NCBI GenBank assembly: GCA_017792365.1
Contig: CP051229.1
Coordinates: forward strand, 1,302,001-1,366,000
Direction: 5' to 3'
Origin: Hyphomonas sp.
Lineage (GTDB): Bacteria; Pseudomonadota; Alphaproteobacteria; Caulobacterales; Hyphomonadaceae
Length of the DNA: 64,000 bases
Part shown: piece after piece, positions 1 through 64,000 of the stretch
How positions within the stretch are numbered: position 1 is the stretch's first letter
How the letters are laid out: each line of letters starts with the position of its first letter
Made by a program: the position numbers and the translations under genes
Notes under the pieces: model-generated
Seen by the model: only the letters and a program-made list of their open reading frames with translations
Told to the model about the DNA's origin: nothing
The model's database searches: none

Positions 1-1
1 G

Positions 2-1699
2 CTCCCCGGCACATATACCGCTTTTGATGAGTGGTATCTGGTTCGGGCGACAGGCAGTTACACCCCATTCAGTCTCCTCCGCCTGTTCGGAGAGACGATG
101 CCGCCACTAGTATTCTGGCAGGTGCTGATCTGGGTGGGGTACATCTCAACGGCATGCGCGATCATCGGCTTCATCACACGCCCAATGATGATCATCAGCG
201 TGATCTCAGTGTTGTTTTTCGTACTACTGAAGATCTCGGAATCCTATTTCTGGAGCCACACGTGGAATGTACTCTTCTACGCCGCCATCCCGTTCGCATT
301 CTGCGCCGCTGGCAGTGGACTGTCGGTCGATCGGCTGCTCGTCAGGCGGTTCTCCGGCTACTGGTTTGGCCAAAGAAATGAGCCTGTGCTTTGGGGAATT
401 CTTGGCGCTCAGGCTGGCGTTGCGCTCTTCGTATTCGGCGCCTTTTACGCGAAGATCTTCCACGGCTTTGAACTCGCCGGGCCGCTAGGGCCCATTCACT
501 ACACCTTCTCTGACAACATGCGGAACGTCCTCGGGGTTTTCTGGTTGGGCGTGCCGGAGAACGTGGCGCCGCCTTGGATCGTGTGGGCTTGGTCGACACC
601 CTTCGTCTGGAAGCTGCTCATGCTTGGGCACCTCGTGATGCAGGCGGCGCCAGCGGCATCCTTCTTCTCGCTGCACAAGCCCGTCTGGAGGCTGCTGGAA
701 GGTCTCATATTCTTTGCCGGCATCATCGCCCTGGGCGTTGTCGCCAACGGCTGGAACAATCCCTGGATGCTCCTGATCGCCTGTTTCATTGACTGGGATT
801 ACTTCCTGGGCCGCCGGGAAACAGCAGATCGCCCGACATACTCACGGCTGGGTGTGACCGGTGTGGCGACGGTACTGGGCGCTTTCTTCGCGCCATTTAT
901 TGTCGGCGTGGCGACCCAGACGGCGAATTCCTGGGGGATGTACCCCTACTCGAACCTCGAATTCTATGCGGGAATGTATGTTCGCGCGCCGTACGACGAA
1001 CACCTGCCGTATGCGGACTATGACATCGGTGAAGTGACCGTCCACCCCGGTCCGGGATTCGATCCGACAATTGAAGAGGTCAACCAGCATTGCAACGCTA
1101 CCGGAAAGGGGTGGACAGAGCTGCGAAGGGTGAATTGGTACCAGTGCTTCCGGATGGAGGATGGGCAGATGCAATTCCCCTATTGGGGCAACGACCTTCA
1201 TGGGATCGGTCGCGAGCAAAATCTCGATCGGCTCGAGGGAAGCTTGAGGTACTGGTCTGAGGTGCCCGATTTAAGCGGCATGCCTCCTGGCACGCGGTAC
1301 ATCGCATGGCGGAAGACCGCAGGCTTCCCCCCCTATCCTGAGCCTATGGCCAAGACCACGCTGCACGCCGGCGTGCGCGGGATATACGATCCGGACACTG
1401 ACGATTTCGCCGGACTTTCCTCGACCATGGATCGGGATGCGCGATTGATCACTATCGCCGATATTCGCGGAGAAACTTCATCGCCCTCTGAACGGTTGGT
1501 GTTCGCGCGCTTCAATACCCACCTGAATCGCGATCCTTTACCCCGCATCCTGGTGCCAGGGGAGTGGATCGACGACTCGACTTTCGAGATTTCCGAGGCG
1601 TTCATGCAGGAACACCGCGGAAAGCTGTTCAACAGCTTCATCACGACCGAAACCATCTTCGGCGTGGTCGACTTCGACGGACCAATCGAATGGTGGTGA
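2..1699 (+). CDS. HTTM-type integral membrane protein (5' end outside window)
   Basis: The frame is open from the first bases of the window, so the true start lies upstream; the first internal ATG is at 98. The N-terminal 250 residues hold about six to eight hydrophobic segments. The stretch reading SHTWNVLFYAAIPFAF followed by SVDRLL resembles the HTTM fold (horizontally transferred transmembrane, related to vitamin K-dependent gamma-carboxylase). The C-terminal half, from about residue 260, is a soluble domain rich in Tyr, Trp and Asp. The stop overlaps the start of the DCC-family gene, and HTTM/DCC pairing is common in bacteria. The substrate is unknown. Family assignment rests on pattern and context, not a domain search. 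Confidence 0.6.
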   Translation, partial: LPGTYTAFDEWYLVRATGSYTPFSLLRLFGETMPPLVFWQVLIWVGYISTACAIIGFITRPMMIISVISVLFFVLLKISESYFWSHTWNVLFYAAIPFAFCAAGSGLSVDRLLVRRFSGYWFGQRNEPVLWGILGAQAGVALFVFGAFYAKIFHGFELAGPLGPIHYTFSDNMRNVLGVFWLGVPENVAPPWIVWAWSTPFVWKLLMLGHLVMQAAPAASFFSLHKPVWRLLEGLIFFAGIIALGVVANGWNNPWMLLIACFIDWDYFLGRRETADRPTYSRLGVTGVATVLGAFFAPFIVGVATQTANSWGMYPYSNLEFYAGMYVRAPYDEHLPYADYDIGEVTVHPGPGFDPTIEEVNQHCNATGKGWTELRRVNWYQCFRMEDGQMQFPYWGNDLHGIGREQNLDRLEGSLRYWSEVPDLSGMPPGTRYIAWRKTAGFPPYPEPMAKTTLHAGVRGIYDPDTDDFAGLSSTMDRDARLITIADIRGETSSPSERLVFARFNTHLNRDPLPRILVPGEWIDDSTFEISEAFMQEHRGKLFNSFITTETIFGVVDFDGPIEWW

Positions 1700-2151
1700 A
1701 TGAAGACCTCCTGCCGGCCAACGCATTCGGAAGGCCAGGCGGAGACGTGGTCATCGTCTACGATGGCGAGTGTCCTTTCTGCACGAACTTCGTCACCTAC
1801 CAGCGCCTGAAGGAAAACGTCGGCGTTGTTCGCAACGTCAACGCGCGCGACTACATGGCGGACGTCGCAGCTGCTCGTGAGGCTGGACTGGATATCGACG
1901 AAGGGATGCTGGTCTTCTGGCGCGGACAGATCTTCGAAGGCGGCGACGCCATCAATATTCTTGCCTTGCTTGGCTCCCGGCGAGGTTGGCGACCCGCACT
2001 GACCCGCGCGGTCTTTGCCAACCCGAAAGTGAGCCGGTTCCTCTACCCAGGGCTGAGAGCTGGCCGGAACCTGGCGATCGGACTACTCGGCATCCGCAAG
2101 ATGCGAGACGCCGGCCCTGATGCGAAGACTGACAAGCATCGCCGCACCTGA
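1690..2151 (+). CDS. DCC-family (DUF393) thiol-disulfide oxidoreductase-like protein
   Basis: A protein of 153 residues. Near the N terminus it carries YDGECPFC (Cys28, Cys31), the signature of the DCC/DUF393 family, whose CxxC pair sits in a thioredoxin-like fold. I chose ATG 1690, which overlaps the upstream membrane-protein gene by 10 bases; a GTG at 1747, immediately before the conserved strand, is possible. The overlap implies translational coupling with the HTTM-type gene. A redox partner role for the membrane protein is inferred from this pairing, by analogy with carboxylase and quinone-reductase couples. No signal peptide is visible, so it is probably cytoplasmic. Confidence 0.75.
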   Translation: MVVNEDLLPANAFGRPGGDVVIVYDGECPFCTNFVTYQRLKENVGVVRNVNARDYMADVAAAREAGLDIDEGMLVFWRGQIFEGGDAINILALLGSRRGWRPALTRAVFANPKVSRFLYPGLRAGRNLAIGLLGIRKMRDAGPDAKTDKHRRT

Positions 2152-2380
2152 ACTTCTGACCCATCATCCGGCCATATCGGCCCGGCCATCGCGCCCTATC
2201 CGCCGATGGATTGGCGCTCCCACGCTCCCTCGACGCGCCAACCCTGCCGCGAGTCGCCCACGCGCAATAACGCACACCAGCCGCCCATCTATCCCCATAC
2301 CAATGCCACCAACCCAACGCCCCCGCCACAACCACTAGCCCTGACACCCCCAACCCCACCGAAATCTGCCGGATTGACGA

Positions 2381-2388
2381 TAGGATAG
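2381..2388. promoter_or_regulatory. Left half of a palindromic operator-like site split by the IS
   Basis: TAGGATAG here and CTATCCTA at 5357-5364 are exact inverse complements. Removing the insertion and one target copy restores TAGGATAG, a 9-base spacer and CTATCCTA, about 50 bases upstream of the DnaA-domain gene. This is a likely regulator-binding site. The binding protein is unknown. Confidence 0.5.
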
Positions 2389-2392
2389 TATT
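2385..2392. repeat. 8-bp target site duplication, left copy
   Basis: ATAGTATT directly precedes the left inverted repeat of the IS. It is repeated exactly at 5344-5351, directly after the right inverted repeat. Eight base pairs is the duplication length typical of IS1595-family elements. Confidence 0.9.
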
Positions 2393-2408
2393 CCTAATTA
2401 TGCACTTG
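2393..2408 (+). repeat. IS left terminal inverted repeat
   Basis: CCTAATTATGCACTTG is the exact inverse complement of the right end at 5328-5343. It sits directly next to the target duplication. Confidence 0.93.
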
Positions 2409-2527
2409 CGAAAGCAACCGTATCTTGTAGTTTGAATCGACAGGTCGGCACTGCATCTAGTTCGCAAGGGCTCCACCCAAGGAGTTCCTGTTGTCCGAAG
2501 AAACCGAGGATAAGGCTCTAGTCGAAA

Positions 2528-3277
2528 TTACTCCTGAGATGATTCAGGCGGCGACTCTTGCGATTGAGCGCTCAGCTTGGTTTGAAGGTCCTCGATCTGT
2601 CGCAGCAATTCTTGCTCGCGAAGTGCTGGAAGCGGCCATCGAGACGCAATCTGCTGGATAGCGTCGTCTTGAAGGTCAAGAACGCGATGGCGGTAAGCGT
2701 TGAAGTGTTCTGCAAAATCTCGAATTTGATCGGCGGTATAGGCGTACTTCTGCATGATCGGCGATGACGTTGCCGGGTCTTGTTGCAAGAGCAAGGTTAT
2801 CTCGTCAGGCGAAAGCGCCTTACGGGTCAGGTAGTGCGCGGGGATGAGGTAATGGCCCGTGCTTTTCTTTTGGCCGCCAGGATGGGTCATCGTTGCGTGA
2901 ACGGACGACACAACGCCATGCGCGATGTTGTTGCGCTTGCCCGCAAGGTGGCCGATCTCACTCAATGTAGATTCTATCTGGTTGCGGAGCGGAGTGCCGC
3001 TTGGAAACAAGTAGGCGATCGCCACCAAGATCATGGAGGAGCGCGATGCTGACGAAGAAACTATGCCATATGCTGCGAGCGCCTCCCCCTGACGGGACTG
3101 AACGAGTTCGTTGAACAGGGATGCAAGCGCTTCATCCAGTCTCTCCCAACACGTCAATGCGTATCCAACTGCCTGAAAGAGCGGGACCGGAGAATCGTCA
3201 CCATTTGCCTTAGTCGGCGGATCATCCCAAGGTTTGGATGGCTTGGGTGTTTTTTCCTTTTTGGGTTTCTTCGCCAT
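2528..3277 (-). CDS. Hypothetical cargo protein of the IS element
   Basis: About 249 residues from the ATG at 3277, which has GAGG eight bases upstream; an in-frame start further out at 3322 is less likely. The N terminus is Lys/Pro-rich (MAKKPKKEKTPKPSKPWDD) and probably disordered. The central part is helical and contains AGKRNNIAHG, a motif seen in HEPN-like and other uncharacterised helical proteins. The C terminus is Gln/Glu-rich and could form a coiled coil. It lies inside the IS as cargo. I do not recognise the family; a defence or toxin role would be speculation. Confidence 0.6.
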   Translation of the reverse strand: MAKKPKKEKTPKPSKPWDDPPTKANGDDSPVPLFQAVGYALTCWERLDEALASLFNELVQSRQGEALAAYGIVSSSASRSSMILVAIAYLFPSGTPLRNQIESTLSEIGHLAGKRNNIAHGVVSSVHATMTHPGGQKKSTGHYLIPAHYLTRKALSPDEITLLLQQDPATSSPIMQKYAYTADQIRDFAEHFNAYRHRVLDLQDDAIQQIASRWPLPALREQELLRQIEDLQTKLSAQSQESPPESSQE

Positions 3278-3443
3278 GACCAAAACCTCAGAAGAAGACC
3301 GGCGACGGGACGAGATCATCAAGCGGATGCTCGGACAGAAGCCGAAGGATCAACAGCAGCTCAAGGAAGAGCTGCGGACGGAACGCGGGCACTGGGCCCC
3401 GAAGCCGGGGCGACCGAAATCTATAGCGCCCGATAAAGCCTAG
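3276..3443 (+). CDS. Small charged hypothetical protein, IS cargo
   Basis: A 55-residue, highly charged, probably helical peptide (MTKTSEEDRRRDEIIKRMLG) with a basic Pro-rich tail. Its ATG shares the tetranucleotide CATG with the start of the divergent cargo gene at 3277, so the two start codons overlap. No clear ribosome binding site precedes it. Similar short proteins with an EI(I/L)KRML motif occur in alphaproteobacteria, from memory. It may start elsewhere or be spurious. Confidence 0.4.
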   Translation: MTKTSEEDRRRDEIIKRMLGQKPKDQQQLKEELRTERGHWAPKPGRPKSIAPDKA

Positions 3444-3473
3444 ATTTTTCGACTCCACAATCAGCAGCGCCGA

Positions 3474-3884
3474 ATGGTAGGTAGGTTCGTGGCCAACAAC
3501 GAACCCCCTGACATCTCGATTCGCTTTCCGGGCTTGGACAAGCTCGCCCGCATAAAGATGGGTCCGGGCGTCATGGGTAGAACCTCAGTGATGGTTATGG
3601 GCGTGCTCGTCTTTGGGCTGGGCGCTATGTGGGTCGTCAATGAAGTCCTATGGGCGGCGCTTGGCGTATTCGCCGTGACGGTCGGCGTCGTCCTCTATCT
3701 GGTGAGCCGAGCTTTTGCGCACGCAGACAAATTTCCTGATCACGCTCTACTGGAGGACGCACAACTCGTCCGTATGGCTGAGATCAAGCAGGCTGCCAAA
3801 GACGCGAAAATAATTGATGCTGACGCTAGACCAGTCCCGAACGACGAGCCGCCCGCCCAAATTGCATCGGATGGTGAAGGCTGA
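3474..3884 (+). CDS. Small two-TM membrane protein, IS cargo
   Basis: 136 residues. Two adjacent hydrophobic segments lie at about residues 38-56 and 60-80 (VMVMGVLVFGLGAMWVV and ALGVFAVTVGVVLYLV), followed by a charged cytoplasmic-type tail rich in Ala, Asp and Pro. The stop overlaps the next start by one base (TGATG), so the two genes are probably co-translated. There is no recognisable family. The location between the IS ends marks it as cargo. Confidence 0.6.
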   Translation: MVGRFVANNEPPDISIRFPGLDKLARIKMGPGVMGRTSVMVMGVLVFGLGAMWVVNEVLWAALGVFAVTVGVVLYLVSRAFAHADKFPDHALLEDAQLVRMAEIKQAAKDAKIIDADARPVPNDEPPAQIASDGEG

Positions 3885-4198
3885 TGCGGCGCGTCTTTTC
3901 CATCTCTCTTCGATGGCATCCGGATATGCCCGGCGTCTACGCGATAGACACGGTCATGAACGCGATGAGCGACGACTGGATTCGTTTCAGCGGAACCCAA
4001 TGGTTTTGCTGGTCCGACGCTTCAGCCCAAGAACTGGCCAATGCAGTAAGGCAGGTGTTGCGTCCGCAGGACGATATTATCGTTACGGCCTTAGAGCCCA
4101 GAGCCGCCCAAGGCGCCGCAGCGCCTTGGGTCTGGAAATGGATGAACGACCACATGCAAAAACAAATGGACTCCCAGTTCCGTGGTGACGACCAGTAG
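3884..4198 (+). CDS. Hypothetical cargo protein, coupled to the membrane protein upstream
   Basis: 104 residues, starting within the stop of the preceding gene (TGATG). The sequence reads like a small alpha/beta domain: a first strand (RRVFSISLRWH), a helical middle with an SAQELANAVRQVL helix, and a strand DDIIVTALEP. This resembles short SinR-like or nuclease-like folds, but no catalytic motif is evident. Function unknown. Together with the two-TM protein it forms the plus-strand cargo operon, converging on the transposase gene. Confidence 0.55.
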   Translation: MRRVFSISLRWHPDMPGVYAIDTVMNAMSDDWIRFSGTQWFCWSDASAQELANAVRQVLRPQDDIIVTALEPRAAQGAAAPWVWKWMNDHMQKQMDSQFRGDDQ

Positions 4199-4297
4199 GA
4201 TCAATCCTTGAACGGATAGATGCGGACCCAAATTGGTTTCGGCTTCGGAGGATGCAGCCGGCGGTAGCGCATAAAGCGCTCCGCGAGGATACGGAAA

Positions 4298-5278
4298 TCA
4301 GGCTGCGTCAGGCCGCCGATAGGTGAGCCGCTTGCCGATGGTTTTGGTCAGCGCAATGTCGGTGCGCATCGCATCGGAGAAGCCGTTCTTGACGCGGTAG
4401 TTGTAACGGAAGTCGTACTCAGCGAGGTAGCGGTGGAGGTGCTTCTCTCCGCAGTGTTGGTAGACGCCTTTCATCCCGCGCTTGAAGATCGAGAAGTAGC
4501 CTTCCAGCGAGTTGGTGTGGACCCAATCGCGGACGTACTCACCGGCTGAGTGCTTCACTGTGCCGTGCTCGGCAAAGATATCGCTGGTGTTGGTGTAGAG
4601 GCGGCTCTCATCGGTCGAGAGTTTGGACTCGCGATCCACGTTCGCCTTGAGGATCTGCTCAACCGAATACTGGTCGGCAGAGCCAACATGGAAAGAGCGG
4701 ATAGAGCCACCACGTTCAACGAGGGAGACGATCGGGCGTCGGTTGCGGTGTCCGACAGCCTTGGAGCCGCGCTTGCGCTTGTAGGGCGTTCCTCGCGTCG
4801 TCTGGTTCACTTGCTGGGCCTTGTCGCGTTTGCCGTAATAGGTCTCATCGGCCTCAACGATCTTGTCCTTGCCGCCGAGCGGGGGCTGACCATCCGGACC
4901 CGGCGCCATCGCTTCACGGATGCGGTGCGCCATGAACCACGCAGTACGATACGAGCCAAAGCCAAGCTCACGGTGAAGCTGGGCGGCGGACATGCCTTTC
5001 TTCGACGAGCACATCAGGTGCGTAGCCAGAAGCCACTTGTGGAGCGGGATATGCGACTTCTCGAACACCGTTCCCATGACGGCGCGAAACTGTTTCCTGC
5101 ATTCCTTCTCGTTGCACTGGAACAGGCCCTTGCGGTGAGCTTCACCGCCAAGACGCTTCACATTGAACGAGCCGCAATGATAGCAGGTCGGCCCTTCCGG
5201 CCAGCGAAGCTGCTCGAAGTGGCGAAGCGCCGCCTGCTCATCGTGATATATCGAACGCTGCAATTCTGCCTTGGGCAT
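4298..5278 (-). CDS. IS1595-family transposase
   Basis: 326 residues, full length for the family. An N-terminal zinc ribbon has Cys32/Cys35 (CYHC) and Cys55/Cys60. The RNase H-like catalytic core follows: first Asp in VEADETYYG (D144), second Asp in STDESRLY (D223), and the third position in HTNSLEGYFSIFKRG (N256 with E259), matching the ISXO2-like DDE/N pattern. The gene starts about 50 bases inside the right inverted repeat and reads inward. No frame break is seen, so it is presumably active. Confidence 0.95.
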   Translation of the reverse strand: MPKAELQRSIYHDEQAALRHFEQLRWPEGPTCYHCGSFNVKRLGGEAHRKGLFQCNEKECRKQFRAVMGTVFEKSHIPLHKWLLATHLMCSSKKGMSAAQLHRELGFGSYRTAWFMAHRIREAMAPGPDGQPPLGGKDKIVEADETYYGKRDKAQQVNQTTRGTPYKRKRGSKAVGHRNRRPIVSLVERGGSIRSFHVGSADQYSVEQILKANVDRESKLSTDESRLYTNTSDIFAEHGTVKHSAGEYVRDWVHTNSLEGYFSIFKRGMKGVYQHCGEKHLHRYLAEYDFRYNYRVKNGFSDAMRTDIALTKTIGKRLTYRRPDAA

Positions 5279-5327
5279 CGGTTGTTCCCTTCTATGCCTT
5301 GTAATATACAGGAATTGCCTGCTTTGA

Positions 5328-5343
5328 CAAGTGCATAATTAGG
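5328..5343 (-). repeat. IS right terminal inverted repeat
   Basis: CAAGTGCATAATTAGG is the exact inverse complement of the left end at 2393-2408. It is followed immediately by the second target copy. Confidence 0.93.
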
Positions 5344-5351
5344 ATAGTATT
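5344..5351. repeat. 8-bp target site duplication, right copy
   Basis: ATAGTATT matches the left copy at 2385-2392. Confidence 0.9.
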
Positions 5352-5416
5352 CCTATCTATCCTACACCCATCCAGATGCGCTGATCCTGCCGGCTCAGGA
5401 CCTTTGGAGTTGGAGC

Positions 5417-5761
5417 ATGTTCAGACGAAACCAGCGCGCCGCAGACGAGGCGCGCGCAGGCATGGTGACGGCGCTCGTCGCCTACGCACTCGAAATCCCG
5501 CTGGAGGAGGTGCAGGCCCCCGGACGCGGCACGGCCGAAGCCGCCTTCGCCCGCCAGGTCGCCATGTACCTCACCCACGTCGCGCTCGAACTGTCGCTGG
5601 CGCGCATCGCCGTCGCCTTCAGCCGCGACCGCTCGACCGTCAGCCACGCCTGCCACCTCATCGAGGACCGGCGCGACGACACAAGGTTCGACGACTGGAT
5701 CGCGCGCATGGAAGAGGCCATCCGCGCCGCGCCGCAACCGGTCGCGAGCGCGGCCGCATGA
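5417..5761 (+). CDS. DnaA domain IV-like DNA-binding protein
   Basis: 114 residues. The central region has a helix ending in ARQVAMYL, then LSLARIAVAFSRD and RSTVSHAC. This reproduces the helix-turn-helix of DnaA domain IV, whose usual signature is GRDHTTVLHA. There is no AAA+ domain, so it is not the initiator itself. It is a stand-alone DnaA-box-binding type domain of the kind found in alphaproteobacteria. ATG 5417 has a GGAG about nine bases upstream. The stop overlaps the next start (ATGA). The IS inserted 66 bases upstream may have altered its promoter. Confidence 0.8.
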   Translation: MFRRNQRAADEARAGMVTALVAYALEIPLEEVQAPGRGTAEAAFARQVAMYLTHVALELSLARIAVAFSRDRSTVSHACHLIEDRRDDTRFDDWIARMEEAIRAAPQPVASAAA

Positions 5762-6450
5762 TCCTCACCACCGACGAAGCCCGCACGCTCAACGCCCTGC
5801 GCGCCTCCGGCCGCCGCCTCGTGCGAACGCAGAGCGACTGGCGCGTCCACGCCCGCGGCGACGCCCGCACCCGTCCGCTCGCCATCATCGATCTTTCCTC
5901 CGCCGCCCGCCTCGTCGCCGCAGGCCGGCTGTGCGAAGCGCCCGGCGGCGGCCTCATCCTCGCAAGCGACGTCGAACGCCCGCGCCCCCAGCGCGCAGAG
6001 ATCTCCCCGCCGGATGCATCCTTCTTCACAGCGATCGCCGCGCGCGGCAGACCGGCATCGCCCGGCTTCATCGGGCTCGCCCGCAAGGCCGAGCAGGGGC
6101 AAGGCCCGCTGTCGCGCCGCGCCGTGCGCGCCGGCCTCACCCTGATCAAGGACGCCGAAGCCGCCACCCGCCAGAGCGGCCTCACCATGGACTTCACCGC
6201 AACGCCGCAGGACCGCGACGCAAGACGCGCATGGCGCGGCGGCGGCGTCGATGCCGGGACCCGCGCCCGCGCCGCCCTGCGCCGTCTCAGATCGAATGCA
6301 GGGGAGAGCGCCTATGCGCTCAGCTGGTCGGCCTGCGTCGACGCCCGCAGCCTCAAATGGCTCGCCGCCCGCCACAGCTTCCCGCGCAGCAACGCCGCAG
6401 ACCGCCTCGCCGCCGCCCTCGAAACGATTGCCGATGCCTATGGTCTATAG
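5758..6450 (+). CDS. DUF6456-type protein, coupled to the DnaA-domain gene
   Basis: 230 residues, with ATG 5758 overlapping the upstream stop by four bases (ATGA). The N-terminal part (TDEARTLNALRASGRRLVRT) resembles a small winged-helix unit. The C-terminal part is helical, with a RRAVRAGLTLIKDAEAAT-type segment. The whole resembles alphaproteobacterial DUF6456 proteins, assigned from memory of the family pattern. It contains many Arg and Ala residues and has no membrane segment. Coupling to a DnaA-box-type protein suggests a shared role in DNA binding or cell-cycle control, which is inference. Confidence 0.6.
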   Translation: MILTTDEARTLNALRASGRRLVRTQSDWRVHARGDARTRPLAIIDLSSAARLVAAGRLCEAPGGGLILASDVERPRPQRAEISPPDASFFTAIAARGRPASPGFIGLARKAEQGQGPLSRRAVRAGLTLIKDAEAATRQSGLTMDFTATPQDRDARRAWRGGGVDAGTRARAALRRLRSNAGESAYALSWSACVDARSLKWLAARHSFPRSNAADRLAAALETIADAYGL

Positions 6451-6461
6451 GGCGCGCGCGC

Positions 6462-7688
6462 CTAGACCTCGCCGGCGTCCGCGCCAATGCCGCCGCGCCG
6501 CATCAGGTCCGGCGCCAAAGTCGTGGAGTTCGGCGAGAACGCCGTCTCCATCGTCCAGTTCCAGTACCGCAGCACGGTCTGCGCCTTCGCAACCGCCATG
6601 CTTTCATAGACGTCCTGCACATGCGCAAAGTGCTGCGAACCTTCCGGCGCCTCGCCCTTCACGGCCTGCCACAGCGACCGCAGCGAATGACGCTTCAGGC
6701 CCGTCGCCTTGCACAGCACGGCAAGGCCCTCGCTGCCCGGATCCTTCATGATGCGCTCGCCCGTCTGCGGCGTGATCCCCGACAGCGTCGAGATCTCGTC
6801 GCGCAGCTGTGTCGTCATGCCGACCGCCGCCGCATGCTCAACCGCCTGATCGAGGCTCTCGAATTCCGACAGCGCCAGCGCCGACCGGTTGCGCTGCCGC
6901 CGCTCGATCACCAGCATCGCCTTGGCGAAGGTCGGATCCTTCAGCCCGTTGCGGCCGATCTGCTTGAACACTTCAGCGCAGCCCTCGATCAGCAGCATCC
7001 GCTCGGCCGAAAACTTCATCAGGATAGTGCGCCGCTCTTCGCGCTTGCTCCACCAGAACATCGACAGCGCATGCGCCGGCCGCAACTCCTCGCGCGTGAT
7101 CAGGTATGAGGTCAGCTGCGGCGCATCGGACGAAATTGAAACGATCGCATCCACCGCCCGGTCGGACAGCTGCGCCCGCGTATTGCGCAACAGCGCCTGT
7201 ATCGCATCGATGTCGCCCGTCTCGGCGATGGCCGACGACACGGCCGGCCCAAGGTCCTGGCGCGACGCCACCACGCGGCGATGAAACGCCCCGCCATGCA
7301 GCACGATCTGGATCAGGTCGGCGTCATCCAGCCCTTGTTGTTGGCGATGATCCGTTCCGACACCGCCGGGATGTCCAGCGCCAGAAACCGCAACAGGCGC
7401 TTGGGCGCCTGCGTCATCTCTTCCAGCCGCCGCGAACACAATTCGCGCGCCCACATCGGCGTCCACCAGGAGTTCAAGCAGAAGGTCGCCGGAGATCGCC
7501 CGGTCCTGAAGGTTCCCGACCGATGACGGCAACGCCACAACGTCCATCAATCGCTTCAGCAGAACCCGGTTCAGGCTCTTGGCGTCGAGCTTGCCCGGCC
7601 CCTCCATCGGGGTCTCGGGGCTCCATGTCTCCTCATCCGCGCCCTCAAGCTCGGGATCCGGAAACTGGGCGTGCGCGGGTTCAGCCAT
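6462..7688 (-). CDS. DUF2336 domain protein (two compensating frame breaks)
   Basis: About 408 residues, matching DUF2336, an alphaproteobacterial helical-repeat family with no defined function. In the open frame, the segment encoded at about 7338-7452 reads as low-complexity Gly/Ala/His. In another frame the same bases encode a plausible helical stretch (ARELCSRRLEEMTQAPKRLL, ending ANNKGW). A loss of two bases in a CGCG run near 7447 and one G near 7328 would restore it, with no net frame change. The rest of the protein (SDRAVDAIVSISSDAPQLTS, NGLKDPTFAKAMLVIERRQR) looks normal. It converges on the DUF6456 gene. Confidence 0.8.
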   Translation of the reverse strand: MAEPAHAQFPDPELEGADEETWSPETPMEGPGKLDAKSLNRVLLKRLMDVVALPSSVGNLQDRAISGDLLLELLVDADVGARIVFAAAGRDDAGAQAPVAVSGAGHPGGVGTDHRQQQGLDDADLIQIVLHGGAFHRRVVASRQDLGPAVSSAIAETGDIDAIQALLRNTRAQLSDRAVDAIVSISSDAPQLTSYLITREELRPAHALSMFWWSKREERRTILMKFSAERMLLIEGCAEVFKQIGRNGLKDPTFAKAMLVIERRQRNRSALALSEFESLDQAVEHAAAVGMTTQLRDEISTLSGITPQTGERIMKDPGSEGLAVLCKATGLKRHSLRSLWQAVKGEAPEGSQHFAHVQDVYESMAVAKAQTVLRYWNWTMETAFSPNSTTLAPDLMRRGGIGADAGEV

Positions 7689-7857
7689 AGCTTGGGTCGA
7701 TGCGTCCGTGAGTGCCTGCTACGCGCGCGCACCGCCCCCGGAACGCGCGATCTCAAGCCTCGACCATCAGGCGAGCTGGTTAAACAATCATCAACCGAAG
7801 CGGCGCCGAATCGCGCTCATCACACCCCCCGGCGACACTGTCGTCCAGCAATCGAGT

Positions 7858-8286
7858 TCAGTGCCGATGCTTGCGCGGATGGATGAACAAAAGCGCGATC
7901 GACGCCACAAACAGCGAGATCGCGAGGTAGAACAGGATGCCGTTGTCGGTCTCGCCCGCAGGCGAATCCAGCGTCACCGGCAGCTCGGTTCCAAGCCAAA
8001 GCGCGTGAGCAGCCAGCGCCCCGCCGGACAGGACAATCGCGAAAATCGCCCCCAGCCGCCGCGTCCACGGGATGAACACCAGCAACGCCGCCACCGGATG
8101 CGCAATCCCGATGATGAACCGCCCGGTCGGCTCCCACAACGACATGCCGGAATACGCGACCAGCGTCGGAAACACGACATTCTCCTCGGGAGCGTCGGGA
8201 AACAGGATCTCGTTGGCGATCAACAGGAACATGGCCGCCAGGAAGAGGGCGAGGATCCAGCTCCCCAGCATCCGCAATCCGTACAT
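7858..8286 (-). CDS. Small four-TM membrane protein (DoxX-like)
   Basis: 142 residues from ATG 8286, with GGGAG upstream; an upstream TTG at 8292 is less likely. Four hydrophobic helices are visible: ILALFLAAMFLLIANEIL, GIAHPVAALLVFIP, IFAIVLSGGALAAHAL and LFYLAISLFVASIALLFI. The order and the conserved EPTGR before helix 2 resemble the DoxX-like/DUF superfamily. The C terminus is His-rich (HPRKHRH). No operon partner. Function unknown. Confidence 0.65.
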   Translation of the reverse strand: MYGLRMLGSWILALFLAAMFLLIANEILFPDAPEENVVFPTLVAYSGMSLWEPTGRFIIGIAHPVAALLVFIPWTRRLGAIFAIVLSGGALAAHALWLGTELPVTLDSPAGETDNGILFYLAISLFVASIALLFIHPRKHRH

Positions 8287-8494
8287 ACGCAACTCCCGCT
8301 ACCGGTCATCCGCCCAAGACTATGCCTGTCCCATGCAACAAGTCCAACAACCTCCTGCGCACAACGCAATCGCAGGAACCCGCAAGCAGGTTCAACGTTC
8401 AGGCGACGTCCGCCCGCCACATCTTGCCTCTTGGAGAATGCGCGCTTCCCAGTAGACGGATACCCGCTAGATTGCCCGCGCGAGAGGAGCGTGC

Positions 8495-9874
8495 GTGAGT
8501 AACGGCCTCGACAAGCTCGACGAGGAAATCACCGAAGGCGCACAGTCTCCGATCACGGGGATGTCCACCGCCATCGGCGCCGGGGCAATTCTCAGCTCGG
8601 GCGCCCGCCGCCGCATCATCATCGAGCTGCCGGCCTACATGCTGGTGCAGGTCGCATGGTTCACGGCCTTCGGCGCCCAGATGGTGCTGTTTCCCTACAT
8701 CCTGAAAAACCAGCTCGAAGTCTCCGGCACCTTGCTCGGCGTCGCACAGATGGCGCTCGCCGCGCCCTCAGTCGTCTTCATCCTGCTCGGCGGCGTCGTC
8801 GCGGAGAGGGCGGACGGCAAGTGGCTCCTCGTCCTGTTCCACGTCCTCGCGGGACTGCCTGCCGCCGCGCTGGCGTGGGTCCTCAACATTGGCGGCATCG
8901 AATACTGGATGATGCTCGCCTACGCCGTCGCAATGGGCACGATCGGCGCGTTCATGATGCCGGCGCGCGATTCGATCCTCAACGAAGTGGTCGAACGACG
9001 ACAGCTCGCCGGCTCGCAGCTTACGCTGCAGCAGGGCGTCGCCTTCGCCACGCTGGCCCAGTTCGCCGCCCAGATCGTCGGCCTGTGGATCGGCGGCATG
9101 GCCAGCACGATGGGCGTATGGCCGCTGCTCGCCATCCAGGGCGGCATCGTCGCCGCCGGCGCCATCGCCGCACTCTTCCTCGACAGCACCCAGATGATCT
9201 CGACCGGACGAAAGGGTATCGGCGCCGTCTTCGGCGACATCGCAGACGGCATGAAATGCGTCCGCAAGAACCCGATCCTCCTGTCGATGGTCATGTGCAT
9301 GTTCGGCGTCGGCGTCTTCGTCATCGGCGCCTTCCTCGTCGTCCTCCCGATCATCAACGCCGACGTCTACAACCACAATTCCGCAGGCCTTCGCGACATC
9401 TTCGTCACCTTCTGGGCCGGCGCCTTCTGTTCGTCCGTCACCGTCTCGCGCTTTCGCAGCATCGCGCGCCCCGGCCGCCTCATGCTCGGCTCCCAGCTCA
9501 TCGGCGCGATCGCCATCCTCGTCCTCGCAACCGACGCGCCCTACTGGCTGTTCCTGTGCCTGATCTTCCTGTTCGGCCTCGCCGGCGGCATCTCCATCAT
9601 GATGTCGCGCACCGTCGTCCAGAACGCAGCGCCGCCCGCGCTCCTGGCCCGCGTCCTGTCGATCTACCAGCTCGGCTTCATGGCCGGCGCCCCGATCGGC
9701 GCAGCCCTGATGGGCGTCATCGCCGACCAGGCCGGCCCCCGCGGCGTCATCTTCGTCCCATCGGTCGGCATGATCGCAATGATCCTCTGGATGATCGCCT
9801 TCACCCCGATCTGGAACATGAAGATGCGCGCCACCTCCCAGCCCGGCGATCAGCCGCCGACCGGCCCAGGCTGA
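8495..9874 (+). CDS. MFS transporter
   Basis: 459 residues with about 12 hydrophobic helices and a cytoplasmic N-terminal extension of about 45 residues. The region AERADGKWLLVLFHVLAG matches the loop 2-3 pattern of the major facilitator superfamily, and the sequence is open throughout. The start is GTG 8495 with AGAGGAG about six bases upstream. It resembles the MFS_3/enterobactin exporter-like branch, but the substrate cannot be read. The gene is monocistronic and followed by a terminator for the convergent gene. Confidence 0.85.
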   Translation: MSNGLDKLDEEITEGAQSPITGMSTAIGAGAILSSGARRRIIIELPAYMLVQVAWFTAFGAQMVLFPYILKNQLEVSGTLLGVAQMALAAPSVVFILLGGVVAERADGKWLLVLFHVLAGLPAAALAWVLNIGGIEYWMMLAYAVAMGTIGAFMMPARDSILNEVVERRQLAGSQLTLQQGVAFATLAQFAAQIVGLWIGGMASTMGVWPLLAIQGGIVAAGAIAALFLDSTQMISTGRKGIGAVFGDIADGMKCVRKNPILLSMVMCMFGVGVFVIGAFLVVLPIINADVYNHNSAGLRDIFVTFWAGAFCSSVTVSRFRSIARPGRLMLGSQLIGAIAILVLATDAPYWLFLCLIFLFGLAGGISIMMSRTVVQNAAPPALLARVLSIYQLGFMAGAPIGAALMGVIADQAGPRGVIFVPSVGMIAMILWMIAFTPIWNMKMRATSQPGDQPPTGPG

Positions 9875-9920
9875 GCGTTTCGCAGCCCCGCTCCCTGCCC
9901 GCCGCCTACCCGCGCTTTAG

Positions 9921-9939
9921 CCCCTCATTAACCCCTGCC
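9921..9939. repeat. 19-bp sequence shared with 23384-23402
   Basis: CCCCTCATTAACCCCTGCC occurs exactly here and at 23384-23402. Both copies lie just downstream of a plus-strand gene. Origin unknown. Confidence 0.6.
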
Positions 9940-9952
9940 CGGCGCCTCGAAC

Positions 9953-9982
9953 AAAAAGCCTCCCCCGTTTCCGGAGGAGGCC
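9953..9982 (-). terminator. Rho-independent terminator of the EF-hand gene
   Basis: On the minus strand, GCCTCCTCCG, a GAAA loop and CGGGGGAGGC are followed by TTTTT. It lies about 25 bases after the stop of the 10007-10924 gene, with classic stem and U-tract. Confidence 0.85.
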
Positions 9983-10006
9983 TGCAGGGCAGAGCGCAAG
10001 CGCGTT

Positions 10007-10924
10007 TCAGATTGTCGAGAGATACTCCTCCAGCGAGATGCGCCTGTCGCCATTCCCGTCCAGCGCCGCGAACCCGGCGTCCAGCTGCACCCCGGTCAGC
10101 GGCGTCGCACCGTCGCGGTCACTGTCAGCGTCATCGTCCGCCAGTGAAGGCATGCTCGACCGCGCCAGCTCTTCGCGATCGAGATACCCATCGCCGCTCC
10201 AGTCCAGCACCTCGAACCCGCGCGTCATCAGCTGCCGGAAGCGCTCCTCGAACTCTTCGCGGCTCACCTGTCCGTCGCCGCTCGTATCCATCCCGGCAAA
10301 CTCGCTCTGCCGCGGGTCGGCGGGATAGACCGGGCCGGGCGCCTCATCGGACTCAGCACGCTGGCTGATTTCCATCCGCAGGCCCCATCGTCCGTCTACA
10401 TCGCCATCCTCCGGCGGGATCAGCAATGCGAACGCATCCAGCTTCATCTCCTGCGTCGTCGCATCCTCCGAGATCGTGCCGCCGCGCTCGCGCACGACTT
10501 TGCGAATCTCCTCGCGCACCTCCTCGCTCGACGGTTGCTCGCCGAAGAATTCCTCCATCGAAATCACGCCATCGCCATTGGCGTCGATGCGCTGGAACGC
10601 GGCCGCAAGGTCCGGCCCCGCCGCGCTCGGCATCGCAACCATCGCCGCCAGCGTTACGGCCCCCACGCCGCCCGCCAGCACCCGCTTCCGCTGTTTCACA
10701 AAAGGTAGAATCATCGCCGACACTCCATCATTGGCTTCAGGTGTCGGCCGCCAGGCTGGCTTCTTGTGCTTCGCGAGATACCTTTCGATGGCTGAGCGCA
10801 CCACATCGCTGGCCGTCGTGCCGTTCTCCCGGCATCTTTCAAGGAAGTCCTGCTTGGTCTCGTGGTCCAGCCGGACCTCCAGCGTTTCGGACTTCTTCGG
10901 CTTTGGTGTTCTGCGTTGAGCCAT
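10007..10924 (-). CDS. Ribbon-helix-helix / TM / EF-hand protein
   Basis: 305 residues in three parts. Residues 12-50 (ETLEVRLDHETKQDFLERCR, then a TTASDVVRSAIERYL helix) look like a ribbon-helix-helix DNA-binding domain. Residues 79-103 are a basic-then-hydrophobic segment that could be a membrane anchor or signal peptide. The rest carries four EF-hand loops at about 114, 213, 241 and 289 (DANGDGVISMEE, DTSGDGQVSREE, DWSGDGYLDREE, DGNGDRRISLEE). If one protein, it would join cytoplasmic DNA binding to periplasmic calcium sensing. An internal ATG at 10714, preceded by GGAG, could instead start a secreted EF-hand protein. Confidence 0.8.
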   Translation of the reverse strand: MAQRRTPKPKKSETLEVRLDHETKQDFLERCRENGTTASDVVRSAIERYLAKHKKPAWRPTPEANDGVSAMILPFVKQRKRVLAGGVGAVTLAAMVAMPSAAGPDLAAAFQRIDANGDGVISMEEFFGEQPSSEEVREEIRKVVRERGGTISEDATTQEMKLDAFALLIPPEDGDVDGRWGLRMEISQRAESDEAPGPVYPADPRQSEFAGMDTSGDGQVSREEFEERFRQLMTRGFEVLDWSGDGYLDREELARSSMPSLADDDADSDRDGATPLTGVQLDAGFAALDGNGDRRISLEEYLSTI

Positions 10925-11187
10925 CTTTTCCGCATCCCGGCCAGCTTGGGTTCAGGTCCCGGCGGCCTGTGGCGAAGCCCACACCGCCGTCTCCGCCCGC
11001 GCCAGCAAATCCCCGCCCGGACGCGCGCACATTCGCGCCCGAACATGGCAAGGCCAGCGTCCCATCACACGCCAAAACGGGTCGGGGCGCCAGAAAAAGC
11101 GTGTCCGGACACGCGAAAACATCTACAAATCAAGGCAGGAAACTGGAACACCAGACACACCGCGACCAATCCCGGAGGAATCGCCCC

Positions 11188-11637
11188 ATGCGCCGCATCC
11201 ACTTCAAAGATCTTGAATCCATCGCTGGCGAAGAAGTCGGCGTCTCCAACTGGCACGAAATCACCCAGACCCAGGTCAACAAGTTCGCCGAAGCGACCGG
11301 CGACCACCAGTGGATCCACGTCGACGTCGAGCGCGCCACCAAGGAGCTCGGCCATCCCATCGCCCACGGCTATCTCACCCTGTCGCTGCTGCCCATGCTG
11401 GCCTCCCAGGTCATGAAGATCGACGGCGTCTCGCGCGGCATCAATTACGGCTGCAACAAGGTCCGCTTCACCAACATGGTGCCCGTCGGTTCAAAGGTCC
11501 GCCTGCGCCAGAAATGCCTCAAGGTCGAAGAGCGCGCCGGCGGCAAGCAGGTGACGATGGAATCCACCATCGAGATCGAAGGCAAGGACCGCCCCGCCTG
11601 CGTCGCCGAAACCCTCGGCATCTCATACGGCGAGTAG
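11188..11637 (+). CDS. MaoC-family (R)-specific enoyl-CoA hydratase/dehydratase
   Basis: 149 residues with a single hot-dog fold. The hydratase motif is visible as ATGDHQWIHVD, with catalytic-type Asp and His, then GHPIAHGYLTLSLLP. ATG 11188 has GGAGGA eight bases upstream. MaoC proteins hydrate trans-2-enoyl-CoA to (R)-3-hydroxyacyl-CoA in fatty-acid or polyhydroxyalkanoate metabolism. No pathway genes are adjacent, so the substrate is undetermined. Monocistronic. Confidence 0.88.
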   Translation: MRRIHFKDLESIAGEEVGVSNWHEITQTQVNKFAEATGDHQWIHVDVERATKELGHPIAHGYLTLSLLPMLASQVMKIDGVSRGINYGCNKVRFTNMVPVGSKVRLRQKCLKVEERAGGKQVTMESTIEIEGKDRPACVAETLGISYGE

Positions 11638-11774
11638 GAGACAACCCCACGCGAACCGATTGACTCGCTCAGGCGCACCTTCCGTGCTATCACGAAGCTA
11701 ATCAGAAAGTACCTGCGTCGTTCGTTCTCTCCCCGCACCCTCGTCGCCCTGGCGCGATAGGAAGGGAGAGACTG

Positions 11775-12710
11775 ATGCCGAAATCACTCGTGGCGGGGGG
11801 CGCGCTGCTGGCGCTGGTTGCGACAGCGTGCAACGCCTCTGACAACCTCGACGATGCTGCCGCGGCGCCGCCGTCATATGAACTCGACGGCGTGTGGACC
11901 ATCCAGAACATCAAGCTGGAATCCGGAGAGCTCGCCGGCTCACATACTTTCGACGTTCAGCCCAGTATGCTGATCTTTCGGGAGCCGCACTATTCGATCG
12001 TCGCCGTCACCGGTTTCGCCTCACGCGCCTATCTCGGCAACGAGCCCAGCAACGAGGATCTCGCCCGCGCGTACTCCGCGTTCATCGGACACACCGGCAC
12101 GTACGAGCAGAACGACAGCGGACTCACGCTCAGCCCGCTCGTCGCCAAATACCCCTCACAGATGATGGATGGCGCCAGCGTCAATTATGGGCTCGACTGG
12201 ACAGAGGACGGCGACCTCCTTCTGCAATCGAACTCGGCCCAGAACGGCCAGGAGACGATGCGCCTGATACGCGTCGTCGAGGAAGACCTCGAACTCAATC
12301 CCACCGAACAGCGCTTGCAGGGCGTCTGGCGCCGCGTCGAACGCACCTTCGGAACCGGCGAGGAGGCCGAAGTCCATCGCGACGACATCCAGCCCGGCTA
12401 TTACATCTTCGAGGGCGACAAGTTCTCAGCCAATTTTGTCGGCGAGTTCGAACCGCGCACACCCCTGGGCGAAGCGCCAACGCCTGACGAATACGCAGCA
12501 GTCGTCGAGGAATACAGAAGCTATGCCGGCACCTTCAGCGTCTTCGAGGAAGAACTGAAACTGTGGCCCAACGTGGCGATCAATCCCAACAACATGCGCG
12601 GCCAGCCCTTCCGCCCGCTCCAGCTGGAATGGGAAGGCGAGGACGTCTGGATGATCTATCCCGCCAACGGCGTCGAAACCCGCACCAAGATCACGAAGGT
12701 CGCTGACTGA
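11775..12710 (+). CDS. Lipoprotein with internal tandem domain duplication
   Basis: 311 residues. A lipoprotein signal ends in LVATAC (Cys19). Two related domains follow: residues 34-150 begin LDGVWTIQ and residues 180-300 begin LQGVWRRV. Each then has a DVQP/DIQP turn, a strand with FREPHYS/FEGDKFS, an (A/E)YxAFIGHTGTY / EYRSYAGTFSV block and a terminal LxL strand. This is a lipocalin-like beta-barrel plan duplicated in tandem. Ligand unknown. ATG 11775 has GGGAGAG upstream. Probably outer-membrane-anchored. Confidence 0.75.
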   Translation: MPKSLVAGGALLALVATACNASDNLDDAAAAPPSYELDGVWTIQNIKLESGELAGSHTFDVQPSMLIFREPHYSIVAVTGFASRAYLGNEPSNEDLARAYSAFIGHTGTYEQNDSGLTLSPLVAKYPSQMMDGASVNYGLDWTEDGDLLLQSNSAQNGQETMRLIRVVEEDLELNPTEQRLQGVWRRVERTFGTGEEAEVHRDDIQPGYYIFEGDKFSANFVGEFEPRTPLGEAPTPDEYAAVVEEYRSYAGTFSVFEEELKLWPNVAINPNNMRGQPFRPLQLEWEGEDVWMIYPANGVETRTKITKVAD

Positions 12711-12728
12711 CGACCCAAGCCCCGTCCA

Positions 12729-14693
12729 TCACGGCGATTGCAGCGGCGCGACATCCTCGCCCGCTGCATCCGCCTGTAACAGTGCACAGGTCTGCGGGGC
12801 ATCCCGGCCGCGGCAGAAATCTGGCGCGGTGCCGGTCTCGCGCCAGTAATCCGCTAGGCCAAGCCGCTCCGCGACCTCGGCAAAGCGCGCATCGCCGCGA
12901 AACGCCGCCATCTCCGGACCGAACAGGGCGCTGGTATACCGCTGCTCCGCCGCCGGCGCCTCGGAAAACGTCGCATACGCCTCATCGACCAGCCCCAACC
13001 GCGACAACAACCGCATACGTGTCAGCACATCTTCACCAGCACACGCAGCCGGAAGGCTTCGAGCAGCATCCGGCCCATCCAGCTGCCCCAGCACCTCGCC
13101 GAAGCAAACACTGACCACATCTCCGCCGCCACTGGCGCCACCAGCTGTATCCGCCGGCGACACGCCCCACCAGAAATCCACATAAGCGGCCAGCGGTCCG
13201 GCAAAGTCCGGCTCGATCCGCACCACCCGGTCCATCGTGCGCCGGGCCGCGTCCATGTCGCCCGCCATAGCCTGCAGGAACGCCAGCGACGGACCAAACC
13301 CGACCAGCCGGGGGTCCGCCATCGTCGCCGCCCGTTCCGATATCTGGCGCGCCTCATCCAGCCGCCCGACATCCTGCAGGAACCCGGCATAGATCACGAC
13401 GGTCGGCGTCAGGTCCGGATCAATCTCGATCGCCATCCGGAAGCGACGCTCCGCCTCGGCCAGCGCGCCGCGATACATCGCAATCCGCGCCAGCGAGATA
13501 TGCCCGATCGGCTGATCCTCCGCGATCGCCAGCGACCGCTCGGCAAGCGCCTCAGCAGTCTCCAGCGTCTCGTCCAGCTCCCGTTCGCCGCCGCCCCTGA
13601 TATCCAGATCGTTCAGCGTCGCCCCCGCAAGCATGGCGTGAGACACCGCCAGCGTCGGCGCCGCCCGCATCAGGTCGCGCGCCGGCTCCAGCCCGTCGCG
13701 CCGCTGGAACACCACCGCCTCGCAGACATCCAGCAGCTGCGAAAACACCTGCACGCTGACCTTCGCCGTCTCGTGCGCCCGCTGGTCCAGCCCGCACGCA
13801 AGCACCCCGGTCACGAAGCTTGAGAACGCCTCCTCAAATCCATCCGGCGTCCCGGCCCCACGCTCATAAGCGCCGGACCACAGCAACAGTCCCGATTGCG
13901 GCTCGAGGATCTGCCCATTGGCGACCAGCACATCCCCCCTGCGGTCAACCACGCCGGCAATGCGAAACTCCGCCCCCGCGCCGCGCCATGTCGCGCCCGG
14001 CGCATCGCCGGCCGCCGTCCGGATGCCCAGGCTCGGCAGGAACCGCACGATCGTCTCATCCACGCGCCCGCCGACGCGCCGCACCTCGGCATCATCCGAC
14101 GCAACCTGCATCGGCGCTACTTCCACCCAACCCTCGACAACCCGTCCCGCCGGCCAGTTCGCCACAAGCGCGACCACGCCAATCAAAGTGAGGAGGCCGG
14201 CCAGCCCGCCGAGAGCGACGCCCCTGCGCCGCAACACCCACCGCCACACCGACAGCCCGTCCGCGCCGCCGCCCGAACCCTCCCGCTCATCGCCAGCCGC
14301 TGCGTCACCCCCAGCCCGAACCTCAGGCCCAACAGCCCCAACCCCGGCGCCAGCCGTCAGCCGGAATCCGATCTTCGGCAACGTCTCCAGCGTGAAAGGG
14401 GGAGGATCATGCAGCCGCGACAGCCCCCGCACCTTGGAGATGATGCGATTGACGGCGTCATCGCTCACAACCCGCCCGCCCCAGCAAAGCTCGATCAGCC
14501 GGTCCCGCGAAACGCTGCGCCCGGCGTTCTCCGAAAGGACGATCAGCACCTCCATGACGCGCGGCTCGACGCGCACCTCCTGATCGCCGATCCGCGCGCG
14601 CCCGGCGGACGGCGAAACCTCCAGCCCACCGATCCGGAAATCGGATCGCGTCGCCAGATCGCCCGGCCGCGGCGCGTCGGAATCGGTGGCCAT
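12729..14693 (-). CDS. CadC/ToxR-like membrane regulator: winged helix, TM, TPR
   Basis: 654 residues. Residues 18-112 are an OmpR/PhoB-type winged helix (VEPRVMEVLIVLSENAG, SRDRLIELCWGG, VNRIISKVRG). After a Gly-rich linker, one TM segment lies at about 158-178. The periplasmic part includes a region resembling the adenylate-cyclase-associated TolB-like domain and then TPR-type repeats at about 370-520. There is no receiver domain. Such one-component membrane regulators sense periplasmic signals and bind DNA directly. It is divergent from the UrcA gene across 150 bases, so that gene is a natural candidate target. Confidence 0.82.
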   Translation of the reverse strand: MATDSDAPRPGDLATRSDFRIGGLEVSPSAGRARIGDQEVRVEPRVMEVLIVLSENAGRSVSRDRLIELCWGGRVVSDDAVNRIISKVRGLSRLHDPPPFTLETLPKIGFRLTAGAGVGAVGPEVRAGGDAAAGDEREGSGGGADGLSVWRWVLRRRGVALGGLAGLLTLIGVVALVANWPAGRVVEGWVEVAPMQVASDDAEVRRVGGRVDETIVRFLPSLGIRTAAGDAPGATWRGAGAEFRIAGVVDRRGDVLVANGQILEPQSGLLLWSGAYERGAGTPDGFEEAFSSFVTGVLACGLDQRAHETAKVSVQVFSQLLDVCEAVVFQRRDGLEPARDLMRAAPTLAVSHAMLAGATLNDLDIRGGGERELDETLETAEALAERSLAIAEDQPIGHISLARIAMYRGALAEAERRFRMAIEIDPDLTPTVVIYAGFLQDVGRLDEARQISERAATMADPRLVGFGPSLAFLQAMAGDMDAARRTMDRVVRIEPDFAGPLAAYVDFWWGVSPADTAGGASGGGDVVSVCFGEVLGQLDGPDAARSLPAACAGEDVLTRMRLLSRLGLVDEAYATFSEAPAAEQRYTSALFGPEMAAFRGDARFAEVAERLGLADYWRETGTAPDFCRGRDAPQTCALLQADAAGEDVAPLQSP

Positions 14694-14845
14694 CGCCGTT
14701 CAGCGCTCCAAAGGACGAACCCGTCCGCAGAAGTCGGGGGAAGGTCGGCTTTTGGTCGGCGAAAGGTCCTGAACCAAGCTGAATTTCCGCCCCCGATGGG
14801 TGGGCCGGACACGCTCCGGTCAGCACGCATCAGGGAAAGACTACC

Positions 14846-15340
14846 ATGAAACTCGCAACCGCAATCATCGCCATCGCCGTCCTCGCATCAGCCGCCCAGC
14901 CGGCCATCGCCCAGACCGCCCCAGACCAGACCGCAAGAACGGTCAGGGTCGCCTACGCCGACCTAAACCTTCAGTCCGCCCAGGGTCAGGAGGTCCTGCA
15001 GAAGCGCATCAGAACCGCGCTCCGCATGGTCTGTCCCCGCCCGGATCTCCCCGCCAGCCTGCGGGAAATCAAGACGCACCGGGAATGCATCGCGGTGGCG
15101 AAAGAGGGCACCGAGGTCCAGCTCGCCAGACTCCGCAACAACAGACGCCTTGCCCTGAACGCAATCACTATCGACGCGTCCGGCGGCTGGACCCCAGCCC
15201 ACAACTTCGGCGGCGGTCAGGTTGGACCGCCGCCGGCTTACCACGTGCGCGTGCGCACAGGTCTCGGGATGGATCGCAGCTATCCGCCGGACCGGCGCAT
15301 CAGCATGGCGATCACCACCGCGACAAGACTGATCACGTGA
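14846..15340 (+). CDS. UrcA family secreted protein
   Basis: 164 residues. A signal peptide is cleaved after about residue 22 (QPAIA/Q). The mature part shows the UrcA pattern VRVAYADLNLQSAQGQEVLQ, then KRIRTALRMVC and a second Cys in HRECIAVAK, suggesting a disulfide. UrcA proteins are small periplasmic proteins of Caulobacterales/Sphingomonadales with no known activity. The C-terminal 60 residues are Gly/Pro-rich and overlap the convergent membrane-protein gene by 61 bases. Divergent from the CadC-like regulator. Confidence 0.8.
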   Translation: MKLATAIIAIAVLASAAQPAIAQTAPDQTARTVRVAYADLNLQSAQGQEVLQKRIRTALRMVCPRPDLPASLREIKTHRECIAVAKEGTEVQLARLRNNRRLALNAITIDASGGWTPAHNFGGGQVGPPPAYHVRVRTGLGMDRSYPPDRRISMAITTATRLIT

Positions 15341-15687
15341 AACAGCACCAGCGCATCAAGGTACGCAACACTCTCCTGTGTCGGCGCAAACGCTTCCGGC
15401 ACGGCGAGGATCCACTCACGTCCAACGGTATAGAGCGCAATCTGCGACAGCCCCGCAATAAAGAAGGAGGCAAGGCTGACCGCCCACCGCCGCCACAATC
15501 CGGCGGCGACCAAAACGTCCAGGCCCAGATACACAACGTCCAGCACCTGCCATTTCAGTGGCGCGGTCATCCAGTCGAAACCCGTCATGCTGAAGATGTT
15601 CGCAACATGCACGGCCGCGCCATAACCATAGAAGATCGACACGGCGATCAGGATGCCAGTCGAAATGCGGTTCCTCAGCCCCGGCAT
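15280..15687 (-). CDS. Four-TM conserved hypothetical membrane protein
   Basis: 135 residues with four hydrophobic helices at about 10-30, 47-65, 70-88 and 112-130. The loop SMTGFDWMTAPLKWQ between helices 1 and 2 is distinctive. I recognise no named family. Its 3' end overlaps the 3' end of the UrcA gene by 61 bases. This is unusual but is supported by good coding pattern on this strand up to the stop. Confidence 0.6.
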   Translation of the reverse strand: MPGLRNRISTGILIAVSIFYGYGAAVHVANIFSMTGFDWMTAPLKWQVLDVVYLGLDVLVAAGLWRRWAVSLASFFIAGLSQIALYTVGREWILAVPEAFAPTQESVAYLDALVLFHVISLVAVVIAMLMRRSGG

Positions 15688-15837
15688 TCAAATCCCCCGG
15701 TCTGGCTCAGTCGTGCTCAGTCCGCCACTGGCTCCAAAGCCGGTTCCAGCATGGCGCCATCCACCCGCCGCGCCAAACACCCCTTGCTCCAGATGGTCCC
15801 GCGTCTATCCTTGGCATGGACCGCGAGGAACAAACCG

Positions 15838-16125
15838 ATGAGCGATGCACTCGGCCCCGGCGATCTCGTTCTCTGCGTGAACGCTGCGCCCAATCACGTC
15901 ACCGGCGAGCCGGTTCCGCTCGTCGCCGGCGAATCCTATCGCGTGCTCGGCATCTGGGAGTTTGCCTGCCCATGCGGCCGCGGCGATGCGCTGCTTGATG
16001 TCGGCGTCGGCTTCGCCTGGTGCCAGACGCGCTTCCGCCTCATGCCCAAACCACGCTTCGAAGCCGAACCCCGCAAGGCGTCCGCTCCAAAGCAAAAAGA
16101 GAAGGAAAAGGAAACGGTGCGCTGA
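15838..16125 (+). CDS. Small hypothetical protein with Cys pair
   Basis: 95 residues from ATG 15838, with GAGG upstream. The N-terminal 70 residues look like a compact beta-rich domain (GDLVLCVNAAP, ESYRVLGIWEFACPCGRGDALLDVGV), with CPC and single Cys residues that could bind metal. The last 25 residues are a Lys/Glu-rich tail. Similar short proteins occur in Caulobacterales without known function. Confidence 0.55.
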   Translation: MSDALGPGDLVLCVNAAPNHVTGEPVPLVAGESYRVLGIWEFACPCGRGDALLDVGVGFAWCQTRFRLMPKPRFEAEPRKASAPKQKEKEKETVR

Positions 16126-16157
16126 TCAGCTGATCGGCTGCGCCTCGCCAGCGCGCC

Positions 16158-16723
16158 TCACGCGCCCACCACAGCCTGCGCCATCGCCGCCGCAGCCTTG
16201 CGCGCATCCAGCCCCGCCTCGCGCACCAGCGTCCGCCACGTAAAGAAACTCAGCGCCAGTCCCAGCATGGCGCGCTGTCCCGCCTTCAGCCCCGCGCCCA
16301 GCGCATCCTGATACCCGGCCATCGGCGGCCCGAACCGCAATTCCACAATCTCCCGCGTCAGCTCATGTACCTCCGCATCGCGCAGGGAAGATCCCACCAC
16401 GCCCTCATTGCGCGCATACCAGGCATAGAGCTCGGCCAAGCCGGCCTTCAGCCGCGCCTCGCCGGAAGCTCCGCCCACTGCGCGGCGTCCGGCAGAGGAT
16501 CATGCTCCATCGTATGGCCGGAGCAGGCCATCAGCATCGCCCGCTCGTCGGGGAAATGCGCATAGAATGTATGCCGCTGCACCCCGGCCCGCGCCGCGAT
16601 CATGCTCACCGTCGTATTGGCCGGCCCGACCTCGCCATGAAGATCAACCGCCGCCGCCACGATCCGTCGACGCGTTTCGGCCTGCTGCTCGGCCCGCTTG
16701 GTTTTGGTATACTGACGCGGCAT
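16158..16723 (-). CDS. TetR-family regulator (frameshifted)
   Basis: The N terminus is a TetR helix-turn-helix (RRRIVAAAVDLHGEVG, TTVSMIAARAGVQRHTFYAHF). The frame breaks near 16464. Adding one base to the short C run would join ...DAAQWAELP to GEARLKAGLAELYAWYARNE and give about 188 residues, normal for TetR. I start it at ATG 16723; a GTG at 16738 lies inside the operator. It is divergent from the MBL hydrolase gene and is probably an autorepressor that also controls that gene. Confidence 0.8.
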
Positions 16724-16732
16724 TTTTTCGGT

Positions 16733-16788
16733 ACACACTTGTGTGCATTGATATTGACGACCTGTAGATTTTTCACTACACGCACGTG
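16733..16788. promoter_or_regulatory. Putative TetR operator pair
   Basis: Two palindromic blocks lie between the divergent genes: ACACACTTGTGTGC at 16733-16746 and ACACGCACGTGTGT ending near 16792. Both fit ACAC-N6-GTGT. Location and symmetry fit binding by the adjacent TetR protein. Confidence 0.6.
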
Positions 16789-16816
16789 TGTTGTCAATTC
16801 ATGAAGGCTCCACGCC

Positions 16817-17578
16817 ATGCAACCCGCCATGCAAACCATCACCACCGAAATCGCCGACGGTGTCTTCCGCTTCTCGACATTCATCCCCGAGGTCGAGCCC
16901 AACGGGCTGACCTTCAACCAGTTCCTGATTCTCGATGACGAACCGCTGCTCTTCCACACCGGCATGCGCGGCCTGTTCCCGATGGTCCGCGACGCGCTCG
17001 CGCGCCTGATGCCGCCAGAGAACCTGCGCTGGATCACCTTCGGCCACTACGAAGCCGACGAGTGCGGCGCGATGAACGAATGGCTCACGATCGCGCCGAA
17101 CGCGCAGGTCGCCCACGGCATGACCGGCGTGATGGTGTCGCTGGCCGACCAGGCCATCCGCCCGCCGCGCATCTTGCAGGATGGTGAAGTCATGAATCTT
17201 GGCCGCAAGCGCATCCGCTATCTCGATACGCCGCACGTACCCCACGGCTGGGACGCCGGCCTCATCTACGAGGAAACCGAAGGCCTCCTGTTCACCGGTG
17301 ATCTCTTCAGCCAGTACGGAGAAGCCGCCCCGCTCACCGAAGGCGACATCGTCGGCCCCGCCATCGCCGGCGAAGACGTCGGCGGCTTTTCAGCGCTCAA
17401 TCCCAACATGGGCGCAACCCTGCGCCGCCTCGCAGAGCTCACCCCGCGCACGCTTGCCCTGATGCACGGCCCGTCCTTCACCGGCGACGGCGCCGCAGCG
17501 CTTACCGCCCTGGCGACCGACTACGACCGCCGCATGCACGCAACCGCAAGAAGCATCCTGTCGGGCCAGCCCGCCTAG
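16817..17578 (+). CDS. MBL-fold metallo-hydrolase (flavodiiron-like)
   Basis: 253 residues. The order of strands matches the metallo-beta-lactamase fold of flavodiiron proteins (NQFLILDDEPLLFHTG, then GHYEADECG in place of HxHxDH, then LDTPHVPHGWDAG and FTGDLFSQYG). There is no flavodoxin domain. The metal-site pattern H-x-E-x-D suggests a di-iron rather than di-zinc centre. It is likely controlled by the divergent TetR gene. The physiological substrate could be oxygen or NO, but this is inferred from the family only. Confidence 0.78.
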   Translation: MQPAMQTITTEIADGVFRFSTFIPEVEPNGLTFNQFLILDDEPLLFHTGMRGLFPMVRDALARLMPPENLRWITFGHYEADECGAMNEWLTIAPNAQVAHGMTGVMVSLADQAIRPPRILQDGEVMNLGRKRIRYLDTPHVPHGWDAGLIYEETEGLLFTGDLFSQYGEAAPLTEGDIVGPAIAGEDVGGFSALNPNMGATLRRLAELTPRTLALMHGPSFTGDGAAALTALATDYDRRMHATARSILSGQPA

Positions 17579-17698
17579 CCCGACAGCCATCATCCTGCCT
17601 GCGCCGCAACCGCTCTTTCTTGGCGCGTCAGGTGGCCTCCGCCGGTTGGCCCTGCCATACTTCGGCGGCAGACCCGGTGCACCAGCGCAGACAGGCTG

Positions 17699-18115
17699 AT
17701 GGCGAACAAACCCAAACTCCTCTCGGGCGGCAATCCGCAGATCCCCAAGGGCTACGGCGAAGAACCCGTTGCGGCCTATCTCGACGCCATGCCCGGCTGG
17801 AAACAGGACGTCGGCCGCAAGCTCGACGCGCTGATCACGAAAGCCGTCCCCAGGGTCCGCAAGGCGGTGAAATGGAACACGCCCCTCTACGGAGCGGCCG
17901 ACGAAGAGCAGGGCTGGTTCACGTCCTTTCATTGCTTCGACCGCTACATCAAGGTCACCTTCTTCAACGGCGCCAGCCTCGACCCGCCGCCGCCCGAAAC
18001 CTCGAAATACCCTCACATCCGCTACTTCCACATCCACGAAGCCGACGACCTCGACGAGAAGCAGCTCACCCGATGGATGAAAGCTGCCGCCAAACTGCCG
18101 GGAGAAAAAATGTAA
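17699..18115 (+). CDS. DUF1801 protein (first of pair)
   Basis: 138 residues with the DUF1801/YdhG-like pattern: VAAYLDAMPGW, a helix LITKAVPRVRKAVKWNTPLYG, then FTSFHCFDRYIKVTFFNGAS. These proteins share a fold with iron-chaperone frataxin-like YdhG, but their function is unproven. It ends in TAATG, overlapping a second DUF1801 gene. Confidence 0.8.
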   Translation: MANKPKLLSGGNPQIPKGYGEEPVAAYLDAMPGWKQDVGRKLDALITKAVPRVRKAVKWNTPLYGAADEEQGWFTSFHCFDRYIKVTFFNGASLDPPPPETSKYPHIRYFHIHEADDLDEKQLTRWMKAAAKLPGEKM

Positions 18116-18528
18116 TGCCGAACGCCGAACCCCATCCCTCCGAACTCATCGACGCCCGCATCAAGTCGCTCGACGACTGGCGCGGCGAAAAGCTCTCGCG
18201 CGTCCGCGAACTGATCCGCGAGGCCGCGCCCCACATCGAGGAGCAGGTGAAGTGGCGCAAGCCCACTAACCCCAATGGCGTGCCGGTCTGGGAATCCAAC
18301 GGCATCGTCTGCACGGGCGAAACCTACAAGGACAAGGTCAAGGTCACCTTCGCCGACGGCGCCGCGCTCCCCGATCCCAAGGGCGTCTTCAACGCCAGCC
18401 TCGACGGCAATGTCCGCCGCGCCATCGACCTCGCCGAAACCGACAAGCTCAACGCAAGCGCCTTCAAACGCCTCGTCCGCGCCGCCGTCGCCCACAACGC
18501 CGCCAAGAAAAAGAACCGCCCCAACTAA
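18115..18528 (+). CDS. DUF1801 protein (second of pair)
   Basis: 137 residues beginning in the stop of the previous gene (TAATG). The same fold pattern is present: LIDARIKSLDDWRGEKLSRV, EEQVKWRKPTNPNG, and DKVKVTFADGAALPDPKG. The two paralogues form a translationally coupled pair. Their sequences are clearly divergent, so this is an old duplication. Confidence 0.8.
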   Translation: MPNAEPHPSELIDARIKSLDDWRGEKLSRVRELIREAAPHIEEQVKWRKPTNPNGVPVWESNGIVCTGETYKDKVKVTFADGAALPDPKGVFNASLDGNVRRAIDLAETDKLNASAFKRLVRAAVAHNAAKKKNRPN

Positions 18529-18591
18529 CCCCCGCCGCGCCGGCCAAGGCGCAATGCCAACCCGAACGCGGCCCTTTGCAGAAACTCCCGA

Positions 18592-18770
18592 CGTCATTCC
18601 GGGCGAAGGCGCATAGCGCCGCAGACCCGGAACCCAGTCCATCGGACCAACGTCCAATTCCTCCCCGCTCATCCCGACGAAAGTCGGGATCCAGTCCTCA
18701 GGATAGAGCCGGGCGCAGCCCGACCGCATCTCCTCCAGCGCACCATGGATTCCGGCCTCCGCCGGAATGA
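18592..18770. repeat. Mosaic of palindromic intergenic repeats
   Basis: Three units in a row. One at 18592-18640 (GTCATTCCGGGCGAAGGCGC through CCCGGAACCCAGTCC) is also found inside gspG at 35954 and gspH at 36764. A hairpin ATCCCGAC/GTCGGGAT lies at 18670-18689. A hairpin ATTCCGGC/GCCGGAAT lies at 18749-18768. No gene is visible between 18529 and 19151 apart from these repeats. Confidence 0.8.
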
Positions 18771-19151
18771 GCGGTGATAAAAGATCTCTTGGATACCTCC
18801 CCATCAATCCAACACCCCTCCGCCCACACTACACTCCCCAAATCGCGTTTCACGAAGGGCAGGCCAACCAACCTGAAGCGCGTGGCGATACGTCTCCATC
18901 TGCGAGCCGGGTCCACACCACCCGGCAAAGCAGCACGGACAAACCGCCGCGGGCGCGCTGGCGACAGCAAACCTGAACTACGAACGACAACGACAAAGCT
19001 GAAGCCAGCGCCCCGCGCCCTTCACCCAGTTAACCTGGATCAACTCCCGACGCCGCTGCGTCGTGGAGTCCTTCAGCATGTCCGCCTCTGGACATCGGCG
19101 CGAACGCCCGCATCTTCCCGACCAGATCCCAAAGCCCAGCTCCCGGAAGAC

Positions 19152-20615
<1,464 letters not shown>

Positions 20616-20627
20616 CCGGCGGCGCCA

Positions 20628-21371
20628 TCACTCACACCCACGCAATCGGCGCGGGTCGGCTTTCATGTAGAGATAGTCCGGGCTGAAATCCGCGGTCTGC
20701 GTCAGCTGATCCCAGTCGAGGATCGAGTGCATGTTGCCCCGGCTCTGGATCAGACCCATGCGCCGCAATTCCTGCATCGTGCGATTGACGTGCACGCTCG
20801 ACAGCCCGGTCGCATCGCCCAGTTCAGTCTGCGTCAGCGGCAGCCTGAAGTCCGCCTGATCGGTCAGCCCCACAGCCTTCAGCCGCAGGAAGCACTCGCA
20901 GAACAGGTGCGCGATCCGCTCCAGCGCCGAGCGCCGCCCGATGTTCACCATCCACTCACGGATGATCGAACAGTCCACCAGCGTCCGCCGCAGCACAGCG
21001 TCACGAACGCCCGCATAGCGGTCGATCGCAGGCTTCAGGTCGTCATGTGAAATCAGGCCGACCCGCACCGGACTCAACGCCGTCAGGCTGTGATCCATGT
21101 ATGGCAGGTTCAGGCTCTGCAGGTCCGGCATGTCGCCGGGAAAATGGAAAGACAGGATCTGGCGCCGCCCATCGCCCGCCATCTTGTAGCGCGCCACCAT
21201 GCCAGAGACCACGATGCAGCTCTCGCGCACCCGGTCGCCTTCGCGGAAGATATCGCGATGCTTGTTCACGTCGCGGAACCGCAACGGCATAGCTCGCATC
21301 GCGGCGACATCCTCCGGCTGCAGGTCCACGAGAGACCGCAATTGGCGTATGAAGAGGTCGTGTTCGGGCAT
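20628..21371 (-). CDS. Crp/Fnr-family transcriptional regulator
   Basis: 247 residues from ATG 21371, which has AGGAG upstream. The cyclic-nucleotide-binding-like domain is recognisable (HRDIFREGDRVRESCIVVSG, ILSFHFPGDMPDLQSLNLP). A C-terminal winged helix follows with PLTQTELGDATGLSSVHVNR. FNR-type iron-sulfur cysteines are absent, so the ligand is unclear. This subtype is abundant in alphaproteobacteria. It converges on the VCBS lipoprotein gene. Confidence 0.88.
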   Translation of the reverse strand: MPEHDLFIRQLRSLVDLQPEDVAAMRAMPLRFRDVNKHRDIFREGDRVRESCIVVSGMVARYKMAGDGRRQILSFHFPGDMPDLQSLNLPYMDHSLTALSPVRVGLISHDDLKPAIDRYAGVRDAVLRRTLVDCSIIREWMVNIGRRSALERIAHLFCECFLRLKAVGLTDQADFRLPLTQTELGDATGLSSVHVNRTMQELRRMGLIQSRGNMHSILDWDQLTQTADFSPDYLYMKADPRRLRGCE

Positions 21372-21656
21372 AGCGCTCCTTGGCCTGTCAGCCGGGAGCA
21401 ATCATGTGACAAACGGCGCCGGCAACGCTTCATGCGCACAGGCTTTCAGGCCAGCAATAACATAGGACAGCGCGCACCGCTGTCTCCGGCCCGGTTTGTT
21501 TGCTGCGGCCTAACAGGTGTAAATGACAGAACGTCGCGCACGACAAATGGTTCGCGCTCGGGACCACATCGCGACCCGGCGCCATGTCGCGTCGCGCGGT
21601 CCCGATTGCATGTTTTTCACTTCGGGGCCGTCCTGGGGGGACGTGATGGAGTGGGC

Positions 21657-21884
21657 ATGGCGCGCATCGAAACGTTGGGCCGCGATCAGGCCGGCCCCGA
21701 CCATATGGACTGGGTTCTCGTAGAGACGCGCGACGGCCAACACATCATCTACAACTACGTCCAGGAGTATGCGCTGCTAGCCAGCTTCAACGGGAACTTC
21801 CGCACACGGAGCGAAGCCATCCGCGAGGCCGTGCTGATGGCCGATCACACGGGCGTCGAAACCGTCTTCGTCCGCGACGAGTGA
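21657..21884 (+). CDS. Small hypothetical protein
   Basis: 75 residues from ATG 21657. The pattern is compact alpha/beta: DWVLVETRDGQHIIYNY, then FRTRSEAIREAVLMADHTG, then VETVFVRDE. This recalls small DUF2188-like domains, but the match is weak. It is followed by a terminator hairpin, which supports it as a real gene. The 285 bases upstream hold no other gene. Confidence 0.55.
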   Translation: MARIETLGRDQAGPDHMDWVLVETRDGQHIIYNYVQEYALLASFNGNFRTRSEAIREAVLMADHTGVETVFVRDE

Positions 21885-21921
21885 CCCCGCGACAGGCCCA
21901 AAAGATTAGATCATCCGTACA

Positions 21922-21962
21922 CAGAAAAAGGCCGCCGCAACCTCCTGGCGACGGCCTCTTTA
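21922..21962. terminator. Bidirectional terminator hairpin
   Basis: AAAAAGGCCGCCGC, a short loop and GCGACGGCCTCTTT form a stem with A-rich and T-rich flanks on both strands. It sits between two convergent genes (ending at 21884 and 21988). Confidence 0.75.
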
Positions 21963-21987
21963 CATTCTTGCAGGTCAACGCCCGGCC

Positions 21988-22671
21988 TTACCCGGCTGGC
22001 GGCTTGCGCTCCCTCAGCACGAAGAACTTCAGGTGCGTGCGCTCGTCGCGATGCTTGCCGCCAAGTCCTGCGGAGAAGAACGCCGCAGCGGCGCCCGCCA
22101 GCAGCGACGCCGCCGTGATGAACGACGACAGCACCGTCAGCTTGCGCACGACTTCCGCCTCGCGCTCGTCCTGACCTTCGCCGGCCGCTTCAGGGTTCGA
22201 TCCCGCTTCCTCGGCCGCCGCTCGCTCGACGGTTTCGTCCAGCTCGCCCAGCGCGCTCTCGATCACCGTGCCTGTATTGTCCGATGCGGTCGCAGCGCCT
22301 GTCGCGCCGCCAAGGCCCACGAAGGCCAGTACGCCGGCGACGATCACGCCCGTGCCCCACACCAGCAATCCGTGCATGCCGTCGCGAACATCGACTTCAT
22401 GCTCGTCCGCGCCGACTTCCACCGAACGCAGGCGCCCGACGACGTAGCCGCCGATCGAGAAACTCAACAACTGCACCCACAGCAGCCACAGGCCTGCCGC
22501 CAGCGCAAACAGCGCCGCGTTCATGCCTTCGCCCTCGTAGGGTGATGTAACGCTGAGACCGAGACCGGCCCCGAACGCCAGCAGAATGAGCGCGACGGCG
22601 GTCGTCAGCACCACGCCCGCGAAAATGGCGCTCCAGTCGACGCGCCGATCGATTACGGAAACTTCCGTCAT
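21988..22671 (-). CDS. Conserved membrane protein (PhnA-like type)
   Basis: 227 residues with four or five hydrophobic segments: IFAGVVLTTAVALILLAFGAG, ALFALAAGLWLLWVQLLSF, LLVWGTGVIVAGVLAFVGLG and ITAASLLAGAAAAFFSAG. An acidic Glu/Ala-rich loop lies at about 145-180. The opening VDWSAIFAGVVLTTA recalls alphaproteobacterial membrane proteins often labelled PhnA-like; this is not phosphonate PhnA. Function unknown. Followed upstream by a tiny membrane peptide gene on the same strand. Confidence 0.65.
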   Translation of the reverse strand: MTEVSVIDRRVDWSAIFAGVVLTTAVALILLAFGAGLGLSVTSPYEGEGMNAALFALAAGLWLLWVQLLSFSIGGYVVGRLRSVEVGADEHEVDVRDGMHGLLVWGTGVIVAGVLAFVGLGGATGAATASDNTGTVIESALGELDETVERAAAEEAGSNPEAAGEGQDEREAEVVRKLTVLSSFITAASLLAGAAAAFFSAGLGGKHRDERTHLKFFVLRERKPPAG

Positions 22672-22702
22672 GGCAGTCTCTCCATTCTAGCGCCGGTCTG
22701 GC

Positions 22703-22777
22703 TCAGCCAAGCCCGACGAATGAGAGAATGGCCATCACGATGACGATGAGGCCGACGAGATAGATGATCGAATTCAT
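22703..22777 (-). CDS. 24-residue membrane peptide
   Basis: Reading from ATG 22777, preceded by GGGAGAG, it encodes a single hydrophobic helix (MNSIIYLVGLIVIVMAIL, then SFVGLG). It lies about 30 bases upstream of, and in the same direction as, the five-TM protein gene. Similar one-helix peptides of the form MN-IIYLVGLIVVV-A-LSF-GL occur widely in alphaproteobacteria, from memory. Stop codon TGA at 22703. Confidence 0.65.
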   Translation of the reverse strand: MNSIIYLVGLIVIVMAILSFVGLG

Positions 22778-22970
22778 GAGACTCTCCCGGAATGCCGCAG
22801 CCGGTCGTTTGCCGCCGGCGCTTGTGCCGTAATTACGTTCCGCCAGCACGCTGGTTCCCGCACGGGACTCAATTCCCGACGCCGGTCATTGGATTTCCCA
22901 ATGTCAGCGCCCATATTTTCAGGTCAGGAACAGCCCACACGCCCAGACACAGGATCACGGAGCGCACCCG

Positions 22971-23366
22971 ATGACCGACGCCCCCACGAAAGACGACCTC
23001 AAGAACAAGCTGACCGAAGAGCAATACGCCATCGCATGCGGCGAAGGCACAGAGCGCGCCTTCTCCAATCCGCTGAACAACGAGAAGCGTCCAGGCCTCT
23101 ACAAATGCGTCGGCTGCGGCGAGACGCTCTTCATCTCGAACCACAAGTACGATTCAGGATCGGGCTGGCCGTCCTTCGACCGCCCCGCATCCGATGACGC
23201 GCTCGGCACGAAGACCGACAACAAGTTCGGCATGACCCGCACCGAGGTCCATTGCGCCAAATGCGGCTCGCACATGGGACACGTCTTCCCGGACGGCCCG
23301 CGCGAAACCACAGGCCTGCGCTACTGCATCAACGGCGCAGTGCTGGACTTCCAGCCCGACGAATAG
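22971..23366 (+). CDS. msrB: Peptide-methionine (R)-S-oxide reductase MsrB
   Basis: 131 residues, full length for the family. Zinc is bound by Cys46/Cys49 (CVGC) and Cys95/Cys98 (CAKC). The catalytic Cys119 sits in GLRYCINGA, and SGSGWPSF and HMGHVF are the usual active-site loops. It reduces methionine-R-sulfoxide in oxidised proteins using thioredoxin. No signal peptide, so cytoplasmic. Monocistronic. Confidence 0.95.
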   Translation: MTDAPTKDDLKNKLTEEQYAIACGEGTERAFSNPLNNEKRPGLYKCVGCGETLFISNHKYDSGSGWPSFDRPASDDALGTKTDNKFGMTRTEVHCAKCGSHMGHVFPDGPRETTGLRYCINGAVLDFQPDE

Positions 23367-23383
23367 CGACGTCGAGGCGCATA

Positions 23384-23402
23384 CCCCTCATTAACCCCTG
23401 CC
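23384..23402. repeat. 19-bp sequence shared with 9921-9939
   Basis: Second exact copy of CCCCTCATTAACCCCTGCC. Downstream, at about 23469-23495, an 11-base unit CTCACACCTCA is repeated in tandem. Confidence 0.6.
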
Positions 23403-23592
23403 GGTCCCCTCGCGTGTGACGCAACCCGCGTCATCGGCGAGGGCGACAACCTGTGAACAACGCGCTTCGCTCACACCTCACTCACACCTCACTCAGCGGC
23501 GCCCGTTGGGTCACCCGACGAGTCACACCAGATACAGACGTGAACCCGCCCCACGCGGCCCCCGATATCGCCCGTCAGACGCCTGACGGCCC

Positions 23593-25752
23593 ATGAGTAG
23601 AGCGACCTTGCCGACGCAACAGGCAACACCCGACGCCCTTTCCGCGCCGCCCATTGCAACGCGCGACGAAACCCGCGTCATCGAACAGCACGGGCAGAAG
23701 CGTCTCGACCCCTACGCTTGGTTGCGCGCCGACAACTGGCGCGACGTGATGCGCGACCCGTCCGTCCTGCCGCCCAACATCCGCGCCTACCTTGAAGCCG
23801 AAAACGCCTTCACCAAGGCGCAGCTCGAAGACCCCACCGCCATCCTGCAGGCCGATCTCTTCGAGGAGATGAAGGGCCGCATCAAGGACGACGATTCCAC
23901 CGTCCCGCAGATCGACGGCCCGTGGGCCTACTACCGCCGCTTCCGCGAAGGCGGCGAATACCCCGTCTACGCGCGCAAACCCTCCGTTCTCGCCTTCGAA
24001 CCCGGCAACGAGGGCGAACAGCTGCTGCTCGACGCAGAAGCAATGGGAAAAGGCCACGATTACTTCGACTTGCGCACGGTATCTCACTCACCGGATCACC
24101 AGCTCCTCGCCTACGCCTTCGACGACAAGGGCTCTGAATTCTACACCATCCGCATCCGCGACCTCGAAACCAACGAGGACCTCGCCGAGGAGATCGACGG
24201 CGCCTACGGCGATTTCGTCTGGGGCGAAGACAGCCGCACGCTCTACTGGGTCGAGCGCGACGAGAACGCCCGCCCGGTCGCCGTCCGCCGCCGCCGTATC
24301 GGCGTTCCGGGCGATGACCTCGTCTACGCCGAACCGGACCCTGGCTTCTTCGTCGGCGTCCACAAGACCTCGTCGCGCGCCTTCATCGTCATCACCGCGA
24401 ACGACCACACGACCTCGGAATCGCACGTCTTCCCGGCAGACGCCGCAGAACCCGAGCCACGTCTCATCGCCGCCCGCGAAACCGGCGTCGAATACAGCCT
24501 CGTCCACTTCGACGACCGCTTCTGGATCTCGACCAACCGCGACAACGCCCTCGATTTCAAGATCGTCTCGGCGCCAGTCGACGCACCCGCGGCCAAAAAC
24601 TGGAAAGACGAAATCCCGCACCGCCCCGGCGTCCTGATCCTCGATCTTGATGCGACACATGAACATTTCACGCGTCTCGAGCGCGAGAACGGCGCCGAGC
24701 GCATCGTCATCCGCAACCGCAGTGACGGCGCCGAGCACGCGATCGACTTCACCAGCCCCGCCTATTCGCTCGCGCTCCACGCCAGCCACGAATGGCGCAC
24801 CTTCAAGCTGCGCTTCAACTATTCCGCGCCCGACACCCCGGCCCAGGTCTACGATTACGACATGGCCGCCCGCACCCGCATCCTGCGCAAGCAGCAGGAA
24901 GTCCCCTCCGGCCACAACGCAGACGACTATGTCGTCGAGCGCATCGACGCCCGCGCGCCCGATGGCGAAACCGTGCCCGTCACGCTCCTCCGCCACAAGT
25001 CGACGCCGGTCGACGGCAAGGCCCCCGTCCTGCTCTACGGCTACGGCGCCTACGGCCTCAACATTCCCGATGACTTCCGCACCGCGCGGCTCAGCCTCGT
25101 CGACCGCGGCTTCATCTATGCCCTGGCCCACATCCGCGGCTCCACGGCGAAGGGCTATGGCTGGTATCTCGACGGCAAGCTCGAGAAGAAGACCAACACC
25201 TTCACCGACTTCATCGCCGCCGCGCATCTCCTGATCAGCGCCGGCTACACGACGCGCGGCAATATCGTCGCGATGGGAGGCTCGGCCGGCGGCATGCTGA
25301 TGGGCGCCGTCGTCAACGCCGAACCCGAACTCTTCGCCGGCATCATCGCCGCCGTCCCCTTCGTCGACGTGCTGAACACAATGTCAGACGACACGCTCCC
25401 GCTCACGCCGCCGGAATGGCCCGAATGGGGCAACCCGATCGAGGATGCGGAAGCCTATGGACGCATCGCCGACTACTCGCCCTACGACCAGACCGGCGAA
25501 AAGCCCTACCCGCCCATGCTGATCACCGGCGGCCTCACCGATCCACGCGTCACCTACTGGGAGCCGGCCAAGTGGGCCGCGCGCCTGCGCCATGAAGCTC
25601 CGCACGCCGGCCCCTACTACCTCAAGATCAACATGGACGCCGGACACGGCGGCATGTCCGGCCGCTTCGCATCGCTGCGCGAAACCGCGCTCGACTTCGC
25701 CTTCGCTCTCGCCGCCGTCGGCAAGGCCCCGGGCTACCAGCTCAAGCGCTGA
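23593..25752 (+). CDS. ptrB: Oligopeptidase B (S9A serine peptidase)
   Basis: 719 residues. An N-terminal beta-propeller spans about 20-420 (starts HGQKRLDPYAWLRADNWRD). The C-terminal alpha/beta hydrolase carries Ser564 (MGGSAGGML), Asp650 (GGLTDPRVTYWEPAKW) and His685 (DAGHGG). The overall pattern and length match oligopeptidase B, which cleaves short peptides after basic residues. No signal peptide is evident. Intact frame. Confidence 0.93.
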   Translation: MSRATLPTQQATPDALSAPPIATRDETRVIEQHGQKRLDPYAWLRADNWRDVMRDPSVLPPNIRAYLEAENAFTKAQLEDPTAILQADLFEEMKGRIKDDDSTVPQIDGPWAYYRRFREGGEYPVYARKPSVLAFEPGNEGEQLLLDAEAMGKGHDYFDLRTVSHSPDHQLLAYAFDDKGSEFYTIRIRDLETNEDLAEEIDGAYGDFVWGEDSRTLYWVERDENARPVAVRRRRIGVPGDDLVYAEPDPGFFVGVHKTSSRAFIVITANDHTTSESHVFPADAAEPEPRLIAARETGVEYSLVHFDDRFWISTNRDNALDFKIVSAPVDAPAAKNWKDEIPHRPGVLILDLDATHEHFTRLERENGAERIVIRNRSDGAEHAIDFTSPAYSLALHASHEWRTFKLRFNYSAPDTPAQVYDYDMAARTRILRKQQEVPSGHNADDYVVERIDARAPDGETVPVTLLRHKSTPVDGKAPVLLYGYGAYGLNIPDDFRTARLSLVDRGFIYALAHIRGSTAKGYGWYLDGKLEKKTNTFTDFIAAAHLLISAGYTTRGNIVAMGGSAGGMLMGAVVNAEPELFAGIIAAVPFVDVLNTMSDDTLPLTPPEWPEWGNPIEDAEAYGRIADYSPYDQTGEKPYPPMLITGGLTDPRVTYWEPAKWAARLRHEAPHAGPYYLKINMDAGHGGMSGRFASLRETALDFAFALAAVGKAPGYQLKR

Positions 25753-25793
25753 ACCTCATCCTCCACTAGAACCTGAACCCCGCAACGCGATCG

Positions 25794-25857
25794 TCTCCCA
25801 ACAGACGGTCCGCACGGGTGATGCCGCGAGGCCACACCTCTCAACGGTCTGTTGAGA
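25794..25857. other. Inverted repeat after ptrB
   Basis: Arms TCTCCCAACAGACGGT (25794-25809) and AACGGTCTGTTGAGA (25843-25857) pair with two bulged bases. There is no U-tract. It may act as a weak terminator or be a repeat remnant. Confidence 0.45.
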
Positions 25858-25876
25858 AACGACGCGCGCAACAAAA

Positions 25877-25905
25877 CTGTCATCAAAGTGTGAGGCGGGT
25901 GTCAC
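25877..25905 (+). promoter_or_regulatory. Pho-box-like direct repeats
   Basis: CTGTCAT (25877), GTGTGAG (25888) and GTGTCAC (25899) recur at exact 11-base spacing with 4-base spacers, the geometry of PhoB boxes. The site lies 108 bases upstream of the beta-helix lipoprotein start. The middle unit is degenerate. Confidence 0.5.
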
Positions 25906-26012
25906 GGACCGGCACTAGCGCTCGCGTCGGGGATGGCGGACGCACGATTCACCTGCCTCCCAGTTTTTGTTCGGTTCGCTTCGGCTCTGAACTGTCCTTG
26001 AGGGAGACCAGA

Positions 26013-27542
26013 ATGAATTCCAGACCACAAGTTCGCGCGGCCCTTCTGGCCTGCCTTGCCGCAGGTACAGCCGCCGCATGCTCCGGCTCCGATGGCGTCG
26101 CTTCGCCCGGCGAAGGCGTCTTCGTGACCTCGCCGCCAGCCGCTCCGCCGACCTCGCCCCCCGCCTCGCCGCCCACGTCGCCGCCGGCCTCGCCGCCGAC
26201 CTCGGGGCCGGCAGCGTCCTGCCCGACCAATACGACCAGCGTCGGTACGATCGCGACCACCGAAGGCACGCTGCGCAATTGCGTCCTGCCGAACTCCATC
26301 ACCAGCACGGTCGAGCTCAACGCCGTCAATGGCGTCATCTATTCGCTCTCAGGCCGCACCGACGTCGGTCAGGACCGCGGCGCAAACCCGTCCGCCCCGA
26401 TCGCCGGCCGCACCGCCGGCACGCTGATCCTCAACGAGGGCGTCAAGGTCTTCGGCTCGACCTCGGCCGACTACATCGTGGTCAACCGCGGCTCGCAGAT
26501 CTTCGTCAACGGCTCCTCAGCGTCCCCCGTCGTCATGACCGGCCGCCAGGACGTTGTCGGCTCCTCCACCGCCGACACCGACCAGCAATGGGGCGGCCTC
26601 ATCGTCCTCGGCCGCGCGCCCATCAACAACTGCCCGGTTGGCGCAACCGCCCCGACGCTCGCAGCGCCGAACGCGGCCTGTGAAGCCCAAATCGAAGGCG
26701 CCGACTTCGCGCTCTTCGGCGGCGCCACCCACAACGACAATTCCGGCTCGATCGACTACCTCCAGATCAAGTTCGGCGGCGTCGAAATCGGCGCGGGCAA
26801 CGAGATCAACGGCCTCACCATGGGCGGCGTCGGCGCAGCCACCAACGTCTCGAACGTCCAGGTTCACCGCAACTTCGACGACGGCATCGAGCTCTTCGGC
26901 GGCCGCGTGAACATCTCCAACGCCGTCCTCACCGGCATCGGCGACGACAGCCTCGACCTCGACTTCGGCTGGACCGGCGCGGTCCAGGGTCTCCTCATTG
27001 TTCAGGAAACCGACCGCGGCGACCACGCCTTCGAATTCGGCGATGTCGATAGCCAGCCGCTCACGACGCACTCGAAGATCTCGAACGCGACGATCATCTC
27101 GACCGGCGACGACGCGATGAACGTGAAAGAGGGCCACATCATGGACCTCTACAACTCAGTCATCGTGCGCACGGCCACGTCGCAAAGCTGCCTCAAACTC
27201 GACAACGCCGCCGGCGTGAACAACCCGTCGTTCAACTCGGTGGTTCTGTCCTGCGGCACCAACTTCGCCAGCGACGACACGCCGGACGACGCAACCACCC
27301 AGGCTCTGTTCACTGCAGGCTCCAACAACAACACAGCGTTCACGTCCTCGCTGACGAACACCTTCGTCAACGGCTCGAACGAGAACAGCGTCACGGCGAC
27401 GGCTCCGGTCAACCACCCGTTCGGGTCCGGCACCCCGGCCTCCAGCTTCCTGTCGACGCCGACCAACATCGGCGCCGTCTATACGGGCAACACCTGGTAC
27501 CAGGGCTGGACCTGCGGCCTCCCGGGCGAAGCCGCCTGCTAG
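26013..27542 (+). CDS. Surface lipoprotein with beta-helix, partner of TonB receptor
   Basis: 509 residues from ATG 26013. The signal ends at Cys23 (GTAAAC), followed by a Pro/Ser/Thr linker of repeated PPTSPPAS units (encoded at 26147-26205). The remaining 430 residues look like a right-handed parallel beta-helix: repeating short strands with conserved Asn/Asp turns (HNDNSGSIDYLQIKFGG, NFDDGIELFGG, GDDSLDLDFGWTG, GDHAFEFGD). Such lipoproteins are often encoded next to a TonB-dependent receptor, as here. The substrate is unknown. A strong terminator follows. Confidence 0.78.
   Translation: MNSRPQVRAALLACLAAGTAAACSGSDGVASPGEGVFVTSPPAAPPTSPPASPPTSPPASPPTSGPAASCPTNTTSVGTIATTEGTLRNCVLPNSITSTVELNAVNGVIYSLSGRTDVGQDRGANPSAPIAGRTAGTLILNEGVKVFGSTSADYIVVNRGSQIFVNGSSASPVVMTGRQDVVGSSTADTDQQWGGLIVLGRAPINNCPVGATAPTLAAPNAACEAQIEGADFALFGGATHNDNSGSIDYLQIKFGGVEIGAGNEINGLTMGGVGAATNVSNVQVHRNFDDGIELFGGRVNISNAVLTGIGDDSLDLDFGWTGAVQGLLIVQETDRGDHAFEFGDVDSQPLTTHSKISNATIISTGDDAMNVKEGHIMDLYNSVIVRTATSQSCLKLDNAAGVNNPSFNSVVLSCGTNFASDDTPDDATTQALFTAGSNNNTAFTSSLTNTFVNGSNENSVTATAPVNHPFGSGTPASSFLSTPTNIGAVYTGNTWYQGWTCGLPGEAAC
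26147..26205 (+). repeat. Tandem repeat encoding Pro-rich linker
   Basis: Degenerate 12-base units (CCGCCG ACCTCG / GCCTCG types) encode alternating PPTS and PPAS after the lipobox. It is a flexible spacer between lipid anchor and domain. Confidence 0.75.
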
Positions 27543-27561
27543 AGGCCTTCGCCAACAATCC

Positions 27562-27595
27562 GGGGCGGCGGGTCTCCGCCGCCCCCTCCTTTTTC
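27562..27595 (+). terminator. Rho-independent terminator
   Basis: GGGGCGGCGG, loop GTCT and CCGCCGCCCC are followed by CTCCTTTTTC. It lies 20 bases after the lipoprotein stop. It should reduce read-through into the receptor gene. Confidence 0.9.
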
Positions 27596-27630
27596 TTGAA
27601 GCGTTCTCTCCAACGGGGCTGCGACAGACC

Positions 27631-30260
27631 ATGAAGAACCCAAGCCGATCCTTCAGCGCATTTCTCATCGCCACCACGGCCATGATCGCACCCCATGCGA
27701 TGGCCCAGGAGGCTGATCCCGCCGACGCCGCCCAGAGCGAAACCGCCGATGGCGGCGCAGAGCGCATCGTCGTTCTCGGCGAATTCATTCCCGAGCCGCT
27801 GCAGGAAACCTCCGAAGTCGCAGCCTTCCTCACCGACACCGATCTGGAACGCCAGGGCGATTCCACCGCCGCCGAGGCGTTGACCCGCGTCACCGGCCTC
27901 ACCGTCGCTGAAGGCCGCTTCGTCTACGTCCGCGGTCTCGGCGAACGCTATTCATCCGCTCTGCTCAACGGCTCGCCGCTCCCCAGCCCGGAGCCGCTGC
28001 AGCGCGTCGTCCCGCTCGACCTCTTCCCCTCCTCCATCCTCGCCGGCGTTGCGGTCCAGAAGACCTATTCCGTCGAATACCCCGGCGAATTCGGCGGCGG
28101 CGTCATGATCTCTCCTCGCTCAACCTTCCGGACACGCCCTTCCTCGAACTCGGCGTCGGCTTCTCGGTCAACACCGAAACCACGCTCCAGACCGGCTACA
28201 CCCACGACGGCGGCTCCACCGACGTGCTCGGCTTCGACGACGGCCTGCGCAAACTCCCCGTCTGGATGCGACTGCTCGACGCCTCCGGCCTCGCGCTCAG
28301 CGACGTCACCAACCAGAACACGCTCAACCTGATCGGACAGTCCTTCGAGAACGCGAAGCTCAACCTCGTCCAGGTCAACGACGACATCCCGGCCAACGGC
28401 AACGTCGACATGACCGGCGGCTACCGCTGGGACTTCGGCGACATCTCCATCGGCACAATCGGCGTCCTCGGCTTCTCTAACGACTGGGAAACCCGCGACG
28501 GCATCCGCCAGCGCGGCCGCACCGTCGGCGACACCGTCCTCGCCGTCGACGACGTCAACTACACCTCAACCCAGAACAAGGTCGGCTGGGACGGCCTGCT
28601 CGGCTTCGGCGCCGAATTTGGCTACCACACCGCGAACTTCACCAATCTCTGGATCCGCCGCACGACGAAAGAGACCGCGCTCGCCTTCGGCCTGTCTGAC
28701 TCGCTGAACGACAACGCCCTCTTCCAGAACACCGGCTGGTACGAACGCGAACTCTTCTCGCACCAGGTCGACGGCACGTTCGATTTCGGCGCGCTCAACC
28801 TCGACTGGCGCGCCTCCCACGCCGTCACCACGCGCGAAGCGCCTTACGAACGCTCCTACGTCTTCCCGTTCGACAGCGACATCCAGCGCTACGTCTACGC
28901 CGTCGGCGGCTCGGGCGGCGCCTCGAACCAGACAGACTTCTCCGACCTCAACGACCAGGTCGACTCAGCCGGCCTCGACGCCACCTACTCGATCCCGTTC
29001 GGCTCGACGCGCGACATGGAAATCTCTGCGGGCGTCGCCCACACCAGCCAGTCGCGCCGCTCGTCCCTGCGCAGCTTCGGCTACCGCTATATCGGCAATA
29101 ACGGCCTGCCGCCGATCGAAGTCCAGCAACAGCGCATCGACTTCCTGTTCTCCGATTTCAACATCAACGAGAACGGCTTCATCATCGAAGAACGCACCCC
29201 GGCGGGCGGCAACAACCTCTATGACGCCGAACTGGAAGTCACCGGCGCCTACGCCAAGGTCGACATCGAACCGATCCAGTACGTGCGCATCGCTCTCGGC
29301 GGCCGCTTCGAACAGGGCTTCCAGACCGTCATCACCCGCGACCGCACCGAAGCGCCGGTGTCGACCATCAAGAACAACGAGGAATACTTCCTCCCCGCCG
29401 GCACGGTCACCTGGAACTTCGCACCGGACATGCAGCTGAAACTCGGCGCCTCGAAGACCATCGGTCGTCCGCAATTCCGCGAACTGGCGCCGCAATTCTA
29501 CCGCGATCCCGAAAACGACCGCACCTATGTCGGCAACCCGTTCCTCGTCGACACAGAGTTCACCAACGCCGACATCCGCTACGAGTACTTCTTCGGTCCG
29601 CAGCAGTATTTCACGCTCGGCGCCTTCTACAAGGACATCACCAAGCCGGTCGAAACGTTCATCATCTCGAACATCAACTCGAACCTGCAGAGCTTCCTCA
29701 ACGCGCCGTCAGCCGAACTCGTCGGCGGCGAGGTCGAGGTCAAGAAGCTCTGGGACAGCCCGTTCGACGCCGACTGGCTGGCGACAAAGGAATTCCTCGT
29801 TCAGGCCAACTACACCTACACGGACAGCAAGCTGCAGATCGAGCCCAGCGACACGGTGGCGACCCGCAACGGCGGCACGCCACAGGCGGCAAGCGACTTC
29901 TTCATCGACGGCGCACAGCTGCAGGGACAGTCCGAGCACATCGCCAACCTTCAGTTCGGCTACGAAGATCAGGTTGCCGGTTCGCAGGCCACGTTCATCG
30001 TCACCTACGCGTCCGAGCGCATCGCCGCGCGCGGCGGCTCAAGCAATCCGGATTTCATCCAGGAGCCCGGCGTCCTCCTCGACTTCAACTACCGCAAGGA
30101 GTTCGAGCAATTCGGTCGCCCGCTGACGTTCAAGTTCAAGGCGTCGAACCTGCTCGATGAAAACTACGACGAATACCAGTCCTTCGACGCCGGGCAGATC
30201 GCGATCAATCGCTACGATCTCGGCCGCACCTTCTCGTTCGGACTGTCCACGGAGTTCTAA
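27631..30260 (+). CDS. TonB-dependent receptor (frameshifted)
   Basis: About 876 residues once joined. A signal peptide ends PHAMA/Q (residue 25). The plug domain is clear (STAAEALTRVTGLTVAEGRF, VYVRGLGERYSSALLNGSPL, YPGEFGGGVMI). The frame breaks near 28112; restoring one base joins GGGVMIS to SLNLPDTPFLELGVGFSVNT. The barrel then runs to the C-terminal RYDLGRTFSFGLSTEF, a normal terminal strand ending in Phe. It is a TonB-driven outer membrane importer, probably working with the beta-helix lipoprotein. The substrate is not readable. The break is probably a sequencing indel because both sides are well conserved. Confidence 0.85.
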
Positions 30261-30362
30261 CTCACAACAACGGGCCGGATCGTCTCAAAAGTGTCATTCG
30301 AGACTGCTAGGCCAACGACGACGCGCACTTGATCCGTGTACGGCGCGTCATCGGGTAAGGTG

Positions 30363-31160
30363 ATGCTGTACGATCGTTCGACAGCCATGCAGGCCGTCCG
30401 TGGCGCCACACTCGCCGCGGCCGAGCTTGCATGCCTATTCGCCGCCGGCGGCGCGGCGGCATGGCTCGGCTGGTCGCTGCTGACGCCAACCGGCTCGACC
30501 GCCGCCGCACCGGCGCCGGCGTCATCCTTCGCAGCCGACATCGCCGCCCTGCGCGAACGCCCCGACCCGTTCCTCCGCGAAGGCGCAGCCCAAAGTGTAA
30601 CGCTGACCGCCGCAACCGCATCTGCGGAGGGCTTCACCCTCCATTCCACGCGCGCGATGGGCGATGAACGCTCCTCCGCAATCCTCTCCGCTGACGGACT
30701 GCCTCAACGCTCCTACGCCATCGGCGACAAGATCGGCGATGCAATTCTCGCCGAGGTCGGCGCCCGCCATGTCGAACTCGACCGCAACGGCCGCCGCATC
30801 CGCATCGCCTTCCCCGAAACAACCGGCTCGCCGCTTCTCCCCGCCACCGCCCCGGTCCAGCAAGCCGCCGCAGCCCCGCTGCCCCAATCCGCCGACCGGT
30901 CAGCCCTCATCAACGCCATGACGCTGAAGTCGGTGCCCCGCGCCAACGGCGATCTCGGCCTCGAGATCATCCCGCGCGGCAATCCATCCATCCTCGCCAG
31001 CGTCGGTCTGGCCCCCGGCGACATCGTCGTCGGCGTCAACGGCCAGTCCATCAACGCCCAGTCCTTCACCGAACACCGCAGCGCGATCATGTCAGGCGCC
31101 GCAGTCGAACTCCGCTTCGAACGCGGCGGCGCCGTCATGACAACGCGCCTTGGAGACTAG
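30363..31160 (+). CDS. gspC: Type II secretion protein GspC
   Basis: 265 residues. A single TM segment lies at about 22-40, then the HR-type periplasmic domain (SAILSADGLPQRSYAIGDKIGDAILAEVG, split by motif), a linker and a C-terminal PDZ-like domain (GLEIIPRGNPSILASVGLAP, GDIVVGVNGQSINAQS). It links the inner-membrane platform to the secretin. I start at ATG 30363; an upstream start at 30336 lacks a ribosome site. First gene of a tightly packed gsp operon. The 100-base gap from the receptor gene may hold its promoter. Confidence 0.9.
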   Translation: MLYDRSTAMQAVRGATLAAAELACLFAAGGAAAWLGWSLLTPTGSTAAAPAPASSFAADIAALRERPDPFLREGAAQSVTLTAATASAEGFTLHSTRAMGDERSSAILSADGLPQRSYAIGDKIGDAILAEVGARHVELDRNGRRIRIAFPETTGSPLLPATAPVQQAAAAPLPQSADRSALINAMTLKSVPRANGDLGLEIIPRGNPSILASVGLAPGDIVVGVNGQSINAQSFTEHRSAIMSGAAVELRFERGGAVMTTRLGD

Positions 31161-31164
31161 ACCC

Positions 31165-33246
31165 ATGTTCAGGTCCCGCCTTGCCGCCCTGGCGCCGCTC
31201 TCGCTCGCCGCGCTGTCGCTCGCCTTCGCCGCGCCGGTCCACGCCCAGCAGCAGGCCGACCCGACGCTCAACGCCCAGAACGCCGACATCCGCGCCTTCA
31301 TCCAGGATGTCTCACGCGTCACCGGCCGCACCTTCGTCATCGATCCCGCCGTGCAGGGACAGGTCACCATCGCCTCCGGCGGCGCCCTCACCGAAGACCA
31401 GATGTACGAAGTCTTCCTCTCCACCCTGCGCGCCCACGGCTTCGTCGTGATCCCCACCTCCTCCGGCGCCTACCGCATCGCGCCGGATGACGACGCCGCC
31501 CGCCAACCGTCGGCCTCAGGCGGCGAACGCTTCGTCACGCAGGTCATCCGCCTCAACACGCGCGATGCAGGCTCCGTCGTCCCTATCCTCGAAGAACTCG
31601 TCGGCACAGGCGGGCAGGTCTCCGCCGCACCCCGCACCAACGCCATCGTCATCACCGACTACGCCGACAACGTCTCACGCCTCTCCCGCCTCGTCCGCGA
31701 CCTCGACCGCGACACCGACACCATCGACATCCTGCCCCTGCAGAACTCGCGCGCCTCGGTCCTCGCCGCCGCCCTGCGCGAGATCACCGGCGCAGGCGCA
31801 GGCCCCGAAAGCCAGCCCGGCTCCAGCTATTCCGCCGCCAACTTCACAGCGGTCGACAGCTCCAATTCGCTCGTCATCCGCGGCCCCGCCGAGACGGTCT
31901 CCCGCCTGCGCGCCATTGCCGTCACGCTAGACACCCAGGCCCGCCCCACCGGCGACACCCGCGTGATCTATCTACAGCACACCGACGCCGTCGACATCGC
32001 CAACCTCCTGCAGGTCGTGCTCGACCAGCCGCAACTCGAACTCGGCGCTCCCTCCGCGGCCGAAGGCGCGCCACCACAGGCCGGCTACCAGCCCGTCTCC
32101 ACAGGCGCGCAACGCGGCGTCGTCGCCCCCTTCATCGAAGCCAACGCCATCGTCGTCCGCGCCGATCCCACGATCCAGCAGGAGATCGAGGCTATCGTCC
32201 GCCAGCTCGACAAGCGCTCCGACCAGGTCCAGGTCCAGGCCATCGTCGTGGAAATCTCCGACGACGCCGCCCGCGATCTCGGCGTCCAGTTCCTGCTCTC
32301 GGGAACCGACAGCTCCAGCCTGCCCTTCTTCGCAACCCAGTATTCCAACGCCCAGCCCAACATCCTCGCCCTGTCCAGCGCGCTGATCGGCTCCGCGAAC
32401 CTTCCGGATGATTCCGGCATCGTCGACGACCTTCAGGGCATCGCGGTCGACAGCCTCCTCTCCGCCAATGGCGGCATCCTCGGCGGCGGCGGCCGCTCCG
32501 GCGACACGCTGTTCGGCGCCATCCTCAACCTCGTAAAACGCGACGCAGGCTCAAACCTCCTCTCCACGCCCTCGCTGATGACGCTGAACAACCGCGAAGC
32601 GCACATCCTCGTCGGACAGGAAGTCCCCATCTCCACCGGCGAGGTGCTGTCGTCCGACTTCAACAATCCCTTCCGCACGATCGACCGCAAGGAGATCGGC
32701 ATCCGCCTCACCGTGACGCCCCAGATCAACGCGCAGGGCTCGATCACGATGGACATCAAGCAGGAAGTGTCGTCCATCGCGCCCGGCAGCGCCTTCACCG
32801 GCGGCGAGTTCATCTTCAACAAACGCGAGATCGACACCTCGGTCATCGTCGACGACGGCGAGATCGTCGTCCTCGGCGGCCTGCTCGAACAGAACGAAGC
32901 GGTTTCGGTCGAAAAGATCCCCGGCCTTGGCGACATCCCCGGCCTCGGGCGCCTCTTCTCCTCCGAAAGCACGTCGCGCTACCAGACCAACCTCGTCGTC
33001 TTCCTGCGTCCCGTCATCGTCCGCGACGCCATCGGCGCCCGTCAGGTCACACAGCCGTCGATCGATCGCATGCGACTGCTGCAGGTCCCCGGCCCGCTGG
33101 GCCACGTCCCCTTCGACGACATCGTCCCGAACACCGACGCCCAGCCGCTCCCCTATTCGCTCAACGAACCGGACCCGCAAAACCCGAACACCGACATCGC
33201 AGACGTCCAGACCGCGCCAGCACCTGCACAGACCGGAGGCTTCTGA
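31165..33246 (+). CDS. gspD: Type II secretion secretin GspD
   Basis: 693 residues from ATG 31165, with GGAGA upstream. The signal peptide ends APVHA/Q. The N0 domain (NADIRAFIQDVSRVTGRTFV) and N1-N3 domains follow, then the secretin beta-domain with LMTLNNREAHILVGQEVPIS, IGIRLTVTPQIN and VVLGGLLEQNE. It forms the outer-membrane channel. Frame intact and length typical. No pilotin gene is evident in the window. Confidence 0.95.
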   Translation: MFRSRLAALAPLSLAALSLAFAAPVHAQQQADPTLNAQNADIRAFIQDVSRVTGRTFVIDPAVQGQVTIASGGALTEDQMYEVFLSTLRAHGFVVIPTSSGAYRIAPDDDAARQPSASGGERFVTQVIRLNTRDAGSVVPILEELVGTGGQVSAAPRTNAIVITDYADNVSRLSRLVRDLDRDTDTIDILPLQNSRASVLAAALREITGAGAGPESQPGSSYSAANFTAVDSSNSLVIRGPAETVSRLRAIAVTLDTQARPTGDTRVIYLQHTDAVDIANLLQVVLDQPQLELGAPSAAEGAPPQAGYQPVSTGAQRGVVAPFIEANAIVVRADPTIQQEIEAIVRQLDKRSDQVQVQAIVVEISDDAARDLGVQFLLSGTDSSSLPFFATQYSNAQPNILALSSALIGSANLPDDSGIVDDLQGIAVDSLLSANGGILGGGGRSGDTLFGAILNLVKRDAGSNLLSTPSLMTLNNREAHILVGQEVPISTGEVLSSDFNNPFRTIDRKEIGIRLTVTPQINAQGSITMDIKQEVSSIAPGSAFTGGEFIFNKREIDTSVIVDDGEIVVLGGLLEQNEAVSVEKIPGLGDIPGLGRLFSSESTSRYQTNLVVFLRPVIVRDAIGARQVTQPSIDRMRLLQVPGPLGHVPFDDIVPNTDAQPLPYSLNEPDPQNPNTDIADVQTAPAPAQTGGF

Positions 33247-33249
33247 GCC

Positions 33250-34742
33250 ATGCAGGCCGCAACCCGCCTGCCTTACGCCTTCGCCCGCCGCCACGGCCTG
33301 ATTGACCTCGGCGGCGACGCCCCCGCGCGCGTTGCAATGAAGCAAGGCGCAAACCCGCACGCCCTCATCGAAGCCCGCCGCGTCCTGCAATCGCGCCTGC
33401 AAGTCGAAACGCTCACCACAGCCGACTTCGACAGGAAGCTCTCCGAAGTCTACGCATCCGGCGGTCTCGGCATCGATGAAGCCGAAGAAATCGGCCTCAC
33501 AGGCGGCCTAGCGGACCTCGTCGGCGAGATGCCGGAAGCCGCAGACCTGCTCGATGCGCGCGACGACGCCCCCATCATCCGCCTCATCAACGGCGTCATC
33601 GCCGAAGCCGCCCGCACCGGCGCCTCCGACGTTCACATCGAGCCTTACGACAACTATCTTATCGTCCGCATGCGCAAGGACGGCGTCATGTCCGAAGCCG
33701 CCCGCCTCAACGCGCGCCTCGGCCCGCTCCTCGTCTCGCGCGTCAAGGTCATGGCCCGCCTCGATATCGCCGAACGCCGCCTGCCGCAGGACGGCCGCAT
33801 CTCCCTCGCCCTCGGCGGCCAGACGCTCGACGTCCGCGTCTCCACCCTGCCGTCAAAGGCCGGCGAGCGCGTCGTCCTACGCCTCCTCGAACGCGAAAAG
33901 GCCGACCTCACGCTCGACGACCTTGGCATGCCCGCACAGGTTGCGACCGCCTTCAAATCGGCGCTCAACGAACCCAACGGCATCGTCCTCGTCACCGGCC
34001 CCACCGGCTCGGGCAAGACCACCAGCCTCTACGCCGGCCTGCGCCTCCTCAACGATTCCAGCCGCAACATCCTCACCATCGAAGACCCGGTCGAATACGC
34101 CATCGAAGGCGTCGGCCAGACGCAGGTGAATGTAAAGTCGGCATGACCTTCGCCGCCGGCCTCCGCGCCATCCTGCGCCAGGACCCAAACGTCATCATGG
34201 TCGGCGAGATCCGCGACGCCGAAACCGCGCAGATCGCGGTCCAGTCCTCGCTCACCGGTCACCTCGTCCTCTCCACCGTCCACACCAACGACGCCATCGG
34301 CGCCGTCACACGCCTGCGCGACATGGGCGTCGAACCCTTCCTCCTCGCCTCCACCCTGCGCGTCATCGTCGCCCAGCGCCTCGTGCGCCGGCTCTGCCCC
34401 TCATGCCGCAAACCCGAACCAGCCGACGCCGCCACCGCCGCCCTCATCGGCATCCCGGAAGGCTCGACCATCTATCGCGCACAGGGTTGCGCAGACTGCA
34501 ACAACACCGGCTATCAGGGCCGCATCGGCCTTTACGAACTCGTCCGCATCGACGAAACCATGCGCAAGTTGATCGCGGCCAACGCCGACGAAACAGAGCT
34601 CACCGCCCACGCCTTCCGCAATTTGGAAGCCGCCAGAACCCTCACACAGACCGCACGCGACTACGTCCAGACCGGCGTCACCACCGTCGAGGAAGCCGTC
34701 CGCGTCATCCGGCAGGAAGCGAGCCCCGATGCCGACGTTTGA
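33250..34742 (+). CDS. gspE: Type II secretion ATPase GspE (frameshifted)
   Basis: About 497 residues when joined. The N-terminal platform-binding domain comes first, then Walker [11 protein letters not shown] (about residue 250), the Asp box, Walker [10 protein letters not shown] and the His box. A zinc-binding tetracysteine motif is present as CPSC and CADC. The frame breaks near 34136, where VNVK should continue to [16 protein letters not shown]; one missing G in the AAGTCGG stretch explains it. The two parts otherwise form a normal GspE, so an assembly indel is likely. The 3' end overlaps gspF by 14 bases. Confidence 0.9.
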
Positions 34743-35931
34743 GTACACCGCCATCGATCAGGCCGGCCGCACAAAGACCGGCCGCCTCTCCAGCCTCGAT
34801 GAAACATCAGCCCGCCGCATCGTCGAAAAACGCGGCCTCGTCCTCACAGCGCTGAACACCGGCGCCGCCGCGACCCGCGCCCCGCAAAAGCCGACCGGCC
34901 GCAAGCTCTCGCCCAAGGCGCTCACCCTCATCTCGCGCCAGCTCGCAACGCTGATCACCGTCGCGCCGGTCGAAGAAGCCCTGCGCACGCTCGCGGCCCA
35001 GTCCGAGAACCGCCGCATCCGCACAGTCCTCACCAACCTCCATGACGGCGTCATCGAAGGCCAGCGCCTGTCAGACGCGATGGGCCGCTCCGGCGCCTTC
35101 CCGGAAACCTACGCCGCCATGATCGCCGCCGGCGAAAGCTCGTCCAGCCTGCCGCAAGTCCTCGAACGCCTCGCAGACCTCCTCGAAAAACAACAGGACA
35201 TCCGCGCCAAGATCACGTCCGCGCTCGTCTATCCGATCATCCTTGCCATCGTCGCGACCATCGTCATCGCCGCCCTGATGACCGTCGTGGTTCCCAAGGT
35301 CGTCGACCAGTTCAACACATCCGGCCAGACGCTGCCTGCGCTCACCCAGGCCATCATCGCCATCTCCGCCTTCCTGCAGAGCTACGGCTCCATCCTCCTC
35401 GCAGGCATCGCAGCCATCATCGCCAGCTTCGTCTTCGGCATGCGCGTCCCCGCCTTCAAACTCGCCGTCGACAAATTCGTCCTGTCGCTACCCGTCATTG
35501 GCCGCCTCACCCGCGACGTCGAAGCCGCCAGCTTCGCCCGCACCCTCTCCACCATGCTCGCCGCCGGCCTCCCCGCCCTCGAAGCCCTCAAACTCGCCAC
35601 CCGCACAGCCCGAAACGCCGTCTTCGCAAACGCCATGCGCGAAATGGCGATCAACGTCTCCGAAGGCGCCGCGCTCTCCACCGCCATGAAGCGCGCCAAC
35701 GCCTTCCCGCCGCTTCTCATCTACCTCACCCAGAACGGTGAAACCGGCGGCAAGCTCGACCAGATGCTCGACCGCGCCGCCGACTACCTCGAGCGCGAAT
35801 TCCGCACCGCGACCACCATCGCGCTCTCCCTGCTCGAACCGGCAATCATCGTGATCATGGGCGCCATCGTCTGCCTCGTGATTCTCTCGATCCTACTCCC
35901 CATCCTCCAGATCAACCGAATGGCCTACTGA
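34729..35931 (+). CDS. gspF: Type II secretion inner-membrane platform protein GspF
   Basis: 400 residues with the two GspF domains, each ending in a TM hairpin: around 165-195 ([20 protein letters not shown]), about 225 and 370-395. Repeated motifs [20 protein letters not shown] and [20 protein letters not shown] mark the duplicated cytoplasmic domains. The start overlaps gspE. The stop TGA overlaps the gspG ATG (TGATG). Confidence 0.95.
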
Positions 35932-36744
35932 TGCTGAACCAACATCCCCTCCAGTCATTCCGGGCGAAGGCGCACCAGCGCCGCAGACCCGGAACCCAGT
36001 CCTCGAAGCAACTCCACCCGCTGGGTTCCGGCTCCCCGCCTCATCCTGAGCCTGCCGAAGGACGCTACGGCCGGAATGACAAGAGCACAGACCGTCGCGC
36101 AGGACCTCATCCTGAGCCCGTCGAAGGACGAGGTCCGGCACGCACAGTACGCATCCTCCCCCGAGCGGGGGAGGTGGCCAAAGGCCGGAGGGGGACCGCT
36201 CTCAGCTTCATCGCCCGATGGAAGGGTCAGCCCCCCTCCTGTCCTCCCCCGCACGGGGGAGGAACCCGAGCAGCAAAACCCCACACCACTCATCCCCGCG
36301 AAGGCGGGGATCCAGCCCAACAAAATGAGGCCGGCTTCTCCCTCATCGAAGTGATGGTCGTCCTCGTCATCATCGGCCTGATCTCGTCCGTCATCGCGTT
36401 CAACGTCCTGCCCGCTCTCGACCAGGGCAAGGACGAGACCGCGCGCATCCAGATCCGCACGCTCTCCACCGCGCTCACCGACTACAAGTTCGACAACCAG
36501 ACCTACCCGCGCACCGAAGACGGCCTCGACGCGCTGGTTGCAGCGCCAGCCTCCCTCGCTCGCCGACCGCTACCGCCAGGGCGGCTACATCCGCTCGCTC
36601 CCGCTCGACCCGTGGGGCAATCCCTACCAATACGCCTATCCGGGCCGCTATGCGGAATACGACATCTACTCCCTCGGCGCCGACGGCCGCGAAGGCGGCG
36701 AGGGCCTCGACGCCGACATCGGCACCTGGAACGTCGATCGGTGA
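35931..36744 (+). CDS. gspG: Major pseudopilin GspG with repeat-derived 135-residue leader (frameshifted)
   Basis: ATG 35931 overlaps the gspF stop. The prepilin peptidase site EAG/FSLIEVMVVLVIIG lies 135 residues in, instead of the usual 6-15, because about 375 bases of palindromic repeats are read in frame between them. No closer in-frame start exists; the ATG at 36325 is out of frame. The pseudopilin body has the G-type signature (LPALDQGKDETARIQIRTLS, then DPWGNPYQYAYPGRYAEYDI). The frame breaks near 36553 in a C run. The product is the main subunit of the pseudopilus. Confidence 0.85.
35954..36316. repeat. Palindromic repeat composite inside the gspG leader
   Basis: An outer palindrome has ends GTCATTCCGG (35954) and CCGGAATGAC (36080), with an inner CCGGAACCCAG/CTGGGTTCCGG pair. 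Then come CATCCTGAGCC...GAAGGACGAGGT, a hairpin CTCCCCCGAGCGGGGGAG near 36159, an AGGTGGCCAAAGGCCGGAGG unit, and ATCCCCGC/GCGGGGAT near 36294-36312. The same order recurs in gspH. Unit one is also intergenic at 18592. Confidence 0.85.
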
Positions 36745-37583
36745 TCCGCCCACCTCCACATCCGTCATTCCGGGCGAAGGCGCATCAGCGCCGCAGACCC
36801 GGAACCCAGCCCTCGCAGCAACGCCACCCGCTGGGTTCCGCACTCCGTCCTCACCCTGAGCCTGTTGAACAACCTCACCCTGTGCCCGTTGGAGGACCTC
36901 ACCCTGTGCCTGTTGGAGGACCTCATCCTAAGCCTGTCGAAGGACGAGGTCCGGCCCGCCCCGCGTCTTCTCTCCTCCCCCGAACGGGGGAGGTGGCCAA
37001 AGGCCGGAGGGGGACCGCCCCAAAACTCGCCGCCGGCCTGAATGGTCAGGCCCCCTCCTGTCCGCCCCAGCTCGGGGCAGAATCCCCAACAGAAACACCC
37101 CACCCCACTCATCCCTCCAAAGCCGGGAATCCAACCTCCCACCCCGAAGCCGGCTTCTCCCTCATCGAAGTCATGGTGACGCTGATGATCGTCGGTCTAG
37201 CGTCGGCCCTCGTCGTCCTGACCGCGCCGCCGGGCGCGCCCAGCCTAGAGAAAGAAGCCGACCGCCTCGCCACGCGCCTCGCCGCCGCGCGCGACCTCGC
37301 GCTCATCGAAAACCGCACCGTCCTCATTGACCTCACCGACGAAGGCTACGCCCAGCGCATCCGCAGCTTCAACGGCTGGGTCACGCCAGCCAACACGCCC
37401 GCCCTGTCAAACTGGGAAGCAGGCACAACGGTTTCTCATCCGTCGGGCCGCCTCCCGGCAGCCATCACGTTCGACGCCATCGGCCTAACCGAACCCACCA
37501 CGCTCACACTGATCCGCGACGGCCGCACCGCCGCCATCGACATCAACGCCGCCGGCCTCGTCACCCGGGGCCCCGCGCCATGA
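36741..37583 (+). CDS. gspH: Minor pseudopilin GspH with repeat-derived 138-residue leader
   Basis: GTG 36741 overlaps the gspG stop (GTGA). The cleavage site PEAG/FSLIEVMVTLMIVGLA comes 138 codons later. The intervening codons are a second copy of the repeat composite seen in gspG, in the same frame. The body (PSLEKEADRLATRLAAARDL, ALIENRTVLIDLTDEGY, then FDAIGLTEPTTLTLI) is a typical GspH/FimT pseudopilin. No alternative ATG or GTG is near the cleavage site. The stop overlaps gspI by four bases. Confidence 0.85.
   Translation: MIRPPPHPSFRAKAHQRRRPGTQPSQQRHPLGSALRPHPEPVEQPHPVPVGGPHPVPVGGPHPKPVEGRGPARPASSLLPRTGEVAKGRRGTAPKLAAGLNGQAPSCPPQLGAESPTETPHPTHPSKAGNPTSHPEAGFSLIEVMVTLMIVGLASALVVLTAPPGAPSLEKEADRLATRLAAARDLALIENRTVLIDLTDEGYAQRIRSFNGWVTPANTPALSNWEAGTTVSHPSGRLPAAITFDAIGLTEPTTLTLIRDGRTAAIDINAAGLVTRGPAP
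36764..37137. repeat. Palindromic repeat composite inside the gspH leader
   Basis: Same order of units as in gspG: GTCATTCCGGGCGAAGGCGC, the CCGGAACCCAG/CTGGGTTCCG pair, CTCACCCTGAGCC-type repeats, CTCCCCCGAACGGGGGAG near 36975, AGGTGGCCAAAGGCCGGAGG, and a degenerate last hairpin near 37110. It is read as open frame throughout. Confidence 0.85.
36850..36946 (+). repeat. 24-bp tandem repeat, four copies
   Basis: Four adjacent units of the form CCTCACCCTGWGCCYGTTGR plus four bases. They encode PHPEPVEQ, PHPVPVGG, PHPVPVGG and PHPKPVEG within the gspH leader. The matching place in gspG has no tandem expansion. Confidence 0.8.
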
Positions 37584-37963
37584 ATCGCCCGCCTTCCCCG
37601 TCGCGCCCCGAAGCCGGCTTCTCCCTCCTCGAAGTCATCGTCGCCCTCGCCGTCTTCTCCCTTGGCGCGCTGGCCCTCCTCAACGTGCTCGGCGAGAGCA
37701 ACCGTTCACAAGCCGCAAACCACACCCGCGCCATCGCCCACATCGTTGCCGAAAACCAGCTCGTCGAAGTCATGGCGCTGCGCGAACCACCCGCCCAGGG
37801 CACAACCTCCGGCCTGACGAAACAAATGAACCGCACATGGGAATGGGAGCGAACCATCGCCCCCACCGAAGAACCCCGCATCCTCCGCATCAGCGTCACC
37901 GTCCGCGAACAGGGCCAACCCCAGACCCTCGCCGAATTCTCCAGCTTCCGTGCCGCACAATGA
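37580..37963 (+). CDS. gspI: Minor pseudopilin GspI
   Basis: 127 residues. A normal short leader of about 12 residues is followed by PEAG/FSLLEVIVALAVFSLGAL, with the conserved Glu5. The body includes ALLNVLGESNRSQAANHTRA and AENQLVEVMALREPP, typical of GspI. ATGA overlaps on both sides. It shows what leader length is normal in this operon. Confidence 0.93.
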   Translation: MNRPPSPSRPEAGFSLLEVIVALAVFSLGALALLNVLGESNRSQAANHTRAIAHIVAENQLVEVMALREPPAQGTTSGLTKQMNRTWEWERTIAPTEEPRILRISVTVREQGQPQTLAEFSSFRAAQ

Positions 37964-38565
37964 GCCAGCCCCACCCCGAAGCCGGCTTCTCCCTCATCGA
38001 GACCCTTGTCGCCCTCGCAGCGCTGTCCCTGCTCGCAGGCGCCGGCATGATGATGACCGACGTCGCCGTCTCATCCAGCAACACGATCGCAGCACGCGAT
38101 GCGGACGCCACCGACCTCCTCCGCCTGCGCGCCGCCCTGAAAGCTGACCTGTCCCAGGCCGCGCCCCGGCGCGCGCGCGACGAATCCGGCCGCAAGCCGC
38201 AGACCGCCATGCTCGGCGCCGCCGACCTCACCAGCAACGCCTTCCTCGCCCTCACCCGTCGCGGCTGGGAAAACCATACCGGCGAAGGCCGCGCCTCGCT
38301 GCAATATGTCGAGTACGCCTTCGACAACGGCGCCATCCTCCGCCGACATCGCCGCCACATCGACGGCGCCGATACCGAAACGCCGCAAACCCTCATCTCC
38401 GGCGTGCGCGACGTCAATGTCGCCTACATGCAGTACGACCAGTGGCTGACGGACTGGGCCGGCTCCGCCGCGATCCCGCTCCCCGACGCCGTCCGCCTGA
38501 ATATCACGTTCGATGACGGCGCCGAACTCTCCCAGGTCTTCCTCCTCCCGGAGGGCGCGCGATGA
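37960..38565 (+). CDS. gspJ: Minor pseudopilin GspJ
   Basis: 201 residues. The leader is MSQPHPEAG, then FSLIETLVALAALSLLAGAG. The body has LLRLRAALKADLSQAAPRRA and a C-terminal beta region (ISGVRDVNVAYMQYDQWLTD). Starts in ATGA with gspI and ends in ATGA with gspK. Part of the GspI-J-K tip complex. Confidence 0.93.
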   Translation: MSQPHPEAGFSLIETLVALAALSLLAGAGMMMTDVAVSSSNTIAARDADATDLLRLRAALKADLSQAAPRRARDESGRKPQTAMLGAADLTSNAFLALTRRGWENHTGEGRASLQYVEYAFDNGAILRRHRRHIDGADTETPQTLISGVRDVNVAYMQYDQWLTDWAGSAAIPLPDAVRLNITFDDGAELSQVFLLPEGAR

Positions 38566-39542
38566 TCAGTGGCAAGCCCTCCGACGAGCGCGGCGTCGCG
38601 CTGCTGACGGCGCTTATCGTGGTGATGGTGCTCTCGGCCATCGGCGTCGCCGCGCTCGAAACGCTCCAGCGCGGACAGCGCCTGTCGGCCAACGCCACAT
38701 CGCTCGCCCAGGCCCAGTGGTACGCGCTCGGCGCCGACAGCTTCGTCGGCATCCTCGCAGAAGACCTCTACACCAACCCGCTCGCCGGCATCGCGCTCGC
38801 CGAAGGCGAAATCGTCCAGACCCTCCCGCTCGATCAGGGCTACATGGACCTGCGCATCTCCGACGGCTCAACCTGCATCAACCTGAATTCCGTCGTGTCC
38901 GGCGCCAACGACACCTACCAGCGCAACGAAACCGGCGCCGCCCAGTTCACCGCTCTCCTCACCGCGCTGGACATCTCCGAGGTTCAGGCCCGCGAACTCA
39001 CCAATTCGCTCGTCGCATGGATCGACTCCACCGACAGCCGCGGCGGCGTCGGCGGGGACGACAATCCCTATCTATCCCAATCACCCTCATACATGACCGG
39101 TCGCGAACCGCTCGCCGAAGTCTCCGAACTGCGCGCCATCCGCGGCTTAACGCCGGACATCTACGCAGAAATCCGCCCCTTCATCTGCGCCCATCCCAAT
39201 GTCGGCCCTTCGAAGATCAACCTCAACGCCCTCACCGTAACCGACGCCCCGATCCTCGCCGCGCTGTTCGAAGGCCGCATCTCGCCCGCAACAGCCCGCC
39301 GCATCATCGAGAACCGGCCCGCTACTGGCTGGTCGGACCTCGGCCAGTTCTGGTCCAGCCGCGATGTCGCCGCCATCGGCGTTCCCGATTCCGTGATCGA
39401 ACAAGCCGAACTCACGCCCCGCTATCTCGATCTCACCGTCCACGTCACCCACCTCGATGCGCAGGCCGTCATGTCCTCCCTGCTCGTCTTCAATGGCGGA
39501 ACCTTCCGCACCGCAGCCCGCCGCTGGAGCGACGACGCATGA
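38562..39542 (+). CDS. gspK: Minor pseudopilin GspK
   Basis: 326 residues. The leader is followed by RGVALLTALIVVMVLSAIGV; the usual Phe/Met at +1 and the absence of Glu5 fit GspK. A large periplasmic domain follows with CINLNSVVSG and an SAM-like helix-hairpin region (ADVS-type REPLAEVSELRAIRGLTPDI). It caps the pseudopilus. Overlaps gspL by ATGA. Confidence 0.93.
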   Translation: MISGKPSDERGVALLTALIVVMVLSAIGVAALETLQRGQRLSANATSLAQAQWYALGADSFVGILAEDLYTNPLAGIALAEGEIVQTLPLDQGYMDLRISDGSTCINLNSVVSGANDTYQRNETGAAQFTALLTALDISEVQARELTNSLVAWIDSTDSRGGVGGDDNPYLSQSPSYMTGREPLAEVSELRAIRGLTPDIYAEIRPFICAHPNVGPSKINLNALTVTDAPILAALFEGRISPATARRIIENRPATGWSDLGQFWSSRDVAAIGVPDSVIEQAELTPRYLDLTVHVTHLDAQAVMSSLLVFNGGTFRTAARRWSDDA

Positions 39543-40578
39543 GCACGATCCGCCTCGCCTTCCATCCCCGCCCCGGCGAAGACTGGCGCTTCCAGACGGT
39601 AGAGACCGTCACCGGCAGGGATCGCACGATCCTCGTCATCCCCGGCGAACAGGCGCTCGTCCGCTGGATCGACGTCAAGGGAAAGACGCCGCAGCAAATC
39701 CGCGCCGCCGCACTGATGCAGCTCGCACCGGAGCTTGCAGAGCCACCAACCAACTGCATCGCCGCGCTCGGTGAAACCCGCGACGGCAAGCGCCAGGTCG
39801 CCATCATGGCCCGCACGACCGCCGAGGCATTCCTGAAGGCCGCAGGCGGGCTTGCCAGCATCAAACCGACCGCCATCGTCCCGGACATCTGCCTCCTCTC
39901 GCGGCCCACCGAATCCGACGCCGTGATCGTCCACACCGGCTCAGGCGAGGCGCTCGTCCGCCACGCCGACGCCGCCTTCGCCATCCAGTCGGACCTGCTG
40001 GACCTCATCCTCCCCGGCGCAACCCACGCCGAAACCACGCTGGAAGCCGAAGCCGCCCGAACCCTGCGGACCCAGCGTAGCGCTTCCCGACTTCCTGCCC
40101 GCGCTCCCGTCCCGCCCAGCGGCTGCCAGGGACCAGAAACAACCCGCCCGCATTATCGGGGCCATGGCCGCCGCCCTCATCCTCGCCATCGCCGCGCCAT
40201 GGGCGAACGCCATCCGGCTCGACATGTCCGCCCGCGCCATGGAACGCGAAGCCCAGCAGATCGCGGCGCAGGCCCTCCCGCCGCCAGCCAGATCCGCTCG
40301 CGCCCAACTCGGCACCGCCCTCCTCGCCCACACCAACGGCCGCCAGCGCATCGAAACCGCAGCCACCCTCCTCGGCGAACTCACCGCCCTGCCCGACATC
40401 GCCATCGCCCGCCTCGACGCCAGCGCCGACGCGCCGCTTGTCACCGCCAACCTCACCGCCCCGAACGCAGACAGTACAACGCCACTGCGCGAGCGCCTTG
40501 CAGCGCGCAGCTACACCGCCGAACATACCGCCAGCGACGCGCCGGGCAGGCGCGCCGCCATCGATCTCACCGTGGTAA
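39539..40578 (+). CDS. gspL: Type II secretion protein GspL (frameshifted)
   Basis: About 345 residues. The N-terminal actin-like cytoplasmic domain starts MSTIRLAFHPRPGEDW and includes PGEQALVRWIDVKGKTPQQI. The frame breaks near 40073; one extra C explains a shift to SVALPDFLPALPSRPAAARD, then the TM segment GAMAAALILAIAAPWANAIR and a ferredoxin-like periplasmic domain. A second break near 40575 would be needed to reach the TAA at 40576. It anchors GspE to the inner membrane. Confidence 0.75.
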
Positions 40579-41066
40579 ACCCGCGTCGACGGATCAAGCC
40601 CGATCGCACAACGCTGGCGCGCCTCACGCCGCGCGAACGCTGCGCTCACCGGCGCCATGCTCGTCATCGGCGGCCTGCTCGCCACCCTTCTATCTCGGCA
40701 TCAGCGGGCCTCGCCGCAATGGACAGCGCCCAAAGCCGAAACCAGCGCCGCAACAGATTCTCGCAGACGTCCCGCCGCATGGCCGCCGACCTCGCCTCGC
40801 AAAACGCACGCATCGACGCCACGCCGCTCGATGCCGCCGCCCGCGCCGCCGAAGCCAGCGCCATTGAATCCGGCCTGCGCGTGGTCGCGATCAATGAAGA
40901 AGCAGCCGGTATCCGCATGGTCGTCTCGGCGCCGAACGCGGCCGCAGCCCTTGCATGGGCCGCCGAAGCCTCAGACGCCATCGCAATGGGCGCCCGCACG
41001 CTGTCGATCCAGCCCGTGCCCGGCGCCATCGAAGCGGACATAACCTTCACCCGCGAGGCGCTGTGA
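40572..41066 (+). pseudogene. gspM: Type II secretion protein GspM (multiple frame breaks)
   Basis: Reading the pieces in order gives a normal GspM: basic TTLARLTPRER in one frame, TM ALTGAMLVIGGLLATL in the next, YLGISGPRRN in the third, then back to the first frame with RRMAADLASQNARIDATPLD and a ferredoxin-like end (LRVVAINEEAAGIRMVVSAP). At least three single-base gains (near 40641, 40690 and 40770) are implied. It is either a badly sequenced stretch or a decaying gene. The start is uncertain; GTG 40572 would overlap the gspL end. Partner of GspL. Confidence 0.65.
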
Positions 41067-41068
41067 CC

Positions 41069-42211
41069 ATGCTGCGCATTCTCGCCGTTCTCATCGGCCT
41101 GCTCGCCGTCGGCATCTGGCTGCTGCCCCTGCGCGTCGTCACAGACATGGCCAACCTCGAAGCCGCCGGCATCAGCGCCTCCGCCGTCAACGGCTCGGTC
41201 TGGAACGGCGAGATCGAAAACCTCACCATCCGGGGCGCCGCGCTGGGCGACGTCAACGTCGCGACAGACCCGCTCTCCATAATCACCGGCGCGCCGAAAC
41301 TCTCCTTCGGGTCCAGCGGCCCCGTTGCCCAGGGCGCCGTGACAGTCCGATCCACCGGTCCGCGCTTCTCCGACCTCCGCGGCCAGATCGCCCTCACACA
41401 GCTCGACCCGCAGGCGCCGTCCGGCGCCGTCGCCACGTTCATCGACGCCAGCCTCGACATATCCGCCAACGCCTGCACCGAAGCCTCCGGCCAGGCGCGC
41501 ATCGTCGGCATGGCCGCAGCGGGCATGCCCGACATGTCAGGCCCGATCTCCTGCGAACAGGGTCGCGTCCGCCTCGCGCTCACGCCAGACGGCGACCGGC
41601 CCGGACCGTCAGTCGACCTCCTCATCGACCTCACCAGCCCCGGCCAGCCGCAGCTCTTCGCACGAACCAGCGACCCCAATGTCCAGATGGCGCTCCCGGC
41701 CTACGGCATCGAGGTCATTGCCCCGGCGTTCCTCCGCGCGCTTCTCCTCTGCGGCACAGTCTTCCTCGCCGCCGCCTGCGCCAGCGGCGGACGCGCATCC
41801 GACATCCCCGGCGGCATCGAAATCTCCGGCCGCACCGTCTTCGAGACCCTGCCGCCACAGGATGTCTCCCCCAGCCAGTGCCCGCTCGTCCTCTTCTCGC
41901 GCGCCGACGAAAGCCGCCGCATCTTCGTCTCGCTCGACAATCCGCCCACGGCGCTCATCCGCATCGACGGCCAGACCCGCCAGTTCGCGCGCACCTCCGT
42001 CGCCGGCGCCGCCAGCCTCCGCCACCACGAAGAAGAGATCTACAAGGCCCCGGACGGCGCACAGCTCACCGCCAGCGTCCGGTTCTCACCCCTGTCCGAC
42101 ACGGACGCGGGCGCAGCCATCCGCGCCGCCAGCCTCGCCTACACCAGCCCGGAAGGCGAAACCGCCATCATCCCGGCGGTCGGCCTCGTCTCCTGCTCCG
42201 AAGGCGGCTGA
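41069..42211 (+). CDS. gspN: GspN fused in frame to a lipoprotein-like domain
   Basis: 380 residues; GTG 41063, overlapping the gspM stop, is an alternative start. Residues 1-215 match GspN: an N-terminal TM (LAVLIGLLAVGIWLLPLRVV) and beta-rich repeats with SAVNGSVWNGEIENLTIRG. Residues 220-380 begin FLRALLLCGTVFLAAACASG, a lipoprotein signal with lipobox, then a beta-rich domain of unknown role. A lipobox in mid-protein makes no sense for export, so two genes were probably joined by an indel near 41715. Last gene of the operon. Confidence 0.75.
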   Translation: MLRILAVLIGLLAVGIWLLPLRVVTDMANLEAAGISASAVNGSVWNGEIENLTIRGAALGDVNVATDPLSIITGAPKLSFGSSGPVAQGAVTVRSTGPRFSDLRGQIALTQLDPQAPSGAVATFIDASLDISANACTEASGQARIVGMAAAGMPDMSGPISCEQGRVRLALTPDGDRPGPSVDLLIDLTSPGQPQLFARTSDPNVQMALPAYGIEVIAPAFLRALLLCGTVFLAAACASGGRASDIPGGIEISGRTVFETLPPQDVSPSQCPLVLFSRADESRRIFVSLDNPPTALIRIDGQTRQFARTSVAGAASLRHHEEEIYKAPDGAQLTASVRFSPLSDTDAGAAIRAASLAYTSPEGETAIIPAVGLVSCSEGG

Positions 42212-42530
42212 ACGCTAGCGACCCGATCGCAGGCGATTCTATCCAACACCCTCGCTGAGACGGCAAAATCCCTGTTCGCGCGCCAAATGAATTTTGCCCG
42301 GCGCCCCTCTCAACCCGGGACCAGAACGCCAAACTGTTCCGTACCCAAACGCCTTAATCGTCCGTCCACGGAGCACACTTCGCGTACGCAATACTTGAAA
42401 AACCGACGATCGGCGGGCCTCGCGAACAAAGCACTGGTCAAATTGTGCATCGCAATATGCTAATGCATAGCTAGGCTTTGGTCCACGAATACCCAGGACA
42501 AATACTGAAACGAATACTTCTCGTGACAAA

Positions 42531-42570
42531 CTGTCATGCAACTGTCATAAAACTGATATGAAACTGTCAT
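42531..42570 (+). promoter_or_regulatory. Pho box, four half-sites, overlapping the TonB-like start codon
   Basis: CTGTCAT at 42531, 42542 and 42564, and CTGATAT at 42553, stand at exact 11-base intervals with A-rich 4-base spacers (GCAA, AAAA, GAAA). This is the PhoB-box consensus. The last half-site begins six bases after the annotated ATG (42558). The stretch 42212-42530 holds no gene that I can support. Confidence 0.8.
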
Positions 42571-42959
42571 ACGCACTCCTTGGCCTAGCAGTGGCGAGCG
42601 TGACGCCGACCGCTGCGGCTTATCAGACCGACGTCGCTGCAATCACCGGCAAGAGCGTGCCATTCGCCGTCGAAATCGACGCCAGCCACCAGCCCGCATC
42701 GCTCACCGAAGTCGCCTATCCGCAGGCGGCGGGCGTTCGCCAGATCAACGGCGATTGCGATGTCCGCTTCGACGTCGCCGAGACCGGCGCCACGCAGGAT
42801 GTCCAGGTCACGCGCTGCTCATCCGAGCTCTTCCGCGCCGAAGCCCAGCGCATCGCCGAAGGCATGCGCTACGACAAGGCCGCCGCAAATGTCAGCGCCC
42901 GCATCAGCTGGACGATCGCGCCAGCCGAAGCGGTCGTCGCGACAGCCAGCCTGCAATAG
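42558..42959 (+). CDS. Small TonB C-terminal-like periplasmic protein
   Basis: 133 residues with a signal peptide ending TAAA/Y (about residue 21). The rest resembles a TonB C-terminal domain: GDCDVRFDVAETGATQDVQV, then CSSELFRAEAQRIAEGMRYD and a final strand SARISWTI. It lacks the N-terminal TM anchor and Pro-rich spacer of a full TonB, so it may be a soluble TonB-like partner. The Pho box over its start points to phosphate control. It follows the gsp operon in the same direction. Confidence 0.7.
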   Translation: MKLSYALLGLAVASVTPTAAAYQTDVAAITGKSVPFAVEIDASHQPASLTEVAYPQAAGVRQINGDCDVRFDVAETGATQDVQVTRCSSELFRAEAQRIAEGMRYDKAAANVSARISWTIAPAEAVVATASLQ

Positions 42960-43000
42960 GTCCTGTCCCCCAAACCCGGGGCCTTCAGGCAGGGCGCATG

Positions 43001-43034
43001 AACGGCGTTCGCTGCCAGGCGGACGCCGTTCTTG
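43001..43034. terminator. Hairpin between convergent genes
   Basis: GAACGGCGT and ACGCCGTTC are separated by about 14 bases and followed by TTGT on the plus strand. Its position between the TonB-like gene and the convergent ABC operon fits a terminator, but the U-tract is weak. Confidence 0.5.
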
Positions 43035-43050
43035 TATCCGGCGCTGACGA

Positions 43051-43830
43051 TCAGGCCCGCGGCAGGCTCTCCCACGGCAACAGCCATGTCCGCCCATCCG
43101 CCTCGCCGCGCAGCGCCCGCACCCGATAGACTTCGGCCAGCCGCTCATCGGACAGCACGTCGACCGGCGCGCCGTCGCAAATCGCCCGCCCCATATTCAT
43201 CAGCACCAGCCGGTCCATGAACCGCGCCGCAAGCGACAGGTCATGCAGAACCACCAGCACCCCCCGCCCCGCGTCCGCCAGCCCGCGCAGGATTTCCATC
43301 ACCTGCAGCTGGTGCAGCGGGTCCAGCGCGGTCGTCGGCTCATCCGCCATCATCACCGGCGCCTCGACAGCCAGCGCCCGCGCCAGCAACACCCGCGTCC
43401 GCTCGCCCCCTGACAGGACCTGAACCGGACGATCGACCAGATACGTCGCCTCGACCTGCTCCAGGGCCCGATCGACCGCCGCATGATCCTTCGCAGTCGC
43501 GCCGCCAAGGCCCGACTGGTGCGGATATCGGCCCAGCATCACCACATCGCGCGCGCGCAGCCGCCACTCCACGCGCCGGTCCTGCGGCAGGAAGCTCACA
43601 GCCCGCGCCCGCTCCGGCCCGGTCATCGAGAACAGGTCGCGCCCGTCCAGCAGCACCTCGCCGCCGGCCCGCTCCCGCAGGCCCAGCATGGCGCGCATCA
43701 GCGTCGACTTCCCCGCCCCGTTCGGCCCGATCAGCCCGACCAGCTCGCCCGGCGCAACCTGCAACGAGACGTCGTCGACGATCTTCCACCCGCCAAGTTC
43801 GACGGTGATATGCCGCGACTCGAGTTTCAC
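43051..43830 (-). CDS. ABC transporter ATPase (BtuD/HmuV type)
   Basis: 259 residues from GTG 43830, with GGAGG upstream and overlapping the permease stop (GTGA). Walker A is GPNGAGKST, the signature is VLSGGERTR, Walker B is VMMADEPTTALD, and the switch His is in VLHDLS. It energises import of iron-siderophore, heme or cobalamin with the neighbouring FecCD permease. Confidence 0.9.
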   Translation of the reverse strand: MKLESRHITVELGGWKIVDDVSLQVAPGELVGLIGPNGAGKSTLMRAMLGLRERAGGEVLLDGRDLFSMTGPERARAVSFLPQDRRVEWRLRARDVVMLGRYPHQSGLGGATAKDHAAVDRALEQVEATYLVDRPVQVLSGGERTRVLLARALAVEAPVMMADEPTTALDPLHQLQVMEILRGLADAGRGVLVVLHDLSLAARFMDRLVLMNMGRAICDGAPVDVLSDERLAEVYRVRALRGEADGRTWLLPWESLPRA

Positions 43831-44828
43831 GCCTCCAGCTCCGCCCGCGCCCGCAACACCAGCGAGAGGAAGAACGGCGCACCGATCAGCGCCGTCACCA
43901 CGCCCAGCCGCAGCTCGGCCCCCACCATCACCAGCCGCACGAAGATGTCTGCCGCAACCAGCAGCAGCGCGCCCCCCAACCCGCTCGCAAGCAACAACCG
44001 GCTGGGCCTGTGCCCCACATACGGCCGCAGGATGTGCGGCACGACCAGCCCGACAAACCCGATCACCCCCGCCACAGCCGTCGCCGCGCCCACCCCGACC
44101 GCCGCGCCAAGAACGATCATCCACCGCACACGCGCGAGGTTCACCCCAAGGCTCGCCGCCGAATCCTCGCCCAGCGTCAGCGCATCCAGCGACCGCGCCG
44201 ACCACGCAATCAGCGCCCATCCAAACACCATGAACGGCGCCGCCAGCGCGACATGATCCATCGACCGGTCCGTCACCGACCCCAGAAGCCAGAAGATGAT
44301 CTCCACCGCCGCAAACGGATTGGGCGACAGGTTCAGCGCCAGCGATGTCAGCGCGCCCGCCAGCGACGAGATCGCGACACCCGCCAGCACCAGTGTCAGC
44401 ACGCCGCCGCGCCCCGCCAGCCATTGCAGCAACACAACGCAGACCAGCCCGCCCGCAATCGCCATCACCGGCAGCGCCAGTGCAAACATCGCCGACAGCC
44501 CGGTATAAATCGCCAGCACAGCCCCCAGCGCCGAAGTCGAGGACACCCCCACCACGCCGGGATCAGCCAGGGGATTGCGCAGAAAGCCCTGCAGCGCCGC
44601 CCCCGTCAGGCCCAGCGTGAAGCCGATCATCGCCGCCAGGATCGTCCGCGGCAGCCGGATCTCCCTCACGATCATCCACGCCACATCGCCATCGCCGCGC
44701 GCAAACAGGTTGAACAGCTCGAATGTGCCAGCCGCCGCGGGGCCAACCATCATCGAACCCGCCAGCGCCGCGCAAAGCGCAACAACCAGTCCGCTCACCA
44801 GCAGGGGATAGGAAACCGTCCGCGCCAT
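43827..44828 (-). CDS. FecCD-family ABC permease
   Basis: 333 residues from ATG 44828, one base after the stop of the binding-protein gene. About ten TM helices are present, with the family motifs RLPRTILAAMIGFTLGLTGA, ALQGFLRNPLADPGVVGVSS and GVIGFVGLVVPHILRPYVGH. It forms the membrane channel of the importer. Confidence 0.92.
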   Translation of the reverse strand: MARTVSYPLLVSGLVVALCAALAGSMMVGPAAAGTFELFNLFARGDGDVAWMIVREIRLPRTILAAMIGFTLGLTGAALQGFLRNPLADPGVVGVSSTSALGAVLAIYTGLSAMFALALPVMAIAGGLVCVVLLQWLAGRGGVLTLVLAGVAISSLAGALTSLALNLSPNPFAAVEIIFWLLGSVTDRSMDHVALAAPFMVFGWALIAWSARSLDALTLGEDSAASLGVNLARVRWMIVLGAAVGVGAATAVAGVIGFVGLVVPHILRPYVGHRPSRLLLASGLGGALLLVAADIFVRLVMVGAELRLGVVTALIGAPFFLSLVLRARAELEA

Positions 44829-44829
44829 C

Positions 44830-45684
44830 TTACTCGCCGCCAGCCCGCTGCGCCGCCAGCAGCCGCGCGCCCTCCAGCGAATAAGGCGTCGCACAGATCG
44901 TGAAGCGCTCGGGCATGTCGATCACATCGCGCGCCGCCGCCATCCGCTGCAGCGCCGGATGCGCAAGCCCGTTTGTCGCCAGCGATGGCGGATCAGACCA
45001 CGGCGTCTCCAGCGCCATCAGGTCGGGGTCAGTCGTCATCAACACTTCCAGCGGCACGTTCTGATGGCCAACCACGCCCAGCGTCTCGGCCAGCGTCCGG
45101 TAGCCGCCCGCGTTCACGATCTCCTCCGACAACGTGCCGGCGCCGGCCAGCCAGTTGTTCACCTCGATATCCGCGAACACCGGCATGTCGTCCTTCTCGC
45201 CTGCCTGCGCCTGCAGCGCCGCCATGTCGGCATCGAACCGCGCGATGATCGCTTCAGCCTTGGCGCGTTCGCCAACCAGATCGCCCATCCGCAAAAGGTT
45301 CGCCCGCATGTCGTCAAAGCTCATCTCCGGCGCAAAGTCCTCAACCTGCACCCCCAGCCGCCGCAACAGACCCACAGCCGGCCGCGCCGCATACGTTCCC
45401 GCCAGCACAAGATCGGGCTCCTGCAGCAACACCTCCTCCGCCAGACCATGATTGACGCTCAGCGCAGCGGCCGTGTCCCGCAATTCCGGCGGCGTCCGCT
45501 CATTCTGCAACGACAGGAAGGAGATCGATGCAATCCGCTCAGGCTCGACCAGCATCATCAGCATCTGGTCAGTGCACAGGTTCAGCGATGCAATCCGCTG
45601 CGGCTTGCCCTCATCGGCCCAGGCCGAGGCAGCCGCCGCCAGAACAGCGCAAAGTCCACCCAAGCTCAATCGGCGCGCCGCCAC
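44830..45684 (-). CDS. Periplasmic binding protein (BtuF/HmuT-like)
   Basis: 284 residues from GTG 45684, with AGGAG upstream. The signal peptide runs through SLGGLCAVLAAAASAWA. Class III binding-protein pattern: RIASLNLCTDQMLMMLVEPE, then EPDLVLAGTYA, the long helix and NVPLEVLMTTDPDLMALETP. First gene of the importer operon. The ligand is a cobalamin-, heme- or siderophore-type molecule. No cobalamin riboswitch was seen upstream, which argues mildly against vitamin B12. The 364 bases upstream hold no gene. Confidence 0.82.
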   Translation of the reverse strand: MAARRLSLGGLCAVLAAAASAWADEGKPQRIASLNLCTDQMLMMLVEPERIASISFLSLQNERTPPELRDTAAALSVNHGLAEEVLLQEPDLVLAGTYAARPAVGLLRRLGVQVEDFAPEMSFDDMRANLLRMGDLVGERAKAEAIIARFDADMAALQAQAGEKDDMPVFADIEVNNWLAGAGTLSEEIVNAGGYRTLAETLGVVGHQNVPLEVLMTTDPDLMALETPWSDPPSLATNGLAHPALQRMAAARDVIDMPERFTICATPYSLEGARLLAAQRAGGE

Positions 45685-46048
45685 GAATCCGCTCCTGCGG
45701 TACCAGCTCCAGCCGGGGGCCGCCCAAACCAACCACATACAAGCCCTTGGCGGGTCGATGCACATCGGTTGACCGCACGCGTCCGCCGGCTGTCGTCGGT
45801 ATCCGCTATGAGCAGGCAGCTCAAGAATTAACTCTGGATCGTCGTCGCGCGTCAGCCGTCCGTGCTGGTCGCATACGTTTCACCGGGCTGACGCGGCTTG
45901 TCAGCAATATTGGCAAACCATAGGCTCAACAGCGGTCGTGCCCGTCCCCCCCAACCCAGGGCACGGCTGGGCGGCGCGCTGGGCGACCAGCGCGCCGTGT
46001 CCATTGACGAAATTAGCCGGGCTATCGGCTGGTGATCGCCTTGGCGCA

Positions 46049-47256
46049 TCACTCCTTGGTCGCGCCAGCCAGACGCGCGACGAGCCCCACGATATCGCTC
46101 TGGCGGCTGGCATCCAGCTTCTGCAGCAGATGCTTCACCTGCACCCTAACCGTATCCACCTTCACGCCGCGCTTCTCGGCAATGGTGCGGATCCTCAGCC
46201 CCTGCGATAGCTGGATCGCAATGTCGGCCTCTGCGGGCGACAGGTGAAACAGTTGCATCAACTGACGCCCCCGGCGCGCCGGCCTGGCTGATCCAGATCG
46301 ATCAGGACCAACAGCATCCGTGCGCCCGGAAAGCCGTCGAGCCCGAGCCCACGCACAGCGATCGGCTCAACCAGAATGGGCCGCCGCCCGTCCGTACGGC
46401 GCACCACCGCATTCTCAAGCCCGACCAGCCCAAGAGTCGATCGTGCGCTCGCCGCCACCCGGTCGAGCGCCGCCTGGCTCGCGCGATCCTGCGCGCGCAG
46501 CACCCCGCGCACCGGACCGAACTCCTCATCGAAAATCTGCTCGGCCTGCGGCGTGAACTGCAACACCCGTCCGTCGCGCGATAGTGTCAGCGCCGCCACC
46601 CCAACGCTCGCCAGCCCGTCGAGCATGCCGTCCATACGCGCGCTGCGCAGGCGTTGCGCCACCAGCGCACTGCGATTCGCCGCCTTGGCCATCTGCTGCA
46701 GCAGCCTGATATCCTCAGGACGAACCGGCCCCCCGCGTTCGGATCGCGCGAACGAGTAGATCCACACCGAGTCGTCGATGGAAAACTTCCAACCGACATA
46801 GTTCGCCATGTCGTGGCGCTTGTAGAGCGTGTTGTAGATGTCAGATGACACGCGCTGCTCGGCAGGCACGTGTATGTTGTCCGCAAAGATCCGCCCGATC
46901 GGAAACGGCGCGATATAGCGCGCGCGAAAATCCGCAGCCAGCCAACCCTCTTTGGTATACGCGTTCAGTCCCGCCAGCGTCTCTTCGGTCGCCACGTAAT
47001 TCGGAACATCAAGCTCGGAATAAACCAGCGCTCCATGATCATAGCCGAGCATGCGCGCGATCTGTCCAAGATTGCGATCGAACACCTCCGGCGCAAACGC
47101 CGCCTCGTCGATAAGTCTCGCCAGCTCGGCTATCTTGGACACGCACCTGACCCAATCGTCTGCAGACCGCTCCCGCTGATCTCCACCCCCAACCGCACCT
47201 GACCATGAATCCTCCGTGAGCAGACTGCAGCGCCCTGAAATTGAATGGAAACCCAT
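46049..47256 (-). CDS. LuxR-type regulator with PAS-like sensor (frameshifted)
   Basis: About 400 residues when joined. The N-terminal 200 residues form a sensor-like region (QIARMLGYDHGALVYSELDV, SVWIYSFARSERGGP). A PAS-like unit follows (LTLSRDGRVLQFTPQAEQIF). The C-terminal GerE-type helix-turn-helix (LSPAEADIAIQLSQGL, GVKVDTVRVQVKHLLQKLDA) is in another frame. One missing G in the G run near 46270 separates them. Start codon uncertain; a GTG before SKIAELARLIDE (about 47141) is a shorter alternative. Its position suggests possible control of neighbouring genes, unproven. Confidence 0.78.
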
Positions 47257-47365
47257 CCCGCCGCCTCATTCAAGGGCCATACCCCATCTGGGGAATGCGG
47301 TCAGTAACCGCCGGTGATATCACAATGGCTGGGACGACATGGGGGGACGGGCGCAAGACTGCGCT

Positions 47366-47406
47366 GGGCGTCATTCCGGTCAATCCAACTGGCCGAAATG
47401 ACGCCC
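47366..47406. other. Long inverted repeat
   Basis: GGGCGTCATT (47366-47375) and AATGACGCCC (47397-47406) frame a partly paired GGTCA/TGGCC core. It lies beyond the stop of the GMC gene on the minus strand but lacks a U-tract. The GTCATTCCGG core resembles the repeats in gspG and gspH. Confidence 0.6.
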
Positions 47407-47438
47407 GGATAGCCGGCCCGGAAATCACTCAGTCACAA

Positions 47439-49031
47439 TCACTTGGAAGCCTGATGCAGGACCTTGCTGGCGTCCGCCAGGTCGCCGGTCGCGTGCGCCA
47501 CGGCCCGCGCCGTCAGCGCCATGATGGTCAGCGTCAGGTTATGCGGACCGATAGACGGAAAACTCGCGCCGTCCGTAACGTAAAGACCCGGCACATCCCA
47601 GACCTCGTTATTGGGGTTCAGCACCGACCCCTTCGGCTTGTCGCCCATCCGCGCCGTGCCGCACTCGTGCACCGCGCTCCCGCCAACCGCCGGCTTCAGG
47701 TCGACGTCGTGGAGTTGAGCCCCGGCGATCTCCGCAATCCCGCACGACCTCCGACTGGGCCTGGGCCGTCTCGTGCTCGGCTTCACTGTGCCGGAATTCG
47801 ATGTTCACAACCGGCACGCCATTGGCGTCACGCTTCGTCGGATGCAGCGTGACCTGATTGGATGCCTCCAGCGCCATCTCCGCGAACGACACGCACCAGC
47901 ATCGACCGGTCATCGCCCAGCGGCGAGCGGCATCTGAACCCCGAACGGGTGGGCGCTGTCCCTATCCGCATGACGATGCATCCGCGCCGCATAGAGGCAG
48001 CGGTCCTCGACTGTCTTCGCCTCTCCTCCTCCCGGCAGCCCCGGCCCGATCCCCTGCGCCGACACCAGCACGTGGTCCATCAGGTATTTGCCGAGCGCGC
48101 CGCCGTCCGCCCCGATCCCATCGGGAAAGGCTTTCGACTTCGAATTCAAAGTATCCGCGTGCTTCGATCGTGAAGCGCAGACAAAGACGATCGGCGCCTT
48201 CGCCGACTGCTCACTGCGCGTCTCCGCATCGATCCACGTCACGCCCTCAAGGCGCCCGGAAGCATCCACATCGACCTGCTTGACCGAAGCCCCCTCGCGC
48301 AACTGAACATTGTCGGCAGGCTGCTCCTCCACAAGCCGCGCGGGCCAGTCAGCCGACCGCCCCAGTTCAGGCGCAAGATCCGGCCAGCGTTCCTGCAACG
48401 CCGCCGCCAGCGCAGCCTCGGCCGACGTCATGGGCGGCGTCTGCTCGCCGCTCGCATCCAGCCCCAGCATGCCCGATACTCGATCATACCAGGGCGCCAT
48501 CTCCGCTCCGCTGATAGGCCATTGCGGACCGGCGCCGCGTTCGCCCGAGAAATGACGATCCGTAATGCGATTATACTGTCGGCCATGCCCCGGAACCGTC
48601 ATCCGCCCGTTGACGCCATGCGCGCGAAACCAGGCGAAATCCGTACCCGGGCTGGTCGTATACGGATGGTCGCGGTCATCCACCAGCGACATGGGATCAA
48701 GCTCCCACGCAAAGAAGCGACACTGTCGAGGCTGTCGAACGCTGCCGAACAGCTTCAATCCCTTGCGCGCAGCGTTGAGGACCTTGGGCGGAAAGAAGCG
48801 ATAAAAACCGGGCCGCGCCAGGTAACGCACGCCATGCGCAAGCGCATAGGAATATGGCCGCGCGAAAAAGCCAGAGCGCAATCCGGCATCCAGAACCAGA
48901 ACCCGGATACCCATCCGCGCAAACAGCGCCGCAGCGATCGATCCCGCAGCCCCTGCCCCGATGATGATCGCATCGAAGTACAGCCTGTCGGTCAGCAGGT
49001 CGTTGGTCAGCTTCGTGTATGCAAAGGCCAT
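47439..49031 (-). pseudogene. GMC-family oxidoreductase (several frame breaks)
   Basis: About 530 residues over three frames. The N terminus has the FAD-binding motif IIIGAGAAGSIAAALFARMG. The C terminus has AVHECGTARMGDKPKGSVLN, then GLYVTDGASFPSIGPHNLTL, the standard GMC catalytic His region and end. Breaks are implied near 48165 (CASRSKHAD instead of an ALEST-like sequence), 47985, 47915 and 47745. Four breaks are more than elsewhere, so it may be a true pseudogene. The family oxidises alcohols or sugars using FAD. Directly upstream on the same strand is the aminotransferase. Confidence 0.78.
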
Positions 49032-49056
49032 CTGTCCCCCTCGCCGGCAGGCGCTG

Positions 49057-50265
49057 CTATCTGGCCGCGGCTGGAACGCTTGTCTGGCCGTCCGGCTGAG
49101 TCATCCCGCCCGCTTCTGTCTGCTCGGTAGACGGCGCCGCCAGCGCCCGGGCCTTCCAGCGCGCAACCGGCGTCGGCCAGCGCTCGCTCAGATAGATCCG
49201 GCAGGTCCGACGCAGGATGTCCAGCGTCCGCGCACAGGTCGAAGCGTCATAGCTGATCTCGCGATGGGCCCATGCCCATGGATTGAGATCGCGGTGCGCG
49301 CTGCGCTTCTCGAGGATCGGCTTCCAGTTCGTGTAGACGTGCTTGGAATTGTCGAACAACCGATAGGCGCCCGGCCGCTCGGCATACCGGATCGCCTCCC
49401 TCTCGGTCTCGAAGATCACCGTCATGCCAGCCGCGCTGTCGACGTCGTGGTGAGGCGACAACCTGAGATCGCTCTTGTCCGCCAGCACCCCCGCGACCGC
49501 TGCACGGCTGCGCGTCAGCCCGCGAATATACCCCGGCAGCCGCGAGAGCTGTGCGTCCAGCATGGCGCCCTGGATTTCGGTCACACGCGCATGCCCGGAG
49601 ATGAACGACGGCTCGCCGCCCTCCGCATACCCCGGACGCGCCCACGCCCCGAGATCGTGGAAGTTCATGATCCGCTTGAACAACGCAGCGTCATTGGTCA
49701 CGACGGCCCCGCCCTCGCCGATATTCATGTTCTTGAAGTGGTTGAAACTGAAAACGCCGATGTCGCCGATCGATCCGCACATGCGTCCCTTGTAGGACAC
49801 GCCAACCGCCTGACAGGCGTCCTCGACAACTCGCAGGTTATGGCGTCTGGCGATCTCCATGATCGCGTCCATGTCGCACGGCGCATTCGCCATGTGCACC
49901 GGGATGATCGCCTTGGTGTGAGGCGTGATCTTCTTCTCGAGGTCCGCCGGATCCATCGTCAGGGATTCATCGATATCGACCAGAACCGGAACCGCTCCCG
50001 CCAGCGCCGGCGCAGCGGCTGTGGCGATCCAGGTATAGGCCGGCACCAGCACCTCATCGCCCGGCCCGACGCCAATCGCCGTCATCGCGGCATGAAGCGC
50101 GGTCGTACCGCTCGTCATCGCAAGCGCGTGCTGCGACCCCATATGCTCAGCAAACCGTGTCTCGAACCGGGATGTCAGCTGCAGCGGGCCCTCATGACGC
50201 AGGAGGTTGCCGGCTGCGATGGCGCGGCCGACGGCGACACACTCTCTAATTCCCGGCTTGGGCAT
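49057..50265 (-). CDS. DegT/DnrJ/EryC1/StrS aminotransferase
   Basis: 402 residues from ATG 50265, with GGGAA upstream. The PLP fold is clear: MTSGTTALHAAMTAIGVGPG, DEVLVPAYTWIATAAA, VVEDACQAVG and the Schiff-base lysine in FSFNHFKNMNIGEGG. Such enzymes make amino sugars or amino-polyols for glycans and secondary metabolites. The C-terminal 30 residues are Ala/Thr/Gln-rich. Its neighbour is a GMC oxidoreductase, so an oxidation-then-amination route is plausible by inference. Confidence 0.88.
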   Translation of the reverse strand: MPKPGIRECVAVGRAIAAGNLLRHEGPLQLTSRFETRFAEHMGSQHALAMTSGTTALHAAMTAIGVGPGDEVLVPAYTWIATAAAPALAGAVPVLVDIDESLTMDPADLEKKITPHTKAIIPVHMANAPCDMDAIMEIARRHNLRVVEDACQAVGVSYKGRMCGSIGDIGVFSFNHFKNMNIGEGGAVVTNDAALFKRIMNFHDLGAWARPGYAEGGEPSFISGHARVTEIQGAMLDAQLSRLPGYIRGLTRSRAAVAGVLADKSDLRLSPHHDVDSAAGMTVIFETEREAIRYAERPGAYRLFDNSKHVYTNWKPILEKRSAHRDLNPWAWAHREISYDASTCARTLDILRRTCRIYLSERWPTPVARWKARALAAPSTEQTEAGGMTQPDGQTSVPAAAR

Positions 50266-50471
50266 CGCTATTCCCGCACTTCGCCTTCCTGTTGAGCGGC
50301 AGGGATGCAAGAACCGCTCCGGTATACCGCCCGACTGTACGTGCCGTCACAGGCGACCGCGAGACCATTCCACCCAATGGTTAACACCGACCGAGGAACA
50401 CGCATCCGGCGCGATGCGCCGCCCCCGGCCTCAGGAGGGAAGGCCTATACCCGTTGGAGAAGCGATAGGAC

Positions 50472-50548
50472 TGGCGACCCCGACAGGATTTGAACCTGTG
50501 ACCCTCAGATTAGGAATCTGATGCTCTATCCTGCTGAGCTACGGGGTC
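50472..50548 (-). tRNA. tRNA-Arg (anticodon CCT)
   Basis: On the minus strand an acceptor stem GACCCCG/CGGGGTC, D arm TAGCTCAGCAGGATAGAGC, anticodon loop TTCCTAA with anticodon CCT, T arm GGTTCAAATCC and an encoded CCA end are all present. It reads AGG codons. No other tRNA is adjacent. Confidence 0.95.
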
Positions 50549-50753
50549 CGCCCATGGGGCTTATGCCTGCAAATCAGGCGGCGCCCAACCTCCGGCGCGG
50601 CGATTCTCGCGCAGATCTCCACCGTTTCCCCGCGAATGGCGCATTTCCCTTCGTTTCCCGGGCGCCTTGGCCCGTTGCGTCGAAATCACGGCCGCGTGTA
50701 TGAAGAGGCCGTCAGCGCGCAACTCCGGGGGCGCTGACGCCAGGGCGTAGGTG

Positions 50754-51809
50754 ATGGAATTGAGCCCCCTTGTAGATCAGGCGCGGGAGGCATGGGCCCG
50801 CGTGACGACGCTGTTCGCGGCATCGCCCGAGCTGTCGGCTGTCGGATTCCTCATCGGCGTCGCGGTGACGCTGGTCGTGCTGTTCTGGCTGTTGAGCCTG
50901 GCATTTGGCGCCCTCAACGCCGCACGCCGCAGCGCCAGCATCGCCCGCATCCGCGCCGGCGGCGAAGCCGGCGCCCGTATCGTCATCGCACAGCCGGGAT
51001 CGGGACGCCGCCGCGCAATCACACGGTTTCTCGCTCTCGCCTGCGACCGCTACCTGAAGGACTACATGTTCGGCGGCAACTTCACTGTGCTCCGCCACCC
51101 GGGCGGCGTGAACAACGAAGCGCAGGCCGCAGCCTTCCTCAAACGCTCCGAGGCCGACCTCGTCGTCTGGTCGGAGACCCGCAAAGGCGTCAAGGGCGGC
51201 CTCGCCTGCATCCTGTCGCGGCCGACGCGCCCCAACGAGGAACAGCGCCCGGCCTCGAAACTCGCCATGCCGAAATCAAAGTCCAGCTGGACCGAAATGC
51301 TCGGCCGCGCCCTCGCCTACGCCGCCGCCAAGCAATACCGGCCCGCACTCGGCCGCCCGCAGGACTTCCGCGCCGAGCGTCTCGCCCCGGTCGTCGAACT
51401 CCTCATCTCGATCCGTGACTCAGGCCCAGCCGCCGACCCTGCGCTGCTCGCCGACATTCGCGACGACGCAACCGCCGGCGCCTTGCAGATCGCACTCGCC
51501 GAGCCGGCATGGGTCATGCGCGCCGAACAGATCGCGCGCGACACGCTGGCCAACCTCGACCGGGCCAAAGCCCCCGACCGCTGGGTCAACGCCAAGATCG
51601 CCCTCGGCCGCGCCCTGCGCCTGCGCGCCGACCACAAGTTCGATCCGCTAATCCTGCGCGAAGCGGTCGACCACCTCCAGGAAGCCATGGAAGCCCTGCG
51701 CGGCGAGCCACGCCTGCGCCTCGCAGAAGCCGCAGCGCAGGCCATCGCCGACAGCAAGCGCCTCCTGTCAGGCCAGCGCAAATTCTCGATCACTGGCGGC
51801 GGCATCTAG
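50754..51809 (+). CDS. Membrane-anchored conserved hypothetical protein
   Basis: 351 residues from ATG 50754; GTG 50751 is also possible. One TM segment lies at about 28-52 (AVGFLIGVAVTLVVLFWLLS). The cytoplasmic part begins with an Arg-rich helix and an alpha/beta unit (GARIVIAQPGSGRRRAITRF, EADLVVWSETRKGVKGGLAC), followed by helical repeats with TPR character near 280-335. The first domain recalls nucleotide-binding or TolB-like folds, but I do not recognise the family. It stands alone beside the tRNA and converges on the flippase. Confidence 0.65.
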   Translation: MELSPLVDQAREAWARVTTLFAASPELSAVGFLIGVAVTLVVLFWLLSLAFGALNAARRSASIARIRAGGEAGARIVIAQPGSGRRRAITRFLALACDRYLKDYMFGGNFTVLRHPGGVNNEAQAAAFLKRSEADLVVWSETRKGVKGGLACILSRPTRPNEEQRPASKLAMPKSKSSWTEMLGRALAYAAAKQYRPALGRPQDFRAERLAPVVELLISIRDSGPAADPALLADIRDDATAGALQIALAEPAWVMRAEQIARDTLANLDRAKAPDRWVNAKIALGRALRLRADHKFDPLILREAVDHLQEAMEALRGEPRLRLAEAAAQAIADSKRLLSGQRKFSITGGGI

Positions 51810-51835
51810 GCCGCCAAGCTTCTAGAAGAGCCGTG

Positions 51836-53080
51836 TCAGGCTCTGTCGGCCTGATCCACGGCAGGACCGAACAGGACATACACCGCAAACGCCGACCACC
51901 CCAGAAACCCGGCAAGCGAAAAAGCGCCAATGCCCATCATCACATCGCCGGCGCTCAAAGCCGGCAGTGCCGCGGCATACGCAGCAACCGCAATCGCGCC
52001 CTCCCAGACGAGCACGACGGACAGCCTCGATCGGCTCTGACACAGGCAAAGCGCGGGCACCTTCACGACATCGCCGGCGACAACCAGCACCAGCCCGCCC
52101 GCCAGCCGCCCCGCGTCGCGCCATTCCTCACCCAGCGCAAAGCCAAAGATCTCGGCGCCCGCGAATTGCATCGCAACCACCACGATCACCATACATGCCA
52201 GCAGGCCGTAAGTATGACGGCGCGCCCGTCCGCGCGCATCCGCGTATGGCTGCGCCGACATCGTTCCCAGCATCGACTGGCGATAGGATGCGTTGAACAG
52301 GGCGATCGGCGCCATGAAGACCCGATAGGCCACCCAATAATACCCCGCCCACACCGCATCTGCGTACCTGAGGAGGAGCAACGGCATCCCGTTCCAGAAG
52401 ACGGCGGATATCAGCCCTTGCGGAAGAACGAACAGCGGGTAGCGCCGGTATTCTCGCGCCAGCGCCACGAACGCGCCGGGACCCAACCACTTCGGAGACT
52501 GCCGCGTCCGCACAAGGTCGATGATCGACAACAGCCCCGAGACCGCGGCGCCGGCGATCGCGCCGCCGACAAGCCCCAGCGCGCCGAGCGGGGAGAACCC
52601 CGCCTGCAAGCTCACGGCTGATCCCGCCCGCGCGACCGAGTTGACGCCCGTAATCCGGAACCGTTCCCGCCGGCTCTGCCAGTACGAAAAAATCTCGATC
52701 TGCGCTGTCAGTACGGTCAGCGTGGCGCACAAGGCGAGGAAAAACCAATTCGCCAGCCCGACATCCGGCTCGCCAGACAGCTGCACGAACAGCCACGCAA
52801 CCGGCAGCGCCAGCAGGAGATTGCATAGCGTTGCGAGAGCAAACAGCGAGCGCGCGTCTTCATCCTGCTCGGCGACTGGAATCGCAAAATGAAAGCGCCC
52901 GTGGACGACCGACTGCGAGAGCGCGACAACACCAAGTATGCCGGCCACGATGCCGAAGGCGACCGGACTATAAAGGCGGGTCAGCACCGGTGTGGCGATG
53001 ATCGTGAGCGCCTGCCCGAACGAACTCGCTCCCAGCAGGAAGACAAACGGGTGGCGCACCCACGCTGGAAGCTGCTTCAT
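51836..53080 (-). CDS. Polysaccharide flippase (Wzx/MOP superfamily)
   Basis: About 414 residues from ATG 53080, with 12 or so hydrophobic helices. The first helix pattern FLLGASSFGQALTIIATPVLTR (split by motif) followed by LYSPVAFGIVAGILG is typical of O-antigen/exopolysaccharide translocases. It would flip lipid-linked repeat units across the inner membrane. Located at the edge of the exopolysaccharide cluster, on the opposite strand to the glycosyltransferases. Confidence 0.85.
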   Translation of the reverse strand: MKQLPAWVRHPFVFLLGASSFGQALTIIATPVLTRLYSPVAFGIVAGILGVVALSQSVVHGRFHFAIPVAEQDEDARSLFALATLCNLLLALPVAWLFVQLSGEPDVGLANWFFLALCATLTVLTAQIEIFSYWQSRRERFRITGVNSVARAGSAVSLQAGFSPLGALGLVGGAIAGAAVSGLLSIIDLVRTRQSPKWLGPGAFVALAREYRRYPLFVLPQGLISAVFWNGMPLLLLRYADAVWAGYYWVAYRVFMAPIALFNASYRQSMLGTMSAQPYADARGRARRHTYGLLACMVIVVVAMQFAGAEIFGFALGEEWRDAGRLAGGLVLVVAGDVVKVPALCLCQSRSRLSVVLVWEGAIAVAAYAAALPALSAGDVMMGIGAFSLAGFLGWSAFAVYVLFGPAVDQADRA

Positions 53081-53280
53081 GCTCGCGATGACTCTAGAGC
53101 TCCAGCGTCGCGCGCGCATTCATACTGGACACCCGCGCTCTCCCTCACAGTCAGACAAGACCCATATCCGCCGCTTCGCGCCTCATGCAACGCCAATCGC
53201 CCCGTAAGGCGCATGGCGCGTCCGGATCGCACGCAGAACACACAGCGCGGCGCGATCAGCGCAATCGAGCCAGCCTGCGA

Positions 53281-54586
53281 TTAACTTGCGATAAGCCGCG
53301 CAGGCGAAACGATCCGATGCGGCGCCTTCTGGTTTCCCGACATATCGTTGTTGACCAGCCGCACGCGCGCGCCCTTCTGCCCCGCAAAATAAAGTCCATA
53401 CGCCTGATGCGCCCCGGGCCCCAGCCGGCTGTCAGCAACCACAAGCGACGCCAGGTGCTCCGCCCTCACACCGCTGTCATTCACCTCGCGCCGCTGGTTG
53501 TTGTCCGAGAAGCGACAGTCCCGCAGCACATCCTCAACCGCCGCCGGCCGGTCCATATGCGCATTGCGATAGCCGTTCTCGCCGCAACGTTCGGCGACGA
53601 CCCGCTCCTTGAGGCCGCCCGACGTGACCCGATAACCGGACTCGATACAGCCGCTAGCCGTGAAATCGCGGACGGTCAGGTCCGGCACCAGCGTGTTGTT
53701 GGGTGAGTAGATGCACGACCGTCCGCCGCTCTGCCGTCCACGCTCCAGACGTATGCGATCAATCCTGCCGCCCGCGACGTGGCTAAGCCGCACAAGCGTC
53801 ACGCTGTCATCCACGTCCGAAACGCTGAGGTCCCGGGCAAAGACGTCCTCGATTGACCCGTCATGGGCGACACAGTGCAACGCATTGGCGCCGTTCCGCC
53901 CGCGCAATCCGCTGGCGGCGACGTTGCTGACACGCCCCCTGCCGACATCCGTCTCAAGCACCAGCGCCGCTTCGTCACCGCCGACCGCCTCCAGATTGCT
54001 GGCGATCAGACCGTCGCACCCAGTGGCCGCAACCGCACCCCAGCCGCCCCGGGACGTGACATTCGCCACGGATACCGACTGCGAGTTCACCGGCCTGGCG
54101 GCATAGCTGGCCGCGATGTGAACCAGGTATCCATCGTCAAAGCCCGCACCGCTGATCGCGAGTGCCGACAGATCGACATCCCGCGCGCCAAGCAGGTAGA
54201 TCCCCCTCAGCAGCTTCCCGGCGCCGAACTCACTGGCCAGCGTCAGGCTGCCCATCATGCGATAGGGGCCCATAGGTCGTGTCCCGGAACCACCGCCCAG
54301 CAGGATCAGCGACTGGCGCGATGGGGCACGCGGAAACACCAGCACGGTATCGTCAAACAGGAGAACCGAGCCCTCCCGGGGGCGCAACTCTTCCACAACA
54401 TAGGTCTTGGAGGAAAAGCGGACGTTGAACGCGGCGTCCAGCGCCGCCTGCGGGCTTGAAAGTCATCGACGGACACAAATGCGTCCAGCGCGCCAGCAAC
54501 AGACCGTTGAGCGCCTGCGGACCTTCAAGGTCCGCGATCGCGCCTCCGGCGAGCGCTCCGATCAATGTCCGGCGGTTCAGGATCAT
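53281..54586 (-). CDS. Exported right-handed beta-helix protein (frameshifted)
   Basis: About 430 residues when joined. ATG 54586 opens a Tat-type signal (NRRTLIGALAGGAIA). Two frame breaks near 54490 and 54462 separate it from SPQAALDAAFNVRFSSKTYV and EELRPREGSVLLFDDTVLVF. This start is typical of pectate-lyase-superfamily helices. Repeating strands follow (DVDLSALAISGAGFDDG, RVSNVAASGLRGRNG, PDLTVRDFTASGCIESG). It may be a polysaccharide lyase or modifier acting on the polymer made by this cluster. No catalytic residues could be assigned. Confidence 0.72.
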
Positions 54587-54998
54587 ATATCGGTCCTCGG
54601 CTGGCGTCGGACGATACAGCAACACTTCGCACGCCGCGCGACGTTCCGACCAACACCGCTCCGCCCGCCAACACAAGCCTCGAACTGCTCAGCCGCACGC
54701 CCGATTATCCGCAATGATCAGCAAACATAGGTAAGCTGTCTTCGGCGCCAGCTCGCGAGCGAAGCTGGATTACGTGCAGGAGTTCGCCCATCCAGGGAAC
54801 TCAAGGCGCCCTCGTGGCTAGCTCCTCCCCGGCGGCATATCCCCTGCACGAGCCTGTGGTAGGCGTCACCTCATCTTGCTAGACAGAGCAAAGCCCAGAC
54901 CAGCCGCATTTGATGATTTGGGTGAGATGATATCTGGCTATTTCCGGCGCCAAGAGCGATTATTTGAATGCGTCTGGGGTGGGATTTAAAGGTACGGC

Positions 54999-57219
54999 GT
55001 GGATACCTCCAATCATAATGCTCAATCCGGAGGCGGGGCGCTTGAACTGGCTCGGATACCGAACCGGAACGCGCCGATCCCCCACACCGGTATGACCGGT
55101 CGAGCCGAACCGCCTCCGGAAAGCGAAGCGGCCCAGACACTCAGACTGCTCGTGTCGATTTGGAACCGCCGCTGGATTGTCACGGGCTTCCTTGTCACCG
55201 GCATCGCACTGGCGTTCGCGGCATCCTACCTGATGACCCCAAATACAGGGCGAACCTGACCTTCGAGGTCCAGCGCCAGCCAACGCAGATCATGGAGAGC
55301 GGCAGCCTCGACCCCGAAGTCGTAGCCGACGCCGAGCATATCACGACCCAGATCCAGCTTCTCAAGAGCAGGACGCTCGCCAGCCAGACGATCGATCAAC
55401 TGGGGCTGTCAGACAACGAGTCCTTCGCCGACCCCGAAGAGCCGGCGGAAACCCGGCAGGCGCACCGATCATCTCGTCGGAATCTGAGCATTTCGCCATA
55501 CGCGAGAAGCCGGGTCATCACGGCCTCATACGTCAGCGAAGACCCAGAAACCGCAGCCAGCGTCCTCAATGAGCTGGCGCGCGCCTTCATCGAGAACACG
55601 CTGGAACGCAGGTTCGACGCATCCGCTTACGCCCGCGAGTTTCTCGACGAACGCATCGCCACCACCAAGTCGCAGCTTGAAACTTCTGAGCGGGCGCTGG
55701 CCCAGTACGCACAGGAAAACGGCATCCTCGAGCTGAGCTCGGCCAGCGGCGCCCAGGTTTCCTCCCTGGACGAGGCATCCCTGCAGACACTGAACTTCGC
55801 ACTGGCGGACGCCGAGAAAACCCGGATCTCCGCAGAACAACGCTACCGCGAAGCCTCCGCCTCAAACTCGACGTCCGAAATCGTCAGCAGCGAGACCATG
55901 AAGGAGCTGGAAGTCCGGCGCGCCGCTCTCGCCGCCGAGCTCCAGGAATTGATGGCGCGATACGATTCCCGGCACCCATCCGTCAGGGACGTGCAGTCGC
56001 AGCTCGTGTCGGTCGAGATCTCCCTTGCTGAGGCAAGCCGGCGGATCATCGACTCGCTCGAAGTCGAGTATCGCGCGGCCCTTGCTGCCGAGCAGAGACT
56101 GCGCGCCAGGGTCGGCGAGCTGACAAACCAGGTGCAGGATCTTCGCAGCCGCTCGATCGACTACCAGATCCTGCAGCGTGAGGTCGACACCAACCGGGCG
56201 CAGTACGACGCGCTCCTCCAACGCTACAAGGACATCTCCGTGGCGGGAGCGGTCGGCGAAAGCCAGCTCACGGTCGTGGACTGGGCCGTCCCGCCGCGTG
56301 AGCCGTTCGCGCCAAACTATCTAAGAAACGTCCTGATTGCGGCAATCGTGTTTCTCGGCGCCGGTGTCGCTTTGGCCCTTGCGCTCGAGTTCATAGACGA
56401 CCGCATCAAGTCGTCGAAGGATGTCTGGGCCAAGCTTGGCGAGCCCGTCATCGGCGTCGTTCCGCGCATCTCCGGCAAGTTCAATTTCAACAAGGAAATC
56501 GGCAAGCAGGATTCGCAGTTCGCCGAAGCCTACCAGTCAGTCCGCTCATCCCTGTCATTCTCGCGCCAGCAGGGGGCGCCGCGAAGCATACTGGTCGCAA
56601 GCACCCGGCCGAAGGAAGGCAAGTCCGTCACCGTATCCGCACTCGGCATCTCCTTCGCGCGAACCGGTCACAGGGTGCTGATCATCGACGCCGACATTCG
56701 CAAACCGTCGCGCACCGCCGACGCACACTCGATCGGCCTTTCAGGCCTGTTGAAGAACCCGAATGAGCGGCTGGAGGACCATGTCGTCCACGGCGTCATT
56801 GAAGGCTTCCACCTCCTGCCAGCTGGACGCGTATCCGGCGGCGCCGCCGAAACGCTCGCCAGCCGACGACTGGAACAGATCATTCAGGAAGCCGAGACGT
56901 CTTACGATGTGGTGCTGATCGATTCCGCCCCGGCGCTGGCTTACTCCGACGCCGCGCGCCTGGGCTCGATCTGCGAAGCCTGCATCATGGTCGTCCAGAG
57001 CAGGGCGTGCGCACGCCGTTCATTCAAAGGACGATCGCGGGGCTGCGCTACGCCAACGCGCCCATCGTGGGCGTGCTGCTCACCCAGGTAAACATGAAGC
57101 GGGATCTCGACGTCTATGGCTATGGCTACGGACCGAACAAGGCGAGCCCGACCGGTGTGAACTTCACGAGCGAAGCGTCGGTTGAGCGCAAGCCCAACCT
57201 CTTCGGGGTCGAAAGCTGA
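54999..57219 (+). CDS. Wzc/BY-kinase-like polysaccharide co-polymerase (frameshifted)
   Basis: About 740 residues when joined, starting at GTG 54999. TM1 (IVTGFLVTGIALAFAASYLM), a Wzz domain, long coiled coils (about 200-450) and TM2 (VLIAAIVFLGAGVALALALE) precede a cytoplasmic kinase domain with Walker A STRPKEGKSVT, Walker A' VLIIDADIRKPS and Walker B DVVLIDSAPA. Breaks occur near 55239 (C run) and 57002. The tail has only a short YGYGYG cluster rather than the Tyr-rich tail of Wzc. It controls chain length and export. The 412 bases upstream contain no supported gene. Confidence 0.83.
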
Positions 57220-57432
57220 CCGGCCAGTTTGAACAGAACGAAGCAGGCCAATGTCGCCATCCGCCCCTACCGAAGAACGAGAACAACTAATCGGATGACT
57301 GCAGCCTTAGACCGGAAGGACCGGCACTTGAGTAACGTGTATCCCCCGCCGCCAATTCTCGCGCTCATCGCGCGGGACCGTCCTCCAGCGCTGCCCGGCG
57401 TATAACGTTCAACCGGTCTTCGGGGACGAGAC

Positions 57433-58563
57433 ATGCACGCAACGCTGCGCAAGGTAGATCTTGCTCTGTTCCTGCCATCGCTGATCGGCGGCGGCGCAGA
57501 GCGCGTCATGGTCAGCCTCGCAAACACGTTCGCCGCAAGAGGACACAGCATCGACCTTGTGCTCGCGAGCGCGACAGGACCCTACATTGATGATGTCGTC
57601 CCTGCGGTCCGCATCGTCGATCTGAAGTCATCGCGCGTGCTGACGAGCATTCCGAAGCTGGCGCGCTACATCCGCGAAACGCAACCGTCCTCGATTCTCT
57701 CGGGCATCTACCACGCAAACCTCGCCGCAATTCTGGCGCGCCAGATATCCGGCCGCCGCGAGCGGCTCATCATCAGCGAACACAACAGTCTGGAGCCCCT
57801 CTCCAAGAGCAGAACCGGCGCAATCGCGTTATACCTGATGCGCAGGCTGTACCCACGCGCCGATGGAATCTCTGCCGTCTCCTCCGGCGTCGCCGAGGAC
57901 CTTCAGTCCTATCTCGGACTGCCCAAGGAAAGCGTTCGGGTCGTCTACAACCCTGTCGTCACCAGCCAGCTGTCGGCGCGCGCAAAGGAGCCGCTTCACC
58001 ACGAATGGACGCAGCCAGGAGCGCCTCCGATCATTCTCGGCGTCGGACGGCTGTCCCGACAAAAGAACTTCGAGATGCTGGTGCGTTCCTTCGCGGCGAT
58101 TGCCGACACGATGGACGCGCGTCTCGTCATCCTCGGCGAGGGTGAACTGCGCCCGGCGCTTGAAGACCAGATCCGCACGCTGGGGCTGGAAGACCGCGTC
58201 CTGATGCCCGGCTTCGTTGCCAACCCTTACCAATGGATGGCGCACGCCAGGGTCTTTGCTCTGTCCTCGCGATGGGAGGGGCTTCCCGGCGTCCTGATCG
58301 AAGCAATGGCGTGCGGCGCCAGCGTGGTCGCAACCGACTGCCGCAACGGCCCGCGCGAGATCCTCGAAGATGGTAAGTACGGCCGCCTCGTCCCGGTCGA
58401 TGATGACGACGCGATGGCCAAAGCGCTGGCCCTCAGCCTCAAAGCGCCCACACCCCCGGAGACCCACGCACGCGCCCTGACCTTTAATCCGGACGCCTCC
58501 GCCGACGCCTACGCAGAGCTACTCTCGATCGAGCGAAACGATGTCTGCATCCGCTCAAGCTAG
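57433..58563 (+). CDS. GT4 glycosyltransferase
   Basis: 376 residues, GT-B fold. The N-terminal domain opens with LALFLPSLIGGGAERVMVSL, typical of family 4 enzymes. The C-terminal donor-binding part has PPIILGVGRLSRQKNFEMLV, then SSRWEGLPGVLIEAMACGA, the EX7E motif. It transfers a sugar from a nucleotide donor during repeat-unit assembly. The 3' end overlaps the polymerase gene by 23 bases. The 213 bases before it hold no gene but probably a promoter. Confidence 0.88.
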   Translation: MHATLRKVDLALFLPSLIGGGAERVMVSLANTFAARGHSIDLVLASATGPYIDDVVPAVRIVDLKSSRVLTSIPKLARYIRETQPSSILSGIYHANLAAILARQISGRRERLIISEHNSLEPLSKSRTGAIALYLMRRLYPRADGISAVSSGVAEDLQSYLGLPKESVRVVYNPVVTSQLSARAKEPLHHEWTQPGAPPIILGVGRLSRQKNFEMLVRSFAAIADTMDARLVILGEGELRPALEDQIRTLGLEDRVLMPGFVANPYQWMAHARVFALSSRWEGLPGVLIEAMACGASVVATDCRNGPREILEDGKYGRLVPVDDDDAMAKALALSLKAPTPPETHARALTFNPDASADAYAELLSIERNDVCIRSS

Positions 58564-59524
58564 GAATGTCGCATACGTCCTGCTCGCGGCGATCTTCTCG
58601 CAGGCGATGATCGCGGTCGACTGGCCGGGGCTGTTCCTGGACGTGAACGGTTTTCCGATGGTCGATCGCGACGTCTATCTCGGCCAGATTTTCGACAGCA
58701 ACCTGCCGACCGACTACCTTATCTACGACTCGCCGATCGACTACGTGACCAACGAATACCTCTGGAGTTCGTCGCTCGCCTATCTGACGCGCGACATGGC
58801 GATCCCGCCCGAACGCGTCTTCTACTTCATCTCCACGGCCTGCCTGTTCATGTTTGCGCTCGTCACGCTGCTGCGCGCCGGGCCGGTCTATGCGCTGCTG
58901 CTGATCAATCCGCTCGTCGTCGACTTCGCTTTCTCGCAACTGCGTCTGGCATTGGCGATCTCAATCCTTCTGCTGGCTTTGCTATTGCGGCGCATGCCGC
59001 CCTTGGCGCTGGCGATCGCCGCACTCTCGCTTCTGATCCACACAGCATCCATCATCTTCATCGCGCTGTACCTGCTGGCCGAATGGTTGCCGCCAGTGGA
59101 CCGGAACAAGCGCTTCGCCATATCCACGCCCGCCATTCTCCTCGCAGCCGGCGCCGCCATAGCCGTAGCAACCGGTCCGGCGCGAGAGATGATCCTCAGC
59201 GCAGTTGGAGACCGCCGCGTCGAATACCCGAACATGAGCAGTTCGCTCTTCTACCTCTCGTTCTGGGTGTTCAACTGGGGTCTGTTCCTGACGTCCATCA
59301 AGCGCTTCTTTGCGTCGACTGATCAACGCTTCGCCTTCGCCGTCCTCTCGATCGTCGCCTTCAACCTCCTCTTTGCGGGATACTCGACGCGGTTCATCGC
59401 CGCGATCTTCCCGTTTCTGATCATCAGCGCATCGCGGTTCACCGGCTGGCAGTCACTCGCGATCAAGGCGGCGTTCCCGCTCTACAGCCTCATACAATGG
59501 CTGTTCTGGATCAGGGTGTTCTAG
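58541..59524 (+). CDS. EpsG-like polysaccharide polymerase
   Basis: 327 residues with about ten TM helices. A soluble loop near the N terminus carries FPMVDRDVYLGQIFDS and the helix-rich core (FAFSQLRLALAISILLLALL, then LLIHTASIIFIALYLL) matches the EpsG family of Wzy-type polymerases, including the R-x-x-x-A and H-x-(S/A) pattern. It would polymerise repeat units on the periplasmic side. Overlaps the upstream glycosyltransferase gene; the next gene starts four bases after its stop. Confidence 0.82.
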   Translation: MSASAQARNVAYVLLAAIFSQAMIAVDWPGLFLDVNGFPMVDRDVYLGQIFDSNLPTDYLIYDSPIDYVTNEYLWSSSLAYLTRDMAIPPERVFYFISTACLFMFALVTLLRAGPVYALLLINPLVVDFAFSQLRLALAISILLLALLLRRMPPLALAIAALSLLIHTASIIFIALYLLAEWLPPVDRNKRFAISTPAILLAAGAAIAVATGPAREMILSAVGDRRVEYPNMSSSLFYLSFWVFNWGLFLTSIKRFFASTDQRFAFAVLSIVAFNLLFAGYSTRFIAAIFPFLIISASRFTGWQSLAIKAAFPLYSLIQWLFWIRVF

Positions 59525-59527
59525 GCG

Positions 59528-60693
59528 GTGACAGCGCTTGCACCATCCGGCCGGCGTCGTGTCCTTCACGTCATCACCAGCCTTCACGATGGCGGCGCAC
59601 AGGCCGCCCTTCTCCGGCTTTGCCGTCACCCGGATTCGGGCCAGCATCACGTTGTATCGCTGACGGAGGGCGGCAAGTACGTTTCAGCCCTGCGCGACCT
59701 CGGCATAACCGTCGACTGCCTCAATTGGCCGCGCGGCAAGATCACTCTCGGCGGACTGTGGCGCCTGCGCTCCATTTTGCGCACCGTTGATCCCGATATT
59801 GTCCAGACATGGCTCTACCACGCCGACCTCGTCGGCGGCCTCTCGCGCGTCTTAGCGGCCATGATCGCATCAGCTGGGGCATCCGAAACTCCACGCTCGA
59901 TCAGGCCGGCTCCAGCCCCGGCACGGTCCGTGTAATGAAGCTGTGCGCCAGCCTCTCGCGCCTGATCCCGCAACGAATCATCTGCTGCGCCTCGCGGGCG
60001 GCTGAAGTCCACGCAGACCTCGGCTACGACCTCGATCGCATGAAGATCGTCTACAACGGATACGACATCGAGGAGTTCAGACCATCTCCGGAAGGGCGGG
60101 CCGCCGTTCGCGCCGAACTCAATCTCGGCGCAAGCCCAGTCATCGGCTGCGTGGCGCGCTTCGACGCCCAGAAGGATCACGCCACCCTCCTTGAGGCGCT
60201 GTCCATCGTCGCCAGACAGAACCCAGCCTTCAAATGCCTGCTGGTTGGCCGCGGAATGGACCGCGCGAACACAAAGCTCACAGACCAGGTCAATCAACTG
60301 GGCCTCAGCGAGCACATGCTGGCGGTCGGAGAACGCTCGGATATACCCGCCGTCATGAATGCGCTCGACATTCACATCCTGTCGTCCGCCTTCGGCGAAG
60401 CCTTTCCCAACGCCGTCGCCGAAGCCATGGCCTGCGGGACGCCGTGCATTGCAACCGATGTCGGCGACGCATCCCTCATCATCGGCCAGACCGGCTGGAT
60501 CTGCGAACCGCGAAACCCAAACGCAATGGCCAGCGCCCTTGTCGACGCCCTCGATCAACTCAACGACGCCGAAACCTGGCGAACCCGAAAAGCGGACGCG
60601 CGCGCCCGGATCGTCAACAATTTCACGATCGATCAAATGGTCAGCGGCTTCACCGGCGTCTGGGACGACATGATGACGGGCCGGCCAGCATGA
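59528..60693 (+). CDS. GT4 glycosyltransferase (frameshifted)
   Basis: About 388 residues. The N-terminal domain starts from a GTG at 59528 (VLHVITSLHDGGAQAALLRL). The frame breaks near 59850 and continues with GHDRISWGIRNSTLDQAG, IVYNGYDIEEFRPSPEG and CVARFDAQKDHATLLEAL. The EX7E motif is in FGEAFPNAVAEAMACG. Both halves are well conserved, so an assembly indel is likely. It ends in ATGA overlapping the next glycosyltransferase. Confidence 0.85.
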
Positions 60694-61847
60694 TCAGGCG
60701 CCGGGTGCTCATCCTCTCGACCAACGCCGATCTGGCCGGCGCCCCGCTGCACGTGCTGGCGCTCCTGAAGGGCGCGCCGGCAGACATCGAATACACCTGC
60801 GTCTTTGGCGAAGAGGGACCGGTCGCCGACAGCGCGCGCGCGCTGGACCTCGATGTCCACATCGTCCCGGAAATGCGCAGCCAGCTCAATCCGGCGCTCG
60901 ATCTGAAGGCGCTCAAACGCCTCCACGACATCGCAAGACAGGTCGAGCCCGCGATCATTCACTGCCACAGCACAAAGGCGGGCATGCTCGGCCGCCTCAC
61001 CGCACAGCGGCTGGGCGTCCCCTCTGTTTTCACAGTGCATGGCTGGGGCTGGGAAGGCGGCGGCCCCGTTCGCAAGTTGGCGACCTGGACCGTTGAAGCT
61101 GGCCTGAGCAGACTGTGCAGGAACGCCCGCTACATCTTCGTATCGCAGGCGACCGCCAAACAGGGCCAGCGCGCCCTGAAACTGCGCGACGATCAGGGTA
61201 TGGTGATCTGGAACGGCGTCGAAGACCTGCCGCTAACTCCAGAACCTACAGCGTCCGGAGATGCCCCGGTCAGGATCCTGATGGTCGCGCGCATGGCGCC
61301 CCAGAAAGATCACGAAACGCTCGTCCGCGCGTTCGCTCGCCTCGGCCCGGGCTGGGAACTCTGGCTCTGCGGAACCGGAACCGACACGCCCGAGTTTAAG
61401 GCGAACTGTCAAACTTGGCTCGCGCAATCATCGCCAGCGCTCCGCGACATACGCTTCATGGGCGCCCGCTCGGACATACCGGACCTGCTCGCGCGCACGG
61501 ACATCTTCGCGCTCACGTCAGTATATGAGGCGCTGCCCATCTCGATCATCGAAGCCATGCGCGCAGGCCGCGCCATCGTCGCCAGCAATGTCGGCGGCGT
61601 CAGCGAACTGATCCAGTCCGGACAGACCGGCGAACTCGTACCCCCGGGAGATGTCGAAGCCGTCGCCACGGCGCTGCAGAACCTTCGAGAACAGGAAGAG
61701 CGGGCGAGGCTCGGACAGGCGGCCCGCGCACGCTTTATGCAACACTTCCACGTCGATCGGATGATTTCGAAAGTCACCGATCTCTACACAAGTCTGGCGC
61801 CTCTGCGCCCTCTCCCCAAAACAAAGGCAGACGCGACCGCACAATGA
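60690..61847 (+). CDS. GT4 glycosyltransferase
   Basis: 385 residues from ATG 60690 (ATGA overlap). GT-B fold with the HSTKAGMLGRL motif and VFTVHGWGWEGGG of the N domain, a conserved WNGVE after it, then RILMVARMAPQKDHETLVRA and the EX7E region SVYEALPISIIEAMRAG. The pattern HCHSTKAG is typical of enzymes that act on undecaprenyl-linked intermediates. It overlaps the epimerase start by four bases. Confidence 0.9.
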   Translation: MIRRRVLILSTNADLAGAPLHVLALLKGAPADIEYTCVFGEEGPVADSARALDLDVHIVPEMRSQLNPALDLKALKRLHDIARQVEPAIIHCHSTKAGMLGRLTAQRLGVPSVFTVHGWGWEGGGPVRKLATWTVEAGLSRLCRNARYIFVSQATAKQGQRALKLRDDQGMVIWNGVEDLPLTPEPTASGDAPVRILMVARMAPQKDHETLVRAFARLGPGWELWLCGTGTDTPEFKANCQTWLAQSSPALRDIRFMGARSDIPDLLARTDIFALTSVYEALPISIIEAMRAGRAIVASNVGGVSELIQSGQTGELVPPGDVEAVATALQNLREQEERARLGQAARARFMQHFHVDRMISKVTDLYTSLAPLRPLPKTKADATAQ

Positions 61848-62815
61848 CAACAGACCCACAAAGGATTCTGGTGATCGGCGGCGCGGGCTTCATCGGCTCC
61901 GTCCTGTGTCCGCTTCTCAAGGCGGACGGACACACCGTCATCATCATGGACAAGAAACCAGCGCCTACGGACGGCAGCGCTGCCACTTATATTCAGGGCG
62001 ACATTCGCAACCGCGAGGACGTCGACAGGGCGATCGCGAATTGTCAGCTGGTCATCAACCTGGCGGCAGAGCATCAGGATAACGTCCGACCGCTCTCGCT
62101 CTATACAGATGTCAACGTGACCGGCGCCAGCATCCTGTGTGAGGCCGCCGAGGCGGCTGGCGTCAACCGCATTCTCTTCACCTCCTCGGTCGCCGTTTAT
62201 GGAAGCCAGCCCCGGCCGATGGATGAAGAAACCAGCCACGACTACTTCAACGAATATGGCCGAACGAAGCACCTCGCCGAAGGCGTATTCCACGACTGGC
62301 TTGAGCGAGGCTCCGAACGTCAGCTGACCGTCCTGCGTCCCACCGTCGTGTTCGGCCCCGGCAATCGCGGCAATGTCTACAACTTCCTCCGCCAGTTGAA
62401 GCATGGACCCCGGGTGCGCATCGGCGACGGCCGCAACGTGAAGTCGATGGCCTACGTCGAGAACATTGCAGCCTTCATCGCCTTCCTCGTGCGGCGGCCC
62501 GTGAGATACGAGGTCTTCAATTACGCAGACAAACCGGACTGCAACGTTCGCGAACTGATCGCTCACATCGACGCCGCGCTGGGCAGGCCGCAGAACGCCC
62601 GGCTCACCATTCCCTACCCGGTCGGCCTGTTGATGGGGTACGGTTTCGACGCGCTCGGTTTCGTACTCCGCCGCCCGCTTCCGATCAGCGGCGTGAGGAT
62701 CCGCAAGCTGTGCTCACCTTCAGAAATCAACGCCGAGCGCGCCTTCGCCACAGGCTTCATCGCGCCCGTTGATCTCCGCGCCGGCCTCACAGACATGATC
62801 AACAATCAGGTCTAG
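61844..62815 (+). CDS. NAD-dependent epimerase/dehydratase (extended SDR)
   Basis: 323 residues. The Rossmann motif GGAGFIGS is at the N terminus, the catalytic pair is YGRTK with Ser in TSSVAVYG, and the substrate region is VLRPTVVFGPGNRGNVYNFL. It interconverts or modifies a nucleotide sugar for the glycan. Translationally coupled (ATGA) to the preceding glycosyltransferase and last plus-strand gene of the cluster. Confidence 0.9.
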   Translation: MTTDPQRILVIGGAGFIGSVLCPLLKADGHTVIIMDKKPAPTDGSAATYIQGDIRNREDVDRAIANCQLVINLAAEHQDNVRPLSLYTDVNVTGASILCEAAEAAGVNRILFTSSVAVYGSQPRPMDEETSHDYFNEYGRTKHLAEGVFHDWLERGSERQLTVLRPTVVFGPGNRGNVYNFLRQLKHGPRVRIGDGRNVKSMAYVENIAAFIAFLVRRPVRYEVFNYADKPDCNVRELIAHIDAALGRPQNARLTIPYPVGLLMGYGFDALGFVLRRPLPISGVRIRKLCSPSEINAERAFATGFIAPVDLRAGLTDMINNQV

Positions 62816-62823
62816 CGCGGCGA

Positions 62824-63564
62824 TCAGCGCCTCAGGATCACGACGCGCATCCAGCACTCCCGGAAGAGCCAGTAAACGCCCGGCGCAGCGTTCGCGACAG
62901 CGGCGATGATCCGCCCGCGTTTCTTGGGAAAGTGTCTCAGGTACGACCGCTCCGCATACTCCATCCGCCCGAAGCGCGCGCCAAACTGCCGTTCCAGTTC
63001 CTTGCGGGAAAGATAGTTGGTCGAGCTGTCGAGATAGGCGCGGTTCTCGCTAACCACCTGTCGCCATCCAAGCCCGCGCTGCCTGCCGGTCCTGACGCCC
63101 GCGATCGCCCATAACGACAGCCAGGCCCTGCTGCGGATGATCGATGCGAGCGGAACGAACACATGCGGTTCGATCAGCATGTAGCGCGATGGAAAGATAT
63201 GCAGACACACACCGTCCGGCTTTAAGACGCGCCGCATCTCGTCGAGCACAGCCGGATAATCCTGCACATGCTCCATGACCTGATTGCTGACCACGAAGTC
63301 AAACTCCGCATCCTGAAACGGCAGCCGATAAGGCGTCTCGATCAGCCGGATACGTCCCTCATCGCTCAATTCGCCAACCAGAGGGCCGGGCTTGAAGCCG
63401 AGATCGCAGCCATAACTGTCCAGCCCGAGCGCCATCCAGTCGGCGACGGTCTCCCCATTGCCGCAGCCAAGATCAAGCAGCCGGTCGCCCGCTTGGGGCG
63501 ACCGGCCTAAACCACGACCTGCATCCGACAGGATCTGTTGCTGGAGTTTGGCGACATAGCTCAT
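62824..63564 (-). CDS. Class I SAM-dependent methyltransferase
   Basis: 246 residues. Motif I is LLDLGCGNGETV, motif post-I is YGCDLGF, and the active region is FDFVVSNQVMEHVQDYPAVL, followed by EMRRVLKPDGVCLHIFPSRY, all typical of Methyltransf_11/25. It may methylate a sugar or lipid intermediate of the glycan. Convergent with the epimerase, with eight bases between stops. Confidence 0.88.
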   Translation of the reverse strand: MSYVAKLQQQILSDAGRGLGRSPQAGDRLLDLGCGNGETVADWMALGLDSYGCDLGFKPGPLVGELSDEGRIRLIETPYRLPFQDAEFDFVVSNQVMEHVQDYPAVLDEMRRVLKPDGVCLHIFPSRYMLIEPHVFVPLASIIRSRAWLSLWAIAGVRTGRQRGLGWRQVVSENRAYLDSSTNYLSRKELERQFGARFGRMEYAERSYLRHFPKKRGRIIAAVANAAPGVYWLFRECWMRVVILRR

Positions 63565-63722
63565 GAGCGGCGTCCATCGCCGGCGGCCCGAGCTTGTGAG
63601 CCATCAGACACGGCCGCCTTCGCGACACCGGTCGCAACCATACGAATGCTGGATCGGCGCGCGCCTATGTCCGGCACCTGTCGCTAGCGGGCGGCGGTGA
63701 CTGTGCTGCCTGATCCAACTGC

Positions 63723-64000
63723 CTACTTCGCCCCGTGCCCGTTCACCACGACCTTCACCGTCTTGCACAGCACCAGAAGATCAAGCCAAAGCGAGAAGTG
63801 CTTTATGTAAAAGAAATCGTACTGCAGCTTTACAGCCGCCTCCTCGAGCGTGGTGACATGCCCCTGGTTGACCTGCGCCCACCCGGTAAGCCCGGGCCGC
63901 ACCGTATGCCGGTACCTGTAGAATGGGATATGCTCGCTATACCACTGGGATAGCGGAACAGCCTCCGGGCGCGGACCGATCCAGCTCATCTGGCCGCGCA
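63723..64000 (-). CDS. Polyprenyl phosphoglycosyltransferase (WcaJ/ExoY type), 3' end only
   Basis: Only the C-terminal 90 or so residues are inside the window; the frame stays open to the right edge. MSWIGPRPEAVPLS, YRYRHTVRPGLTGWAQVNQG and KLQYDFFYIKHFSLWLDLLV are the conserved C-terminal motifs of bacterial sugar transferases. These enzymes put the first sugar phosphate on undecaprenyl phosphate. This would be the initiating enzyme of the cluster. Confidence 0.92.
   Translation of the reverse strand, partial: RGQMSWIGPRPEAVPLSQWYSEHIPFYRYRHTVRPGLTGWAQVNQGHVTTLEEAAVKLQYDFFYIKHFSLWLDLLVLCKTVKVVVNGHGAK

Follow-up and report, generated by a model that had tools for sequence, protein, structure and literature searches.

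A predicted PhoB box laid over the start codon and putative leaderless promoter of a small TonB C-terminal-domain gene in Hyphomonas sp.

The TonB-domain gene and the array at its start

The window, i.e. the whole stretch of 64,000 nucleotides of Hyphomonas sp. DNA that was analysed, carries a gene for a 133-residue protein whose start is covered by repeated sequence units (Table 1). Pfam TonB_C matched residues 51 to 114 of the product (E 1.8e-9), and its signal peptide, judged by eye and without a signal-peptide program, ends in A-A-A, which is of the A-x-A type. The structure model built from alignment A1 (20 sequences) had a mean pLDDT of 78.6, with block means of 81 to 97 over residues 31 to 120 and low values at both ends. 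Its best PDB matches were TonB C-terminal domains, including those of TonB bound to BtuB and to FhuA, so that sequence profile and fold both assign the protein to this domain class. The membrane anchor and long periplasmic linker of a full-length TonB were not found, the signal peptide being separated from the Pfam match by about 30 residues. Since an apparent cleavable signal peptide takes the place of anchor and linker, the protein is probably soluble in the periplasm.

Beside the gene, a minus-strand row at 43054-45765 encodes a periplasmic binding protein, a FecCD permease and an ABC ATPase of the cobalamin or siderophore type. The only match at the Rfam gathering score in the window was a tRNA (50475-50548), and no riboswitch was found there. 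Just upstream of the TonB-domain gene lies a gspN-like gene. A conserved link to type II secretion is not claimed, because in some g5 orthologs the upstream open reading frames seem to be of another kind, PhzF-like as judged by eye.

Table 1. Position of the gene, the predicted PhoB units and the promoter-like elements in the window
Feature	Position	Strand	Remarks
-35-like hexamer, GTGACA	42523..42528	+	-35 to -30 from the A of the ATG; position kept across orthologs
PhoB unit 1 (predicted), CTGTCAT	42531..42537	+	-27; at least 5/7 in 9 of 15 representatives
PhoB unit 2 (predicted), CTGTCAT	42542..42548	+	-16; overlaps the proposed -10; at least 5/7 in 15 of 15 representatives
Proposed -10, CATAAA	42546..42551	+	-12 to -7; 17-bp spacing from the -35-like hexamer
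PhoB unit 3 (predicted), CTGATAT	42553..42559	+	-5; holds the first two bases of the ATG; at least 5/7 in 15 of 15 representatives
Proposed transcription start (leaderless)	42558..42558	+	A of the ATG; inferred from the hexamers and leadered L024 and L158
Gene, 133-aa protein	42558..42959	+	Signal peptide ca. 42558-42620 (by eye); TonB C-terminal domain 42708-42899
PhoB unit 4 (predicted), CTGTCAT	42564..42570	+	+7, within the coding sequence; perfect in the window alone among 15 representatives

An earlier note on this DNA had described four 7-base units in exact 11-bp steps across the ATG. Their coordinates (42531-42570), their sequences and the start of the open reading frame at 42558 were all confirmed. 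All four units resemble CTGTCAT, three of them perfectly and unit 3 with two mismatches. Two or more CTGTCAY-like direct repeats of 7 bp in 11-bp steps define a Pho box, and the array is one. It scored 26 of 28 against CTGTCAY, the runner-up anywhere in the window, on both strands, reaching 21, and it was the single perfect match to CTGTCAYN4CTGTCAY in the 3.4-Mb genome. On the grounds of this score gap and of the sole genome match, a chance array was rejected. When up to two mismatches were allowed, the whole genome held 38 sites for CTGTCAYN4CTGTCAY versus 22 for the reversed pattern, so that near-matches alone are mostly noise; 28 of the 38 were examined for position.

Pho boxes in the relatives and the conserved register of the start codon

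A single protein of the genome scored over the curated PhoB cut-off, alongside other OmpR-type regulators. A search for the recognition helix in the latter matched three of eight loci and was not used as evidence. The box of pstB-phoU-phoB in the window genome reads CCGTCACAAGTCTGTCAA, followed by 10 bp and TAGAAG, which is an activator layout, and a more divergent array precedes the porin O/P-PBP-pstC gene row. The pst genes of this genome lie at two separate loci, L070 (G000:C1:2190000-2205000), with phoR-pstB-phoU-phoB, and L148 (G000:C1:1796000-1806000), with porin O/P, a PBP-like (PstS-like) gene, pstC and a second permease gene.

The perfect two-unit pattern was matched 27 times in 24 of 74 genomes (that of the window and 73 relatives), and the reversed control not once. 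Six of these matches precede orthologs of the small TonB-domain gene. Nine proteins, the scanned part of those behind the remaining matches, were classified with Pfam as one PstC, one GspC and six TonB-dependent-receptor-like proteins, with one (L090) giving no Pfam match. PstC, GspC and receptor classes are reported in the PhoB regulon of Caulobacter (PMC11208175). The gspC box, a perfect one about 100 bp upstream of the gene (L075, position 1501), is from another family of the order and is in line with the phosphate control of type II secretion described for Caulobacter in the same report (PMC11208175). In four g6 genomes (L101-L104, around position 1500), a pair of boxes lies in reverse orientation some 100 bp ahead of a gene for a PHO4-family transporter, as assigned by Pfam on one of the four loci and by eye, from the shared start of the reading frame, on the others; this is possibly another PhoB-repressed pit gene.

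Could another regulator use the site, either a second OmpR-family protein or a dimer reading TGACA/TGTCA, with a signal other than phosphate? The OmpR-type regulators that the genome holds beyond its single PhoB would allow this, as would the TGACA found at unit 2 in most g3 orthologs, which makes unit 2 nearly palindromic with unit 3. Against it, the CTGTCAT tandem with its 11-bp period is the PHO unit described for E. coli (PMC4415409), and in the relatives the motif precedes PstC, GspC and receptor genes and a phosphate transporter. We therefore regard a regulator other than PhoB as distinctly unlikely.

Orthologs of the gene were collected by searching 398 genomes of the order with a profile. 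This gave matches in 113 genomes at E 1e-12, among them 19 clear orthologs (E 2.1e-37 or better), while the remaining matches start at 2.3e-15 and sit in longer reading frames. With three more from G062, G036 and G032, 22 orthologs are known, from six genera of one family, which to judge from the named relatives would be Hyphomonadaceae. A profile scan of contigs with alignment A2 returned nine loci, namely a weak match in Mesorhizobium and eight MAG contigs, of which five are labelled Hyphomonadaceae; the same scan with the window protein alone as query found no relative. The gene is not universal among the relatives, as six g5 genomes gave no match. In g3, a longer TonB_C match in an open frame of about 210-220 residues is found about 5 kb away from the small gene (for example G002:C4:213170 and 218101, or G018:C1:2080631 and 2085564), a proximity that hints at a connection with the main TonB locus.

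Conservation was counted in 15 representatives, obtained from 20 aligned rows by leaving out the similar L006, L009, L016, L017 and L022; L136 and L158 stand outside these counts. Twenty of the 22 orthologs, which span six genera, have the ATG directly after five bases of the -5 unit, so that comparison of the start region in relatives bore out the register of box and ATG seen in the window; the exceptions are L024 and L158. At this junction 18 of the 20 read NTGTC-ATG; the other two are the window, with CTGAT-ATG, and L010, with CCGTC-ATG. The unit pattern put forward in the earlier note was thus upheld, with the correction that in the window it is the degenerate unit 3 that takes in the first bases of the ATG. 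L136 keeps the ATG register and both promoter-like hexamers described below, its -16 unit having decayed to 3/7. Apart from L158, the g3 orthologs either have TGACA at unit 2 or have lost this unit.

The core from -36 to +3 was more alike than the upstream DNA in nine of nine ortholog pairs (core compared without gaps, upstream DNA with gaps), as in L005/L009 with 90 versus 55 percent, and in these pairs its similarity was no lower than that of the coding sequence. The pattern TGTCAYN5TGTCATGAAR, which is strict enough to miss the window and several other orthologs, had 17 matches in 105 genomes of the family and none for its control. Twelve of them are the start of the TonB-domain gene. Of the other five, four are the g6 sites ahead of the PHO4-family transporter gene and one precedes a receptor gene; none of these five has a real open reading frame at its ATG. 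Judged by these comparisons, the box over the ATG is not a local accident. They also bear on the idea that PhoB binds here without effect, as it does at most intragenic sites of E. coli, which are described as largely inert (PMC10294691). The E. coli sites are reported to be non-conserved in the same study, whereas the site of the window is kept in register across six genera and at a gene start, and inert binding therefore appears extremely unlikely.

The promoter-like module and the leadered orthologs

At -35, the orthologs carry hexamers such as GTGACA, ATGACA, TAGACA and TGGACA. Their mean match to TTGACA in the 15 representatives was 4.07 of 6, compared with 2.93 for the best of 5000 shuffles over 66 offsets, a comparison that ignores kinship, and the only other offset scoring as high was -16, i.e. 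the box itself. GTGACA could also be an inverted half-site (TGACA) rather than a -35. The -10-like hexamers (CATAAA, CACATT or similar) have an A at -11 in all 15 representatives and an A at -9 in 13 of them; their mean match to TATAAT was 3.33, which offsets -4 and -15 equal or exceed. The pair of hexamers ranked first or joint first in 10 of the 15 representatives and not in the other five, and it is poor or shifted in L005, L007 and L012. A strict scan of 42210-42640 for promoters and terminators gave no match.

No Shine-Dalgarno match longer than 4 nt was present in the A1 rows with the ATG at +1 (20 rows); L024 alone has one of 5 (AGGAG). Two proxies of leaderless mRNAs, the lack of a Shine-Dalgarno sequence and a -35-like hexamer at -35, are found in the window and its orthologs with the ATG at +1, the 5' end itself being predicted only. 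From the -35-like hexamer and the weak -10-like hexamer at -12, transcription is predicted to begin with the A of the ATG. Leaderless mRNAs are reported as common in alphaproteobacteria, with 375 in Caulobacter (PMC4117421) and 171 in S. meliloti (PMC3616915). The overlap of box and codon would likely be explained most simply as the result of leaderless transcription.

The two orthologs outside the register bear directly on this point. L024 (g2) has GTGACA-N17-CATAAA, box units at -16 and -5, and ATA at +1; its ATG follows after a 14-nt leader with AGGAG, the 14-nt shift having been chosen to align the module. L158 (g3), which was recognised after the leaderless model had been drawn up, fits the same module. 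It has TGGACA-N17-CACATT, the units GTGTCAC (-16) and CCGTCAT (-5), and ATA at +1, followed by a 25-nt leader with GGAG and then the ATG. Its protein is an ortholog of the g3 form, with 50 percent over 88 residues to L013, in which the ATG is at +1. Since L024 and L158 keep the module of hexamers and box but shift the ATG, the box belongs to the promoter and not to the codon. Moreover, with a Shine-Dalgarno sequence and an ATG right behind the box, transcription in these two must start at or before it. These exceptions are the strongest point for the reading of a box tied to the promoter, and L158 strengthens it further.

A transcript starting further upstream would leave the box in a leader without a Shine-Dalgarno sequence, and PhoB would then act as a roadblock. 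TATAAT in L025 and TATAGT in L022, seen by eye upstream of the box, could be -10 elements of such a start, and the weakness of the proposed leaderless -10 speaks for it as well. No such element is evident in the window. The orthologs with overlap also have no Shine-Dalgarno sequence, while both orthologs with a displaced ATG have one, and no roadblock was reported at three intragenic PhoB sites tested in E. coli (PMC10294691). On balance, an upstream start seems unlikely.

Box geometry, proposed regulation and known systems

PhoB is mainly described as an activator. The earlier note had pointed out that an ordinary activated promoter would start transcription near 42590 and skip both the ATG and the signal peptide, and the geometry agrees, as such a start would fall inside the gene. 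Of 33 S. meliloti genes for which a box was predicted and the start mapped, 16 are reported to have the box 22-25 nt upstream of the start, over the -35 (PMC3616915). The conserved pair of units (-16 and -5) at the TonB-domain gene covers -16 to +2, that is, the proposed -10 and +1, where PhoB, if bound, should keep RNA polymerase out; this differs from the activator layout of pstB-phoU-phoB in the window genome. At 10 bp after this pair the mean match to TATAAT was 1.67 of 6, versus 2.3 in ten ordinary Pho promoters of the relatives; the contrast is mild, and no conserved hexamer was found at this distance, where the ordinary Pho promoters have weak -10s too. The standard activator geometry was rejected as the main reading, subject to this mild contrast and to the points in its favour that follow.

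Activation by PhoB from a start inside the gene would mean that the annotated start is wrong, or that a shorter protein or another RNA is made. The orientation of the box is that of an activator site for the strand of the gene. The -27/-16 pair also has the ATGAAA region 10 bp behind it, at about +1, which scores 2.87-3.07 of 6, little below the leaderless -10, and the weak -10s of the ordinary Pho promoters (n=10) make such a score less of an objection. Nevertheless, the signal peptide and the ATG are conserved, the -27 unit is missing in 6 of the 15 representatives, and the match 10 bp past the conserved pair is the low one given above. In L024 and L158, the activated start would fall behind or at the Shine-Dalgarno sequence and the ATG. 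Ordinary activation is therefore very unlikely, and a wrong start codon was rejected on the strength of the conserved signal peptide and the two leadered relatives.

The earlier note had left two ways out, that PhoB represses here or that the real start is different, and this interpretation was supported in part; leaderless transcription, the likeliest explanation of the overlap, was not among its proposals. The second failed on the same grounds, while the first gained from the conserved units over the promoter-like module. The stronger argument against activation is that an mRNA begun at an activator-type position would be without the ATG and the signal peptide, and in the case of L024 and L158 also without the Shine-Dalgarno sequence of the leader; steric repression is the natural reading. 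The layout is that of a PhoB-repressed promoter, with the box overlapping the -10 and the start point, only if the proposed promoter, whose start is predicted, is right.

In the model that we propose, the start point of the promoter would be the A of the gene's own ATG, giving a leaderless mRNA. Two conserved PhoB units with 11-bp spacing would lie on the -10 and +1, with more at -27 and, in the window genome, at +7. When phosphate is plentiful, RNA polymerase would transcribe the gene, and the small soluble TonB C-terminal-domain protein would be exported. During phosphate starvation, phosphorylated PhoB would line the array and cover the -10 and +1, and the gene would be shut. The box would lie over the start codon only because the same bases serve as operator, as -10 and as the start of both transcription and translation. 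The arrangement suggests that phosphate starvation switches the TonB-domain gene off, not on. We infer PhoB binding, the 5' end of the transcript, repression and the role of the protein from sequence. A leaderless promoter with PhoB units on its -10 and +1, by which starvation represses a gene for a secreted TonB C-terminal-domain protein, is the reading that we consider fairly probable.

A wider reading is more tentative. About 18 bp would be read in three ways across the family, as operator, as -10 with transcription start and as start codon, and starvation would shut off a soluble TonB-domain protein that, with phosphate in good supply, would occupy TonB boxes or TonB partners, thereby freeing the transducer for PhoB-induced TonB-dependent receptors; we regard this combination as possible but rather doubtful. 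As a soluble protein, the product could be a competitor of TonB at the TonB boxes, or it could modulate TonB itself. If so, repression of the gene while PhoB turns on TonB-dependent receptors would make sense. The window genome holds no perfect two-unit Pho box besides the array, and PhoB-controlled receptors there are only putative. In the literature on soluble TonB-domain inhibitors and on operators over leaderless starts, nothing directly on point was found among the matches listed.

If the model is true, the fusion of operator, core promoter and start codon would provide a clean and testable case of direct repression by PhoB, and would illustrate one way of controlling a gene whose mRNA has no leader. 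Relatives have switched naturally between a leadered form, with ATA at +1, and a leaderless one, with ATG at +1, so that comparison among them offers a test. The model also points to a putative phosphate-controlled soluble TonB-domain protein. For annotators, a binding site over an ATG need not imply a wrong start call.

Several known systems can be compared with the locus. The leaderless mRNAs of Caulobacter and Sinorhizobium have their 5' end at the A of the AUG and no Shine-Dalgarno sequence (PMC4117421, PMC3616915), and the same is proposed here, although their 5' ends were mapped experimentally whereas that of the TonB-domain gene is predicted. PhoB-activated promoters of the pst and phoA type share the tandem 7-bp units, the 11-bp steps and the sense orientation. 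Their boxes are reported to replace the -35 (PMC3616915), whereas the conserved pair of the TonB-domain gene covers -16 to +2. The closest case of repression is orfA-pit of S. meliloti, which is described as repressed during phosphate starvation and has its box immediately before the putative translation start (PMC3131613). Both genes are alphaproteobacterial and have the box at the gene start, but orfA-pit encodes a phosphate transporter, while at the TonB-domain gene the site lies over the ATG itself, the mRNA is seemingly leaderless and repression is proposed. As to the product, it resembles the TonB energy transducer in its TonB_C match by Pfam and in the fold of the C-terminal domain, and differs from it in having an apparent cleavable signal peptide instead of an anchor and a long linker.
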